Source: Capitulum mitella
Lineage: Eukaryota > Arthropoda > Thecostraca > Pollicipedomorpha > Pollicipedidae
Assembly: GCA_030062745.1 (NCBI GenBank)
Contig: CP099842.1
Coordinates: 29,141,307 to 29,205,306, forward strand
Length of the DNA: 64,000 nucleotides
Direction: 5' to 3'
Position 1 is the stretch's first letter; the number at the start of each line of letters is the position of its first letter. A program made the translations under genes and the position numbers. Positions 1 to 64,000 of the stretch are shown here, one piece after another. The notes under the pieces are model-generated. The model was not told the DNA's origin. It saw only the letters and a program-made list of their open reading frames with translations, and ran no database searches.

Positions 1-660
1 TGTAGCGTCCTGGACCAGGTGAGGGATCTCCTGACGCGTCCTGGACCGGGTGAGGGGTCTGCTGTAGAGTCCTGGACCGGGTATAGGTCTCCTGTAGCGT
101 CCTGGACCAGGTGAGGGATCTCCTGACGCGTCCTGGACCGGGTGAGGGGTCTGCTGTAGAGTCCTGGACCGGGTATAGGTCTCCTGTAGAGTCCTGGACC
201 GGGTATAGGTCTCCTGACGCGTCCTGGACCGGGTGAGGGGTCTCCTGTAGCGTCCTGGACCGGGTGAGAGGTCTGCTGTGGCGTCCTGGACCGGGTGAGA
301 GGTCTGCTGTGGCGTCCTGGACCGGGTATAGGTCTCTTGTAGCGTCCTGGACCGGGTATAGGTCTCCTGTAGAGTCCTGGACCGGGTATAGGTCTCCTGT
401 AGAGTCCTGGACCGGGTATAGGTCTCCTGTAGCGTCCTGGACCAGGTGAGGGATCTCCTGACGCGTCCTGGACCGGGTATAGGTCTCCTGACGCGTCCTG
501 GACCGGGTGAGGGGTCTCCTGACGCGTCCTGGACCGGGTGAGAGGTCTCCTGTAGCGTCCTGGACCGGGTATAGGTCTCCTGTAGCGTCCTGGACCGGGT
601 ATAGGTCTCCTGTAGAGTCCTGGACCGGGTATAGGTCTCCTGTGGCGTCCTGGACCGGGC
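1..660. repeat. 30/31-bp minisatellite array, about 21 units
   Basis: Tandem units of the form TGTAGMGTCCTGGACCGGGT followed either by ATAGGTCTCC (30-bp unit) or by GAGGGGTCTCC (31-bp unit). The two unit types are interleaved irregularly, and the unit start varies between TGTAGAG, TGTAGCG, TGTGGCG and TGACGCG. The array begins before the window. The 30-bp units stay in one frame and give a ten-residue repeat containing SWTGYRSP, but 31-bp units break that frame, so this is not taken as coding. Confidence 0.95.
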
Positions 661-1258
661 GATGTGCCTGCTGCGCGCCGTAAACCAGACCTGGGGTCGG
701 CCGCGGCACCGGCGCCTACCGGGGTGCTGAGCCGCACCAGCGCCGCGGTCGGCTTAGGCAGTCTGGGCTGCGGTCTCCTGCGAGGCCGCAGTCGGCCGAA
801 ACAGACCCCGGGTTCAGCTGTCTGCGGACCGGGGTCACGTGCTCTTGTTTTGTCGGACGGGATTGGGGAGATGTGAAAGTGGTGACGAGCGAATAGGAAG
901 GTTGTTTGGCTGGTGAGCTGGTTATATCCATTATGTCTGATTAAGGTTCATCTAGCAGTTGTTTATGTTGCAGAGGGTGGGGAACGTTGAACGGCGAAAA
1001 AACTCCGCTCCATTTTGGCATTCACCTTTCAGTTCCCCCGTTTCGCACTTTCTTTCGCTGTCAGCAGCTCGAGCAGCCGATTTCTAGGCGCCATGCTATC
1101 CTGCAGCCTGTTGACATGGAGCTTCAGCTGCTAGTTTTTTCACACTCCTTTTGCAAGCTGCCTTCGGTCGATATTTGGTGCAGTTCTCATACCGTGTACT
1201 GCTGTAGGCACCGTGGCGGCGTGGTCAGCTCTCAGCAGCCGTAATATGCTGCCGACAG
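661..1258. other. No gene recognised
   Basis: Flank between the minisatellite and the candidate exon at 1259. It is GC-rich to about 850 and more balanced after that. No conserved protein segment or repeat was recognised. The last bases (ATGCTGCCGACAG) form an acceptable 3' splice site for the next feature. Confidence 0.5.
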
Positions 1259-1558
1259 GTGGCCACAGTGCTGGCCAACGCGGCCAGCGGCAGCGGCGGC
1301 GATAGCTGCCTGCGCCGGCTGGCCGTGCCGGTGCTGGTGCAGTACCTGCACGTGACGGCCAGCGCGCGGGCGGCGGCCGGCGCGCAGGCCGCCTGCCGCC
1401 GCCTCCAGCAGAAGGCGGCCGTGGCGCTCACCCGGCTCTGCGTGGACCGCCGCACGGCCTGCCATCTGGTGGCGGCGGGCGGAACTGCCCGGCTGGAGCG
1501 GCTCTGCCGCGAGCCCCAGCTGCGGGGCCGCGACGACGGAGTCCTGGTAGCCTGCTTG
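1259..1558 (+). CDS. Candidate internal exon, Armadillo-like helical repeat protein (partial)
   Basis: An open stretch of exactly 300 nt lies between an acceptor (CTGCCGACAG) and a donor (CTTG|GTATGT), phase 0 on both sides. Its 100 residues run from VATVLANAASG to DDGVLVACL. They contain helix-like segments typical of ARM/HEAT repeats: LQQKAAVALTRLCVDRRTAC, then LVAAGGTARLERLCREP. Third positions are strongly GC, as in the RRM1 3' exons. The pattern recalls the ARM repeats of adaptor proteins such as Inscuteable, but I cannot confirm the family. No partner exons were recognised upstream, where the window begins with the minisatellite, or downstream before RRM1, so the rest of the gene is either outside the window or unrecognised. 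The antisense strand is also open, as is usual for very GC-rich exons. Confidence 0.4.
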
Positions 1559-3385
1559 GTATGTCAAAGTGGACTGGTGCGGGATCGGCGGCTTGGCGGT
1601 CTGCCCAGTATGCCGGGCCGGACGTTGCCATGACCTGAGCGCGGACCACGCGTCCGACTTCCATTGATCTTTTGACGACGAGTCACGTTTACCGTCATGG
1701 ACTGTCTGACGAGATGAAGGTTAGATGTCCAGAATCACAAAAGGTGCTTTGTTGGTGCCGACCCAACGGATGTGAGAACTCAGAAGCTGCTTTATTTGAT
1801 CAGACACAAATGCCCGAGGATATCCTTGGCTTATTAGGAAGCGCTCTCACATAGTTTATGAACGTATGAGTCAAGGCTACTGCTGCAGTTTACGGGTATA
1901 TCAGGGGACGAGAGTCCGCAGCATGCCGCCGTGCCAGGACTGAAATTTCCGTGCCGATGTACCACGAGTTGTCGAGGATTTGGTGTGCCTTATTGTGATG
2001 TGAGGAGCACTGACGTGCCAACTGAAAATTTCCGTGCCGATGTACCACGAGTTGTAGAGGATTTGGTGTGCCTTATTGTGATGTGAGGAGCACTGACGTG
2101 CCAACTGAAAACAGCTTACGTAACGGTTGAGAAGTTATTTGGCCCACGAGTCATCACCGATGGCGTCGATGGTCCGATCTTTAGTTCTTAGTTTAGTCCG
2201 CGACCTTTAGTTCTGAACCGTGCGATTACAATCGTCTGCCTAACGCTGTGCATGCGTTTGTTACAGACGGCGCTGCGCAGGATTTTGAGCTTCTGTCCAG
2301 AGGAGGTACCACAGAAGGCCGGCGATCTCGTGCAGCCCAAGCTGATGGACGTATTCATGCAACTCTCCTCTGGCACCGGCAGCGAGTGAGTCGGCCTGTA
2401 GACGCAATGCAGCCCAGTCCAGCAGCCACAGCCCACTGTGACCCGGTGTTTGGCTAGCACTGACGTTTGGCCGATGCAGGCTAGTTCCTGGGTGTTATTC
2501 ATTGGTGGGAGGTTGGGCACTAAGTTCGTCCACGGCCCATTCGTATTCTGCGACCGTCGCCTTCATGTGGACTCGACACACGCTGGGAAAGGAAAGTGAC
2601 GGCCGTCACGTCGTAACTCCGCCCCGTCCGTGGCGCGACAGGGCGGGGTGTTTCCGACCTCCGCTCCAGTCGAAGCCCCGGCCCGCCGTGTCCGCGACCC
2701 GGAGCCGCCGCCGTCGAGCGCCGCTGCCCGTCCGGCCGAGCCTCCACTGAGCCCGGTCTGCGGCCGCTTTCAGGGACGAGAGGCGCAGATGACCGGCACG
2801 ATGGCGCAGCACTGTGACGTGACGGGCCCCGGCTGTCACGCGTCACGAGAGGACCAGGCACGACTGCTGTGGCGAGGGCCGGCCAGACCGCCGCGTGCGG
2901 CACGCTCGGGCCGCGGTCGCCGAGCAGGTCCGATCCACGGTCCCAGAGCGGGCTGCTGAGGCAGAGATGCTGTGCGGCCGCGCGGGGCGCCGCGCCCGCC
3001 TGCGCCGCCGAGACGGCGTGTTTAAAACCCGTGGACGAATATACGAGTCATGTGTCAACTGGCCGGCCTTTCTGGAGACGGAGCCGGCTCTCTGGCCCCC
3101 GGAATGAAACGGACGCTGAATAAGGCATGTCCAAGCTGTGCAGAGACTCCCGTTCCCTTCATGCAGCGCGTGCCAAGGGGCTCAGCCGCTTCCTTTGTTG
3201 TAAAAATCGTTTCCAAAAGGAGCTCATGGATGCATAAAACACCTAAAAACGTACATGTCATGCCATGCATGCCCGAACTAGTACTACAAAGCTACTAACA
3301 GCGTTGTTCATTCGCCACCGTTGGCCCTTCTATGCAGCAGGTGAAATCAAACAATGATTTACAAAGCACATTACAAAACCTGTAT
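1559..3385. other. Intergenic, no gene recognised
   Basis: Contains the 83-bp duplication at 1946-2111 and a CpG-rich block at about 2590-3040. Several overlapping open frames in that block look like GC-driven chance ORFs: they overlap on both strands and show no family resemblance. Confidence 0.5.
1946..2111. repeat. 83-bp direct duplication, two copies
   Basis: TTTCCGTGCCGATGTACCAC starts at 1946 and again at 2029. The copies are nearly identical through GAGGAGCACTGACGTGCCAA, with one visible difference (GTTGTCGAGG versus GTTGTAGAGG), so the duplication is recent. Confidence 0.9.
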
Positions 3386-3391
3386 TTTAAT
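3386..3391 (-). terminator. RRM1: Possible poly(A) signal of RRM1 (ATTAAA)
   Basis: The plus strand reads TTTAAT, that is ATTAAA on the minus strand, about 360 nt past the RRM1 stop. It is the only candidate hexamer I noticed between 3300 and 3752. Weak evidence. Confidence 0.3.
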
Positions 3392-3751
3392 GCACCGTCG
3401 GTGCGTGCGGAAGCCACATCACAGAAAGCAGACGAACACTGAAAATAGTGCGGAACTCACAGACGAAAAGCCTCTCGTGTGAATCTCCCCTGACCAGGTG
3501 CCTTGGCCGTCAGGAACAAGACACCTACGGTGACCCGAAAAAGCCCCACAGAGCAATCACACGCAAAAGCAATGCAAGCCCACTGGAAACGGGGCGGCAT
3601 CTATCCACTGTGGCGTGGCAGTGTCCGAGTCTTTGGGCAACGTCTACGTCTTCTATTTTCAAGGCAGGATCACGGAGAATCACTGGACTGGCGGAAGACC
3701 GTTTCTGGGGCAGCCTGTGCGTGACTGGAGCTGGCCGAAGGGCTGGGACAG

Positions 3752-6700
3752 CTACGAGCCGCACATGAGGCAGTCGTCCCGGTTCTGCAGCGAGCACGAT
3801 ATGGCCGCCATGTTGTACGTCTCCTCCTCGGTCTTCTCCGGCGATTCCGGCTGAAGGAGGCGGCGCGAGGGCGTTAGGTGATCGGTGGCCGGGGTGACAA
3901 AAAGGCAAACGGAACAGTTTCGCGAAAATGCACGCCAACTGTTAGACATGACGCGGTCTGGTTCGTACTGATCCTGGAAAATCCGACATGTAAGCTCAGC
4001 TGCCATTCATAACATAAAGAGGTTCCATTCCAACCAAAAATATCAGGATACTGCTGAAGAAACCCATCAATTCGTAACACTCGCACGGAAACGATCCCCA
4101 TGACACCTGCCACATGCTTCCATCTCCCCTTGCTGACACCGTCCTCTCCCAACTTTCCAGTACGCCTGTCATGAACCTCTCCACCCAGCCCACCGAGAAC
4201 CGACAAAACGGCGTCCTCGCAAACCCGACAACCCATCACGGTCCACCCGAGTCTACAGGACCCTCCGTCGCAGCCGTACCTTCTCCTGCTTCGTCTCGAC
4301 GTCGGCGGCCTTCTGCGCCAGCCGCGCCTTGTCCACGGTGAACTGGATGGCCGAAGCGGCCGCCTTCGTGCGCAGGTAGTACATGCCCGTCTTCAGGCCC
4401 AGCTTCCAGGCATAGAAGTGCATTGAGGTGAGCTTGCCGAAGCTGGGGCTGGCCATGTGCACGTTGAGGCTCTGCGACTGGTCGATGAACGCGCCCCGGT
4501 CGGCTGCCATCTTGAGCACTACCTTCTGCGACAGCTCCCACACCGTCTTGTACAGGTCCTTCAGGTCCTGCGGGATTCCTTTGATGCCCTGCCGCCGAAG
4601 AAGTGGGGGGGGGGGGGGTGTCACACATATCTACAGGATGCAAGAGAATGCTGGGATGCAACATCTTCCACAGTAAAGTATTTGGACATGAGGGCAATGA
4701 ATACAAAATTGTTTCTTTTAACAGACACACAGCCTGAGCACGCAAATACAGAATTACCGAAAAACAGCTTCCCGCCGGGGAACTGACAGATGCACATCCA
4801 CTGACCAATAAGGAAACAGCCATTCAGATCAGATCAAATCAAAATGAGTAAATGAAGGGACTGCAGATTCAAACTGAATAAACAACTCCGATGGCGCGTC
4901 AGGCCACATAACCAGACGATACGTCCACGGTCCGAGTCATTCGGACCGCAGCCCGGCATCTCAGCCAGAAGCGGCCACAGACCTGGACCGAGCCGCCGGC
5001 GGCGATCATCTGGTTCTTCATGTCCTCGTCCCAGAGGTTCATCTCGGTCAGGTCGCGCATCAGGTGGTGGTTCACGATCTGGCGGCGGGGCAAGAAGGGC
5101 TCAGCGCCGCTGAGCGCCCGTACACTGACGCTCGGCGGCGGAGGATCATCGCCACCGCCCGAGGCACGGACTATTGCGCCACTGACACGACTTTGACCAC
5201 AACCCTTATACCCTCCTCAGAGTGCCGTCACCAGAGCAGGTCCGCAGGCCCCACTCGCCTAAAACGTCGGTACATACTAAACAATGAACAAAAAGCAAAC
5301 ACATGAACCGTTTTCAGTTTTAGGGGAAGCGCTGACCTCCTCTAAAGGTGGGTATTTGGTTAAAGCTCATTCGTCCAGTTAGATCATTGAGAAGCTATGT
5401 GAGAAGGAATAGGAAAAAGTGTCACTAAGATGTACCGGGTAGGGTTGGTTTAAAGGAGAGGGATCGGAAAAACGAGGATAAGATGAGAGAGCGCGACTGT
5501 ATATTACTATTCTACCACATTACTGCCGCAGCTGACATTGCCTGTAATTGGTCCTGAGAGCAGCATGCGTCGCTAAACAAATATACAAACCGTCACAAGA
5601 GCGAAACCGCAAAATCAGAGGCAAGAGAAACTTGAGGAAGACACGACACAAAACGTGCCGGCAGTAACGCCCCGTCGGCCGCACCTGGAACTCCCCGGAG
5701 AGCACGCGCCGGCTGTAGATGTTGCTGGTGTACGCCTCGATCGACTCGTTGTTGCCGAGGATCTGCGCCGTGGAGGCGGTCGGCATGGGCGCCAGCAGGA
5801 GCGAGTTGCGCACCCCGTGCTGGGCGATGCGGGCCCTCAGCGCCGACCAGTCCCAGCGCGAGGTGGGCGTGACGCCCCACATGTCGTGCTGCAGGATCTG
5901 TGGCGGCACGCGACGGCGTCATTCACCATCACAATCGTCAACAACATCATTATCAGCAGCAGCAGTAGCATCCGCTGTCGAGCAGCAGAGACGCGCGCAG
6001 TGTTGGAAACCTGGTTTTTCTTCCTCGTGTTGGAGTACAAATTCTCTTTTGGAGTATAAAATGTCACGCGTTTATGTGAGAAACACGGACTAACGAGGTG
6101 CTTTGCAAGCATATGTGGCCAACAGGGGACGGATCTAGTGGCTCCGTTTGGGGGGGGGGGGCAAACCAGTTTCCTGGGTCTACGTGGTAGGTCAGCAGAG
6201 TCGTTGACGGGAGGGGGGGGGGGGACTGTTGGCCTTGCGCTCGGAGTGTACTTCAGCGGCCTAGCATGGACACTTCAGCGGCCTAAACCATCAACCAAGG
6301 GGAAGGGGACGTTGGGCAACTTCAGTTTAGTTGAGTAGGAATACCCATGTCTCGGGGGGCGGGGGGGAGGGGAGGGAGAGGCGCAAATGACCATTTTGGA
6401 GTACAATTTTTTGCAGTACAAATTTTTTGGTCCTCCATGACACCAGAAAACGACAGTTTTTCCAACACTGGACGCGCAAGAACAGCGCGCAAACCAGCCG
6501 TGGACAGGGATAGAGGGATTTCAGCTACCGAACATGTGTTAAGAACAACGGGGGACTTCATTCGTGAATCCAATCACTAGTCATTAAAGGCGAGCGACAA
6601 ACAAGCGCCAGTGCCAAAACTCATACCGCAAGTGACGCCCCCAGCGGTGGCGGTCCAGCCGGGTGGCTTAGTTGATCCCAGCGACACCCCCAGATGGCGC

Positions 6701-9700
6701 CACGGTCCGCAGGTGGCGCCAGGAGCGGCACCGGCTCCGCTCACTCACCCCGCGGCTGACGGGAGAGCCCGGGTACGTCTCGTACGGGCCGAGCCGCTCG
6801 GCCAGCTCGCACGAGGCCTCCAGAGCGCCGTAGTAGATGGTCTCGAAGATCTGCTGGTTCAGCAGCTCGGCCTTCTCCGAGTCGAACGGGTAGCGCATCA
6901 GGATGAAGGCGTCGGCCAGCCCCTGGACGCCGATGCCGATCGGCCGGTGGCGCAGGTTGGAGCGCCGCGCCTGCGGACGGCCCGCGCACGGCCGTTAGGG
7001 GCTGCAGACACTGGAGCGGGACCGGAGGGACGTCCGGTTGTGGGCGGGGCGTCACGGCCACGGGGTGTTACACCGGGTCGCGTGACCGCACGCTGTGATC
7101 ATGCCGCACGAAAATACGGCTGCTGGCAAGGAATGTCAAATGTGCCTGACAGCCGTGAAAGCAATGAGCCCTTGCTACAATCAGTGATGGTCCGCGAACA
7201 AATGCATGAAAACTGTTGTTGTTTATTAGTGTTTTCGGGCGCGCGGACTACCGAGGTCATTTTGCGCCCATCATGAAAACTGTACTCTTTGCGACTTTTT
7301 TACATCTTACGCCTAAAAATTTTTCTTAGTGAAAACAAATTAGCGCAATGCATTCCTTTATATCTCCGAAATAAACGTTTCGTTCCAAGACAACATCAAC
7401 AATCACAGCTACAGCACTGGCCAACGAACACTCCACGTAGCTCCACCGAAGACGAACGGCCAGACGTGCGGCAGGGCCTGCCACGAGCAGAGACGTCGCA
7501 GCCTCACCTCCGGCACCGGGTAGAAGTTGACGTCGATGATCTTGTTCAGATTGCGCGTCACCACCTTGGTGACCTCCTTCAGCTTCTCGAAGTTGTAGGT
7601 CTTGTCGTCGGTGACGAAGCGATTGAGCGCGATGGAGGCCAAGTTGCAGACGGCCACCTGCGCGGCGGTGACGGACGTTCAGCGGCGCCGAGCCGTCACG
7701 TTACGTGACGCCACCGGTCTGCCAGAGCAGCCTGCGCGGCCTGAGACTCAATACAGACAACTCAGACATTGAAAGACTCGGCCCTGGCTGGCCAGACGCC
7801 CGTCTGCGATCCCATCTAGACAACACGTGACCAGCCTCATCCAGTGACCCGTCGCATCCCAGACCATTTCTGCCTCACTCAGTCTCGAACGACTGCATGT
7901 CCATGTCTGGATTCAAACTACGACCCACCCCAGGCCCGGGCAGTAACGCCATCAGGCACGACCCCGACCCGACCCAGTCCCACTGTCTCCGCTCTGACCT
8001 CATCCGGAGACGAGTACTCGATGATCTCGGTGCAGAGGTTGCTGCACTTGATGGTGCCCAGGTTCTGCTGGTTGGACTTGCTGTTACAAGCGTCCTTGTA
8101 AAGCATGTAGGGCGTGCCGGTCTCCACCTGCGACTGGATGATGGCCGCCCACAGGTCCTGGGCGCGCACCTGCTTGCGGAACCGACCCTCCGACTCGTAT
8201 CTGCCGGCCGAGCGGCTCGTCAGCACGCGAGCGCCGCCGCCGGAAGCGGACATCGGCGTTCGATCAGACTCAAGGGAATCCGTGCAGCGCTCGGTGATCG
8301 TTGTGGCAGCAGCGGAAACGCGAGAGTTGTACAAAGAAAAGGTTGACAGAAACTAGCTGGGGAACCACTCATGATTCACATATTATATGTTACCAGTTTT
8401 AGGAAAAACGTTAAAAGATCATCCTACGATCTTACGAGAACGACAAAACACGAGAAACATCACTCACCATTAGCAAGAGAAAGGAACCAGAAACAGGATC
8501 AGGGTTCACCACGAGAACTCGTTTTTCCGGACCGTCACAAGACCACGTACTTGGTGTAGAGCTTCTCGAACTCCTCGCCCCAGCAGTCGGCCAGGCCGGG
8601 ACACTCGTGCGGGCACATCAGGCTCCAGGTGCCGTCCGCCTCCACCCGCTTCATGAACAGGTCCGGGATCCACAGGCCGTAGAACAGGTCACGGGCGCGG
8701 TTCTCCTCCTTCCCAGTGTTCTTCCGCATGTCCAGGAACTCGAACACGTCGGCGTGCCACGGCTCCAGGTAGATGGCGAAGGCCCCAGGACGCTGCGGGG
8801 GACGGCTTTGTCGCGTTCGGAGACACAGGTGGAGCCGAGTAATTGACGTGCGCTCCGCGCCACACGCCCGACAGGGGACGCATCTCAGGCAATGACGTCA
8901 GACTTGGCCAAATACAGAGCGCACGCACGCGCATCAGACTTGTCCTGGTTCTTTGGAAACTGAAACTGCACCTCGAGTCATGAAGCTCTGGGCCTGTCAT
9001 CAAAATTGAGCGACCCTTTGTCAAAACACACCATTCAAACCCAAAAAGAAAGCCCGCACAAAAACGAGCTTGCAACAAGCAGTTCTTCTCAGAACCATAA
9101 AACGTGCATTTCTCACACTGCGACAGCCAAAATCAGCAATACCAGACCGTCCTGCACCAAAACCGTGGGGCACCAGGTAACTGTCATTCCGAATAACCTA
9201 GCACCACCCGGAACACGCTATCCTCGCACCTTGTTGCCGCCCTGGTCGACGTAGCGGGCCGTGTTGTTGTAGACGCGCAGCATGGGCACCAGGCCGTTGC
9301 TGGTGCCGTTGGTGCCGCTAATGTAACTGCCCGTGGCGCGGATGCAGTGTACGTTCAGGCCGATGCCGCCCGCAGACTTGGAGATGAGCGCGCACTGCTT
9401 GAGCGTGTCGTAGATGCCCTCGATCGAGTCGTCCGCCATGGTCAGCAGGAAGCAGCTGCGGCAGCGGGAGGCGCGATAAGCGGAAGCCGGACGACCACGG
9501 AAAAAATGTCGGCGACGGACGCCGCACGTCACCGCCAACAGAGCGGCGAATGAATCACTTCCACAACTGCCACAGCATACAATGCGAGATAGGGCCAGTC
9601 AAGGGCGAGGGCGGAACAGTCACCTGACCCGACAAAATGGCGGTCAGCTCCTCGCCCGTGACGCCACCGGTGAAGGGTCCCACCTGGACAGCTGCGGTCG

Positions 9701-11934
9701 CCGGGTGGCCGCGTTGAAGAGCGTGGGCGAGGCGTGCGTGAACCACCTCTCCGACAGCAGGTTGTATGTCTCGATGGCCGCCTCGATGTCCTCGCCGTGG
9801 ATGCCGACCGCCACGCGCATCAGCATGTGCTGCGGCCGCTCCACCACCTTGTTGCCGATCTTCAGCAGGTACGAGCGCTCCAGGGTCTGTGAAGCATAAA
9901 GAAATGAAGCATAAATCAACGAAAGCGCATGCAAACCAGACGTTAGTAGCAACAGATATCTAAACATGCAGAGTATAAAATATCGGGTTATACAATACCA
10001 GATCGTCGTCTCAGCGGCTTTTGCGTCTTATTTTAGCGACAACTTACGCCATATCTGGGACCTAAGGCATACGGAAATCCTACATCAGTTTTATTTTAAT
10101 CAGTTATATATTTCCGCCTGTTGTGCCAGGTGTGGTATTCTATGATTGCCGATGCCGTGTCCCATCGACTATACAACTACGTGACGCTAGCCGGTTTAAC
10201 CGTGGTCGAAAGTACCAAGGATGAATTGATCATCAGGTATTCTCGTGACCTACTTCAGGAACTCAGTGACCTTCAGACGTTCCCAATATGCAAAACATAT
10301 CAACGGAAGCAAAATGACAATACTGGTCTGGCACAACTCAGATGACTGACAATCCTTATTACAACACTGCCTCCACAACCTACACCAAACGAAATCAATA
10401 GACTACTGTCTTAGAAACTAAGTCAAATATTAAAGATGCTGCAGCAGACTCAAATTATTGTGTTTTCCTTCGCCTTTACTTTACCGCAACATACCTTGAA
10501 ATTCCCACACAGCATGAAGGAAACAATGTCAACAATTTATCCAAGTTTACATTAAAAAACGTTCAAAACCACTCAGCCAGGAGCAGTTTAAGCAGCCTCG
10601 CTAATGAACCAAATGTACCTTAAACCCAAAGTAGTTGTAGCCATAGTCCCGATCGTAGATGATGTGAGAATTCAGCATATCTGCATTCTTCATGATAATC
10701 TGATAATGCTCATCAGAAATCATGGGAGTCTTCAATCCCGTTTTCTCGCAAGTCATATTGTACAGATCTTCAACAACCTCTGGAAAGTCATATTGTCCAT
10801 CAGTTACCAATGCATGATGATAACAAGCAAGACATCCAATAAAACCCCATGTTATTATGCTATTACCATGTCCAAAAATAATGAGCAGCGAATGCCTCTG
10901 ATCTCGCAAACCACACAGCTAATAAATTTACATCATTCCAGGAGTCACGGAGGCAACAGTTCAGTGTCTCACCACTGAATGTCTTCTTGGTTTCTTTGTG
11001 CAAGTTGGCCACAGCAATCCTGGCTGCCAGGATGGCATAGTCAGGGTGCTTGGTCGTCATGGTGGCCGCCGTCTCGGCCGCCAGGTTGTCCAACTCCACT
11101 GTGGTCACACCGGGGTACAGGCCACTGATCACTTTCAGCGTGATGGCTGGCTGAAAACATAAACCCAGGCTGTGAAACCCAACTTACACAGGAAAAATTA
11201 CATGTCTAACATGAGTAGTCTATGAATGTGGCCACTTTTACGGCACTTTTAAAGAAACAGTAGCATAAAATACTGCTTTCCTGCACTAAAATTGTGAAAC
11301 ATATGCCACTTCATGACAAGTGGCTGACATTTCAACTTAGAAATGTTATACAATGTATCCAGATGGATACTTGATTGAAAGTGAATCTCCCATATAGAAA
11401 TGCTACATCCTGAGCAACATTTCAAAGGGGACAGCATTTAAACAGCATCAAGTCCCTACAGCTGTTTTTTTTGGGAGGGGGGAAGAAATGGAAAATGTGA
11501 ATCAGCAATCAACAATTTACTCACTGGATCCACATAATTCATGTTCAGATTGTAACACAGCTTGTTGATGCGATTTGTGATCTTATCAAACATCACATTC
11601 TCCCTCCTCCCATCTGAAAAGACAAAAACAGATCACCTCACACACCATGTGAAGTGTTACAATGGAATACTCCAGAATAGTCCTGACCATTGTTTTGTGT
11701 GTAACAAATGTCAGATTACAGATGTTTAGGAATGTTTCAACTCATACATGTGGGCATCAGATAGCCTCAGCACCACAAAAATACAACAAATCTCAGCAGA
11801 CTGAGTAGTTCAATCCTAGGCACAAAATTCACATTTATGCCTGGCATTTGTGTATAAGAAAAATGCTGCACTTGCCTGATGAGTATCTGAACTGGTAGGA
11901 AACCAAACACCTTACCTCGCTTAATGACATACAT
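3752..11934 (-). CDS. RRM1: Ribonucleoside-diphosphate reductase large subunit (complete, 14 coding exons)
   Basis: Class Ia ribonucleotide reductase alpha subunit, which reduces NDPs to dNDPs with the small subunit in the cytosol. Coding exons, all GT-AG and phase-consistent: 11934-11916, 11613-11525, 11150-10973, 10779-10619, 9886-9684, 9455-9230, 8792-8551, 8200-7999, 7657-7508, 6970-6749, 5897-5685, 5078-4983, 4588-4280, 3850-3752. The sum is 2409 nt, 802 aa (human 792). The start gives [15 protein letters not shown], matching the family; in-frame ATGs exist just upstream at 11958 and 11946. An N-terminal ATP-cone (about 1-95) keeps Asp57 of the dATP-inhibition site. The barrel carries Cys218 (codon split by intron 5), Asn427, Cys429, Glu431 and Cys444, then Tyr737-Tyr738 (GMYYLRTK), and the C-terminal redox tail ends DDCLMCGS (Cys797, Cys800). 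About ten extra residues near the exon 13/14 join explain the length. Introns are 193-851 nt. Exons 1-2 lie in AT-rich, CpG-poor DNA; exons 5-14 are GC-rich. Confidence 0.97.
6138..6380. repeat. Poly-G tracts in RRM1 intron 10
   Basis: Three long G runs on the plus strand (about 6151-6161, 6212-6224 and 6354-6380) lie within the 851-bp intron between the exons at 6749 and 5897. A TIR-like start, CAGGGGACGGATCTAG, lies just before the first run, so this may be a decayed hAT-like insertion, but no matching end was found. Confidence 0.5.
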
Positions 11935-11991
11935 CTTGGAATACATGATGTCTTTCATTGGACAAATGTTTCTTGATCCAGATACTGGTCA
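11935..11991 (-). other. RRM1: RRM1 5' UTR part of exon with upstream 3' splice site
   Basis: On the minus strand ATTTATTTTTCAG ends at 11992, a good acceptor, so the first coding exon probably begins at 11991 and the gene has at least one upstream noncoding exon. Two in-frame ATGs (11958 and 11946) would add MKDIMYSK before the conserved MYVIKRDGR start. Homology favours 11934, but an N-terminally extended form cannot be excluded. Confidence 0.55.
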
Positions 11992-12181
11992 CTGAAAAAT
12001 AAATTGAATATTTATTGCAAAATTTTGCCATCCAATCCATACACATAAAATGATGTGCAAGGCTGTGGTAGAAACCTACAAATGCCATGAATGCTTAATC
12101 TGCCCTGATTTTATAACACAAGTCTGCTTATTGCTTCACTCTTGCACAGTTATGCTTCACTCTAACCACTTCCTCGCCCGT

Positions 12182-12236
12182 TGGTTGGTTGGTTATTGGG
12201 GCTTAGGGGCGCACCGACTGCAGGGTCATTCGGCGC
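12182..12236 (+). mobile_element. Tiny (about 55-bp) dispersed element with 16-bp direct repeats
   Basis: The segment GGTTATTGGGGCTTAGGGGC...GGTCATTCGGCGCC is flanked by the direct repeat CCACTTCCTCGCCCGT at 12166-12181 and 12237-12252. A second copy of the same core lies on the other strand at 27133-27198, flanked by its own direct repeat. Two independent insertions with unrelated flanking duplications mark a mobile sequence. Confidence 0.6.
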
Positions 12237-12252
12237 CCACTTCCTCGCCCGT

Positions 12253-13262
12253 ACCGAGGAGCCTGCGTCAAAATCCGGAATTGATTCAAAATGCTCAAAA
12301 TCAGGCCGAGACGAGACAACCAATGCTGAAAGCGCTCAGTCAGTTGAAAGGGTTTATCACCAGACTGCGGCAGCAAAATCACCTCGTTTAAGTGCAGAAC
12401 CACAGGTCGCTGCAAGATCCTGCGTGTTGAACCACCCCACACCTCGCACCAAAGAGTGATGTAGTCAGTCGCCGAACAGCAGTTTAAACAAAGTTGCGCG
12501 CGAACCAAATTGCGCGCGAAGCATGTTTTAGTGTGAAACAGCACATCTATGACTCTCAGACTGGATGGCAAAATAGTTTAAAAGGTTGTGTGACAAACAA
12601 GGATATGAAGTTAAAAATGGCAAAGAAAAAATAAGTTCCTGTCATTACGCCCACGTCCACTGTTTTCTACGCATTGTGCTGTTATATCTCTAATACGAGT
12701 ACAAATCTATCTGCGTTGTCGTCACTAAAAATCTCCCGCCTATTTCGTAGAGCTTTTGAGTCATCTCAAGGAAAAACGGCTCTCTAGCGACTTCTAGTGA
12801 TGGCGATGAGAACTATCGTTGATATTTCCTACCGCTTAGTATTTTCCACGTTTCTGGTATTTTCTAGCACGTAATAATACCGGCGCAGCCAAGGAGGGAT
12901 ATCAGGGGAACCACCCCCTCCCCCTTACGCCCACATTTTTTTGTTTGTTTAGTAACACGAACACTACGCAGGTGGTGCACTGCTATACTGGATTTGCGGC
13001 GATGTGTACCGGTGATCAATATAGGACTCATATTCTTGATGAAACCCATGGGTGGAGAAATGGGCTCAGGGGTGTCGATTTGTATTCACTTGAGAGGGCC
13101 CTAGCCCACAAAGTGTTGATTTGGGCCCTCAATGTTGGTGTGGGCCCCCAATATTTTCTGCCGTTTTAAAAAGGGATCTATTAACGAAACGAAAAGGACG
13201 GCCGCGGTAGATGACACATGGGCAGAAGGTAAAGGATAAAGTCTGAAGTGATGTACGCATCT

Positions 13263-13265
<3 letters not shown>
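12253..13265. other. Intergenic, RRM1 upstream side; MITE fragment near 12877
   Basis: No gene recognised. At about 12877-12945 the string ACCGGCGCAGCCAAGGAGGG and the following poly-C and CCCACATTTTTTTGT resemble the left half of the MITE at 24224-24381; the right end is missing. The RRM1 promoter and first noncoding exon should lie here or further right; nothing in the sequence pinpoints them. Confidence 0.45.

Positions 13266-13347
<82 letters not shown>
13266..13347. repeat. (CA)n(TA)n microsatellite
   Basis: About 33 bases of CA dinucleotides pass straight into about 49 bases of TA dinucleotides. Confidence 0.97.
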
Positions 13348-13349
<2 letters not shown>

Positions 13350-13462
13350 ACATATATATAACAAATTTTTAGGGCCTTTTGTTACTGTTTATGGAATAAA
13401 GAATTACATCTGTTCCCATGTACACTGGTATGACTATATGTGTGTACCTACATATATATATA

Positions 13463-16400
13463 GGGGAGAGTGGGGTAAGGCGCCCACTTGGGTAAAGCGC
13501 CCACCACCATCTAGCAGCGAAACTAAACGTCGTACCCCCATTTTAGAATTCTTGGTAAGCAGAAGCCTTTCGGAAAGGCGGCGGGATGGATTTTGGGGCA
13601 CCTGGTGAGTTCGAGCTAGTTACGGCGAAGCGATGTTTGTTTTCGTACGTTACGATGTAAAAAGTACAGACATTAAGATTACGTTTGTGTGTATTTGGCC
13701 GTTAGCTTACGCATAGCAACATATGGTGGCAAAAAGCCTTGTGTAAGAGCATGTGTATGGTATGATCTATTTGCGTCGTGATTGTCTCGTCAACCTGATA
13801 CGTTTGAAATAATTGTAAATGGCGCCTGTAGATAAAGCGCCCACCCCCAGGGTTGGGGTACAGCGCCCAGTGGGCGTTTTAACCGCACTTAGATGGGCGC
13901 TTTACCCTACATTCGTGCAAATAAAAAAACATCCTTGTATTTATGCATTCCGGAAGTCAAGAGTTAGAATCGGTGCTTGGTTGGCAGTGGAGCGAAAGGA
14001 CCTACGACAAAACTGACCGAGGGGTAGAAGGCCAGTACACTGTTTCCCCCTCCCCTCGCTTCAAAGTATGGTCTTGTTTTTTAACTAGTAAAATAATGCA
14101 TGACGTGACGCAGACCGGTGAGAGCTATCACCTTCATCCTAGTACAAGATGATACTGCCCCTCCCCTCGCATATAATGATACGCATAAGGGCTGCGCTGA
14201 TTTGTACTGATGCACCAACTTTCAGTGATGTCAGGGCTGTACTGTTGCAGATATCATGTCTCGAAAATACATAATGAAGACTACGTGGGCAAGCTATAAG
14301 TTAAGTTATATATAAGTTATAAGGCAAGCTGAAAGTCTACAAGCTGCGTTGACTGCTCTAGGAAATGGCGAAAATCTGAAAAGCGTGTCGACCCGATACA
14401 GTATCCCCCGCAGGACGCTCCGCCGCCATAGAGACAAGGTTGTCCGATCTCCAGGACGTCCGAAGCTGGAACGTCTCAGGCCAGACATCAATGAAGCATT
14501 TGAGGAGAAGCTTAAAAATTACTTTTTGGAAATGGAGAAGGCATTCTTTGGCCTAACGACTACCGATGTCCGTCGCCTTGCCTACGAGCTCGTCCAGATG
14601 GAAGGCATCATTAACCGATTTAACATGGAGCAGAAGATGGCCGGGCGAGACTGGCTACGTTGTTTCCTTCAACGCCATCCTGATCTCTATCCGGAAGCCT
14701 GAGGCGACCAGTTTGGCTCGAACTGTAGGATTCCACCGCCCACAAGTGAAACGATTCTTTGACAACTACGGAGAACAGCTCGACGCGTGCAAGGCGAACC
14801 CGACGCGAATATGGAACGCTGAGTCAGGACTGACGACGGTACAGCAACCAGACTGTGTTGGCTACCAGGGGACAACGCCGAGTGGGCAAGGTAACTAGCG
14901 CAGAGAAAGGTAGGACGGTGACAGTCATGTGCGTCTTCAATGCGTACGGACAGTACGTCCCACCAATGCTGATTTATCAGCGCAAGAGGATGGTAGAAAC
15001 ATGCTCAAAAGGTGTTCCGCCTGGTTCACTAGCCACAGTAACATCCTCCGGCTGGATGGATTGCGATTCATTCCTGGTGTGGCTCAAGCACTTCGCAAGC
15101 GTCGTGAAACCCAGTGAAGAGGCAAAACACATCCTCATTACAGATGGACACCAGAGCCACATGTCACTAGCCGCTGTCGACTATGCCCGAGAGTACGGAA
15201 TCACAATGATTATCTTCCGCCTCACTGCACCCATCGCATGCAGCCATTGGAGGCAAGTATCTACAAGGCACTGAAAAGTGCCTACAACACTGCTGCAGAC
15301 TGTTGGATGCATTGCCATCCTGGCAAGCGCATTACGGACTACCAGGTCGCGGAAATCTTCTGCACTGCCTACAGCAGAGCTGCCACCATCGAGAAAGTTA
15401 TCAACGGTTTCCGGTGTACGGGCTTGTGGCCCCTGGACACTAGCGTCTTCAACGAAGAAGACTTCGCTCCGTCAATGCTAACTAAAGAGGAAGATCCCCA
15501 CTGTCCGGATGGTCCCGCGGGTGTCTGTGAACAGCAGAGCAGGACGTCCTCTGCCGTCCAGACAGAGCAGGACGCTTCCAACAGTTCCAATTTTATCGTC
15601 TTAGGACAGCAAGCGGAGGCAACAGCGCATGCCGTACAAGACTCGGCGATTACGAACAGTGCAGAGAAGAGGACCTGTGAGCAGGCCCCGGGATTCTGTG
15701 CGTCAACGGCCATGCCTAGCACCTCAGCTTCAGGCTTAGCTGACATCTTTTCGCGAGTCAAAGCAGCGGTCAGAACGAGAACGAGGAAGGCGGAGAAGGC
15801 CGAACTCCTCACGTCTTCACCATACAAGAGGCGTCTTGAGGAGAAGAAAAAAGTGCCGGCAGTGAAGAAGGATGCCAACAAAAGCACAGTGCGCAACGAT
15901 AAGAATGGCGATATCACTTGCTTCGTGTGTGGCATGTTCTTTAGGCGCTCTTGTGAGCGCTAGATCGAGTGCACGGAGTGCAGCTCCTGGGCTTGCGAGC
16001 CGTGCACAGATGCAGACGAAAAGCAGAAGTCGTATGTCTGTGACATCTGCCGTAAAACCTGCAAAAGCAGCCGGAACCACCGGTGGAAGTCATTCGTGCA
16101 AACAGCAGGGGCGATTTTGTTCTAAAACTTAACATTTCTTCGTTCTTTATGGCAGTCCTTCTTCGGTGATATACGATTGTAGACTGGCGGATGGCAGTGG
16201 GAAGCCACGATTTCGTATGGTAGATACGTTGGTACATTTCTGAGGAACGCGATATTGAGTTCTTGTCTTCGCACGTTGTAGCAAGCGAAGAGCCTTTGGG
16301 CATTCCGTTTCTGCAGGTGGGGGGTTCAGGTCTTGTTTCTACGTGTACGTATGTATTCTAGCAAGTTTACTTTGCAAGAAATGCGCGCTGATAGACCTTT

Positions 16401-17012
16401 TGTGAACGAATACACACTGTTACGCTTGGATGACTTAAAGGCATACCATTTTGCCAACACAGACCAAGTTTGTCTCTCGTGTTGCCAACGAGACTTCGGT
16501 AACGGTAAATTTTGGTAATCAAAATAAAACCATCACTAAATTCTCCCGCTTTCAACATCGAAGAGGTTGAAGTTAGGTGAGCTTTCCGTTTTGAGATGGT
16601 TAGAGTTAATGATGTGCTGCTGCTTACGCATCGGGTCCAGAACTCCTTGGTTTTGCTGGCAAACGTGTGCTTGGAATAACAACACATATGGTGACTACTC
16701 ATTCACCCTTTTGAAGAAATAATATCGAGGTAAGGTACAGAATATCGCGGTTATGGCGGGGCTATGGTTGGGGGCGTTTTGTCCCACACCAGCGGGCGCT
16801 TTACCCCATATAGGGGGTAAAGCGCCATTTTAAACCGCTGTGGGAAAAACGATTTTGATCTATTTTAGAATCATTTCTTCAAAACAGGTGTTTTACAACA
16901 GCTAGCCAATTGATCAGAGCTTCTTACCATACCCTTTATTCCTTTGCAGCAATGCAACCACATATGATATTGCCGTTTTTCCTTAAGGTGTGCGCTTTAC
17001 CCCACTCTCCCC
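13463..17012 (+). mobile_element. Pogo/Tigger-type (Tc1-mariner superfamily) DNA transposon, decayed
   Basis: The ends are inverted repeats: TAGGGGAGAGTGGGGTAA at the left (13461 on) and TTACCCCACTCTCCCCTA at the right (to 17014), each bordered by TA, the target duplication of this superfamily. It is 3.55 kb long. Subterminal copies of a GTAAAGCGCCC motif occur near 13490, 13830 and 16812, with the reverse GGGCGCTTTACCC near 13898 and 16794; these are likely transposase-binding sites. The interior holds a broken transposase gene (14256-16090). The element sits among TA microsatellites on both sides, as expected for TA-targeted insertion. Confidence 0.88.
14256..16090 (+). pseudogene. Pogo-like transposase with C-terminal zinc-finger segment (frameshifted)
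   Basis: The likely start is MSRKYIMKTTW, a psq/pogo helix-turn-helix opening. After a frame break comes LTALGNGENLKSVSTRYSIP and RRTLRRHRDK. CENP-B-like and DDE parts follow in three frames: RRLAYELVQMEG and MAGRDWLRCFLQRHPDLYPE (to 14702), then TRIWNAESGLTTVQ (first catalytic Asp replaced), GRTVTVMCVFNAYGQYVPPM, ILITDGHQSHMS (second Asp kept), and after a further frame change MQPLEASIYKALKSAY (Glu where PLD is usual). The tail has paired cysteines, CFVCGMFF, an in-frame TAG at 15961, then CTECSSWACEPC and CDIC, a PHD-like or zinc-ribbon end known in some pogo transposases. The breaks rule out a working enzyme from this copy. Confidence 0.85.
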
Positions 17013-17260
17013 TATATATATATATATATATATGGGAATAAATGCAATTTATATATATGTATAGACGTATATACATGGAATTAAATGCAATTTTTAATTG
17101 ATAAATAGTACCAAAAAACTTCATAAATTTCCGTTGTTAAAAATAAAGTGGGTTAAATCCGTTGAGAAACTCACATTTTGGGGGGAGGTTAGGCTGCCGA
17201 GCCCTCGGCTCGACTTCGCCAATCATTTCTGGAAATCGACACCCCTTAATGGGTTGAAAG

Positions 17261-17531
17261 CAGGGACGTAGCCAAGGGGGGCCATGGGGGCCATGCCCCC
17301 ACTCCGAGCAGGGGGTGTCTACACTAGATACATAGCGATTTTGCATGAATACGTACTAGTGATCAGATATGTGCTGCAAAAGCAAACATTATATTTTTGT
17401 CTGTGCATTAAATATAAGATAAATTGTCTAAAATTACTCCCTTTTCTTGTAAATTTCGTCATATGTCTGTGCTATATGACGAAATTTGACATTTGACCCC
17501 CCACTTGAGGAAAATCCTGGCTACGTGCCTG
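17261..17531. mobile_element. hAT-like MITE (family 1), 271 bp
   Basis: It begins CAGGGACGTAGCCAAGGGGG and ends CCTGGCTACGTGCCTG, imperfect terminal inverted repeats. The 8-bp direct repeat GTTGAAAG flanks it on both sides (17253-17260 and 17532-17539), the duplication length of hAT elements. No coding capacity. A shorter relative is at 29612. Confidence 0.9.
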
Positions 17532-17539
17532 GTTGAAAG

Positions 17540-20500
17540 TGGTGTGGCATAGGTCAGCCCAGTCAGTCCCCTATGCTCAGTCCTCCCATTATTTACTTTC
17601 TGGATTTCAACCACTTCATTTTCGATTTTGATTGAAATGACTTAAAAATAACTTTTGTTTTACAAGCCAGTTGCAGGTTTACACCGCTGCACTGTGTAAA
17701 CAGCATTAACAGCGCAGCCAGTAAGTTAAGCGGTAAACACTACCCACCCTTTGGACTGGAGTGCCGCATGACGGCAATGCTCCATTATCTGTGTGTTTCT
17801 GCTGTGTGATTTATTTTCGGCGGTGTACTCCATAATTTTAAGAAAAAGTAGAACGTGGGATGTTGATGGTTCCATGTTTCGCCCAGTTATAGAAACACTC
17901 CCTGTTTAAAGGTGATGTGGCATGCCACACCAACTTTTGAAGTTGTGGCGGAAGCATCCGCTCCACCGCATCCTCCACTCATGGTGAAACCGATTTCAAA
18001 TTGTCTTGCCAACAGGCGGTTTTCGTATGATCTCAGTTCTCACTGAACTCTGGGACCCCCATCCCTTATCAAAGCCCCGGCGTAATACTAACGAGTTGAT
18101 CGCATCCAGTGGCGTATCGATCCGCATGGGTAAAATTCCGTGACTCAGGTAACACCGGCTACATCCAGGAACTCACGCAGATGCCTACAGGCTACTCGGG
18201 GTTCACGCCACAGGACGCGCACCGCGCAGTACTCTGTGAACAACACCAACACGCGATATTGCTGACAGCCTGGCGGCGCCACATCACCCCCGTGCTGCCC
18301 ACGTCTCCTCCGACCAGCTCCCGTCTTCACCTGGTCTTGGCCGAGGCTAGGAACACTGCTGTGCCAGTAACTCGGGGTGCACTCGAGCCCACGCGGACGC
18401 CCCGCTTCAACCAGGGACCGGGCGGCGGAGCAGTCGCATCACGTGCGTGCCGACACCGCGTCCGACTGTCGACACAAACGCGCCATTTCTCAGTCCAGGC
18501 GGCGCTGACAGGGAAACCGAGAGAGGGGCCGGGCCGCTCCGGGTGGTCACGCGGCGTCCGTGTGACGCCCTGTCCGTCACTGCAGACTGCTGCGTGACGT
18601 GACGGGCTGGCTGGACTCGACGGGCATCGGCTCCTGGACCAGAGTCCCGTTTGCCACTGCCATCGCCATTTGTTTGCTCGTGTTTTATGCTGGTGATCGA
18701 AGATGGTATCCAGATGGTTTTTCCACGCTGTTGTGTCGTCGTGGCGCATTGCATATGCGATTTTATGATGCGGATGAGGTGATGCTGCTTTTTGAAATAC
18801 TGTCCAGCATCGGGAAACCCCAGCAAATTTTCAGAATAAGGTGAAAATGTAACTTTTGACCACACCAAAGGCAAGACTTCGTATTGCGGAGCAATGGGTG
18901 TATAGATGGCACAGTTTGTATGGCAAAGGGACAGTCAAGACGATGAAAAAGCCATCGTCTTGAAAGACATAAAATGCCGTTTTCTTGTGATGTTCGTGGT
19001 CACGGAAGGTCGCTTAAATTATTGCACTAACGTGCCGTGGAGAACATGGCAGACGTATCCTTCAACGCACAGTTTTTTTAAACCAGTGCCTTTTAGACAT
19101 CTTCCCCGGATCCAGTATCAGGAAGCTCATCACTGCCAGATGACGGGCCAGAGCGGTGACGTCAGCGTCAGTGAGAGCGGAACGATACCGCTCCCCGCAG
19201 GACACGTCGCCGGCGTTCTCCGCCGATATGGGTGTGCCAGATCTGGCGGAGGTGACCTGCCGTATGTAGGATGCAGGCCGGCGGCCTCCGTGCCTACCGT
19301 CGCCAGGGGGCGTAGCTGTCCTCTCGCGTGATGTCGCCCTAAACCAGGGCGTGACGATGACCTGGTGCCGGCGACCGAGTGCGGAGCACTGGTGACATGT
19401 GTCACCTCCGCACACGTCTCAAGGGTCACGTGCCATCTTGCACGAGCAGGAGGCCCGGGGCCGGCGGCGGCGCGGTCCTGAATATTCACTTGCCGACCAG
19501 AAATACATCTCGCCTGTCTTGAGGCGACATCGAAGCGATGACGACGAACAAGCGTCGCTACTTTCCCGGGCTCGAGAGATGACGCGCGATGCAGAACCCG
19601 TTCGCCGGAACGCGACGACTGGGATCTTTTATGCAGGCGCCCGCATCGTAACGGCCAAAATGCACATACCGCCCGGTTCCGGAGAACCGAGCGGCCGTTC
19701 TCTGCCCGATAATGCATAACAAGGACGATCACGAGGTCGAAATGGGGTACCGCGCCGAGCGATCAGTCTCCTAGCAACTGCCTGCTGCCCCGCTCAGGTA
19801 TGTATGAGCACGCAAGAGGCTGCTGCTTGCCCTATATCTGTCAGTCCACGTCGCAGAAACACTTGGTGTCCGCTTTGTCAAGAGGCGGCGTGGAGTTCAA
19901 AGGGTGCGGCTAAAAAGTAAACTGCGCGACACGTTGCATTTGTGTCCGCAACCATTTGAATAAACACCTAGAGAACAGGATGAAGCCGTCGTTGAGGCTT
20001 CGGAAAAAAATAAAGACTGAAGAACAACGGTACAAGAAGGGCCCGAAATCATTGGTCTGATCTCAAGCCCGGAGCCCGGCCGGGTTATGACGGACCGAGA
20101 CAAGCATCAAGGTTGAAACGGCTCTGGCGGCTGCTGGGTCAACTCTTACTGTGTTGGCGAGCGGCTGTCGTAGGCTAGGCGTGAAAAGCGGGACTGAGAA
20201 GGGGACAATGCTCACAGAGTTTGTGAATTTCTGGCATGAGCTGTGTGACGTTGCAGAGAACCACTTGAAAGTCTGCCTGTGCTCCCGAATATTTGGTTGC
20301 ATGGTCCGTCGCGAGCACACCAGGTTGCAAGATTGTTGTGCTCATAAATGAATGTTAATCGTGGAAGATGTAATAGTCGCCAACGTGGACTGGCGGATGA
20401 CAAGCCGTAAGAAGAGTCCCGGTGTGTGACAAGCACTGGGTTCAATTCCCAGAGCGGGCCCCACTATCTGACCCGAGACCAAAAGGATCAGCCGAATACG

Positions 20501-21090
20501 GGGCGGCCGTGACGTGAGGTTACAGGGCACGATAACGATCTACCAGCCCCATCTGGTTTGACAACAGTAAAATTACCCCATATCTGGAAGCACCTAGGAG
20601 GCCGGGTCCGGCAACAGGCTCTTCTTAGTAGACTCTGATCCCAGCACTCCCCACTTCAAGACGTGCATGCTATTTCTTTTGAAAACAGGAGCTCCATCAT
20701 TTTGACCAAATGGCGTCATACGGCATACTGAAAGTGTTTTTAGTTCCGAAATACAAAGCAGGCCAATCAAAAAGTAATTAAGACTTGTAATTCCAGCATT
20801 TCTTGGTGATCAAGTAGGTAAAGGAGAAACTGCAATCTCTTCGTTTAATACAAAACGGATTAGACGCGTAGCCGTGACGACGATGGATTGTTAACATTTT
20901 GACGTCATGGTGAGCAAGCTGTGTTTATTTTCCCCAAACCTCATATACATCTAATATCCAACTGGACGTCTGTCTCTCACTCTCTCTCTCTCTCTCCCTT
21001 CCGATAAGAACAGGCATATTTCCCGCCGGAGATGGGCATAAAATGGATGCCAGGCAACTGAGGAATTTTTCTCATTTGCAACTTACTTTA
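17540..21090. other. Intergenic, no gene recognised
   Basis: 18100-19740 is CpG-rich with overlapping open frames on both strands (longest 200 codons on the minus strand, 19130-19732); none has recognisable motifs or splice structure. A CT microsatellite lies at 20979-20998. Nothing else could be assigned. Confidence 0.5.
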
Positions 21091-21095
21091 GGGTC

Positions 21096-21440
21096 ACCGG
21101 TCCATATAGCACCGAACACGTACAGATTACGATACTGAGGAAAAAGATACTTGGAACATAGAATATGTAGTCTTGTTAGGAAAACATCCCACTTCCAACA
21201 TGTAAAGATTGTAATTTCCATGGAAACAGCATTTCAGTAATCCGTCGCACCCCTTCTGCCAGTGGGAGACATGGGATGGGACAATAACAATATTTGTTGT
21301 TGTCCTGTCGAAATCAGAGACGGGTTGTCATCTCACCCCTGTTCCTTGGATGGTACCGATATATGATGTAAATACGTTTCGTAATGAAACTTAATGAATT
21401 TCCAACGACATAAAAGAATAAAATAGGTTTCTTACAGTAG
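21096..21440. repeat. Dispersed repeat R1, copy 1
   Basis: Shares long similarity with 22025-22345 and 29283-29605: the order is ACGTACAGATTACGATACTG, GAATATGTAGTC, TTCCATGGAAACAGCATTTC, GGGTTGTCATCTCAC and GATATATGATGTAAATA. It is part of a larger composite repeat that also carries the TTAGG-associated block. Confidence 0.8.
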
Positions 21441-21581
21441 TGGAAATGAAATGAAGAAAAACGTTAAAATAGCAGTGAAATGTTGCACAAATATGAATCT
21501 CCAGTTAACCAAGAATATAACTGAATCACAACGCACTATGTAATTTTAGTGGAAATTGCTATAGAATAACCAAAAGAGAAA

Positions 21582-22020
21582 CATTGGACACAGCCAAGTT
21601 CGATCGCACCCGTTATCGGCCTGAGGCCTCTAGTAACCTACACCGCGTCTCTGGCGCATGCATTATGTTCCCATCCGTGCTGTTCGTCGCCAGTACAATT
21701 TACACTTAGGATAGGAAGCCTAACCTAACCTCATCTGACCTGGCCTGACCTGACCTGATCTAACCTAACCTAACCGCTGGACAGAGCCAAGTCCGATGGC
21801 ACCCGTTGTCGGCCTGCGGCCTTCGGTATCCCACACCTCGCCTTCGGCGCAACATTGCGCCCCATAAACGACTCCCTCCCTAGTTAATGAAGTTGATGAA
21901 GCAAAGAACATGGCGCAATGGCGGAATAGCCCAGTAATGCATTCCACTGGGTTACTGTGAAGGTGAATCTACAATTCCTATAGCTTCACGGCCGCGGTCC
22001 GCTCTCCGATGACACCGGTA
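21582..22020. repeat. TTAGG-associated repeat R2, two units with internal (CCTAA)n
   Basis: Units start near 21590 and 21776 with GGACAGAGCCAAGTCCGAT or a variant and continue through a CACCGCG...GGCGCA stretch. Between them, 21716-21775 is built of CCTAA and related steps, i.e. TTAGG on the other strand, the arthropod telomere unit. The same arrangement recurs at 31150-31860 and, on the opposite strand, at 55334-55560. Confidence 0.8.
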
Positions 22021-22024
22021 GGGT

Positions 22025-22345
22025 CTCAGATCCACATATCACCGGACACGTACAGATTACGATACTGAGGGAAAAATTCTTAAAACATAGAATATGTAAT
22101 CGTGTTACGAAAACATGCCCAACACGTAAAGGCTGTAAATTCTATGGAAATAACATTTCAATAATGCGCTGCACACCCCTACTGCCACACTGTGAGAAGC
22201 CGTACTTGTTATTGTCCCATCGAAAGTAGAGATGGGTTGTCATCTCGCTGCTGTTCATTGGGTGATATCGATATATGATGTAAATATGTTTCGTAATGAA
22301 ATTTAATAAATTTTCAGCAAGATACGAAAATAAAATAAGATAGGC
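22025..22345. repeat. Dispersed repeat R1, copy 2
   Basis: Second copy of the sequence at 21096-21440, same orientation, separated from it by the R2 block. Confidence 0.8.
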
Positions 22346-22352
22346 ATGTTAT

Positions 22353-23704
22353 CCTACCCCGATTGGGAGGGTGGGGGGGGGCGTTGACCGACCCCTGGGG
22401 TTTTTCTAGGACTGCGAGAGATTGAACAAACACAGCGCCACGAAACTTCATGCACCTTTTCCTTGATCATTTTTACACCTTGTGTCAAAGTTTTGACCTC
22501 AAGTCAAGTAAGGTGTCTGAGCTAGGTGAGATTAAACGGACCTGTGCCCAAAAAACAAAAAAGTTTAGCGCCCTGTAACTTTTTTGCAAAACAAGATATC
22601 ACAGTAATACTTTCAGGGATTAGTGATCTTGATAAATGCAACAAATCTGCCATCTCATATTTTTCGGAATTTTCTGGGTCATACAAATCTGCCATCTCAT
22701 ATGTTCTGGAATTTTCTGGGTCATTGGCTTAATGTCAAGCCCATTTTTAAGACATGTCGTTGTTTTTTTTTCGGAAATTGGCGGATTTTTTCGCAACATT
22801 ATTAGTGTGGAGTGAAGCAGACATCTAGTTGCCGTCATTGGGCAAAGTATCAGTGACTTCCAGCCATTGACCTGAGGTCAGGTCACGAATAACTGTTGTA
22901 AGCCAAAATGTACCACCGTCAAAATCAGCGATGAATTACTCAGAATGGCTAGAAAATGGCACAACTGGCTTGCACAAACGTGAGTAATACCAAGAACCAC
23001 AAAAAAGCTTCAAAAACTGCATATTTTAGAAATAACATGCTCTGGCTAACAAAGCTCCGCCAGTTGTGTAGACTGGTAACTAATGAATTTTTGCCAAATT
23101 TAAGCATCAGAAACCATCACAAGAACCGCTTACACCAATAAAATTTACATTATCATGCTCTCACGAATAAAGCTTTGCCAATTGTGTAGATTGGTAACTA
23201 AATAATTTTTCCAAAATTTAGGCATCAGGAACTATCACATGAACCATTTAGATCAATAAAATTTACATGATTAGTTCCCATTAATTTCTTACTGTGTGCG
23301 ACTGCGGCGCACGACGACAACCGGCGTGAAAATTGCCGTGTCTTTAACTTAACGTTTCGTCGTATATCTTGAACAAATATGAGAAAATAGACGTGTATCG
23401 GCGTCTGCGGACCTTTACTTGTGCCTTGGTGCCTTTACCTATGCGTTATTAGTCACAGCCCCTGACATTCAGGTCGTTTCTCGGTCTCATGCAGTCGGCT
23501 ATGAGAAAACATATATAGGATGTAAATTGCTTACATATCATCTAAAGCTAAAAATGAGACTAGTTTCGAGCTCTACTCGTCACAAGCTTTCCCACGGTGT
23601 GCTTATTTCTATCGTGCGACCAATCGTTCGTAAGTTAGAGAGGGGCGGCCAACCTTCTCCCCCCCAGTCGGGCGTGATCATCGCCGACCCACGGTCGTGC
23701 GCGG
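22353..23704. mobile_element. piggyBac-like MITE family B, copy 1 (about 1.35 kb)
   Basis: Homologous end to end with 42030-42914. The left end reads CCTACCCCGATTGGGAGGGTGG and the right end CCCCAGTCGGGCGTGATC...GTGCGCGGG, bordered by TTAT on both sides (decayed TTAA). It is longer than copy 2 because it contains two internal duplications: about 42 bp at 22640-22725 (AAATCTGCCATCTCATAT twice) and about 115 bp at 23041-23272. Contains the everted AGGTCA pair TGACCTGAGGTCA at 22868-22880. Confidence 0.75.
23041..23272. repeat. About 115-bp tandem duplication inside the family B element
   Basis: AGCTCCGCCAGTTGTGTAGA...ATAAAATTTACATTATCATG is repeated, diverged, as AGCTTTGCCAATTGTGTAGA...ATAAAATTTACATGATTAG. 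Confidence 0.85.
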
Positions 23705-23867
23705 GTTATCGTGGTGGAAATGGAATGAAGAAATGGAAAAGAATAAGCATATGCAAAATGTGTAGATAAAAATGACATGTATATATTTATAAATATATGG
23801 AATATATGATGTAAAACAATATAATACAATGTAATATCTATTTGTATAATTAAAATGATAAAATAAG

Positions 23868-23938
23868 AATAAAATAAATAAATGAATGAATAAATAAATG
23901 AATAAATAAATAAATCAATCAATCAATCAATCAATCAA
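23868..23938. repeat. AAAT/AATG/AATC tetranucleotide microsatellite
   Basis: Runs of AAAT, AATG and then AATC tetranucleotides directly follow one another. Confidence 0.95.
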
Positions 23939-23962
23939 AGAAATACAAAAATAAAAGCAAAA

Positions 23963-24223
23963 CCCAGGTCCTGTTCCCAGAGTTTATCCTGTGTTGCGCT
24001 TACCAATATCGCGGAAAACAGCACACACACCGTAAATAGCATTCATCTTGCCAATGCTAATACCACCCTAATTCATACCGACATTAACACGACCGATCAA
24101 CTGATGAACGTCTGCTGACGTCACACGCAGTCGTCCAGTAATAATCGGCGATCCGCAGAGTCTTCGTCTTATAGGAACAACATTCATCGCGGAAGCGGCG
24201 CTGTTATGTAAAATAACCCCTAA
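23963..24223. repeat. Dispersed repeat R3, copy 1
   Basis: Starts GTCCTGTTCCCAGAGTTTAT and ends GGAAGCGGCGCTGTTATGTA. Copies at 24382-24735 and 31870-32170 share the block ATCGCGGAAAACAGCAC...CGTCCAGTAATAATCGGCGA. With the MITE at 24224 removed, copies 1 and 2 form a tandem pair with a period of about 295 bp. Confidence 0.85.
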
Positions 24224-24381
24224 CACCGGCGCAGCCAAAGGAGGGGGGGGGGGCCGCCCAACCCCTTAGGCCAGCATTTTTTTGTGGAAACCATTGCATA
24301 TCGTTTTCCCAGCGACGGTTTCGTAACACTTCAGGTCACACTAATCTCCCCTCCATTAAGAAAATCCTGGCTGCGCCCCTG
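24224..24381. mobile_element. hAT-like MITE (family 2), 158 bp
   Basis: Begins CACCGGCGCAGCCAAAGG and ends CCTGGCTGCGCCCCTG. The 8-bp direct repeat ACCCCTAA flanks it at 24216-24223 and 24382-24389. It interrupts the R3 tandem pair and so is younger than that duplication. Confidence 0.9.
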
Positions 24382-24735
24382 ACCCCTAAAACCCCTTATT
24401 CTAATATAGAAAATTAACTCCATTCAAAACGTCCTGTTGCCAGAGTTTATCGTGCATTGCGCATACCAATATTGCGGAAAACAGCACTCACACCGCGAAC
24501 AACATTGATCTTGCCAATGCTAATACACCACCTCTATATTTTCATACCGACAATAACATGACCGATCAGCTGATGAACGTCTACTGACGTCACACGCAAT
24601 CGTCCAGTAATAATCGGCGATCCACGTAGTTTTCATCCCATAGGATATCATGTAATAACATTCATTATATAATATCATTAATATTATATAATAATAACAT
24701 TCGCCGCGGAAGCGGTGCTGTTATGTAAAATAGCC
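24382..24735. repeat. Dispersed repeat R3, copy 2
   Basis: Second R3 unit, with its leader CCCCTTATTCTAATATAGAA. A short TAATATTATA-rich insertion lies near 24660-24700. Confidence 0.8.
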
Positions 24736-27121
24736 CGGCCCCCGATTCCCAAATGGAAGTATTCCCTCTGGTCTATGCTCCCCTCGATAGATTTCCGCGT
24801 TCACTCCCTGTGGATCATGAGCCATAATGAACAAGTTGAACAAGTTGAAATGCTGTAAACTGCGACTTATTACGTCTTTCCTCACCCACATAATATTTAT
24901 TGACTTATTAGCAGATCATTGCCTTTCTTGTCCTGGGGTGAAGTTCCTTGGCTGCGCCGTCTTTCTGTTAGTATTCGTCACCGTCAATGAAGCAGGCGAA
25001 GAAGTCAAAAGTCTTTAATTTCCGTGCGAGTGCATACTCTTACTTGATATCCTATACTGCTACCAGTAGTGAAATCGAAGTGTTCCAATGTTCGTTGTTC
25101 AAATGCTTTAAAAAATGTTATGATGAATTTCCATTGATGATGAATAAAATAAATCAAAATCACAATTAAAGTTAAATGATGTGTTATGAAATTGTTGAAA
25201 TTAAAATGGTGAGGTTAAAACGTTGTCATTTAATAAAAATTAAGCGTTCATATGTTCGTTGTTCAAGTCCTCAAAAAAGTAGTAATGATGGAGGAAGAAT
25301 TGCAGCTATTCGTTTGATTTAGGTTTTCATTTCCCTGATATTTTTGCTTTATTTTTTATTTAAACATCAATTTTCCATTGTTCCATTTAGAAACGTTTTG
25401 AGGTCCGTTACTTCAGTTTAGAAGTTTCAAGCCGGATCGCGCGTTTCCTGTTTTGCGACTGGCATATGATTTCGCCCACCAGCTCCATGAGCTGGCCGCC
25501 GGCAGTAATGCTTTCCGCCCGTAGGCAGGTCAGGTAGTTACCAGGTACCCTATCCGGATTTTTTCCAGATTTGTAAGTAAAAACCTTTATGCATAATTAG
25601 AATGTCATCAAATTAAAACACGCAAGAGTAATTTCAACATTTTTAGGGTTTTGCGAAAGCGTGACAGTTACAGGGAGTTTTGTTATTCGGGGCACCTACC
25701 GATGCAGAAGCCATGCATGTTTTCCCTCATTTCACAGGGTCGAAACATGCGACCCAAGCAACCCTCTGGCTACTGCACTGCCGCGAAATATGACCGGCTC
25801 CTTGAGTCATCGTTCTTGAGCTGCACAAATGGAGACAGTATTATTCCCTCCCAAAACGGGCGAGGTCTCACAGTCTACAACCGGTTTCAATTATGAACGC
25901 CGCGAGACGCGCGCAACTGAACAGCCAGCCAGCCCCGGGCACGGGGCGGACCCGGAGGGGGAGTGAGACCCCTCCTCCTCCCGAGGGTCGCACGGGCTCC
26001 GACATTGACGAAAAAGAAAACAACTAAAAAAGAAATGTGCGGCAAATGAAAACAATGGGAAAAACACGACTCCCGAACCTAGAATAGGCCCGCACTGACC
26101 CACGTCTCCTTCGGGAGGTTCCCGGATCCCACGCTGTGGAAAGATGAATATTTTCACTGTTTGGAGACGTTACGACCAGTCGATCAGTAGCGAATCTTCG
26201 TCACTGGGCTATCAGCACCGGCCAGGGTTAGCCCGCGTCGCGATATATCGCACCGGTCGTCAAAGCAAAGGTAAAATGTCGCTGTGGCCCGGACACGAAC
26301 CGGGGGTCTTTCGGTTGTTCTACCCATGCAAACAGTTTACGATGCCGTCTCAGCCAGTAGAGCACACCAACCTGCACTGAAACGTGAGAGACGCTACTCT
26401 AGTTGCAGGGGCGCCATCAAACCTCAGCCAATCAGTTGTGTTTATATTTATGTGATTTGCCGCACAGGAAAACAACAACGGCAATGCTTGATGAACAACA
26501 TAACACCAGCAACACCCAGGGGAAGGTTAAGCCATACGAACTACGAAATTCTACCCGAGTGAGACACCGCTCTGACTAAACGAGAGCCTTCTTTCGAGGA
26601 AAAACCGCCAGCTGCAGCCGTTACAGCCAGCGGTAGATAAGGTCATCTTCGAGCCGGTGAATTCCCTGCTGCTCTTCGGCGTCCGCTTCAGCGACCACAG
26701 CAGTGATGCGATTGTATGTGGAGGATTAGGCAAATCAGCTGGAGTCCCAGCCTTGAGTGTACGGCGCTTCAACTCGGATTTCCGCAGCTGACCGTGACAG
26801 GCTGGGAAGAAACTCATCGGGTGTTTTTTCAGATTGAGAGATACGTCATTTTTACGTATCTCTGTTTACTTACAGATACGTCATTTTAAAAATATTTTCA
26901 AATTAATGAAGAATATTTAATACATTTCGAGAAACGTGAAAAAAGTAAATCTGCGTACAACATACTAGCACATTATGGATTAGTTCATCATATTACTCGC
27001 CTTACCACTGCTATCCTACACCGGTCTGTTCCCTCAAGATGATCCGCCAAACTCGCCCTTGGCTCACAGCTAACAGCATACCATGCCGCTTTAAAGGCGT
27101 CAATGACATTGAGTGTGTAGC
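24736..27121. other. Intergenic, no gene recognised
   Basis: AT-rich to about 25650, mixed after that. It holds the tRNA-like fragment at 26284-26365; no coding sequence could be supported. Confidence 0.5.
26284..26365 (-). repeat. tRNA-like fragment, probably SINE-derived
   Basis: On the minus strand TGGCTGAGACGG (A-box-like) is followed about 45 nt later by GGTTCGTGTCC (B-box-like) within a CCGGTTCGTGTCCGG arm. The outer sequences do not pair into an acceptor stem, so it is not a tRNA gene but may be a pol III-derived SINE head. Confidence 0.3.
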
Positions 27122-27132
27122 AGCTGCCCTTA

Positions 27133-27198
27133 TCCCTGGGCGCCGAATGACCTCGAAGTCGGTTCGCCCCTAAGCCCCAATAATCAGTCAACCAGTCA
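27133..27198 (-). mobile_element. Tiny dispersed element, second copy
   Basis: On the minus strand it reads TTGACTGGTTGACTGATTAT, then TGGGGCTTAGGGGCGAACCG and GGTCATTCGGCGCCCA, matching 12182-12236. It is flanked by the direct repeat AGCTGCCCTTA at 27122-27132 and 27199-27209. Confidence 0.6.
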
Positions 27199-27209
27199 AG
27201 CTGCCCTTA

Positions 27210-27790
27210 CTCCATAATACAGGGAAGGCTCCAACTCAGTCGTGTTGTCGTGAATAGCTACGGCTAATCCGAAAAATGTGACCGATTACGTTTACATTGC
27301 CCATCTTTCTGAACAACCTAAAAGCCTCTGAAAACGTAATTAATCAAACATTCTGTTGTGCAGTAATCTACCGATATGGCGCAATACGATCCCGCGCAGA
27401 TCAATGAACCAAGCGTTTCACGGCCATTCAGCCTCCCCTGACTTCTCACAGCAGTTGTTGACAGGACACGGCCGAATAGGGCACACCGGAATACCGCAGG
27501 AAGTCGTTCTCAACCCCCGAAAGCATCGAGTTTTGAGGCACAATGCATGTTACAGGTTTGCTTCTAAGACTGCAGGCTTTAGCTTGTCTACCTCAGCTCA
27601 AAATACGTGGAACAAAACAAGGTAGAACCGTGCATTTAACCCGGCATCGCCTAGCGTGTCTTTGCACGCGACCGCCTGGGAAGTGTCAAAAAAGGCACCC
27701 CTGGTGTCTCAGGATCTAATCGCCGTTCTGCCACCAATCGATAGCCCTCAGCCTTGAGATTCAGAAAATAATATGTTAGCGTTTCTCAGG
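27210..27790. other. No gene recognised
   Basis: Unique-looking DNA between the tiny element and the homopolymer. No repeat or coding signal was seen. Confidence 0.5.
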
Positions 27791-27818
27791 GGGTTTTTTT
27801 TTTTAAAAAAAAAATTTG

Positions 27819-29280
<1,462 letters not shown>

Positions 29281-29282
29281 GT

Positions 29283-29605
29283 CATGCGTCTATATAGCTT
29301 CGGACGCGTATAGGTTACGATAATGAGGAAAAACTTAGAACGCAGAATATGTAGTCTTGTTACGAAAACGCATCATTTTCAAAACGCAAAGATAGTAATT
29401 TCCATGGAAACAGCATTTCAGTAACGCGTCGCTCACTCCCTACTGCCATGGCCTGAGACGCCATATTTGTTGTTGTCCCATCAAAAGAAGATGGGTTGTC
29501 ATCTCACTTCTGTTCAGTGGGTAATATCGAGATATGACGTGAAAATGCTTCGAAATGAAATTAAATGAATAATTAACAAGATACAAAAATAAAATAAAAT
29601 AGATC
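29283..29605. repeat. Dispersed repeat R1, copy 3
   Basis: Third copy of R1. It is followed by a sequence matching the R1-R2 spacer of the 21-kb locus, but here split by a hAT-like MITE and a piggyBac-like element. Confidence 0.8.
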
Positions 29606-29611
29606 TGTTAT

Positions 29612-29796
29612 CAGGGATGTAGCCAAGGGGAGGGCCTTGGGGGCCATGGCTTCCTCTGAGCCAAGCAGTCTACACTAGACATATAGCGATTTCACACGAA
29701 TTTGGAATACTGATCATATATATGTCATATGCCAGCGGCATGTGACAAAATTTGGCATTTGCCCACCCCCTGAGGGCAATCTTGGCTACGTGCCTG
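29612..29796. mobile_element. hAT-like MITE (family 1), 185 bp
   Basis: Begins CAGGGATGTAGCCAAGGGGA and ends CTTGGCTACGTGCCTG, related to 17261-17531. Flanks TCTGTTAT and TATGTTAT form an 8-bp duplication with one mismatch. Confidence 0.8.
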
Positions 29797-29890
29797 TATG
29801 TTATGACAATGAAAATAAAATAAAGAAAAAGTTGAAATAACTGAAATTTTACACAATAATGAATCACAATGAAACGGAAATACAACTTAA

Positions 29891-31100
29891 CCGTATTCCC
29901 GGCAGGGGGGGGGGCTGAATCCGCCCCTCGGGTTTTTTGCTTTCCAATTCCAGGCTTACTGACGCAGCTTCACAAAACTTGGTGACTTTTCCTAGCTATT
30001 CTTTCTACGTGCTGTGACAAAATTTCAAAATTCTATTTTGTTCACGGGCGGAGCCAGGCAACGTTTTTGGGAGGCGCCTCAGGCCATTTTTGGCCCTGTT
30101 GAGGGTAAAAGGAAAATGATTGCCAAAAATAGTGTTTTTAAGATAGAACTTAAAGCTTTACATGAGTGTATAGCAAAATTGTTGGGTAACGTGCAGATAT
30201 AATTTTGTTTATGTGAGGTCACGTTACAAGGTCAGGTCAAGGCCAAAAGTCAAAATTTGGTTTTGTAGCAATAATTTCGGCACTATTTTTCAAATGCCAA
30301 ACCCGGAATATATATGACGTAGAAGGGTGCCCTCTACTTGTGTATCAGGTTTCAGCTTGGTATCAGTTCGGGTCACGGAGCTATGACCTAAAATGTCAGT
30401 GTGCGTATCCTACATCACAACAGCCGTAAAATGGAATTTTTGAAGTAGTGTGAATTCAAATGATTGAAAACGTTTACAGATAATCTTAAATGCATGCGAG
30501 ATCATTTCAAGTTACTCCAAGGTCACTGGAGGTCATTTAAGATCAAAGGTCACAAGTTGATCTGAAGAACGTTTGACCATGACAGTGCCCCCTTTTTCAT
30601 GTCCCTGGCACCGCTTATGCTAGCATTATACAAACATTGTAATGCGATTTGTACTTCTTTAGTATCCCATGACATAACTAGCAGAAGCCAAAAAAGTGTT
30701 TTTGCTTTTTTTATTCATTCACCTGTTGGAACACTAATCCTCCTGTTTTTGAAAACCTGCGAACGCCTATGAATTTCCTCAAAAGTTCAAATGTATCTAC
30801 CAATGGTAAAAGTCTCATCCATAATCTCTCGATTCATGCCACTTTCATCGAAAACGGTCCATAAACAACGGAGTTATAAAAAATCCAAAATACTCCTAAT
30901 TTTGATATTTGTGCCCCCTGTATCCATCGCTTTCAAAATTTATGAAAATTTCTTTTTATTTAAGTGTAGTTTACGTCATGACAAATCGATTGCCGTTTGT
31001 TGCGATGCAATCGGATATGTAGTTCTCGAGATCTCGGGGGGGGGTGAGTCCTCCCCCCTGCCGGGAATCGACCATACCGTCTAGCCCTCCGGGAATAGGG
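29891..31100. mobile_element. piggyBac-like MITE family A, copy 1 (1210 bp)
   Basis: Flanked by TTAA (29887-29890 and 31101-31104). The left end is CCGTATTCCCGGCAGGGG, the right end CCCTCCGGGAATAGGG, inverted repeats. Just inside each end is a long G or C run (GGGGGGGGGG...CCGCCCC on the left, GGGGGGG...CCTCCCCCCTGCCGGGAAT on the right). No transposase reading frame. Carries several AGGTCA half-sites (30216, 30229, 30234, 30520, 30530, 30547). It split a larger R1-R2 composite repeat. Confidence 0.85.
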
Positions 31101-31149
31101 TTAAGGGATAATATGTGATTCAGTTTTAGTTGAAATTGATGAAGAATAC

Positions 31150-31860
31150 GCAAAAAGAAACGCTGGACAGAGCCAAGTCCGATCGCACCCTTTATTGTCC
31201 TGTGCCCTTTAGTATCCTTCACCGCGCCTTTCGCGCAGCATTAAGACCCAATCCGTGCTGTTCGCCGCCAATACAATTTCTTCTTCAGCTAAAAATCCTA
31301 ACCCAGCTTAACCTAACACAACATAACATAACCAGCCACACCCAATCTAACAATCTAACTTAACCTAGCCTAACCTAACCCAACCTAACCTAACCTAACC
31401 AAACCTAACCTAACTACTGAACAGAGCCAAGTCCGATCGCATCCTTTATCGTCCTGAGGCCTCTAGTATCCTACACCGCGCCTTCTGCGCAACATTACAC
31501 TCCCATCCGTGCTGTTCACCACCAATACATTCTCAGCTTCAGCTAAGAAACCCAACCCAACTTAACCTAACCAACCCAACCCAATCTAACAACCTAACCT
31601 AACCTAACCTAACCTAACTGTTGGACAGAGCTAAGTCCGATCGCACGCTTTATCGCCTGTGCCCTCTAGAAGCCTATAGCGCGTCTTCGGCGCAGCATGA
31701 CGTCCCATAAGCGCTCCCTTCCCAGTTAATGAAACATGGCGAAATACCGCAGTCCACGCATCCCGCTAGGTTAGTGTGGAAAGCGAGTCTACAGTTCCTA
31801 AAGTCTCACAGCCACGGTCCGTTCACCGATAAGACCGATGGCAATCACCGGTCCGATATA
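31150..31860. repeat. TTAGG-associated repeat R2, three units with (CCTAA)n blocks
   Basis: Units begin near 31160, 31418 and 31621 with GGACAGAGCCAAGTCCGATC or a close variant. CCTAA-rich blocks at about 31305-31412 and 31556-31618 separate them. The last unit continues into a tail matching 21890-22020. Confidence 0.85.
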
Positions 31861-31869
31861 GAAAAGCTC

Positions 31870-32170
31870 CCCAAAACCCCCTGTTCCGGTGTAGAAAATT
31901 AACCCCATTCGATCCCCCTGTTCCCAGCCTTCATCCTGTACTGCGGACACCAGTATCGCGGAAAACAGCACTCACACCGCAAACAACATTCATTTTGCCA
32001 ATGCTAATATACATCTTTGCATCTCCATGTTGACGGTGACGGGACGGATCGGCTGATGAACACCTACTGACGTCAAATCCAATCATCCAATAATAATCAG
32101 CGATCTGCTGAGTGTTCGTCTTATAGGAACAATGTTCGCCGCGGAAGCAGTGCTGTTATTTAAAATAACC
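31870..32170. repeat. Dispersed repeat R3, copy 3
   Basis: Follows R2 directly, with the same leader (TAGAAAATTAACCCCATTC) and the same end (GCAGTGCTGTTATTTAAAATA). This gives the order R1-R2-R3 for the composite repeat. Confidence 0.8.
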
Positions 32171-33700
32171 AAATGCCTGCCTCTGGTTGTCCATGAAGTG
32201 ATTGACGACTGATCACTTGGCCTCACAGCAGGGGCGGATCCAGGATTTCGCCAACTGGGGGGGGGGGCAAATGGTCAGCGCGGGGCCCCATCACGGCCGG
32301 GGCTCCCCCATTTTTGCTCTTCAGATATGAAAAAACGTTGATTTGCTCAGGTCTAGACTAACGTATTTTGCGAAATTTTGCGTTTTTTGCCATATAAAAT
32401 AACCAAAAAATCAAGCGCGTCATCTCATTTGGGAAAATTTTGCGTTTTGTTCCCCTAATAAATGGACAAAATATAACAACGGCGAGATTTTTAGGCGGTT
32501 GCGTCCCTCCCTCTACTTCAAATGTCGTGTCTTTATCTGGTCCAGAAGCCCCTCTGCCCCTCGTAGCTTCTGAGAACTTTTTTGCTAGCTTTTTGGTGGT
32601 CTCAGGCCGTCTGTCGTGTCAGGGCCCTATAGTGGTCTCAGGTTCCTCTTACAGCTTCACGTGTCCCTCGGGACGTCTCAGGTGCTGCTTTGGCAGTTTT
32701 AGGAACACCTGGAGCAGTGTCATGGACCCAACTGGCAGCTTCAGGGACACTTAATCCATCTCAGGTTTCCTTCTGTTCCTGGGGAATTTTCGCCGTCTAA
32801 GAAACCCCTTGGGCAGTAACAAGGGCCCTCTATTAGTCTCTCTCTCTGCCGTGAGAGAAGCGTCTTTGGCAAAGCTCTGGGTCCTTTGGCCGTTTCAGTA
32901 GCTGTCTGGACGCCTCAAAGCTTTGTAGTTTCGGGGGTTCCTCTAGTTGTCTAAGTGGATTCCCTTAGGTGTCCTTCTTGTCGTCTGTGGGGAACATTTT
33001 TGCCGTCTCAAGAGCGCTTTGGCAGTTACAAAAGACCTTTTGGCGATTTCAGGGCCCCTGTGCAGAATCATGGGCCCTCTGAACATCTCCGGTAGTCTCC
33101 ATAGCTGCATCAGGGGTCTCCGTCTATTACACAGGGTATATCAAGCAATCTTAAGTTCCCTCTCGCCATGTCAGGGGTCTTGGTTGGCGCTTCAGGGGCC
33201 TCTCTGGCAGTCTCAGGGGGACCGAATTTTCTGTGCCAGAAGCTCGCCTGACATATTCAGGGGCAGGGACGCAGCCAGTCGAGAATTCCGGGGGAAGGGG
33301 TTCCTCGCCCAGCGGTGGGCCCCCTCGCTTCATGTTGGTCACCTGGACAAAAATACTAACATAACATTTTACATGAGGCTCGCAGAGGGCTATAGCCGGC
33401 CCAAAATTCTGGGGAATGCGTGGCCAATGGTGAGCCGTATCCTATTAGTGGGCCCCTGAATAAAAACAGACAGTGAAAATTTTACGACAATGGTCGCATG
33501 CCGTTCCTAAACTTAATTAGTTGCAAAAAGCTAGCTGTTCTCCCATTGTCGATGATTGCGCCAGAAACAGTATTTGACTGGGGGCCTGTACAGCTGTCAG
33601 GGGGCTCCTCTACATGCCAGTGGGCCTCTCCATAGGCCGTAAGTGAGCGCCTTTGCAGGCCGTCAAGGGGCCCTGCATGCGGCGGCAAGGGTCCCTTTAA

Positions 33701-34882
33701 CCCTATTCCCGGCGGGGGGCTGAATCCCCTCGGGTTTTTTGCCTGCCAATTCCAGGCTTTTTGACGCAGCTCCACGAAACTTTCTCACTTTTCCGAGCTT
33801 TTCTTTCTACGTACTGCAACAAAATTTCGAAATCCTATTTTGCCCAGAGGCGGAGCCAATGCAACGTTTTCGGGAGGCACCTTAGGTCATTTTTGGCCCT
33901 GTTTAAGGTAAAAAGGAAAATGACTGCTAAAAATAGAGTTTTTAAGATGGAACTAAAAACTTTATATGGATGTATAGCTTAGCAGTTCGGCAACGTGCAA
34001 ATGTAGTTTTGTTCATCTGAGGTCACTTTACAAGGCCAGGTCAAGGTCAAAAGTCAAGCTTTGGTTTTATAGCAATAGTCTCGGCGCTATGTCTTGAAAA
34101 GCCAAACCCGGAATATATATGACGTAGAAGGTGCTTTCTATTTGTGTATCAAGTTTCAGCTTGATATCAGGTCGGGTCACGGAGCTATGACCCAAAATGT
34201 CACTGCGCGTATCCTTTTTCAGAATGGCCGTAAAATGGAACTTTTGAAAAAAGGTGAATTCAAATGATTAAAAACGTTTACAGATAATGTTAAATGCACA
34301 AGAGATCACTAGAAGTCATTTAAGGTCAAAGGTCACAAGTTGACCTGAAGAGCATGTGACCATGGCAGTCCCCCTTTTCATGTCCCTGGCGCCGCCTACG
34401 CTAACAATATACAAACATTTTAATACGATTTGCACTTGTTTGGCATGACATGACTAGCAGAAGCCAAAAAAGCGCTTTCAGCTTTTTTGTTCATTCGGTT
34501 TTTGGAAAAATAATCCCCCTATTTTTGAGACCTTGTGAACGCCCATAAATTTCCTCAAGATTCCAAATGTGTGTACCAATGGTAAAAGTCCCATCCATAA
34601 TCTCTCGATTCATGCCAGTTCCATCGAAATCGGTCCATAAACAACGGGGTTATAAAAAGTCCAAAAGTACCCCCCATTTTGATGTTTTTGCTCCTCTTTA
34701 TCGACCCTTTCAAAATTTTGAAGATTTCTTTTAAAGTAAATGTAGTTTACGTCATGGGAAATCGATTGTCGTTTGCTGCAATGAAATCGGACGAGTAGTT
34801 CTCGAGATCTCAGGGGGGGGGGGGCCGAGCCCGTCCCCCCTGCCGGGAATCGGCCATACCATTTAGCCCTCCGGGAATAGGG
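33701..34882. mobile_element. piggyBac-like MITE family A, copy 2 (1182 bp)
   Basis: Flanked by TTAA (33697-33700 and 34883-34886). Ends CCCTATTCCCGGCGGGGG and CCCTCCGGGAATAGGG. Same orientation as copies 1 and 3. The DR1-type pair AGGTCAAAGGTCA is at 34323-34335. Confidence 0.9.
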
Positions 34883-34889
34883 TTAAGCC

Positions 34890-36020
34890 GACAGGGGGGC
34901 AGCTGCAAACAAGCAGGGACCCCTTCCGACCGGTAAGGGACCCTTACAGTCTGGCAGAGTCCCATAGAACAGCAGGGTTTCCTCCACAGGTCAGCAGGGG
35001 GGTTCTACAGGAGGCGGCAAGGGCCCATATATGTTAGAATGTCCCATATATGTTCCATGTATGTCCCTTCATGCCGACAGGGCCAGCTACAGGCAAACAG
35101 GGAGCCCTTTCGGGGCGGCAGGAAGCCCTGGCAGGCCGGTAGGGCCCCATAGAACAGGAGGGGTCCCTCCACAGGCCAGGAAGGGCCGCAGAGGGCTGGC
35201 AAGGGCCCACAGGCCGGCAGGTAGCCCTACAAACCGGCATGTGGTCCCTACAGGCTCCTGCAGGCTCGCAAAAGGCCGGCAGGAGACCCCCTACAGGCCA
35301 GCAGAGGGCTCCTGCCGGCAGAGGGCCCCCTGTAGGCCAGCAAGATCCCTACAGACTGGCAGGGGACCCTACAGGCCCACAGGAACCCCTACAGGCGGAC
35401 AGAGGGACCCCTACAGGCTGGCAGGGGCACTACAGACCGGCAGGGGGTCCCCTACAGGCCAATAGGAGTCCCTCTATGGGCTCAGAGTTTCTTTAGGCGG
35501 TCTCATGGACCTTTTGCCGTGTTGGGGCCCCTCTTGCAGTTCCGGGGCCCTTGGAAAGTTTCAGCGACCCTTCTATCCATGTCAGGGACCATCTTAACCT
35601 CTCAGAGTCTGATTAGCCCTCCCGGAGGCCCTCTGAGTGCATCAGAAACATTCAGCTTTTTACACGACTCCGTGAGACCCATTCAGGACCCCTATGCCAT
35701 TCCAGGGACCCCTATGCCTTCCTAGGGACTCCATCTCATCTTCACCGTCTCAGTGGCCCTGTGACCCTTCTGGGGGTCCCAAAGGGGCAATCTACCGTGT
35801 TGGGGCCGTGTTTTGGTCTCAGGGGCCATTAGGGAGCTTCAGGGTCCTTTCACGCTTCTCATGGGTCATCTAACCCTCCCAGAGGCCCCTGATTTCATCA
35901 AGAATCTGTCACGTTTTCACTGCCGCCTCGTGAAGCCCGTACGGGGCCCCTTTAGAGTCTGAGAGGGGCCCCTTTGGGACCGGACCGAGAGGGGCCCCTT
36001 CTCAGGCCGGGGGGACGATC
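34890..36020. repeat. Degenerate GC-rich minisatellite (about 20-25 bp period)
   Basis: Recurrent units with ACAGGCCGGCAGG, CCCTACAGGC and GGGCCCCT. Most regular at about 34890-35480, more diverged toward 36020. A related, more diverged array is at about 32500-33700. Confidence 0.8.
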
Positions 36021-36066
36021 GCCCCCATCGAATCCCCCCCCGCTTGGATCCGCGCCTTCCTCACAC

Positions 36067-37280
36067 GCATATCTAGGAAATCGTATCCTTGAGTAAGTGC
36101 AACTCTGTCCTTTCTTAATGGCGTTTTATTTCGATACTTACTAATAAATTTATGCTTAAAAATCCTAGCCAGTAAGTGCGGGTCGTTTTATGGAGCCAGA
36201 CAACTTTGCAGACAGTTTCATGTTTATAAACATCTGAACCGTAACTTATGGTAATAGCTTGCGATGCGACATCTACATTCTTCAGCTGACATGACACCTA
36301 ATGCAGAGCAACGCTCAAGGAAGTTTTCAGTCTCCCAGAATCCATTTCTTTATTAAATTACTTGGATTTAGTACGCATAGCCACGCCCAATTACGCCGTA
36401 TCACAAAGCAACATCTGACCTGACGCGACCTGACGTGATCTTAGATGACAGCGTGGCTAACTGGTAACCGCATTTGTCTGTTCTGAATATCCGTTTACAT
36501 GCATGATTAAGCACCAATGACAATAATCCTAAGCTATTTGCCTACATTCGACTTTCGGCCTAAAGTGCCATTGTTTTCCTGGCTGTCAACCTGACCTGGC
36601 ATGAAACGAGTAAAGGAAAAAGCTTTTTGTCAAGATGGAGCATTTCTGAGCCTTTTCGGCATTTCGTTGTTTTGCATCCACTGTTCACTGATCCTTTCTG
36701 GGATCAACTGATTTGGTTACATTTCCGAGTTGATTTCAAAGTCATGGCATGATCCTGTCTGGCATCGCGACGCAGAAGATGCACCAGTTAGGGCGCCGGA
36801 ATTGCGCCAGTTTTTTCCAAAATTTTAGTTTTCGATTAATGTAATAAGTGCCAATGGAGAACCAGGCACGAAAAATGCAAACCTCCGTTACCTACTAACG
36901 GTCAAAACCTTCGCTAAGTACATCACCGCAAACCATGTAAAATTGTGCGACACGCCTGACAGAGTAGTATTAATCAGAATCGGTGGTAATGCATGCCTAA
37001 ATCCGAACTGTCGGTGAACCGGTGCGAAAATACGCATGAACACGTGGCTAGAGATTTCCGAAAATTGAAGGGGGAAGGTTGAATGCGATTTCAGACAGTT
37101 TCTTTTCAGTCGCTGTCACAGGCCTAGAGCTAAAATCCCCGAAGTGGGGTTCTAGACCGCTCCCCCGATCTCCAGTCATGCATAAACAGCAGAACGAGGG
37201 GAACTTACTCCGGTGCACCGGTGCTCTACCAGTTAACGTGATCGGCGCCCGGCTACCACCAGGCACCGGCAGCTCCTTCC
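36067..37280. other. No gene recognised
   Basis: Unique-looking, moderately AT-rich DNA upstream of the CpG-rich 5' region of the DM4/DM12 gene. Confidence 0.5.
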
Positions 37281-37284
37281 TGGT

Positions 37285-37946
37285 CTAATTTCGACGGCAG
37301 TGATGAATTTTTCATCAGGAGCATGCAGGACGCGCTGCAGACATGACTTCCACCGGTCTGGCTCACGGGCGCCGGGAGCGACCGTATCCGGTGATCTTTC
37401 TGTGTCACCGACGGCGAGGCTCGGCGCGGCACCGGCCGTCGGCGCGGCGGAGGTGACGCCCCCCCGCACTTTCGCGAGACAGTCTGCGTCGTTTTTGCCG
37501 CCGTGCGCAGCTCACGCAGCGGCGCCGGCGCACCGATATCGTAGCGTATCGCGTCACTCAGGCGCGTCCGACGCCAGCGATTCAACCTATCGACGCCGGT
37601 CGGCATATGTAACGAGGTCGCAGATCGCTCTCTCCCAGGCGGGGCTGCGGCAGCCGGCGGCCCCTCCAGGTCACCCCGGCCGGCCGCTGCACCCCTGCCG
37701 GCCGGCGACCAATGCGGCGGCCGAGATGCAATCTGCGGCGCTGGCGCGCGGCGCGGCGTCGCCCCTGCGGCGGTCCGCCGGGCGGCGAGGTGTCACAAGC
37801 GCGGCCGCCGACGCCGGCGACCAGTCGCAGCCGGGCGCCGCCGCCGGGCAGAACTCCGCCGACGTCGCCGGCGACCCGTCGGTCCGCGGTCGTCTGGTCC
37901 GCGCTCAGCCGGAACACGTGCCCCGCACTTCTTCCCCGGAGGAGGG
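37285..37946 (+). promoter_or_regulatory. CpG-rich 5' region of the DM4/DM12 gene
   Basis: About 660 bp of very CpG-dense DNA directly before the start codon, continuing into exon 1. No TATA box was seen. It probably holds the promoter and 5' UTR; the transcription start cannot be placed from sequence alone. Confidence 0.4.
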
Positions 37947-40900
37947 ATGGCTGGGCCTGCGAGGTCCGCGGCCGTCGGCCGGCCGCTGCTGCTGCTGCTG
38001 CTGGTCGCCGGCATCGCCGGCTGGAGGTTCGACGCGCTCACGCAGAGCTGGCAGCCGGACCCGGTCCCGGCGGCGGCCGACCACCGGCAGGGTTACGCCT
38101 ACGGCGGCGGCTACCAGCACGGCTATCAGCAGCAGTACCAGCCGGGGTACCAGCAGCACTACGATCGGGGGTACCACGACGTGGTGGCGTACAGCCGCGA
38201 CGGCAAGGAGCCGCAGACCAACAATACCGAGAAACAGCCAATGGAGAGCAAGAACAAGACAAAGGAGATGGACCCAATGGAGAGCAAGGAGAAGAAGAAG
38301 AGCATGGAGTGCAAGAATAAGGCAAAGTCCGGCCGTTGCCTGACCAGGAAGGAGCGGGAGCTCCTTCTTCCCAACGGCTTTATGCTGGCCTTCGAGCCGA
38401 AAGTAGCCTTCAATTTGTACAACAACGATAAAATGGGCCGTAAGTAAACCGGATGGTCGCATGTAGCGTTGGCATGCTTCTCGCGGCTTCCAGATGTAAC
38501 TGGTGGCCACCTTCAGCTAATTTTCCTGCGTAGGGGACGTTTGACCTCTAAAATTCCATTCCATTCAAAGAACCCCTTGAATCATCGCAGATCATTCGGT
38601 GACTTGGTTAACCCTATTCCCGGCAGGGGGGGCGGAATCCGCCCCCCCTCGGGTTTTTTGCTTGCCAATTCCAGGCTTTTTGACACAGCTTCACGAAACT
38701 TGGTGACTTTTCCTAGCTATTCCTTCTACGCGCCGTGACAAAATTTCGAAATTCTATTTTCCTCAGGGGCGGAGCCAGGCAACGTTTTTGGGAGGCACCT
38801 CAGGTCATTTTTGGCCATGTTGAGGGTAAAAGGAAAATGTCTGCCAAAAACAGAGTTTTTAAGATAGAACTTAAAACTTTATATGAATATATAGCTAAAT
38901 AGTTGGGTAATGTGCATATATAATTTTGTTTATCTGAGGTCACTTTACAAGGTCAGGTCAAGGTCAAAAGTCAAAATTTGTTTTTTCGCAATAATTTCGG
39001 CGCCGTTTTTTTCAAATGCCAAACCCGGGATATATATGACGTAGAAAGATGCCCTCTACTTGTGTACCAAGTTTCAGCTTGATATCAGGTCAGGTCACGG
39101 AGCTATGACCTAAAATGACAGTGCACGTGCCCTATATCGCAAAAGGCAAAAAATGAATTTTTTTGGAATAGAGTAAATTTAATCGATTAAAAACGTTTAC
39201 AGATAATATTGAATGCACACGACATCATTCCAGATGACCCCAAGGTCACTGGAGGTCATTTAAGGTCAAAGGTCACAAGTTGATCTGAGAAACGTGTGAC
39301 CATGACAGTTCCCCCTTTTTTATGTCCCTGGCACCGCCTATGCCAACATTATACAAACATTGTAATGCGATTTGTACTTCTTTAGCATAACATGACTAGC
39401 AGAAGCTAAAAAAGTGTTTTGGCCTCTTTTGTTCATTCCGTTATTGGAAAACTAATCCCCCTATTTTTGAAACCCTGTGAACGCCCATGAATTTTCTCAA
39501 AATTTCAAATTTGCATACCCATGGTAAGAGCCCTATCCATAATCTCTCGACTGATGCCAGTTTCATCGAAATCGGTCCATAAACAACGGAGTTATAAGAA
39601 GTCCAAAAGTACCCCCCATTTTGACATTTTTGCCCCCCTGTATCCACAAATGTCAAAATTTTGAAAATTTCTTTTTATAAAAATGTAGTTCACGTGACGG
39701 CAAATCGATTGCCGTTTGTTGCGATGAAATCGAATAAGTAGTTCTCGAGATCTCAGGGGGGGGGCCGAATCCGCCCCCCCTGCCGGGAATCGGCCATACC
39801 GTCGAGCCCTCCGGGAATAGGGTTAAAGAACATTTCAGAACTTACATTTCCATCAGGACCAAATTGTCGTACATTCCGGTCAAGTGGTGGTCACTGTCTA
39901 ACATCAGCCTCGAGTGCTGCCGTTACCATCTTGACGAAGGTGCAACCGTCAGGCATCCAATAGACTTTCAGCTAACGAGTCCTCTATTGAAGGCACTCGC
40001 GAGCAGGCGTAATTGCCTTTCCTGAGTGCAGTATTACTGGAACGTAAACCAGGACTCCGGTAATCGCATTTTAAGCAGGTACGCGAGTAAAGCCGTCATT
40101 CGAAATGGAGGCATGTAATGGACGGCTGGTCAAATGGGACATCAGCCGATGCTGGGGCCCACACTGGCCTCAGGATGGCATCCGGCCCGGTGGGGCCACC
40201 TGTAGGGTTGTAGGGTTCCGAGCCAGGCTGCTATCGACAGTCATGTTGTGTTGTGGGCAAACAGTTCTTGGGGAGGTCTGCAAGGAGTTGGTTTTGTGCT
40301 GCTACGATGCAAATCAGCGCATGCTATCCGCCATGCCCACTAAACCACATCAGTTGCAATTTGTTGCAATGGAACTAAGCAGTTTCAGTCTGTAAATGGC
40401 AGACGTTCCACATTTAATGTCATAGGCGAGCAAGTCCAGTGTGGTCGATATAGGTCGGTCGATTTATACAGGCCGCTAGTGACTGTATCCGTTCCCGGAG
40501 GCACTAAGAATTACCCAGGCCGCTGCCGAGCCTTGCCATGGTCAGCAATCGCTGTTCCCCGCAGTTGCTCTTCCTCATTCGCCCATTGCCTCGACTTAAG
40601 ACTTACAAGCACGAGCATTTCGCGCGCAGCCGATGTCCCACATGGCTGAGAGAGAGAGGCCGACGCCCGGCAATGAAAGCCGTCACCTCGCCAGCGACGT
40701 CCATAAAACAGGAGATGCTCATCTCGCTGGCCGGTCCGGGCTTCGTCGTCGTTGGACGGCCGGGCACGCCATCCAAATTGCCGGGCCGACACTGCTATTT
40801 GTCGACACGCACTCACTCCCGTGCGGCCTCGTCGCTGGCAGTGAAACCGCGCGAACCGTTCGAAAGGTCGCCGCGTGGGTCGCGCGCCAACTCGGGGAAG

Positions 40901-43900
40901 AGCGCAGTGGTGTCTCCTGTTCCTTATCCCACGGAGTTCATACATGGTTTTGTTCGTTGTGAGTTGACAGTTCACTCCAGGCTTCCTCAGCCTTGTTGGC
41001 AGCAATTTTATGTGAATATCCAGCTTTCATCGCCCCCGTTCCACCGTTATAGATCAAGCACGCATACGCAGAGCAACGCAGGCAAAACGGTTTATTGGAA
41101 CATGACAGAAGCATGACTGGGGATTTTCGAAACTTGTTGGAAGTCTGTTCTGCCAAGTATTTTAGACCGTCTTTTTTCATCCAGTGTCGCTGGCCTGGTG
41201 AAAAAATCTTTAAAAGGTGGGAAGGGCCCATCTCTCTCATTACCCCAAGATCTCCAGCGAATTCCGCAAGGAAGCAATTTCTCTGTCATCCGAGTCGCAC
41301 ATTCTGCTACAAGGCATCGTCGGAAAATCCGGAAAGTTACCGCAAACAACAGGTCTGTAAGTGTGTGCATAGCGCCGTGCCTACCTCTCGTTTTGTCAGA
41401 ACATCGCCTTAAACTCGTCACAAAACCGTGCGATGCCGCGGAGCACCATCCAAGTGCCAGCGCGGGTGTCTTACGCCCGTCCGTCCCGTTGTACCTCTAC
41501 TGGCGTCATTTCGCCAGTCACACGTGCACCAGCCGAGAGTACCTCTGTCTGCTGGGACTGTGTTTTCACCGGCATCCTGGCGGCCGCCAGTTCTGCGCAT
41601 CCTGGTCAAGACGGATATCCAGTACCAGCCGCCGGCGAACCTGGTGGACGCCGCTGGCAGGTCCATGCAGTCCTCCAAGATGATGATGGACAAGCAGATC
41701 ATCTACAACACCTTCAAGGCCACTATAACGCGGTATGTAGTCTTATAGCGCCGTATAGCCGTCATGTTTTCTTAATTTCTATTTTTTCAACGTGTGGTGG
41801 TTCACGGTTCACGGTTAGACGATTCAACGTGAAATGGTGCAAATCACCCCTGTAGCATTGCGCCAAAGGATAATGGCGCCTACAGTACTCCGTTTAGACT
41901 TGTTCACACAGAAAATTTTATTCGGGGCTGTCAAAGGCTGCGATCGCAAGCGTGCGAATGGATATGGAGAAATGACGTTCAATGACATGGTCTTCATCCT
42001 TCTCTCTTACCCAATCGTCACATATTTAACCCGTCCCCGACTTGGGGGACGGTTGACCGCCCCACTCTGAGGTTTTTCCAACGTTGCAAGAGACTGAACA
42101 AACACAGCACCACGAAACCTGTCAGACTTGTCACACTAGTGTGTACCTCTTGCTTGATCATTTTTACGCCTTGTGTCAAAATTCTGACCTTAGGTCAAAT
42201 CAGGCGTCTGACCTAGGCCAGGTCAAGTGGACCTATGCTCAGAAAAGTTTAGCGTCCTGTAACTTCTTCAGAAAGCATGACATCAGAATAAAACTTCCAG
42301 GGGTTAGAGATCTTGATGGATGCAACAAATCTGTCATCTCAGGTTTTTCGGAATTTCCCGGGTCATTGACCTGAGGTCAACCTAGTTTTTAAGACATGTT
42401 GTCATTTTTTGTTCAGCATTTGATAGTATTTTTTAATCATTTGTAGTGTGCTAATGCAGAAATCCTACGTCGCGAAAATCAACAAACGCTAAAACAGTTC
42501 CCGTTAATTTCATGCCGCGTTCGGCGGCAGCCGGCGCAAAAAGCGATGTGTCTTGAGCTCAATGTTTTGGTGTACACATTGAACAAATCACAGGAATTAG
42601 GTGTGTGCCGGTATCTGCGGACCTATACCTGCCCATTGGTACCTTTACCTAGACTTTATTAATCACAGTCCTTGAGGTCAAGACCGTTTCTTGGTGTCAT
42701 GCAGTCAGCTGTGAGAAAACATATACGGGGTGTAAATGGCTTATATATTATCCAAAACTAAAATGAGACCAGTTTCGAGCTCTACTTGTCACGAGCGTTC
42801 CAACGGTATGCTTACTTTTATCGCATGACCAGCCGTTCGTAAGCTAGAGGGGGGGGGGGGTCAGCTCCTCCCCCAGTCGAGCGTGATCGGTGGCGACTGC
42901 CAGTTGGACGCGGGTTAATGGAATCGTGAGGCGAGCAGGTTATGGCTTTATTCACTACCGGTTTCAAACCCGTCTCGGGCTCTTTGTGTGGTACTGGGCA
43001 CTGAGCGGAACAGGTCATGATAGACAGGAACAGCGGTTACATATAACTGCTGTTCCTGCTTATCGTGACCTGTTCTGCTCGGTGCCCTCTACCTCCTGAC
43101 GACGACCTCGAGACGGGTTTGAAACCGGACGGGTTTGAAACCGGTTGTGAATAAAACCATAAACTGGTCGCCTCACGATTCCATTAGATGTCTTACGATT
43201 CATAACATCTGAGGTTATGAGCTGTTCAAACGACTTCTGTCTTACGTTTTGACATGAGTTCCACGACGATGCATGTAATGTCTTATTTTGAGATGGTGTT
43301 TTTTTCCCGTTTTTCTTGTTTCTCTGGATAGGTACCAGTGAGTCAGTGCCGTCTCTAACCAGTGACCGGCGACTCCGTTTGGTCCTCTGACCATTGACTG
43401 GCGGCTCTGTCCCCTCCTCTGGCCAATGACCGGCGGCTCTGTCCCCGTCCTCTGTCCAGTGACCGGTGAGTCGGTCCCCCTTCTCTGACCAGTGACCGGT
43501 GGCCCGTGCGCCAGGTTCGGAGCGGACGGTGACGCCTGCCTGCAGAGGGCCGTCTGCGAGGTGGCCGAGGCGCCGCTCAGGAGGGACGGCATTATCGGAG
43601 AAATACTCAACATGGTCCTCTCGTAAGTACACCAAACGACCCCTAGTTCCGCCTGACAAAAGGCATGATGCCACGCATCAGTGCACTGATGCTACGCAGC
43701 AATGTATGGGAGTTTTCAAAGTTGGTAGGGCCAGAGCCAATGCAGTTTTTGTTTCATACGATACCACTGGGGTGATGTTGAAATTGTCTGGTTGGTGAGG
43801 TAAGTAGCTACCATCGCCACCGGACTTATCCTATGGGCTGCTACACTTATGATGTGATGCGCATTGCTCAAAATTGATTATCTCCACGGCATTCTCGCAA

Positions 43901-44908
43901 CGCGTTTGCCATGTCAACAGTCACCTTTCCGTTTACAGATGCATGCCATTCATTAATTGTTGTCCGCCATGAGAGTTATTCCGTCACCTCTCGAGTTCTT
44001 GAGCCGCTCAAGCACGTGCAGAAACAAACCGCCCTAGTGTGTGTTGCGGACTCTGAATATGTCTGGTCAGATTAAGTCTGCCAACTGTGCGGGAAAAACG
44101 ACTGCGTTAAGCACAGACAGAACCCCCTACCACTTTCTCTGGAAGAACACCAGCAGGCTTTAGGCACTCCAGCCAATAAACCTGTCATCTAGCGTCCATG
44201 TGAAAGCGCAAACATGGGCATTGCAGACCGTTAGACCTGATGAACAGCTGCCTTGGAACATATGACCTCCCTCATCCCAGCAGGCCATCTCAGTCGATTC
44301 CGATTTGCACATTCCCGAGCAGGAGTGTAGGAGCATCCGAAAAATGGAGGCCAAAAACGTTTTTCCCCATAGGGTTAGTGTCAAATTTCCCCAAAAGTGC
44401 GGGTCATGGCCCCCCTGTTCCCTCCACGTTCTTACGCCCATGTCGCCGAGGATCTCTTTCAACAAATAGGACAAGCCTATACAGCCCACACAGCTACCAG
44501 CCTGGTCCCAAATCGGTCGTCCTATGAATGGTGCTGTTTCGATCTCCTCATTGACCTCCACGCTTACGACACTACCCCGTTCTTGCCCTGCATATCCTCT
44601 AACTGACGACGAGTAACGTACCCTTCCGCAGAACCTCCAGCCTCCCGCACCGGCCGTCAGGCCCCTTGGCTGGCCGAACTGACCGGCGCCTCCGCCGCAG
44701 GCCGTCGCACCGTCTGGAGCAGGCCGAGTCGTCCGAGGTCGCCGACCTGCTGGCGGCCGAGCAGCGGGGCCGCGAGATGGGCGAGTGCCACCTGGCCTAC
44801 CCGCGCTGCCCGCTCTCGCTCTTCAACGTCATCGACTCGGCCTCCGACTACACGGGCAGCATCCTGGACGCGCTGGCCGAGCACGGCCAGGAGCCGGACA
44901 TCTCTTGA
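37947..44908 (+). CDS. DM4/DM12 domain-containing secreted protein (complete, 4 coding exons)
   Basis: Exons 37947-38439, 41591-41732, 43515-43622 and 44701-44908 are joined by GT-AG introns with matching phases (1, 2, 2), giving 951 nt and 316 aa. A signal peptide is clear (MAGPARSAAVGR then LLLLLLVAGIAG). Residues about 48-77 are Tyr/Gln/Gly-rich; 96-131 are Lys-rich with PMESK repeated. The DM4/DM12-type region follows: RKERELLLPNGFMLAFEPKV, then FGADGDACLQRAVCEVAE (Cys220, Cys226), IIGEILNMVLSPS, and GECHLAYPRCPLSLFNVI (Cys277, Cys284), the family's four-cysteine pattern. The family is large in arthropods and its biochemical role is unknown. The signal peptide and cysteine pairs suggest an extracellular product. 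Intron 1 holds a family A piggyBac-like MITE and intron 2 a family B copy plus a foldback MITE. The N-terminal low-complexity half is unusual for the family. Confidence 0.92.
38612..39822. mobile_element. piggyBac-like MITE family A, copy 3 (1211 bp), in intron 1 of the DM4/DM12 gene
   Basis: Flanked by TTAA (38608-38611 and 39823-39826). Ends CCCTATTCCCGGCAGGGG and CCCTCCGGGAATAGGG. AGGTCA half-sites at 38937, 38950, 38955, 38961, 39043-equivalent clusters near 39243, 39253, 39263 and 39270. TCAAGGTCA lies at 38958-38966 and the DR1 AGGTCAAAGGTCA at 39263-39275. Confidence 0.9.
42030..42914. mobile_element. piggyBac-like MITE family B, copy 2 (885 bp), in intron 2 of the DM4/DM12 gene
   Basis: Flanked by TTAA (42026-42029 and 42915-42918). 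The left end is CCCGTCCCCGACTTGGGGGA and the right end CCAGTTGGACGCGGG, loose inverted repeats. Everted pairs TGACCTTAGGTCA (42185-42197) and TGACCTGAGGTCA (42367-42379). No reading frame for a transposase. Confidence 0.85.
42916..43186. mobile_element. Foldback MITE, 271 bp
   Basis: The two halves are near-complete inverted repeats: TAATGGAATCGTGAGGCGA and CCGGTTTCAAACCCGTCTCG on the left are mirrored on the right as CGAGACGGGTTTGAAACCGG and TCGCCTCACGATTCCATTA. A central hairpin contains GGAACAGCGGTTACATATAA and CTGCTGTTCC. The left end starts inside the TTAA that closes the family B element. Confidence 0.85.
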
Positions 44909-45740
44909 TGCGACGGCTCGGCCGGCAGCGCGCGCCGCACCGCCGCCCGGCCGACGGCAGCGCCGCGCCGCGGCCGCCGCCCGAAGCTGGGCAGCGGGAG
45001 TGGTGGGCCGTCACCTGCCCTGGCGGTTTGCTGTTGGGCCAGGCGGGTAGGCGTGAACTGAAGCGTGAGTGTCGAGGATAAGTGCACTAGTAATTTATTT
45101 GGAGACTGTGTCTGCGAAGGAAAAGGCGCTCGTTGAAACCAGCCAGTGCGTTTTGTGGTTTCGGGCAAGCCAGCTCTAAACCATGTAATCCATGTTATGG
45201 ATATGGTTACCACTTCCCCCGTACGGGCCATATCATTTTTCGGCAGGGCCACCAAATGCAAACCAGGAAGCTCATTTTTAAGGCAGTCGCATTTAATGAG
45301 GATTTGTGCAATTAAAGCTCCTGGGCACAAAGGAAATGGAAGCTGCCCATGTTCAACGTTGTGTATTTAATCACCACAAGCGAGCAAATAAGACTGAAGC
45401 CAGGTCTGGCGAAGTACTCGCATGTTCAGGTTGCATAACCCATGAAGAAGCTCTAGACGATGATACGAAACGGAGCATATGCATTGCTTGTGTGCTGCAA
45501 CACTGCCGCAACAATCAAAATGTTTGTGGATGTGCTGCCTTGTGTTTCGTTACCACCTACTCAACACCTGCGGGACTGATGGCTTCCTGCAACTCGTGAA
45601 TGATTTGCTTGTAAGACGGGTCCTCTACTTGCATAACGAGTTGTCATTACTTTATCTGTGTTCCGAAGCCTACTTCTGTCAAGAATTATGAATGGCTGTA
45701 TCGTTGTACGCATCAATAAAACGGCTGTGCATGACAGGCA
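44909..45740 (+). other. 3' UTR of the DM4/DM12 gene
   Basis: GC-rich for about 150 bases after the stop, then mixed. An AATAAA hexamer at 45715-45720 is the best poly(A) signal; an ATTAAA near 45311 could serve a shorter form. Confidence 0.5.
45715..45720 (+). terminator. Poly(A) signal AATAAA
   Basis: Canonical hexamer about 800 nt past the DM4/DM12 stop codon, on the same strand. Confidence 0.5.
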
Positions 45741-47936
45741 GAAATAAGCCAGCAGTGACCACGGACAGCTTGTCCTTGACCCAGGTCACAGTCCGCAGCA
45801 ACAGCGGACGTCGCACTGTCTCATATCACCATATCCCTCTTCCGCGCGAGTCTACGTCATTATAAATGACTAGGTGCGACGGCCCCGTTCTTAACATGGA
45901 AAGTCTTCCCCACACCACTTCACGGCGTTTCGCCAGCAGCCTTCCTCGGACGTCCGAAACACAGGCAGCGTTTCGATGGCATCGTGTATTGAACAGCAGC
46001 GACATGGAAAGCAGCCGGAAGCGTCAGATGAGCCGGGGCCTCCTCGGGAGCAGCGACGGCGGCCGACGACGGCCGCGGGCCGTCGTCGGTGCACGTGTCG
46101 GACGCGACGGGCCGTCTCCTCTCACCAGCGCGAGATCCGGAAGGCGATGGGACAGCGCTCGCTGGGCGGGCGTCATTTTTTGCCGGACTTTTTTATGCCG
46201 CCACTGGCTGAAAACAGCGAGGTCGATAAGTACGGAGCAAGAAAACAGCGTGAATAGTGCGTAATGACGCCGAAGAGTTCAAGAAATGGCGGAATGGTGA
46301 AGACGACCCCAAGAAACTTAGGCAGTCCGTATCTTAAATGCACCGATGTATGAGACCATGGCGCAGGACCCAGTCATCAAATCAAGTCATGCTCAACGAA
46401 TAACTCAAGAACGCATAGTCTTCGTTGACATCCCCTCGCCGTTGGCGGCATGCACACCGTGGCACGGGTGAAACGACACTCGTGACAAGCGAAGCGTTTT
46501 ATTTATTATCACATGCGTCTCACTCTAGAATGCAAACTGGCATCCTGACCTGTGTTTTTCATGATATCGAAAATATTCATAAAACATATTTTTTACAAAA
46601 CAACAATGATGACTTAATATCCACAATGTCGGCGGTTTCAAATTCCTCTTAATACCGCAAAATTACCGCATCCCTCGTCACAGCTGATGCAGGAGTTCCC
46701 CTAAACCAGAAGTGATGGGAAGCCTCGGGTCACAACCCTGATGAACGCCAAACACGATCAACTCTTCAGATGGCCCTGCGTTTCCCCGACATCACTCTGT
46801 CGCAGTCACCAACCACAAATTTCCAGCACCAAGAAGCTGAGCTACGGATCTTCATGACACCTCTCAAGGGCGAATCGCACCGATCGAAACAACTCGGTAG
46901 GTCTCAATGAGCATTCAACAGACATCACGCACCTCATATGTGCTTGAATGCCCCTTTTGCAGACACGCACAAAACAACCGGACATTGTCTTCGAGCATAA
47001 GAAAAAATGTGAGACCCACTACAAAACGACAGCAAATCAGTTCCATAAACGACATCATTTAGGTCATTATTTGCCCGTGAGTCCTTACATGCACTGCGCA
47101 GACGCGTAAAAGAAAAAACTGGAAGGCAATGTGTGTTGTCGCTAAAGCATTTTTTATCATTTGCCACGAAATGATATCAGCAGAAACACAACAATAAAAA
47201 AACAAAAAACAACAACAAAGAAAAAAATAGCAAACATGTTTCAAATCTTACGGCCATAAACGTCCCAGACATAACGATAAGTATGCTAACATGGGATACC
47301 TAAAAACTGCAACAATAAAACTTAACGGAATTTCAAAGCATGAATATTTGATTCGCACATGTGCATACATAGGTTAAGAAAAGGTATGGCATTTGCAAGC
47401 CATCACACGCGGATGTAAAGAAAGAATCCAATTTGAAATGCCTGAATTCTGTGGTGACGACACCAAAGATGTCGCTGACAAATACCGGGTGTTCCTAGGT
47501 TATCTACAGAATTGTCGGAGAATTATGTGCAACGGGCCTGACTGGCAACCAAATTATTAGAATACACCCTGAATTTCTGCCCAGTGTCTCACGGTATGTA
47601 CAGCAAATGCCAACACTCGACGGTCACATGGTTTCAGGTGAATTTTCCAAAAGTCGCCGTTTGCGAATCACAAACTTTCCCGAAGCCGCGTCCACGTGGA
47701 CGTTCCGCTTCTTCCACCAGCACGCGCAGAGATCAACTTCTTTCAAAAGTACCAGCCCCAGCTTTCACGGAACACGAATTTGCTAAGCAACACGGAGCAT
47801 CTGACGTCAACAATACCAAAGCCACTCCTGATCTCCATGTAAAATTTATGGCCGTGAGCGAATGCGATCCGTTACATACGAACAGGTCCTCGTCTGTTAG
47901 GGCACGTGTCTGGTGTTGCTAGGTTGTGATAACGGC
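45741..47936. other. Intergenic, no gene recognised
   Basis: A CpG-rich patch at about 45970-46180 and AT-rich DNA with A runs near 47190-47230. The open frames in the CpG-rich patch lack motifs and splice context. Confidence 0.5.
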
Positions 47937-50427
47937 ACGGTAACCGGACCAAGGTTCGTAGGCCAACGGTTCGTAAGAGAAAAGGTTCGTTAACAAATGT
48001 TCGTAAACATAAGGTTCGTAGAGTAAAAGGTTCGTATGGGAAAATGTCGAAATCGAAAGTTCCGACCTTTTCCCGTATCGATAGAATCGTATCGAAAGGT
48101 TCGTAACGGAAGAGGTCCGCACTGCAGGAGCCTCGCATGAGAAGGGTTCTTACGAACAAGGTTCGTAGAGGAAAAGGTTTGTAAAGAAAAAGGTTCGTAA
48201 CCAAAGGTCCGTAAACATAATGTGCACATAGGAAAAGGTTCGTACCGGACAAGGTTCGTGACGGGAAAGGTTCGCATTGTAAAATGTTCGTAACGACGCC
48301 GCAGTGTTTCTCCACCGTCGGCCGCCACCACTCACCGTCCTCCCTAAAAAAAAACGGACAACCGTAGGTGGTGTTTTCTCGCTGGGTAGTACGAATCGGC
48401 GGCCAGAATGGTTAGGCCAGGTTGTGCGTGGGTCGTCTTGTTTTGAAGTAGGCGGGCTTATCACAAAACGAGCGGGAAACCTCTTAATAATGGGTTATTT
48501 CCTGGGTTGCTGTGATAGGCTGAATAGTTCGCATAACCCCATTTCCATGCAGTAAATTGGTGGTGAATTCCGTGTGGCCCCCAGGTTGGAAAATATGTTG
48601 TTTTCTGGTGTTGAAGAACACCAGGAAATGTCTGCTCCAAAAACGTTTTATGCTCCAAAAGTTTGACGTTCTGTCTCCATCAAAAAGGTACATTATAAAC
48701 TTGTTGGTAAATTTCTAACTCTGCAAGCAAATAACAACCTCCATTCAGTAAGAAGCAGGTATGATGTCATAACTGACTTACACCAAGAACGCTGACTTAA
48801 ACCAGTATTACTTTTTGCAAAACTTTGCACTCCAGAACAAAAATTATACTCCAACACCAAGAACAGAAAACAAATTTCTACCCCTACCCCCCGCCCTTCC
48901 CGGACATGTTTTCACAACGTAATCGACCGACTGTCTCTGAAGTACCTAGGCGTGAACGAATCCATGGTACATTTGTACATTTTCGAAATAAACACGAAAA
49001 TGGTTATGGACGGTGTCAGCACCATGGAAAGTGGGACAATGTCGCCGAAGACCGCTCCAACAGTTACATCCATATATGAGCAGCCTCCATAATGCGCATC
49101 GTCCCACTGGCTTCACCCCTGACCGTGTGGCCTATTTAGGACCAGTGCCATTGCGGCAGCAAGACAAGCCGGATCTACCATGCAAGGGGAAACTAGACAC
49201 AAAACGGAATACAAATATATGAGAGACAGGCCGCCATGCTTACCTTCGGCCGGGGCCGTACATGCTAAACTCGCATCAATATAATCTACAACTGAGGCTT
49301 GCTTTCCTCTGCTCGCCTGAGGTACAGTGGTGGTCAATGGTGGGCTCAGTCAACCTTCGTCATGGGGAAACAGGATAACCCGACCAACTTCAGTTGACTT
49401 TTCTTCTTTCTCCACACGTCTACGGTGAAGGGTTCGTAACACTGTCCTGTTCTGTCCTGTTGTGGCTGGCCGTGGGCCATCCATCCATTCACCCAAACAA
49501 TCGCTTCTTTCACGCAACTGCGCCACTTTTCAATGTCTGGTTAGGTTTCGGTCATGATAAGACACACCAGGGGACGGGGACCCGCGGTACCCACACTCCC
49601 CATTTGACAGGGCCCTGGCAGATGGCGTGCGCGCGACCCGCGACGGCCGCGGAGGAATGAGGTCCGTGACCACAGGCGCAAGCAGGCCCCAAAAGCTGAC
49701 CTCATCACGTAACAAAACGTACAACAGTTAACTAATCAGGCAAAAAAGGCACAAAAAGTTGAAGCGCAACAGCTACGTTTTGAAAACTCTGGAAGGGTGA
49801 CGGGCCCGGAATCCACGTACACTCCACTGTATGAAAATGGGATTATGTGAACTATTCAACCTACAACAGAAACCCCCAAAATAACCCACTACTGAGAGCT
49901 CTCGCGCTCATTTTATGCTAGCTCCGGCTACTTCAAAACAGAATAACCCACGCGCAAACTGCCATGACTTCTCTGGCCGTCGATTCGCACTACAGGAGAA
50001 CACCACCTATGACTGCCCATCCCACGAAGCAGAGTGAGTGGAGAGACCTACTGCACGCCCATGTTGTCTCTGTCGGTCCCGGCGTGGCCAAATCACTTGG
50101 CTGCGATGGCCGACGGTGGGGAAACATCGCGGCCGTATCACCCCATGTCCGATACGAACCTTTTCCGATATGAAACTGGTCCCACACGAACCTTGTGCAT
50201 ACGAACCTTTGGTTACGAACCTTTTCCGTCACGAACCTTTTACTTACTCGTTTTTGTTTTTTCGTTCGAGCCGTTTCTATACGGGCCTTTTGCGGTACGA
50301 ACCTTTTCCGTTACGAACTTTTTTCGATACCGAACTTTTCCGATACGAACCTCTTGCGATACGACCCTTATGCTTATGAATATTTGACCTACGAGCCACT
50401 GATTTACGAACTTTGGCCCCAGACCCC
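47937..50427. mobile_element. Foldback-type element with tandem-repeat arms (about 2.5 kb)
   Basis: The left arm (about 47950-48298) is an array of about a dozen units like AAAAGGTTCGTAACGG; the right arm (about 50146-50412) is the same array on the other strand (CCGATACGAACCTTTT). At the inner edges GTTTCTCCACCGTCGGCCG (48305-48323) faces GGCCGACGGTGGGGAAAC (50108-50125). This large palindrome with tandem arrays in its arms is the layout of foldback (FB-like) elements. Exact outer ends and target duplication were not found. Confidence 0.65.
48324..50107. other. Interior of the foldback element
   Basis: About 1.8 kb between the arms. No transposase or other protein segment was recognised. 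It contains mixed-composition DNA with a C-rich stretch near 48880 and no obvious internal repeats. Confidence 0.45.
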
Positions 50428-52780
50428 GTTACGGTGACCGGGCTGCCAGGATGGACGGGAGATTTACACAACCGTTTGCCGGTCACTCCGCTGGAGCTTC
50501 CGGCGTCCACGTGCTCGGAAGCATCAGACGGAGATGGCGCTGTGACCGTCGTGAGGTGGCCTTCTGCCCCGTCTTGTGGAGTTGTTAACGAGGCAAGACT
50601 GCTCTGTCTCCGTCTCCCCTGGCTCTGTGCTGGAGCTGAGGGCGAAAATAAGGTGGCGAGTTCCGCCGTTTGCTGTTGAACACGTCGACAGGCGGCACTG
50701 TCCTCGCCTCCGAGCACTGAGCGACAAGGTTGTGACAGGCAAGGGTCAATGCGTTCCGCCTTCTGGTGATGTATACCGCATGCACCAGTCCTGTCCCCGC
50801 CCCCTGATGGCGTACACAGGCCACGTTGTTTGTACACTCTTCTAGTGAGTTGGTGGCATACTTCAGGTGATGGTGTGCTGTACTGTTGTCACCTTGTGGC
50901 GTTCTGTCCCGTTCTTTTCGGTGGTGGACGGTGGCGCCCTCCACCCTCTCCCAGGGTGGCTGTCTGACGGGCTGGCCACCCGCCGGGTGCCTCCTCGAGG
51001 GTCACTCATCGTCGGAACGTTTTTGCAGTTTGTGTTCGCATGCTTCTCTCCATTCCCTCCTCCACTGACTTTCCTGTAATGTGTCGGTCCTTGGGTTCTC
51101 TCGTACAGCGTACACTGGAGCGGTGTCAATGCTGGACCAACGTGCACCCTGTTGCTGTATCCTGGATCCGTCCCGGTAACAGGGCAGAATGACCCCGTCC
51201 CCGGCCTGGTAACGGTCCGGTGGCGTTGCCGGACACGGCCGAGGCGGGCCCGACCCCAGCATCGAGATCACCAGTCGGTACCCGGTCCGGGCCGCGCCGG
51301 CCGGCCGGCCATGGCACTGGGTCACTGGCACCGGCCGGCGGCGCGGAAGCCACTGCGTCATATCTTCTCCGCAGCAGACCGCGCCGTGTGCCGGTTTTGA
51401 TGGGGACGACGCAGGGACCGGTCAGGCTCCAGCGACGAAGTCCCGGCCCACGACGCACCCAAAAACGGGTCGGCCTCATGCTCTGCAATTGTTTCTCACC
51501 GCACAAAAGCGTCCAAATGGCAGCCATAAGCCATGTGAGTACCATTAATATGCCATTACAGACCGCCAGATGCACATCGGAAACTGCGAAAACCTCAGCA
51601 ATACTAGAAGAATCCTAATCATACTGAAACACCAACAGAGCGGCCGTCAATGCCATAACCACAGTGCTACGGTCGGACCCGCAGGAGGATCCACTAGTCC
51701 GTTTTTCTTCTCGTCCGCTGGACTGAAGGACGGCGCTATGAACGCGACGACCCGCAGGTGCGCCAACAACCCGGAGTGGCGGCGTTCTGCGCCGCAATGG
51801 CGCGGTTCCGGTATTTCGAAACAGCGGACTTCCATGATCGCCAAGTCCCGTTATGGCCTGTCGAGACGGCAGCAGTTCCCGGATTCAGCGGCGACAGCGG
51901 CCGCCTGTCTGTCAGCGGGCGGCAGCCCCTGCCGACCCGTCACGCGCTGACGAATGGCCCGGCGTGTACGACGCCTACCGGCTGCGGCCTGGTGGAGGAC
52001 GCCGCAGACCTAGCCCGTCGTCTACGACGTCAGTTCCAGAGTTCAAGTCGACATTTCCTGCGATCCACCGTCTGCTACGTCAATTCTGGCGTTCAGCGTA
52101 ACATTGCTTTCGACAATGGCTTACTTGGACCGATTTACTGCGACAACCAAACAAGCTTCAAACGCTGAACTATCCAGTGTCGGCAGAAGTCACTTGAGTC
52201 GAAATTAAACGGCAAAACTGAGGTGACGGTTCGGAAGCTAGCTGCGTGACACCGCCCATCAATCAATGGGCCTTGGCGGGACAGGTGAAATAACCTCTAC
52301 TGCCGTTTGGGGCGAAGAAAGGCCCTTGTAGCACTGCCACCGATAAATGCTTTGGGATTTGGAGCTCCTAGCTCACCCATCGCTTCACCTCGGGATTCCG
52401 TCTCAGCGCATGGTGCTTCTAGGTGGCAGCTCAGTCAAAGTTTCCCGACGACTACGCGACATTGCACACCACCACGGCGCCATCTGTCTACCGCTGCGCT
52501 TCCAAACGCATCACAAGATGACTGGTCGATCGCGGTGGACACCGGCACGGCATTAGCAGCGCAGTGCAACGATAGGACGACTTCGCTCTATGGTATACGC
52601 CCTTGCACTGCGGCTGCCACGATTCCACCAGGACCAATGGACCCCTGAACTACGCCTGCCGATCCTCATTCGTGACACCTTGCCTGCTGTGCTGCCACAG
52701 CATGCAGCTGCCTGCCTCCGGCCGACTTAAGCATAATGGCATTGTCTGCCTCCAGCTTCCTTCGAAGCAGTGGCAGTGTA
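50428..52780. other. Intergenic, no gene recognised
   Basis: Largely CpG-rich (densest at about 51180-51470 and 51700-52080). Many overlapping chance frames. An AATAAA on the plus strand at 52775-52780, at the border of the CpG-poor TMA7 domain, might end an unseen plus-strand transcript. Confidence 0.45.
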
Positions 52781-53583
52781 AAAATAAAGTAAGGAAAATA
52801 GTAATATGGTAACTGCAATACAAAGATGGCAACTTCCTTTCGACCACGACCATCATATGCTTCCACAGATCTGTTTATGTTTTTCCTTTTTTGGGGGGAA
52901 GAGGGGCAGGAGGGGCAAATTGACTAAGACGACGTATGCAAAGCCTGTGGCATCTATGATCACTTCACAGACTTCATATTTTAACTAGCTGTCCTGGCCT
53001 GTAATGATGATGTACATATTTAACCCAACTGACAGAACAGGATGAGATTACACTTACCTCCCAAAACATTTTGAAATGGATCAAAAGACAGTAGCCAGTG
53101 AAACATCAAAAGGGATTTTGCAACAGCACACATCCTCAGCAGTCAACACAGTTTACAGGTAGTGTGCAAGTAAATGTTCTCACTAACATCATACAATAAC
53201 AGGATGAAAGTCTCATGGAGAGCAAGCACATGACAGCTTTGTAACAATTTAAGGGGTGATACAAGTTATCAAATGAAAGTTGCCTTACAAAGCAAAGACA
53301 AGAACCAATGGGCAATGCTGGTTGGCTATGTCATTTTTAAACTGTAAAAAAAGGGTTATAAAAGAACAAAAAAGGAAGCAATGTGACAGAACAATGACAC
53401 AGTAATTTGCAGGACTTAAAAGAGCAGCAAACCAATGGAAAGTTACAAAGAAACAGCATACCATCAAGAAACAGCTAGAAAATGAAATGAAATGATGCAC
53501 AACTAGTGTAACAAAGTTGCAGATAGTGTCCAAGTTTTCAAAGGAATGCATTATTCCATCTATCTTACTCAACCAGAACTTAC

Positions 53584-56214
53584 CAAGAGGTCCCTTTCCT
53601 GCAGCTTTTGCCTGGAGTTCCTTCAGCTTCTTTTGTTCTTCCTGTTGTTTTTTCTTAAACTCCATGTCACTCTGGGAAAACATTCAACTTTTGAAGTGTA
53701 CAACACATTCATCAGTGGTATCCATCACAAACTCCTACTAAAATAACCTGCACCATTTTTTAACTATTGTTTCAAAACAAACAAGGAACAAAATGCACTG
53801 AATAGCTATAAGGATTGTAAATGACACAAAAACAAAATCACTAAAAACCTTGCACATATTCTTAACTACAGTATATCTGTATGTCATTAATACACGGAAA
53901 TTATGGTTCCATGAGATGTTGAAGAGTCAACATATGGAACAGTCTGGCAAGAAATGATGGCTGCTAAGCAATGTGGCATGTCAATGTGGCATTTGACAGT
54001 AAGATGTAGGTGCCCTCTACAGGTGAGCATGCTAAGGACACTACATGATTGACAAACATGAGGCTACAATAATCTCATAACACCATCCTGTGTCTGAGTT
54101 GTACCAATGCCTGCACAACACAAGCAATTTTGAATTTCCTCTCAATATGGTGTTACTTTATTATCCTTGTTTTATTACTACACTCTGTATAATAAATTAC
54201 CTCATCCAGCTCCTTTCCTTGCTTCTTAGGAGCCTTCAGTGGTTTTTTCTTGCCTCCTGTACAAAACATGAAAAAATATGTTAATGTATCACATAACTGC
54301 ACACAGAGGTCATTATCCACACATTAACACATCAAGCAATAATGCATGAGACAAGTGAACCATCACCTGTGGTCTGCCTCCTGGATCAACCCAAGATTTC
54401 TGTAATGCATTAAGCATGGCTGGAATGATAATGTTCTATACATATTATCTAATCCTTCACCTGCAGCACACTGCCATGAAGTTACTAAATGGTTCTGCTC
54501 AGATCACATATTTATTACTACATTTTACTCCCTGCTCAGTCTCACACAGTGTCTGTTATGAGACATCCATCATGGTGTGGACAATTTAAAAACTGCTGTT
54601 TTCCTCTAAGCAACACTACTCACTATATACCACATTATTACCTTTTGCAGACCATTTTTGGAATAATGATTGTGCAGTAAAATAGACAAACTTTTATAGT
54701 AAACAAAAATTCATTTACACTCACACTACCATTTCCAAAGAAAATTGAGTAGCAATGCAATGCAAACAAATGGGAATGAAAATATTTTGTTTACAATGAA
54801 TTTGTTCCAAATACCTTTAAGCACTGCACAAAAACTGAACTGAGAGCATCAATGGATTCATAAATCTTAATGTGATGGATAGGTTATGCTAAGTTCAAGT
54901 CAAAGTTTGATTAAATTAGTTTAAGTTAGGCTGTTTGCAATGTACAACACCTACCAATGTCGAAAGTGACAAAATACCCCAACCTTGGAAATGCTCTTGT
55001 CAAATCACTTACCAAAGAATCTGGCAATACATTACTCTTTCACCTTTCACAGACCACTTTTGCTATACATAAGATGCAGAAGAGCTTAGACTTTCCTATG
55101 AAAGCAAGAAGTGGAAACTATACAAACCATACACCATACTTTGGAAACCATACACTACCAGTATGGTTTCCAAAGGAAATGGAGTTATATTTCAATGCAA
55201 GCAAATGGACCAGAATGGGTGGTGCCATCTTGTTTTCCCTGCCTTTGCTCCAAAGATGCCCTATGTACTGCATAACATTTGATGACATCATCAAAAAATG
55301 ACATGGGGAACAATGTTGTGCCAAAGGCACAACCCCGCACCAGAGGCACTGTATGGGATACTAGAGGTCATAGGCTGATATAGGGTGTGATTGGTCTTAG
55401 CGCAATCCAACAAAGGTTAGGTCGAGTGACTGAATAGGTTAGGTTAGGTTAGGTTATGCTATGTTAGGTGAGGATGGGTTAGGTTAGGTTTGATTAGATT
55501 AGATTAGATTAATCAGATTATGTTAGGTTAGGTTGGTTGGGTTGGTAAGGTTAGGCTAGTTATCTTGTTTATTATTCCTTAAGTTAGGGTATACTGATGA
55601 CATTATTAGGCCCAAAATACCTTCACCTTGGGAATTGCCCTTTTGGACTTTGTTACCATGAAACTGCAGAAGAAGTCAGACAACTGGAACAACAGTCAGT
55701 GATGAATGCAGTGACAATATTATTTGGTAACTTTTCTACTTTCTTCATCTTGGAATGTCATGTAGCAACTGAATCACAAGTTTTTGCCTCAAACCTGTCC
55801 ATTGTATGGTTTTTAATACCATTTATGCTGCTTTTCACTACTTCATGAAAATGTGATGTATGGCCTAGGATCCAAGCTGAGACCAGAGACTATACCTTGA
55901 AACAGTGTACCCTGAGTATTCACCCTAGCACCATTCTTAACTTTTACCATTTCTATGGAAAATGGGCAGCTGCTCCAAATGTGGTGCACAGCTACAATTC
56001 CGATGATGGCAAAAGTTTGACAGCTATTTATGTCACGCCTACTCGTATAAAAAACTGCATAACACACCCTATTTTCATGCCGAGGCACAAGGAACAGAGA
56101 TGCGTTTAAAGATCATAGGACCATCCACAAAATACAAACATCCTACCACAATTATAATAATTAAACCATTAAGTTAGCCCTCACATATTACAACTAACCT
56201 TCTCTTCCCGACAT
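53584..56214 (-). CDS. TMA7: Translation machinery-associated protein 7 (3 exons; terminal exon not found)
   Basis: A small, very basic conserved protein of about 64 residues, linked in yeast to ribosomes. Coding exons on the minus strand: 56214-56199 (MSGREG start), 54256-54201 (GGKKKPLKAPKKQGKELDE) and 53671-53584 (SDMEFKKKQQEEQKKLKELQ then AKAAGKGPL). All have GT-AG junctions and consistent phases (1, 0, then 1 at the last donor). This gives 53 codons plus one base, leaving about 10-11 codons (the usual GGIKKSGKK-type end) for a final exon. I searched the minus strand from 53580 down to about 52780 by eye for the conserved IKKSGKK ending and did not find it; the exon may be very short, diverged, or further left. 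Intron 1 (1.9 kb) contains a TTAGG-associated repeat. The whole locus is AT-rich with almost no CpG, unlike its surroundings. Confidence 0.9.
55334..55560 (-). repeat. TTAGG-associated repeat R2 in TMA7 intron 1, CpG-decayed copy
   Basis: Reading the minus strand, CCTAACC steps lead into a unit aligning with R2 of the 21-kb and 31-kb loci (ACCAATCACACCC for TCCGATCGCACCC, then CTCTAGTATCCCATACAGTG). The plus strand at 55435-55560 is rich in TTAGG and TTAGATTAGATTAG. CpG positions of the other copies appear as TG or CA. Confidence 0.75.
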
Positions 56215-56361
56215 CTCTGATGAAGCAAAAGGAAGATATCCGCTACGAACAGCACCACCCAGACTGAACCAACACCTCAGCCAGCACCAGCACCTTCAGG
56301 AAACAATACAGGCGCATGCAAATCGTACGCGACATTCGACACACCTGCGGCGTAATGACAA

Positions 56362-56572
56362 CATTTATGTACCACTAAACAACATTTATGTACTATTACA
56401 ACATTTATGTACTACATTTATGCACTACTAAAATTACATGTACTTCTGCTTATGTACTACAATATTTATGTACTACTGATGTACTGCTACATATATGTAC
56501 TACTATTTATGTACTACTAATTTATGTACTGCTCCTACTGTACTACTACTGACTACTAAAGCTACTAATTTA
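56362..56572. repeat. Degenerate short repeat around TTTATGTACTAC
   Basis: About a dozen spaced copies of ATTTATGTACTACTA or shortened forms over 210 bp, just upstream of the TMA7 start. Confidence 0.9.
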
Positions 56573-59340
56573 GTCTTCCGTATGCCACCAGCGTTGTAGA
56601 ATTTTCGTAATTTTCACGAATGGTGTTGTTTCATGTACTGCTGGTGTTAAGCCCGACGTGTCCCAATTTTTCTCGATGATTTTCACGGCTTGACTTCATA
56701 TTGTTGGCACTTTGCATATCGTCATTTGCGCCTCAGCTCCGATGTCTGGAAAAGATCCAAAATATTTACTCCACGATGAAATTGTATAGTAAAAGCTCTT
56801 AAACGAAACCACGGTAACGCTCATAATGGGCGTTTCCTTAGAGCTTTTTGCCGACAAACATTACAGCGGTAACATGATTTGCAGTGCAATGCGGGCAGCC
56901 GCGATGCCGAACTGGACGCCGCATGTCCGGCGAGATGGTTGCATCGCCGGCCGGTGCGCGAGGCGGCCCGGTCGTGCCGCCCGTATCCGTGCTGGGTGCT
57001 TGCTTAACGCCGGCCGTGGCCAAGGTGCAGGGCCTTCATGCGCGTTGTAGAACTCTTTCTTTTTCTTGTTACATCGGGCTCTCATCTTTCTATGTAAACT
57101 GCGAGTCAACCAGGGGTGTATTTAGAAATTGACCAAGGGGATCCCATCTTGCTCCAGGGGGGCGTCGCCAGTTTTATGAGCGTTAATATGCATGGTGGGG
57201 GCGTGATGGGGGGTTGGATGGGAGGCAGCTGTACTTCTCGAAAATGTTATTCTGGCTTCGCTTGGCCTGGCAGGTAGCCGGGCACTTTCTGCAATTACAC
57301 TATGCCTTAGGTGCCAATGTTGGTCCCCAGGGCACGTGATACTGCGGTGACAGGGCAGGATCTCTGCCACTGAACTATCGGAATGCGGGACTGATCATGT
57401 CACCCGGCAGCAAATCGCTGTATGCACGCAGTTCACGACGGTACTCAAGTGCAGGGCACATATGAGAACTTTAGCCTTCCACGCATTCGATTCCGTTGGC
57501 CATACCAGACGCTACAGGTTCAATTCTTCCACACAGTTTACACAGTCCATATTTAAAACAGATTTAAGCAGCACCTGGTAACTATTAATCGTCAGTGACC
57601 CCATGACGCCATGACACTGGGCACTCAACTGAAAAAACTATGCCGCTCTACTCCGACGTATCAGTCATCCAGCGCAGAAACCAGGCGTGGCGCCACTGAC
57701 TTTTGATTGTGGGGTACTATAAGGGGCGCAGCACAGACGATGAGCTCTTGACCCCCTCCCCCATCAAAACTGCATTCCATCCCGGATTCGGGCCAATTTT
57801 ATTTTACGATTTACGATCTTTGCGATAAAAATCTTGTTGCTTATCTGGCAGAAATGACGGTAAGATACGCAATCCCGGACAAAAAAAATGAGTTCTACAT
57901 CACAAAACAAATCGCCATGAAAGCAGACTTGGTCACAATATATCCGAAGTCAAGTTACATCGGCAAAATCACGTCATAAAATTTTGCTATGCCATTCATT
58001 GGATTTCAGATCTCTATCGAAGTTGCGGCGATAATCGTCTCGCATCAACCACTTATGTTGAAATGATAAGGTTTCCAGAACGGTTCCATGCGCAAAACAA
58101 GTTTAAAATCATGTTTCGCCTCACGAGATAGATTATTGTGGGGTATTTAGTACAGGTAGTACCCACAGTCAAATGACTGTGAGATACTGGTACCCACGTA
58201 CCCCACGCCGCCCATGGCAGATACAGAAGCTGAAAACGGTGCTCGACGGTGATTACATATGCAGACTATATATATACACACACACATATGTATCTATATA
58301 TATATATATATATAAATGTATATATATCATGCAGACATGGCTACATTTTAGATCACAATGGTGTCCTTTGAGCCCTCGAAGGCACCCCTCAAGAGACTGG
58401 GGCACCGTTTTGTTCTTTAGGACCTCCTCCTAGCCATCGGGACACATTTTGGGATCTCAGCGCTGCCGTTGGAACCCTCGGGCTGCGATCCTCCAGGGGG
58501 ATGGGAGCCCTTCTGTTTTTTAGGGCGTTTTTCTTACCCTCAGGATAAGTTTTCATATGTGACGTGCAGTTGCATGGTGGTGATTTTGCAACATTGCAAC
58601 ACTTTGCAACCTTCTGTTTGGTCGACTGGAGCCTCGCGAGCACGTTGGTGGTGTCCGTTTAGCGCTACGGCCGACCGTTGCGGAGATATTAGCCCTTGTG
58701 ACGTTGTGCAGCATTCTGCAACAATGTGCAAAATGGGCCAAACCGATGCTTGTGGCCGCCGGAACACGCCTGGATCCGTGCCAGGGCGTCGCGGGCCTCC
58801 GAACGTGTCACCAGCCGGACACAGCTGTAGCCGCCCACGCCCTTCGCCGTGGAGCCGTCGCCTGCCGTGAACGGGGGCGCCTGCGCACAAACGGGCTGCA
58901 TTTTTGCGGTCACTGCCACCAGCAGAACATTTAAAAGATAAGGCAGGTCAAATCTGGACAGCGTATGGGCGGTTCACATTTTACGTCGAGGGTTTTAGTT
59001 GAAAAGATGAACGGTGAGATCTTAGCGTGGAAAAGGACTTGCAGATGGTTCCCTGCATAACGCTCAGACTCCCGGTCATTTGGGGGCCAAACAGAAATGA
59101 AAGCGGATAAACGTCCATCCCACGGGGAGAATATTCAGAATTTCGGCTGATTGACATTGTTCCTATGACGTGGCTGATTTCTTCCTTCGAGGCCAGTTGT
59201 TTCTGCTGATTCCTGCAAGCGCCCGTACGCCTCCACTGGTTCCTAATCCCATCCACCCCGTCGTCCGTCATCCCCTGTCGTACCCTCCCCCGTCAGTTGT
59301 CTAATTAATAACACGTCACGTGCTCACTGTTCCCTGCCAG
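56573..59340. other. Intergenic, no gene recognised
   Basis: Contains a CA/TA microsatellite at 58263-58327 and a TIR-like CAGGGGTGTATTTAGAAATT at 57110 with no partner end found. No coding sequence supported. Confidence 0.5.
58263..58327. repeat. TA/CA microsatellite
   Basis: Mixed ACTATATATATACACACACA and TATATATATATATATATA steps. Confidence 0.9.
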
Positions 59341-59455
59341 AGGTGCAGGATCACCAGGAACACCGTGAAGCCGCCAGAGTGGGTGAATGCCCATTCCCTC
59401 AATGAAACGGTCATAGAAACTCTGCCTAATCACTGGCTCGAGACCCTTCGAACCC
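59341..59455 (+). CDS. Candidate exon, unknown protein (partial)
   Basis: Between a pyrimidine-rich acceptor (GTTCCCTGCCAG) and a donor (CCC|GTAAGT) lies an open 115-nt stretch. It reads RCRITRNTVKPPEWVNAHSL then NETVIETLPNHWLETLRT, which looks protein-like in composition. I do not recognise the family. A second acceptor-donor pair bounds 59637-59734 (RPSVRFFRLWRDPSFKWWPP), but the phases of the two do not join in those frames, so they are not presented as one gene. Confidence 0.25.
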
Positions 59456-59734
59456 GTAAGTCCGCACCGCATCCCATTCCCATCCCTGCTCCTAGGTTAG
59501 CCCCGGACGCATGCCAGAGGTGTTCCAGATGCAGCGGCGTGAGCCGCACGGCACAGGGGTCTCACACACCACCGATATTGTCGGTGCGGTCAGTCCCCCT
59601 GTCGGCGCCGTCCTGGGATTGGGCCCCTTCTTGCAGCGCCCGTCGGTTCGCTTTTTCCGTTTATGGCGGGATCCGAGCTTCAAATGGTGGCCTCCAATGA
59701 GGCAGGTGTGTTGGAATAATAAATTTTACCTCAC

Positions 59735-62700
59735 GTAAGTGCGCCTCCGACATGTCGGATAGGTTTTCCTCGTAGACAGGGGTACTACACACACGTCTTC
59801 AGCCTCGATGTTGCCGGCCATTCTCAGTCAGTGTTGGCTTTAAGTCATTCAGCATTGGCCGCGCCGCCCAGTGGCCTTAGCCATTGTGGCGGCGGGTGGC
59901 GACAAACTCATCTCCCGTTGGCGATGTTCGCCGCTCCGGGAAGTGGACAGCGCAGTTCCGTCGACTGACGGCAGTCAACGCGCCAGACCTGATGTGACGG
60001 ATTATCAGGTGGCATATCCGAGACCTTTCCGGAGACCCGGCCTCGGCCTCCCGGGTCTCGGTTGCGTGGATCGGCAAACCCTTGGGCCTCAATCTGTTAG
60101 CCTGCTCAAACGACGACGGCACCTTATGATTGCGACCTTATGATTGACCTTATGATATGATTGATACCTTATGACCTTGATTGCGACAGAACCTTAACCC
60201 CCGGTGGTGCTTCTCCCCTACCGGCGAGTGGACGGTATCGTCCCGTCACCGAACGCAGGTCACGGGCCTGGCCAAGTGGCGTGACACTGCATAACCTGGG
60301 GCCCACTATCAAGGCAGCTCATGCGACGATGGCAGCGACAAAACCTCCGGGTATGGTCGTCACTAACCCGGCGAGTGGACGGCGTCCCATCCACCATCCA
60401 CAGCTCACGCGCCCGACCTCATCTTGGTGACAAGGCATGGCCGGGGCAACCGCTGGCGACCTGGCCTCTGTCGCCGTGTCCCGGCTGCGTGACGCTGCAC
60501 ACCCGTGGGCCCCAAAATCCAGCCTAGCCGTTGCCGACGGGCGGCGATAACCTCCGGGGATATCCCACATCCACCCGGCAAGTGAACGGCTGACCGACAT
60601 TCACTGATCGCAGGCCGCGCGCTTGACCCAGCGGCGGGTTCTGCAAAACCTCTAGCCCAAAGTCCAGCCGTGCCCACGAGATTGTGGGATGGCGTTGGGT
60701 ACTTAATTGCCGGAGGGCGGGTCCGCGGTTGCCATATCAGTCAACGGGCACGCAGTATACCTGCCCCCTCTTTCATGATGATGATCTGCCGCCCATTGCT
60801 GACCATGAAATGACGTTAGAGTTGTCTTGGTTTAACCTAATTATGCCCAGTGAGGCATTTCGTAGGGGATGACTTAATCATGATATTAAACATTTGACAA
60901 AAGCCAGATAATTTCGTAGCCAGCCAAGGTCGAAGAAAGTTGATCAGAGAAATGTCAGTTCACAAAAAAAAACATAACAAACTTTAAATGGTAAATTGTC
61001 TTTTTTTTCTGTGGCATCAACTACAAGGTAACTAAAGATTCCCGGGAAAAAATGATTGGCCTGTGAATTGAAGACGTCATCATCCCTCACGTGCGCCCAG
61101 TTTTGGGCATGTGCCTCATCATGTGGCCGAGAACAGGGCCGCCTGAGCGGCCTGCCTGTCCTCTGAAACACCTACGTTCGGAGGACGTGTCCATCGGCTT
61201 GTCTCCGGCCGATCTTTGTGGACACGGCGGTCCGGCCGATGCATCGTGACGAGCCATGAGCGGAGAATGCCCATTCGATTTGCGCACATCGGTCCGACCA
61301 TTACACCAAGGTCATAACCTTGCATTATAACCATGTACAAGGTCGGTCGCACTATCCGACCACTCACAATGTAAATATTCCTTCGGCGGCGGCTCAACAT
61401 TCATTCACCTCAAGCTGACCGGCCTCCTGTCGCCGGTCAGCACCACCGTGCCGACCGGCGACAGGGGGCGAGGGCTATTTCAGACGGTCGGGCGGCGGTC
61501 CCCCTCTAGCCTCCGGCGCGGCGGCCCCGGTAAATGGCTATTATCGGGCAGGCGATCGGCTACGCGGACGCACGCCGGCGGCCGCCCGGACGCCCGGTTC
61601 GGAGACCAGGCAGGGTATTTAAATTTCGCCGCGAACTGAGCACCACGATCAAAGAATGAAACACGGCAGTCGATCGCATTACGAAACGGTGCCTGCAACG
61701 CCGCAGAAGCACCTGCCCGTTCCGCTGTTTCCGAGATGACAATTTACCCGACAATTTACCAGCATTTTGCTTGCTGAGATTGAACAGCACGGCAACGGCG
61801 CCGAACACAGTTCAGTTTGTTTAGCTGCGGTTATTATTCATTCGTTCAGGACCACGGCAGCAAATAATTGACATTAACTAAATGGGACTGACCTCAAGTG
61901 TGCTAATTCGGCATGCATGTTTGCTAGCCTTTCACTGCATGATTTCATTTCATGCGTACTGACTACACGTTTCAAATTACCCGAAAATTAACCGATGCAA
62001 GAACAATTTAGATTTCGAAATCCTGTGAGCTTAACTCTGAGTGCCAGCAGCAGTGACCAGAATAGCAGAGGTACCAAAACTAATGAATGTCAGGCAAGTT
62101 ATAAACTGCTGTTCGTTGGTTCGTTTCTGAATGCAAAACGGTGATGATTGCAAATTAACTGTCACATGTTCGGTTTACATTCGCATGGTTGTACAGAAAA
62201 ATGGTTGAACTGTAATTATTACGAGGCCAAGTACTTAAGCGTCAGGTTCCAAGGCATTTTACCTGTACGTTAGCGCAACAAAGGAGAAAATTAGCGGAAG
62301 CGGGGAGGGGGGAGAAGAGCGGATTATATAAATTAAGGATGATTTAGCTGACTATGAAAGCCACGCACGAATGCAATATATTCCTTGACTATTCAAATCA
62401 ATTGTTTTCTTACGTCCATGTTGACGCCATTCTCCAAAATTCTATTGATAAGTCTACACGCTCAACGACCCACTAACTGGTCCCACTGGTGTGACGGAAA
62501 AAGAAACAAGCACTCTACCGTTGCATTTACATGAGGCCAACTGGCCTCGCATAAGAAACAAAAATGGCTTGCGACTAATCGCCTTCCAGTCACTCTGCAT
62601 CGTTCTCGGCCATACGACCCAGATTGCCATCCAGTTTCGACGTTTATTTTCCTGGACATAAGAAAACGGAACTATCACTCGCTCACACACATTCATAATT

Positions 62701-63600
62701 CAACACGCCAAATTGCATTTCGCATCGAAACGCCGTTTCCCATCCCGGGATGGATCCCAAGCTCCCTCAGTCCCTGGTGTCCCCTTGTCCCTGTCCTCTC
62801 TCCGCTGGATGGACGGTAGCCATTACGACTGAAAATTTGCGTGACCGTATGACCAAAAAAACAGCGTGATGCAGGCAGGACTTTTGAGCGCCGTATGGCA
62901 ATCAACTTACGGATGATGTTCTGGGATGGCTGGACTTTGCAGCGTGTCGTCTGGGCAGAGCAGGAGCCTTGTAGGGTCGCACCGGTCAGCGTGCGGGAGG
63001 GCAAATTGTACAGCCGCTCGTATTGATTGCGAGCTCCCGTCTCTGACCACTTCAGTCCCCGGCTGTTCTCACGACCTCTTTCCAAGGACCGTTCCTCCCG
63101 AATTTTCACGCATGACTCTGGCTCAGTCCACGCTCAGTCAAACTTTCCACGAACTCCTCGCAGGCTGCTCTGAGTGGACACCTTCCACGAACTGTTTTCG
63201 AACTCAGCTGTTTCGATTTTTTCCAGCCTGTCATGCTCCCGCTTCTGAGACTAAACGTGGCTTCGACATGGCATGGTGTGATGGATCAGTTTAGTCTACG
63301 TCAGCTTGTGATGTATCCAGCCGACCCCCGGAAAAAGGGCTGCGTTTCTGGGTCAGGCATTCGCGCCCTGGCGTCATCCTAGCGGCCCCCCATGACTTTG
63401 TGACACACTGACGCCGGCGTATCCGGGTTTGGCGTTCGGCCGGTCTAAATTTGGAATCTTAACCGGATGTTTTTCAGAGTCACACAAAAACAGCCTGTGG
63501 GACCTCCGGTCCCCTAGAAATGAGCTACAACTGTATCGATGCCAAGCCAGTGTCGTCTCATGAGCCAAAATGTAAAATATTTTGAATTTTCGTTTGCCTG
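59735..63600. other. Intergenic, no gene recognised
   Basis: Holds the degenerate repeat block at 59935-60680. After 61780 the DNA is more AT-rich and appears unique. Open frames up to 138 codons (62693-63109, minus strand) show no motifs. Confidence 0.45.
59935..60680. repeat. Degenerate tandem repeat, about 4 units of 150-290 bp
   Basis: The phrase CCGGCRAGTGGACGG starts related units at about 59936, 60222, 60369 and 60576. Each is followed by a GCGNNNGACC stretch, GTGACNCTGCA and TGGGCCC(C)A...CCAG. Confidence 0.6.
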
Positions 63601-63638
63601 CAATAACGAGACAAAATCTAACCCGTTACACATACGTC

Positions 63639-63677
63639 AAGGGCGCCCTTTGAGTTCTTGACTCAAAGGGCGCCCTT
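63639..63677. other. Perfect 17-bp hairpin
   Basis: AAGGGCGCCCTTTGAGT, loop TCTTG, then ACTCAAAGGGCGCCCTT. Each arm itself contains the palindrome AAGGGCGCCCTT. Function unknown. Confidence 0.9.
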
Positions 63678-64000
63678 TGTGAAAGAGAACGTAATCGGAA
63701 GTAAAAAGCATTGGAGTTATCTTTACACGGCACACTTTAAGGACGAGCGGAGGGATTAGTTCCTACTTCAGGAATATTTTCTCGTGCAACACTCGGTCCG
63801 GTTCGTCTGTACGATGCCCCATTCACGACACTGTACAAAAGAACTGATAACTCAGTTGAAGAATGCCGTGATTTTAAACGATGGGCAGCGGTTAACGAAC
63901 GTGGCAGAATGGTGAGGTCGAGTTTCATACGTGGAATAAATTCATCTATAACGTGCCACAATATGTACATGGATATGATACTATGACCGACAGCAGCAAA

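What the first reader, a model, noticed from the sequence alone, without database searches (positions are those of the whole stretch)
38612..39822. Family A piggyBac-like MITE carries an array of nuclear-receptor half-sites, one copy inside a gene
All three copies share clusters of AGGTCA: one with overlapping sites in direct order (copy 3: 38937, 38950, 38955, 38961, including TCAAGGTCA, the extended site of FTZ-F1/ERR-type monomers) and one with AGGTCAAAGGTCA, a perfect DR1 as bound by RXR/HNF4-type dimers (39263-39275, 34323-34335; one mismatch in copy 1). The copy in DM4/DM12 intron 1 could act as an enhancer, and genome-wide spread would distribute hormone-response elements.
Basis: partly seen in the sequence, partly recalled or inferred. 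Interest (0 to 1): 0.75.

Follow-up and report, generated by a model that had tools for sequence, protein, structure and literature searches.

The report
Transposons seeding hormone-receptor-like DNA sites
A family of small, non-coding jumping DNA pieces in what looks like an arthropod genome has spread thousands of copies of DNA words that nuclear hormone receptors can recognise; some of these words look better preserved than their surroundings, but whether receptors bind them, or genes respond, is untested.

Summary
Three TTAA-flanked copies (29891-31100, 33701-34882, 38612-39822) carry 7, 7 and 12 exact AGGTCA half-sites; the window has 85 against 30 expected. Copy 3 lies between an exon-like ORF and a DM4_12-encoding stretch. 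The family has about 6,000 or more copies (6,323 exact tips, control 0) and supplies an estimated 90% of 7,332 exact AGGTCAAAGGTCA (control 55). Two other TTAA-associated families (E, C) also carry AGGTCA clusters. Genome-wide DR4 is 32,896 vs 499, ER1 14,445 vs 41, IR1 3,219 vs 46. Conservation evidence is mixed: nine consensus half-sites changed 4 times on internal branches vs 17.9 matched (p 0.0013), but terminal changes are not significantly fewer (p 0.14), array 1 is not conserved overall, and DR1 retention is high in the 30 tip loci read (24) but ordinary in 65 further ones (35). This hints at constraint while the element multiplied; it is no evidence for a host enhancer at any copy. Closest precedent: Alu-driven spread of DR2 (PMC1785376). 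No binding or chromatin data; no mobilising partner found; species not identified.

The parts
38612..39822 (+). Family A MITE copy 3 (TTAA at 38608-38611 and 39823-39826)
   Evidence: TTAA-CCCTATTCCCGG...CCGGGAATAGGG-TTAA; 40 further near-full-length copies at 91-98% among the best candidates scored (40 of 6,902 first-look candidates)
29891..31100 (+). Family A MITE copy 1 (TTAA 29887-29890, 31101-31104)
   Evidence: 86.6% identity to copy 3; its tip reads CCGTATTCCCGG
33701..34882 (+). Family A MITE copy 2, probably an older copy (TTAA 33697-33700, 34883-34886)
   Evidence: among the candidates scored (40 of 10,269), no other copy exceeds 84% identity to it
38937..38966 (+). Array 1: AGGTCA at 38937, 38950, 38955, 38961 (overlapping pair, DR0, TCAAGGTCA)
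   Evidence: consensus sites 325, 338, 343, 349
39092..39111 (.). Inverted pair AGGTCA-CGGAGCTA-TGACCT (IR8)
   Evidence: among the least-changed internal stretches
39243..39275 (+). Array 2: DR4-DR4-DR1 (AGGTCACTGGAGGTCATTTAAGGTCAAAGGTCA)
   Evidence: half-site columns 41 changes vs 66.4 matched, p 0.009
34323..34335 (+). Perfect DR1 in copy 2
30540..30552 (+). DR1 with one mismatch in copy 1
37947..38439 (+). Probable first coding exon (signal-peptide-like start by eye, GTAAGT donor at 38440); no Pfam match
43489..43623 (+). Stretch encoding part of a DM4_12 domain (PF07841), downstream of copy 3
22392..23708 (-). Family E element (second TTAA family with AGGTCA clusters); the span holds a 118-nt tandem duplication
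42023..42858 (-). Family E element, partial, with two ER1 sites (42185, 42367)

Best explanation
Family A is a high-copy, TTAA-specific, piggyBac-like MITE of about 1.21 kb without evident coding capacity. Its consensus carries nine AGGTCA half-sites: array 1, an IR8 pair, and array 2 (DR4-DR4-DR1). Shown: the sites are inherited from the element, spread to thousands of places, and family A is the main source of the DR1 word in this genome. Partly shown: the half-sites changed less than matched bases on internal branches, along which the element multiplied, and little or no less on terminal ones. Inferred: host nuclear receptors that read AGGTCA pairs (EcR/USP-type on DR4, RXR/HNF4/SVP-type on DR1, FTZ-F1/ERR-type monomers on TCAAGGTCA) bind the element and help the element itself, most simply by keeping it accessible in cells where transposase is made. 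Effects on nearby genes would be by-products at a minority of copies.
For: Copy number: 6,323 exact tips vs 0 control; 30 of 30 fetched tip loci are family A, 29 of them near full length. DR1 7,332 vs 55. DR4 32,896 vs 499: of 50 listed direct repeats left after setting aside 34 family A and 16 AGGTC-pentamer pairs, 21 are DR4 with 18 different spacers, so the spacing recurs while the spacer does not. DR1 intact in 24 of 29 tip copies read vs a mean of 13.9 for CpG-free 13-mers (0.7% of 688 words do as well; but see against). Nine half-sites: internal changes 4 vs 17.9, p 0.0013. In seven family E copies half-site mismatch is 0.081 vs 0.110 matched, p 0.044, and the first ER1 cluster is the least-changed stretch. 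A reporter DR4, AGGTCACAGGAGGTCA, one base from family A's AGGTCACTGGAGGTCA, was the most efficient EcRE for LdEcR-USP in yeast; DmEcR-USP strongly activated through ER6, IR0 (best), IR4, DR1, DR4 and DR5 (PMC5494300, passages seen). The host has 49 zf-C4 DNA-binding exon matches, receptor types not determined.
Against: No binding, chromatin or transposition data. With all ten consensus sites and 74 copies, total changes are not significantly fewer (p 0.08; rigid-block permutation 0.20) and terminal ones not either (p 0.18; 0.32). Array 1 is not conserved overall (p 0.61), and DR1 alone is borderline (p 0.05; window rank 0.10). The high DR1 retention does not extend: of 95 listed tips, 59 have DR1 at the expected distance, 24 of the first 30 but 35 of the other 65 (54%; mean word 48% in full-length copies); the difference has p 0.02, so the sample read was a lucky one (fragments among the 65 are unknown). 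Internal branches are only about 0.23 of 3.07 of the tree length, so their counts are small, and several subsets were tested without correction. ER1, the most enriched arrangement, is not a usual receptor site (recalled) and is absent from the active list seen in PMC5494300. The TIR and subterminal parts are more constrained than the half-sites.
Confidence: 0.37

Rival explanations
1. Passive hitchhiking. The AGGTCA words are just letters of the sequence that happened to found a successful MITE; they spread with it and decay at the neutral rate, and nothing binds them usefully.
For: Total and terminal changes at half-sites are close to those at matched bases (74 copies: total p 0.08, terminal p 0.18); array 1 not conserved; DR1 unexceptional among the 12 oldest copies and in 65 tip places not read.
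Against: Internal-branch depletion (4 vs 17.9), array 2 vs its own spacers, family E's conserved ER1 cluster, and recurrence in families E and C with different arrangements.
Confidence: 0.4
2. The AGGTCA pairs are docking sites for a protein of the transposition machinery or another host DNA-binding protein, not for nuclear receptors; palindromic ER1/IR1/IR8 forms reflect a dimer of that protein.
For: Both multi-member cluster components found in 194 kb outside family A (17 of 22 clusters) belong to TTAA-associated elements (E, C); A and E share diverged ends (E profile vs A consensus E 1.9e-5; A profile vs 4 of 7 E copies 4.9e-5 to 1.3e-3, a fifth 0.18; reversed controls 0.1 and 0.44); ER1 is the most enriched arrangement.
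Against: The sites lie internally (consensus 325-661 of 1212), not next to the TIRs; transposase regions L069-L072 carry only 1-3 AGGTCA per 4 kb (L073 has 7 in 4.4 kb, most outside the element), though none of these elements was seen to share family A's TIR.
Confidence: 0.17
3. The words come from telomere-like or satellite repeats (TTAGG / AGGTC pentamers) captured by the elements.
For: AGGTC pentamer runs exist (C1:111538-111683) and make up 12 of 100 listed DR4 hits; one cluster (k19) mixes AGGTTAGG and AGGTCAGG; TTAGG-type runs are in the window.
Against: Family A arrays have non-repeating spacers and fixed consensus positions; 88 of 100 listed DR4 hits are not pentamers.
Confidence: 0.04

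Closest known systems
Alu-borne DR2 retinoic acid response elements in primates (Laperriere et al. 2007, PMC1785376; abstract and outline seen)
   Same: One high-copy repeat family holds about 90% of one class of nuclear-receptor direct repeats (there 108,582 DR2; here 7,332 DR1 with A as spacer, 90% being an estimate).
   Different: Alu is a retrotransposon (recalled) and its DR2s arose largely by CpG deamination of a non-consensus motif; here the sites are in the consensus of a DNA-transposon MITE, with DR4, DR1 and IR8 together, and related themes recur in two other families. RAR binding was shown for several Alu-DR2s; no binding is known here.
piggyBac MITEs of crustaceans such as mPok1/mPok2 of Daphnia Pokey (PMC4912750, PMC3849761; search listing with abstract starts)
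   Same: Non-autonomous piggyBac-superfamily elements; TTAA target recalled.
   Different: Pokey has putatively autonomous groups and a specific rDNA site; no partner was found here. AGGTCA arrays in Pokey were not checked.
MITE families amplifying transcription-factor sites (E2F sites in Brassica MITEs: recalled; review PMC12595863 seen in listing only)
   Same: MITEs multiplying binding sites of a host factor.
   Different: Plants and another factor; not compared in sequence here.

Membership tests
piggyBac superfamily | TTAA target duplication on both sides | tested here: met
   All three window copies; 6,323 exact tips ending in TTAA
piggyBac superfamily | Terminal inverted repeats beginning CCC | tested here: met
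   CCCTATTCCCGG...CCGGGAATAGGG in copies 2, 3 and the consensus; copy 1 begins CCG. That piggyBac TIRs begin so is recalled
piggyBac superfamily | DDE_Tnp_1_7 transposase flanked by the same TIRs in the genome | tested here: inconclusive
   118 PF13843 matches; 5 regions read. L069 and L070 use CCCATTAACGCC, L073 about CCTATTAGTGCC, no TIR pair found in L071 and L072; the only family-A-like end, in L073, lies outside that element
MITE (non-autonomous) | No coding capacity, TIRs, high copy number | tested here: met
   Only one stop-free stretch of 100 codons or more lies wholly inside a window copy (103 codons, copy 1); thousands of copies. At 1.2 kb it is long for a MITE (recalled)
Nuclear-receptor response element | Exact AGGTCA pairs in known arrangements (DR1, DR4) | tested here: met
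Nuclear-receptor response element | Receptor binding and hormone-dependent activity | not testable with these tools
   No binding or expression data
Repeat-driven expansion of response elements (Alu-DR2 kind) | One repeat family holds most elements of one class | tested here: met
   Of the first 100 DR1 places, 59 have a family A tip at the right distance (24 of these confirmed by sequence); of the other 41, 21 were read and 16 are family A; estimate about 90%
Repeat-driven expansion of response elements (Alu-DR2 kind) | Recruitment of the receptor at copies in vivo | not testable with these tools
   Needs ChIP or CUT&RUN

The most novel reading that the evidence does not exclude
A clade of TTAA MITEs (A, E, perhaps C) uses host nuclear receptors as mobilisation factors. 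Paired AGGTCA sites, kept at receptor-compatible spacings (DR4, DR1, IR1) with free spacers, tie transposition to hormone-timed open chromatin, and the result is a genome in which DR1, DR4, ER1 and IR1 words are about 65 to 350 times more frequent than reversed words, largely as transposon cargo.
Probability: 0.2. Interest if true: 0.85.

Novelty: new variant of a known kind. Interest (0 to 1): 0.5.

Why it matters
If receptors bind these arrays, TTAA MITEs supply most DR1-type hormone-response words in this genome, and perhaps most ER1 and IR1 words too. That would make it a test case for how DNA transposons rewire endocrine networks, and for whether a non-autonomous transposon can be selected for host-factor sites that aid its own mobility. 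If nothing binds, it is a warning: motif scans for EcR/USP or HNF4 sites in this species would largely report transposons.

Tried and rejected
Rfam scan of the window: 0 matches. Pfam on ten ORFs found only DDE_1 and a ribonucleotide reductase exon. Autonomous partner: five of 118 transposase matches read, none fits. Family C as a proven relative of A or E: dropped (best C-E E 0.0035; a reversed control reached 0.045). 'Convergence in unrelated transposons' was my reading; set aside because both multi-member cluster components are TTAA-associated elements and A and E share diverged ends; the five single clusters were not classified. One distant relative as a subfamily (L023): its other scored matches were 80% or less, so it was used only as a single old copy. 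In one search half-sites vs rest were 92.5% vs 78.8% identical in L023, 81.1 vs 77.9 in L008, 75.5 vs 69.7 in L021, 92.5 vs 87.6 in copy 2 (W2); L058 has only 8 half-site columns. Rows dropped: matches under 300 nt and copies covering under 1,100 nt of the query, so 62 and then 74 copies were counted; L040 is the one tip locus left out. In print: searches over the held open-access library listed no report of nuclear-receptor arrays in arthropod MITEs; of their hits only PMC1785376 was opened (abstract), and subscription papers were not searchable.

Full report
OBSERVATION. The three copies are real and the coordinates are exact. Each is flanked by TTAA and ends in CCCTATTCCCGG / CCGGGAATAGGG, except that copy 1 begins CCGTATTCCCGG. 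AGGTCA occurs 85 times in the window against 30 expected from shuffles, 0 of 100 shuffles reaching it. Copies 1, 2 and 3 hold 7, 7 and 12 exact half-sites on both strands together. The DR1 is perfect in copies 2 and 3 and has one mismatch in copy 1. Beyond the finding, copy 3 also has two DR4 pairs leading straight into the DR1 (39243-39275) and an inverted pair with spacer 8 (39092-39111). Copy 3 lies about 170 nt behind a GTAAGT donor that ends an exon-like ORF, and upstream of a stretch with a DM4_12 match, E 4.2e-9. Joining them as one gene is an inference.

SIZE OF THE FAMILY. The window lies in a 477 Mb, 16-contig genome. The 19-base tip CCTCCGGGAATAGGGTTAA occurs 6,323 times, the reversed word 0 times. 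All 30 loci fetched from that list are family A: 29 near full length and one fragment, L040. These 29 copies lie 3-15% from their consensus. The exact word AGGTCAAAGGTCA occurs 7,332 times vs 55 for the reversed word. Of the first 100 places, 59 have a family A tip 500-600 nt downstream on the same strand (by position; 24 of the 59 are confirmed by sequence). Of the 41 others, 21 were read: 16 are family A (one, L083, only 73% alike; one, L076, with its DR1 in array 1), and 5 are not. I estimate that family A carries about 90% of these DR1 words.

ARE THE HALF-SITES CONSERVED? I counted changes by parsimony on FastTree trees and compared half-site columns with base-matched, CpG-free columns. 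All results, for and against, are as follows. 62 copies, nine sites (53 columns): internal branches 2 vs 13.3 (p 0.002), terminal 69 vs 91.0 (p 0.028), both 71 vs 104.3 (p 0.005), circular shift of the pattern p 0.05. 74 copies, after adding 12 older ones, with a tenth polymorphic site (190) in the consensus: internal 9 vs 19.9 (p 0.026), terminal 129 vs 144.0 (p 0.18), total 138 vs 163.7 (p 0.08); rigid-block permutation internal p 0.033, terminal 0.32, total 0.20. 74 copies without site 190: internal 4 vs 17.9 (p 0.0013), terminal 113 vs 129.5 (p 0.14), total 117 vs 147.4 (p 0.035). By part, total changes: array 2 half-sites 41 vs 66.4 (p 0.009; internal 2 vs 8.1, p 0.047), array 2 spacers 20 vs 22.6 (p 0.42), array 1 66 vs 64.1 (p 0.61; internal 1 vs 7.8, p 0.019), IR8 17 vs 31.2 (p 0.029; internal p 0.19), DR1 13 columns 22 vs 35.4 (p 0.051; rank among CpG-free windows 0.10; internal p 0.29). 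Internal branches make up only about 0.23 of 3.07 of the tree length, so the internal counts are small.

DR1 as an intact 13-mer: 24 of 29 tip-ascertained copies vs a mean of 13.9 (0.7% of 688 words as good or better); 57 of 74 overall vs 40.3 (2.3%); but 28 of 33 in the copy-3-like and window set (25% of words as good) and 5 of 12 in the oldest set (29%). Checked by position over all 95 listed tips in the same span, 59 have DR1: 24 of the first 30 and 35 of the other 65, a difference with p 0.02. At 62% DR1 would rank among the best 15% of words, at 54% among the best 37%; how many of the 65 are fragments is unknown. The 24 of 29 was thus a lucky sample. No correction for the number of subsets was made anywhere. 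My reading is weak to moderate evidence for constraint on the multiplying lineage, concentrated in array 2 and IR8, and little after insertion. The TIR and subterminal parts are more constrained still.

THE THEME IS WIDER. In 194,065 nt outside family A (window plus flanks of L009-L068) AGGTCA occurs 258 times vs 87 expected and ranks just behind TATATA, ATATAT, CGGCCG and GCCGGC among hexamers. Of 22 clusters of three or more sites, 17 fall into two multi-member components (9 and 8 clusters) and 5 stand alone. Family E (about 1.24 kb; TTAA-CCCGMGCACGACCG...CGGGTTAA or GGTTAA, TTAA seen at both ends in L018 and L010) carries several ER1 sites TGACCTnAGGTCA and, in L018, an IR1. Family C begins CACGCGCACTGG or nearly so after TTAA in four of five copies (not in L032); its other end was read in L032 only, as CAGTGCGCGTTAG, so a TTAA there is not shown. 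It carries clusters in tandem units of about 150 nt, and an IR1 in one copy, L030. By eye both have a G-run inverted repeat beside the TIR, as family A has. About 150 nt at the 5' end of family A match the inverted 3' end of E: E profile vs A consensus E 1.9e-5; A profile vs four of seven E copies 4.9e-5 to 1.3e-3, a fifth 0.18, two not listed; reversed-sequence controls 0.1 and 0.44. So A and E are probably distant kin; kinship of C is unproven. In seven E copies the half-site mismatch rate is 0.081 vs 0.110 matched (p 0.044; block permutation p 0.066), and the first ER1 cluster is the least-changed stretch.

ARRANGEMENTS GENOME-WIDE (reversed-pattern control in brackets): DR0-12 85,216 [2,482]; DR4 32,896 [499]; ER1 14,445 [41]; IR0-12 16,308 [523]; IR1 3,219 [46]. 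Of the 100 listed DR0-12 pairs, 46 are DR4. Setting aside 34 family A and 16 AGGTC-pentamer pairs, by word and nearness and not by alignment, leaves 50: 21 DR4 with 18 different spacers, 11 DR10, 18 others. The list is the first 1.8 Mb of one contig, not a random sample, and the remaining pairs were not assigned to families one by one. Spacing that recurs without the spacer sequence is what a dimeric binding protein would leave.

MECHANISM. A non-coding MITE gains only through its own mobilisation. Constraint on internal rather than terminal branches therefore points to something that helps the element move, not to a host enhancer at individual copies. The cheapest proposal is that AGGTCA-reading nuclear receptors bind and keep the element accessible when transposase is present. 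In yeast reporters DmEcR-USP strongly activated through ER6, IR0, IR4, DR1, DR4 and DR5, IR0 being best, and LdEcR-USP worked best on a DR4 one base different from family A's (PMC5494300, passages). The genome has 49 zf-C4 exon matches, types not determined. Binding, accessibility and any effect on mobility remain inferred. ER1, the most enriched form, is not a usual receptor site (recalled), which keeps another dimeric protein as a live rival. Passive hitchhiking is at present about as likely as the receptor reading.

WHAT IS KNOWN. The kind is known: Alu elements hold 90% of human consensus DR2 elements and several recruit RAR (PMC1785376, abstract). New here are a DNA-transposon MITE as carrier, sites present in the family consensus, several TTAA-associated families sharing the theme, and probably an arthropod host (TTAGG-type runs; that TTAGG marks arthropods is recalled; species not identified). 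A mobilising transposase with the same TIRs was not found: five of 118 matches were read.

VERDICT. Observation confirmed; the enhancer reading of copy 3 is untested; the spread of response-element-like words is real and larger than proposed.

Noticed in passing
window 22392-23708 and 42023-42858 (-); L018:2857-4095: Family E, a second TTAA element of about 1.24 kb with ER1 and IR1 pairs; ER1 occurs 14,445 times in the genome, in the listed places often as triplets about 140 and 182 nt apart.
   Followed up: partly
L032:237-1490; L003, L014, L022, L030: Family C, a third TTAA-associated element, with AGGTCA clusters inside internal tandem units of about 150 nt.
   Followed up: partly
L010, L011, L028 (in E); L003, L030 (in C): Family A copies sit inside family E or C elements, five cases among the loci read; whether this is target preference was not tested.
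   Followed up: no
L016:1501-3929: Two family A copies stand head to tail with nothing between them but the TTAA.
   Followed up: no
L005 and L092: Another repeat, about 70% alike over 507 nt between the two, carries a DR1 outside family A; L005 also has an IR1 475 nt away.
   Followed up: partly
G000:C1:111538-111683; window 21719-21775, 31297-31618, 55435-55559: AGGTC pentamer runs on one contig and TTAGG-type runs inside the window, possibly interstitial telomere-like repeats.
   Followed up: no
window 39060-39110 and 39550-39600: Family A holds two stretches of the form CCA(A)GTTTCA...TC...GGAG(C/T)TAT; I recall similar words from repeats of many invertebrates, unchecked.
   Followed up: no
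window 14834-15274 (+) and 9218-9598 (-): A DDE_1 transposase fragment and a ribonucleotide reductase large-subunit exon (Pfam).
   Followed up: no
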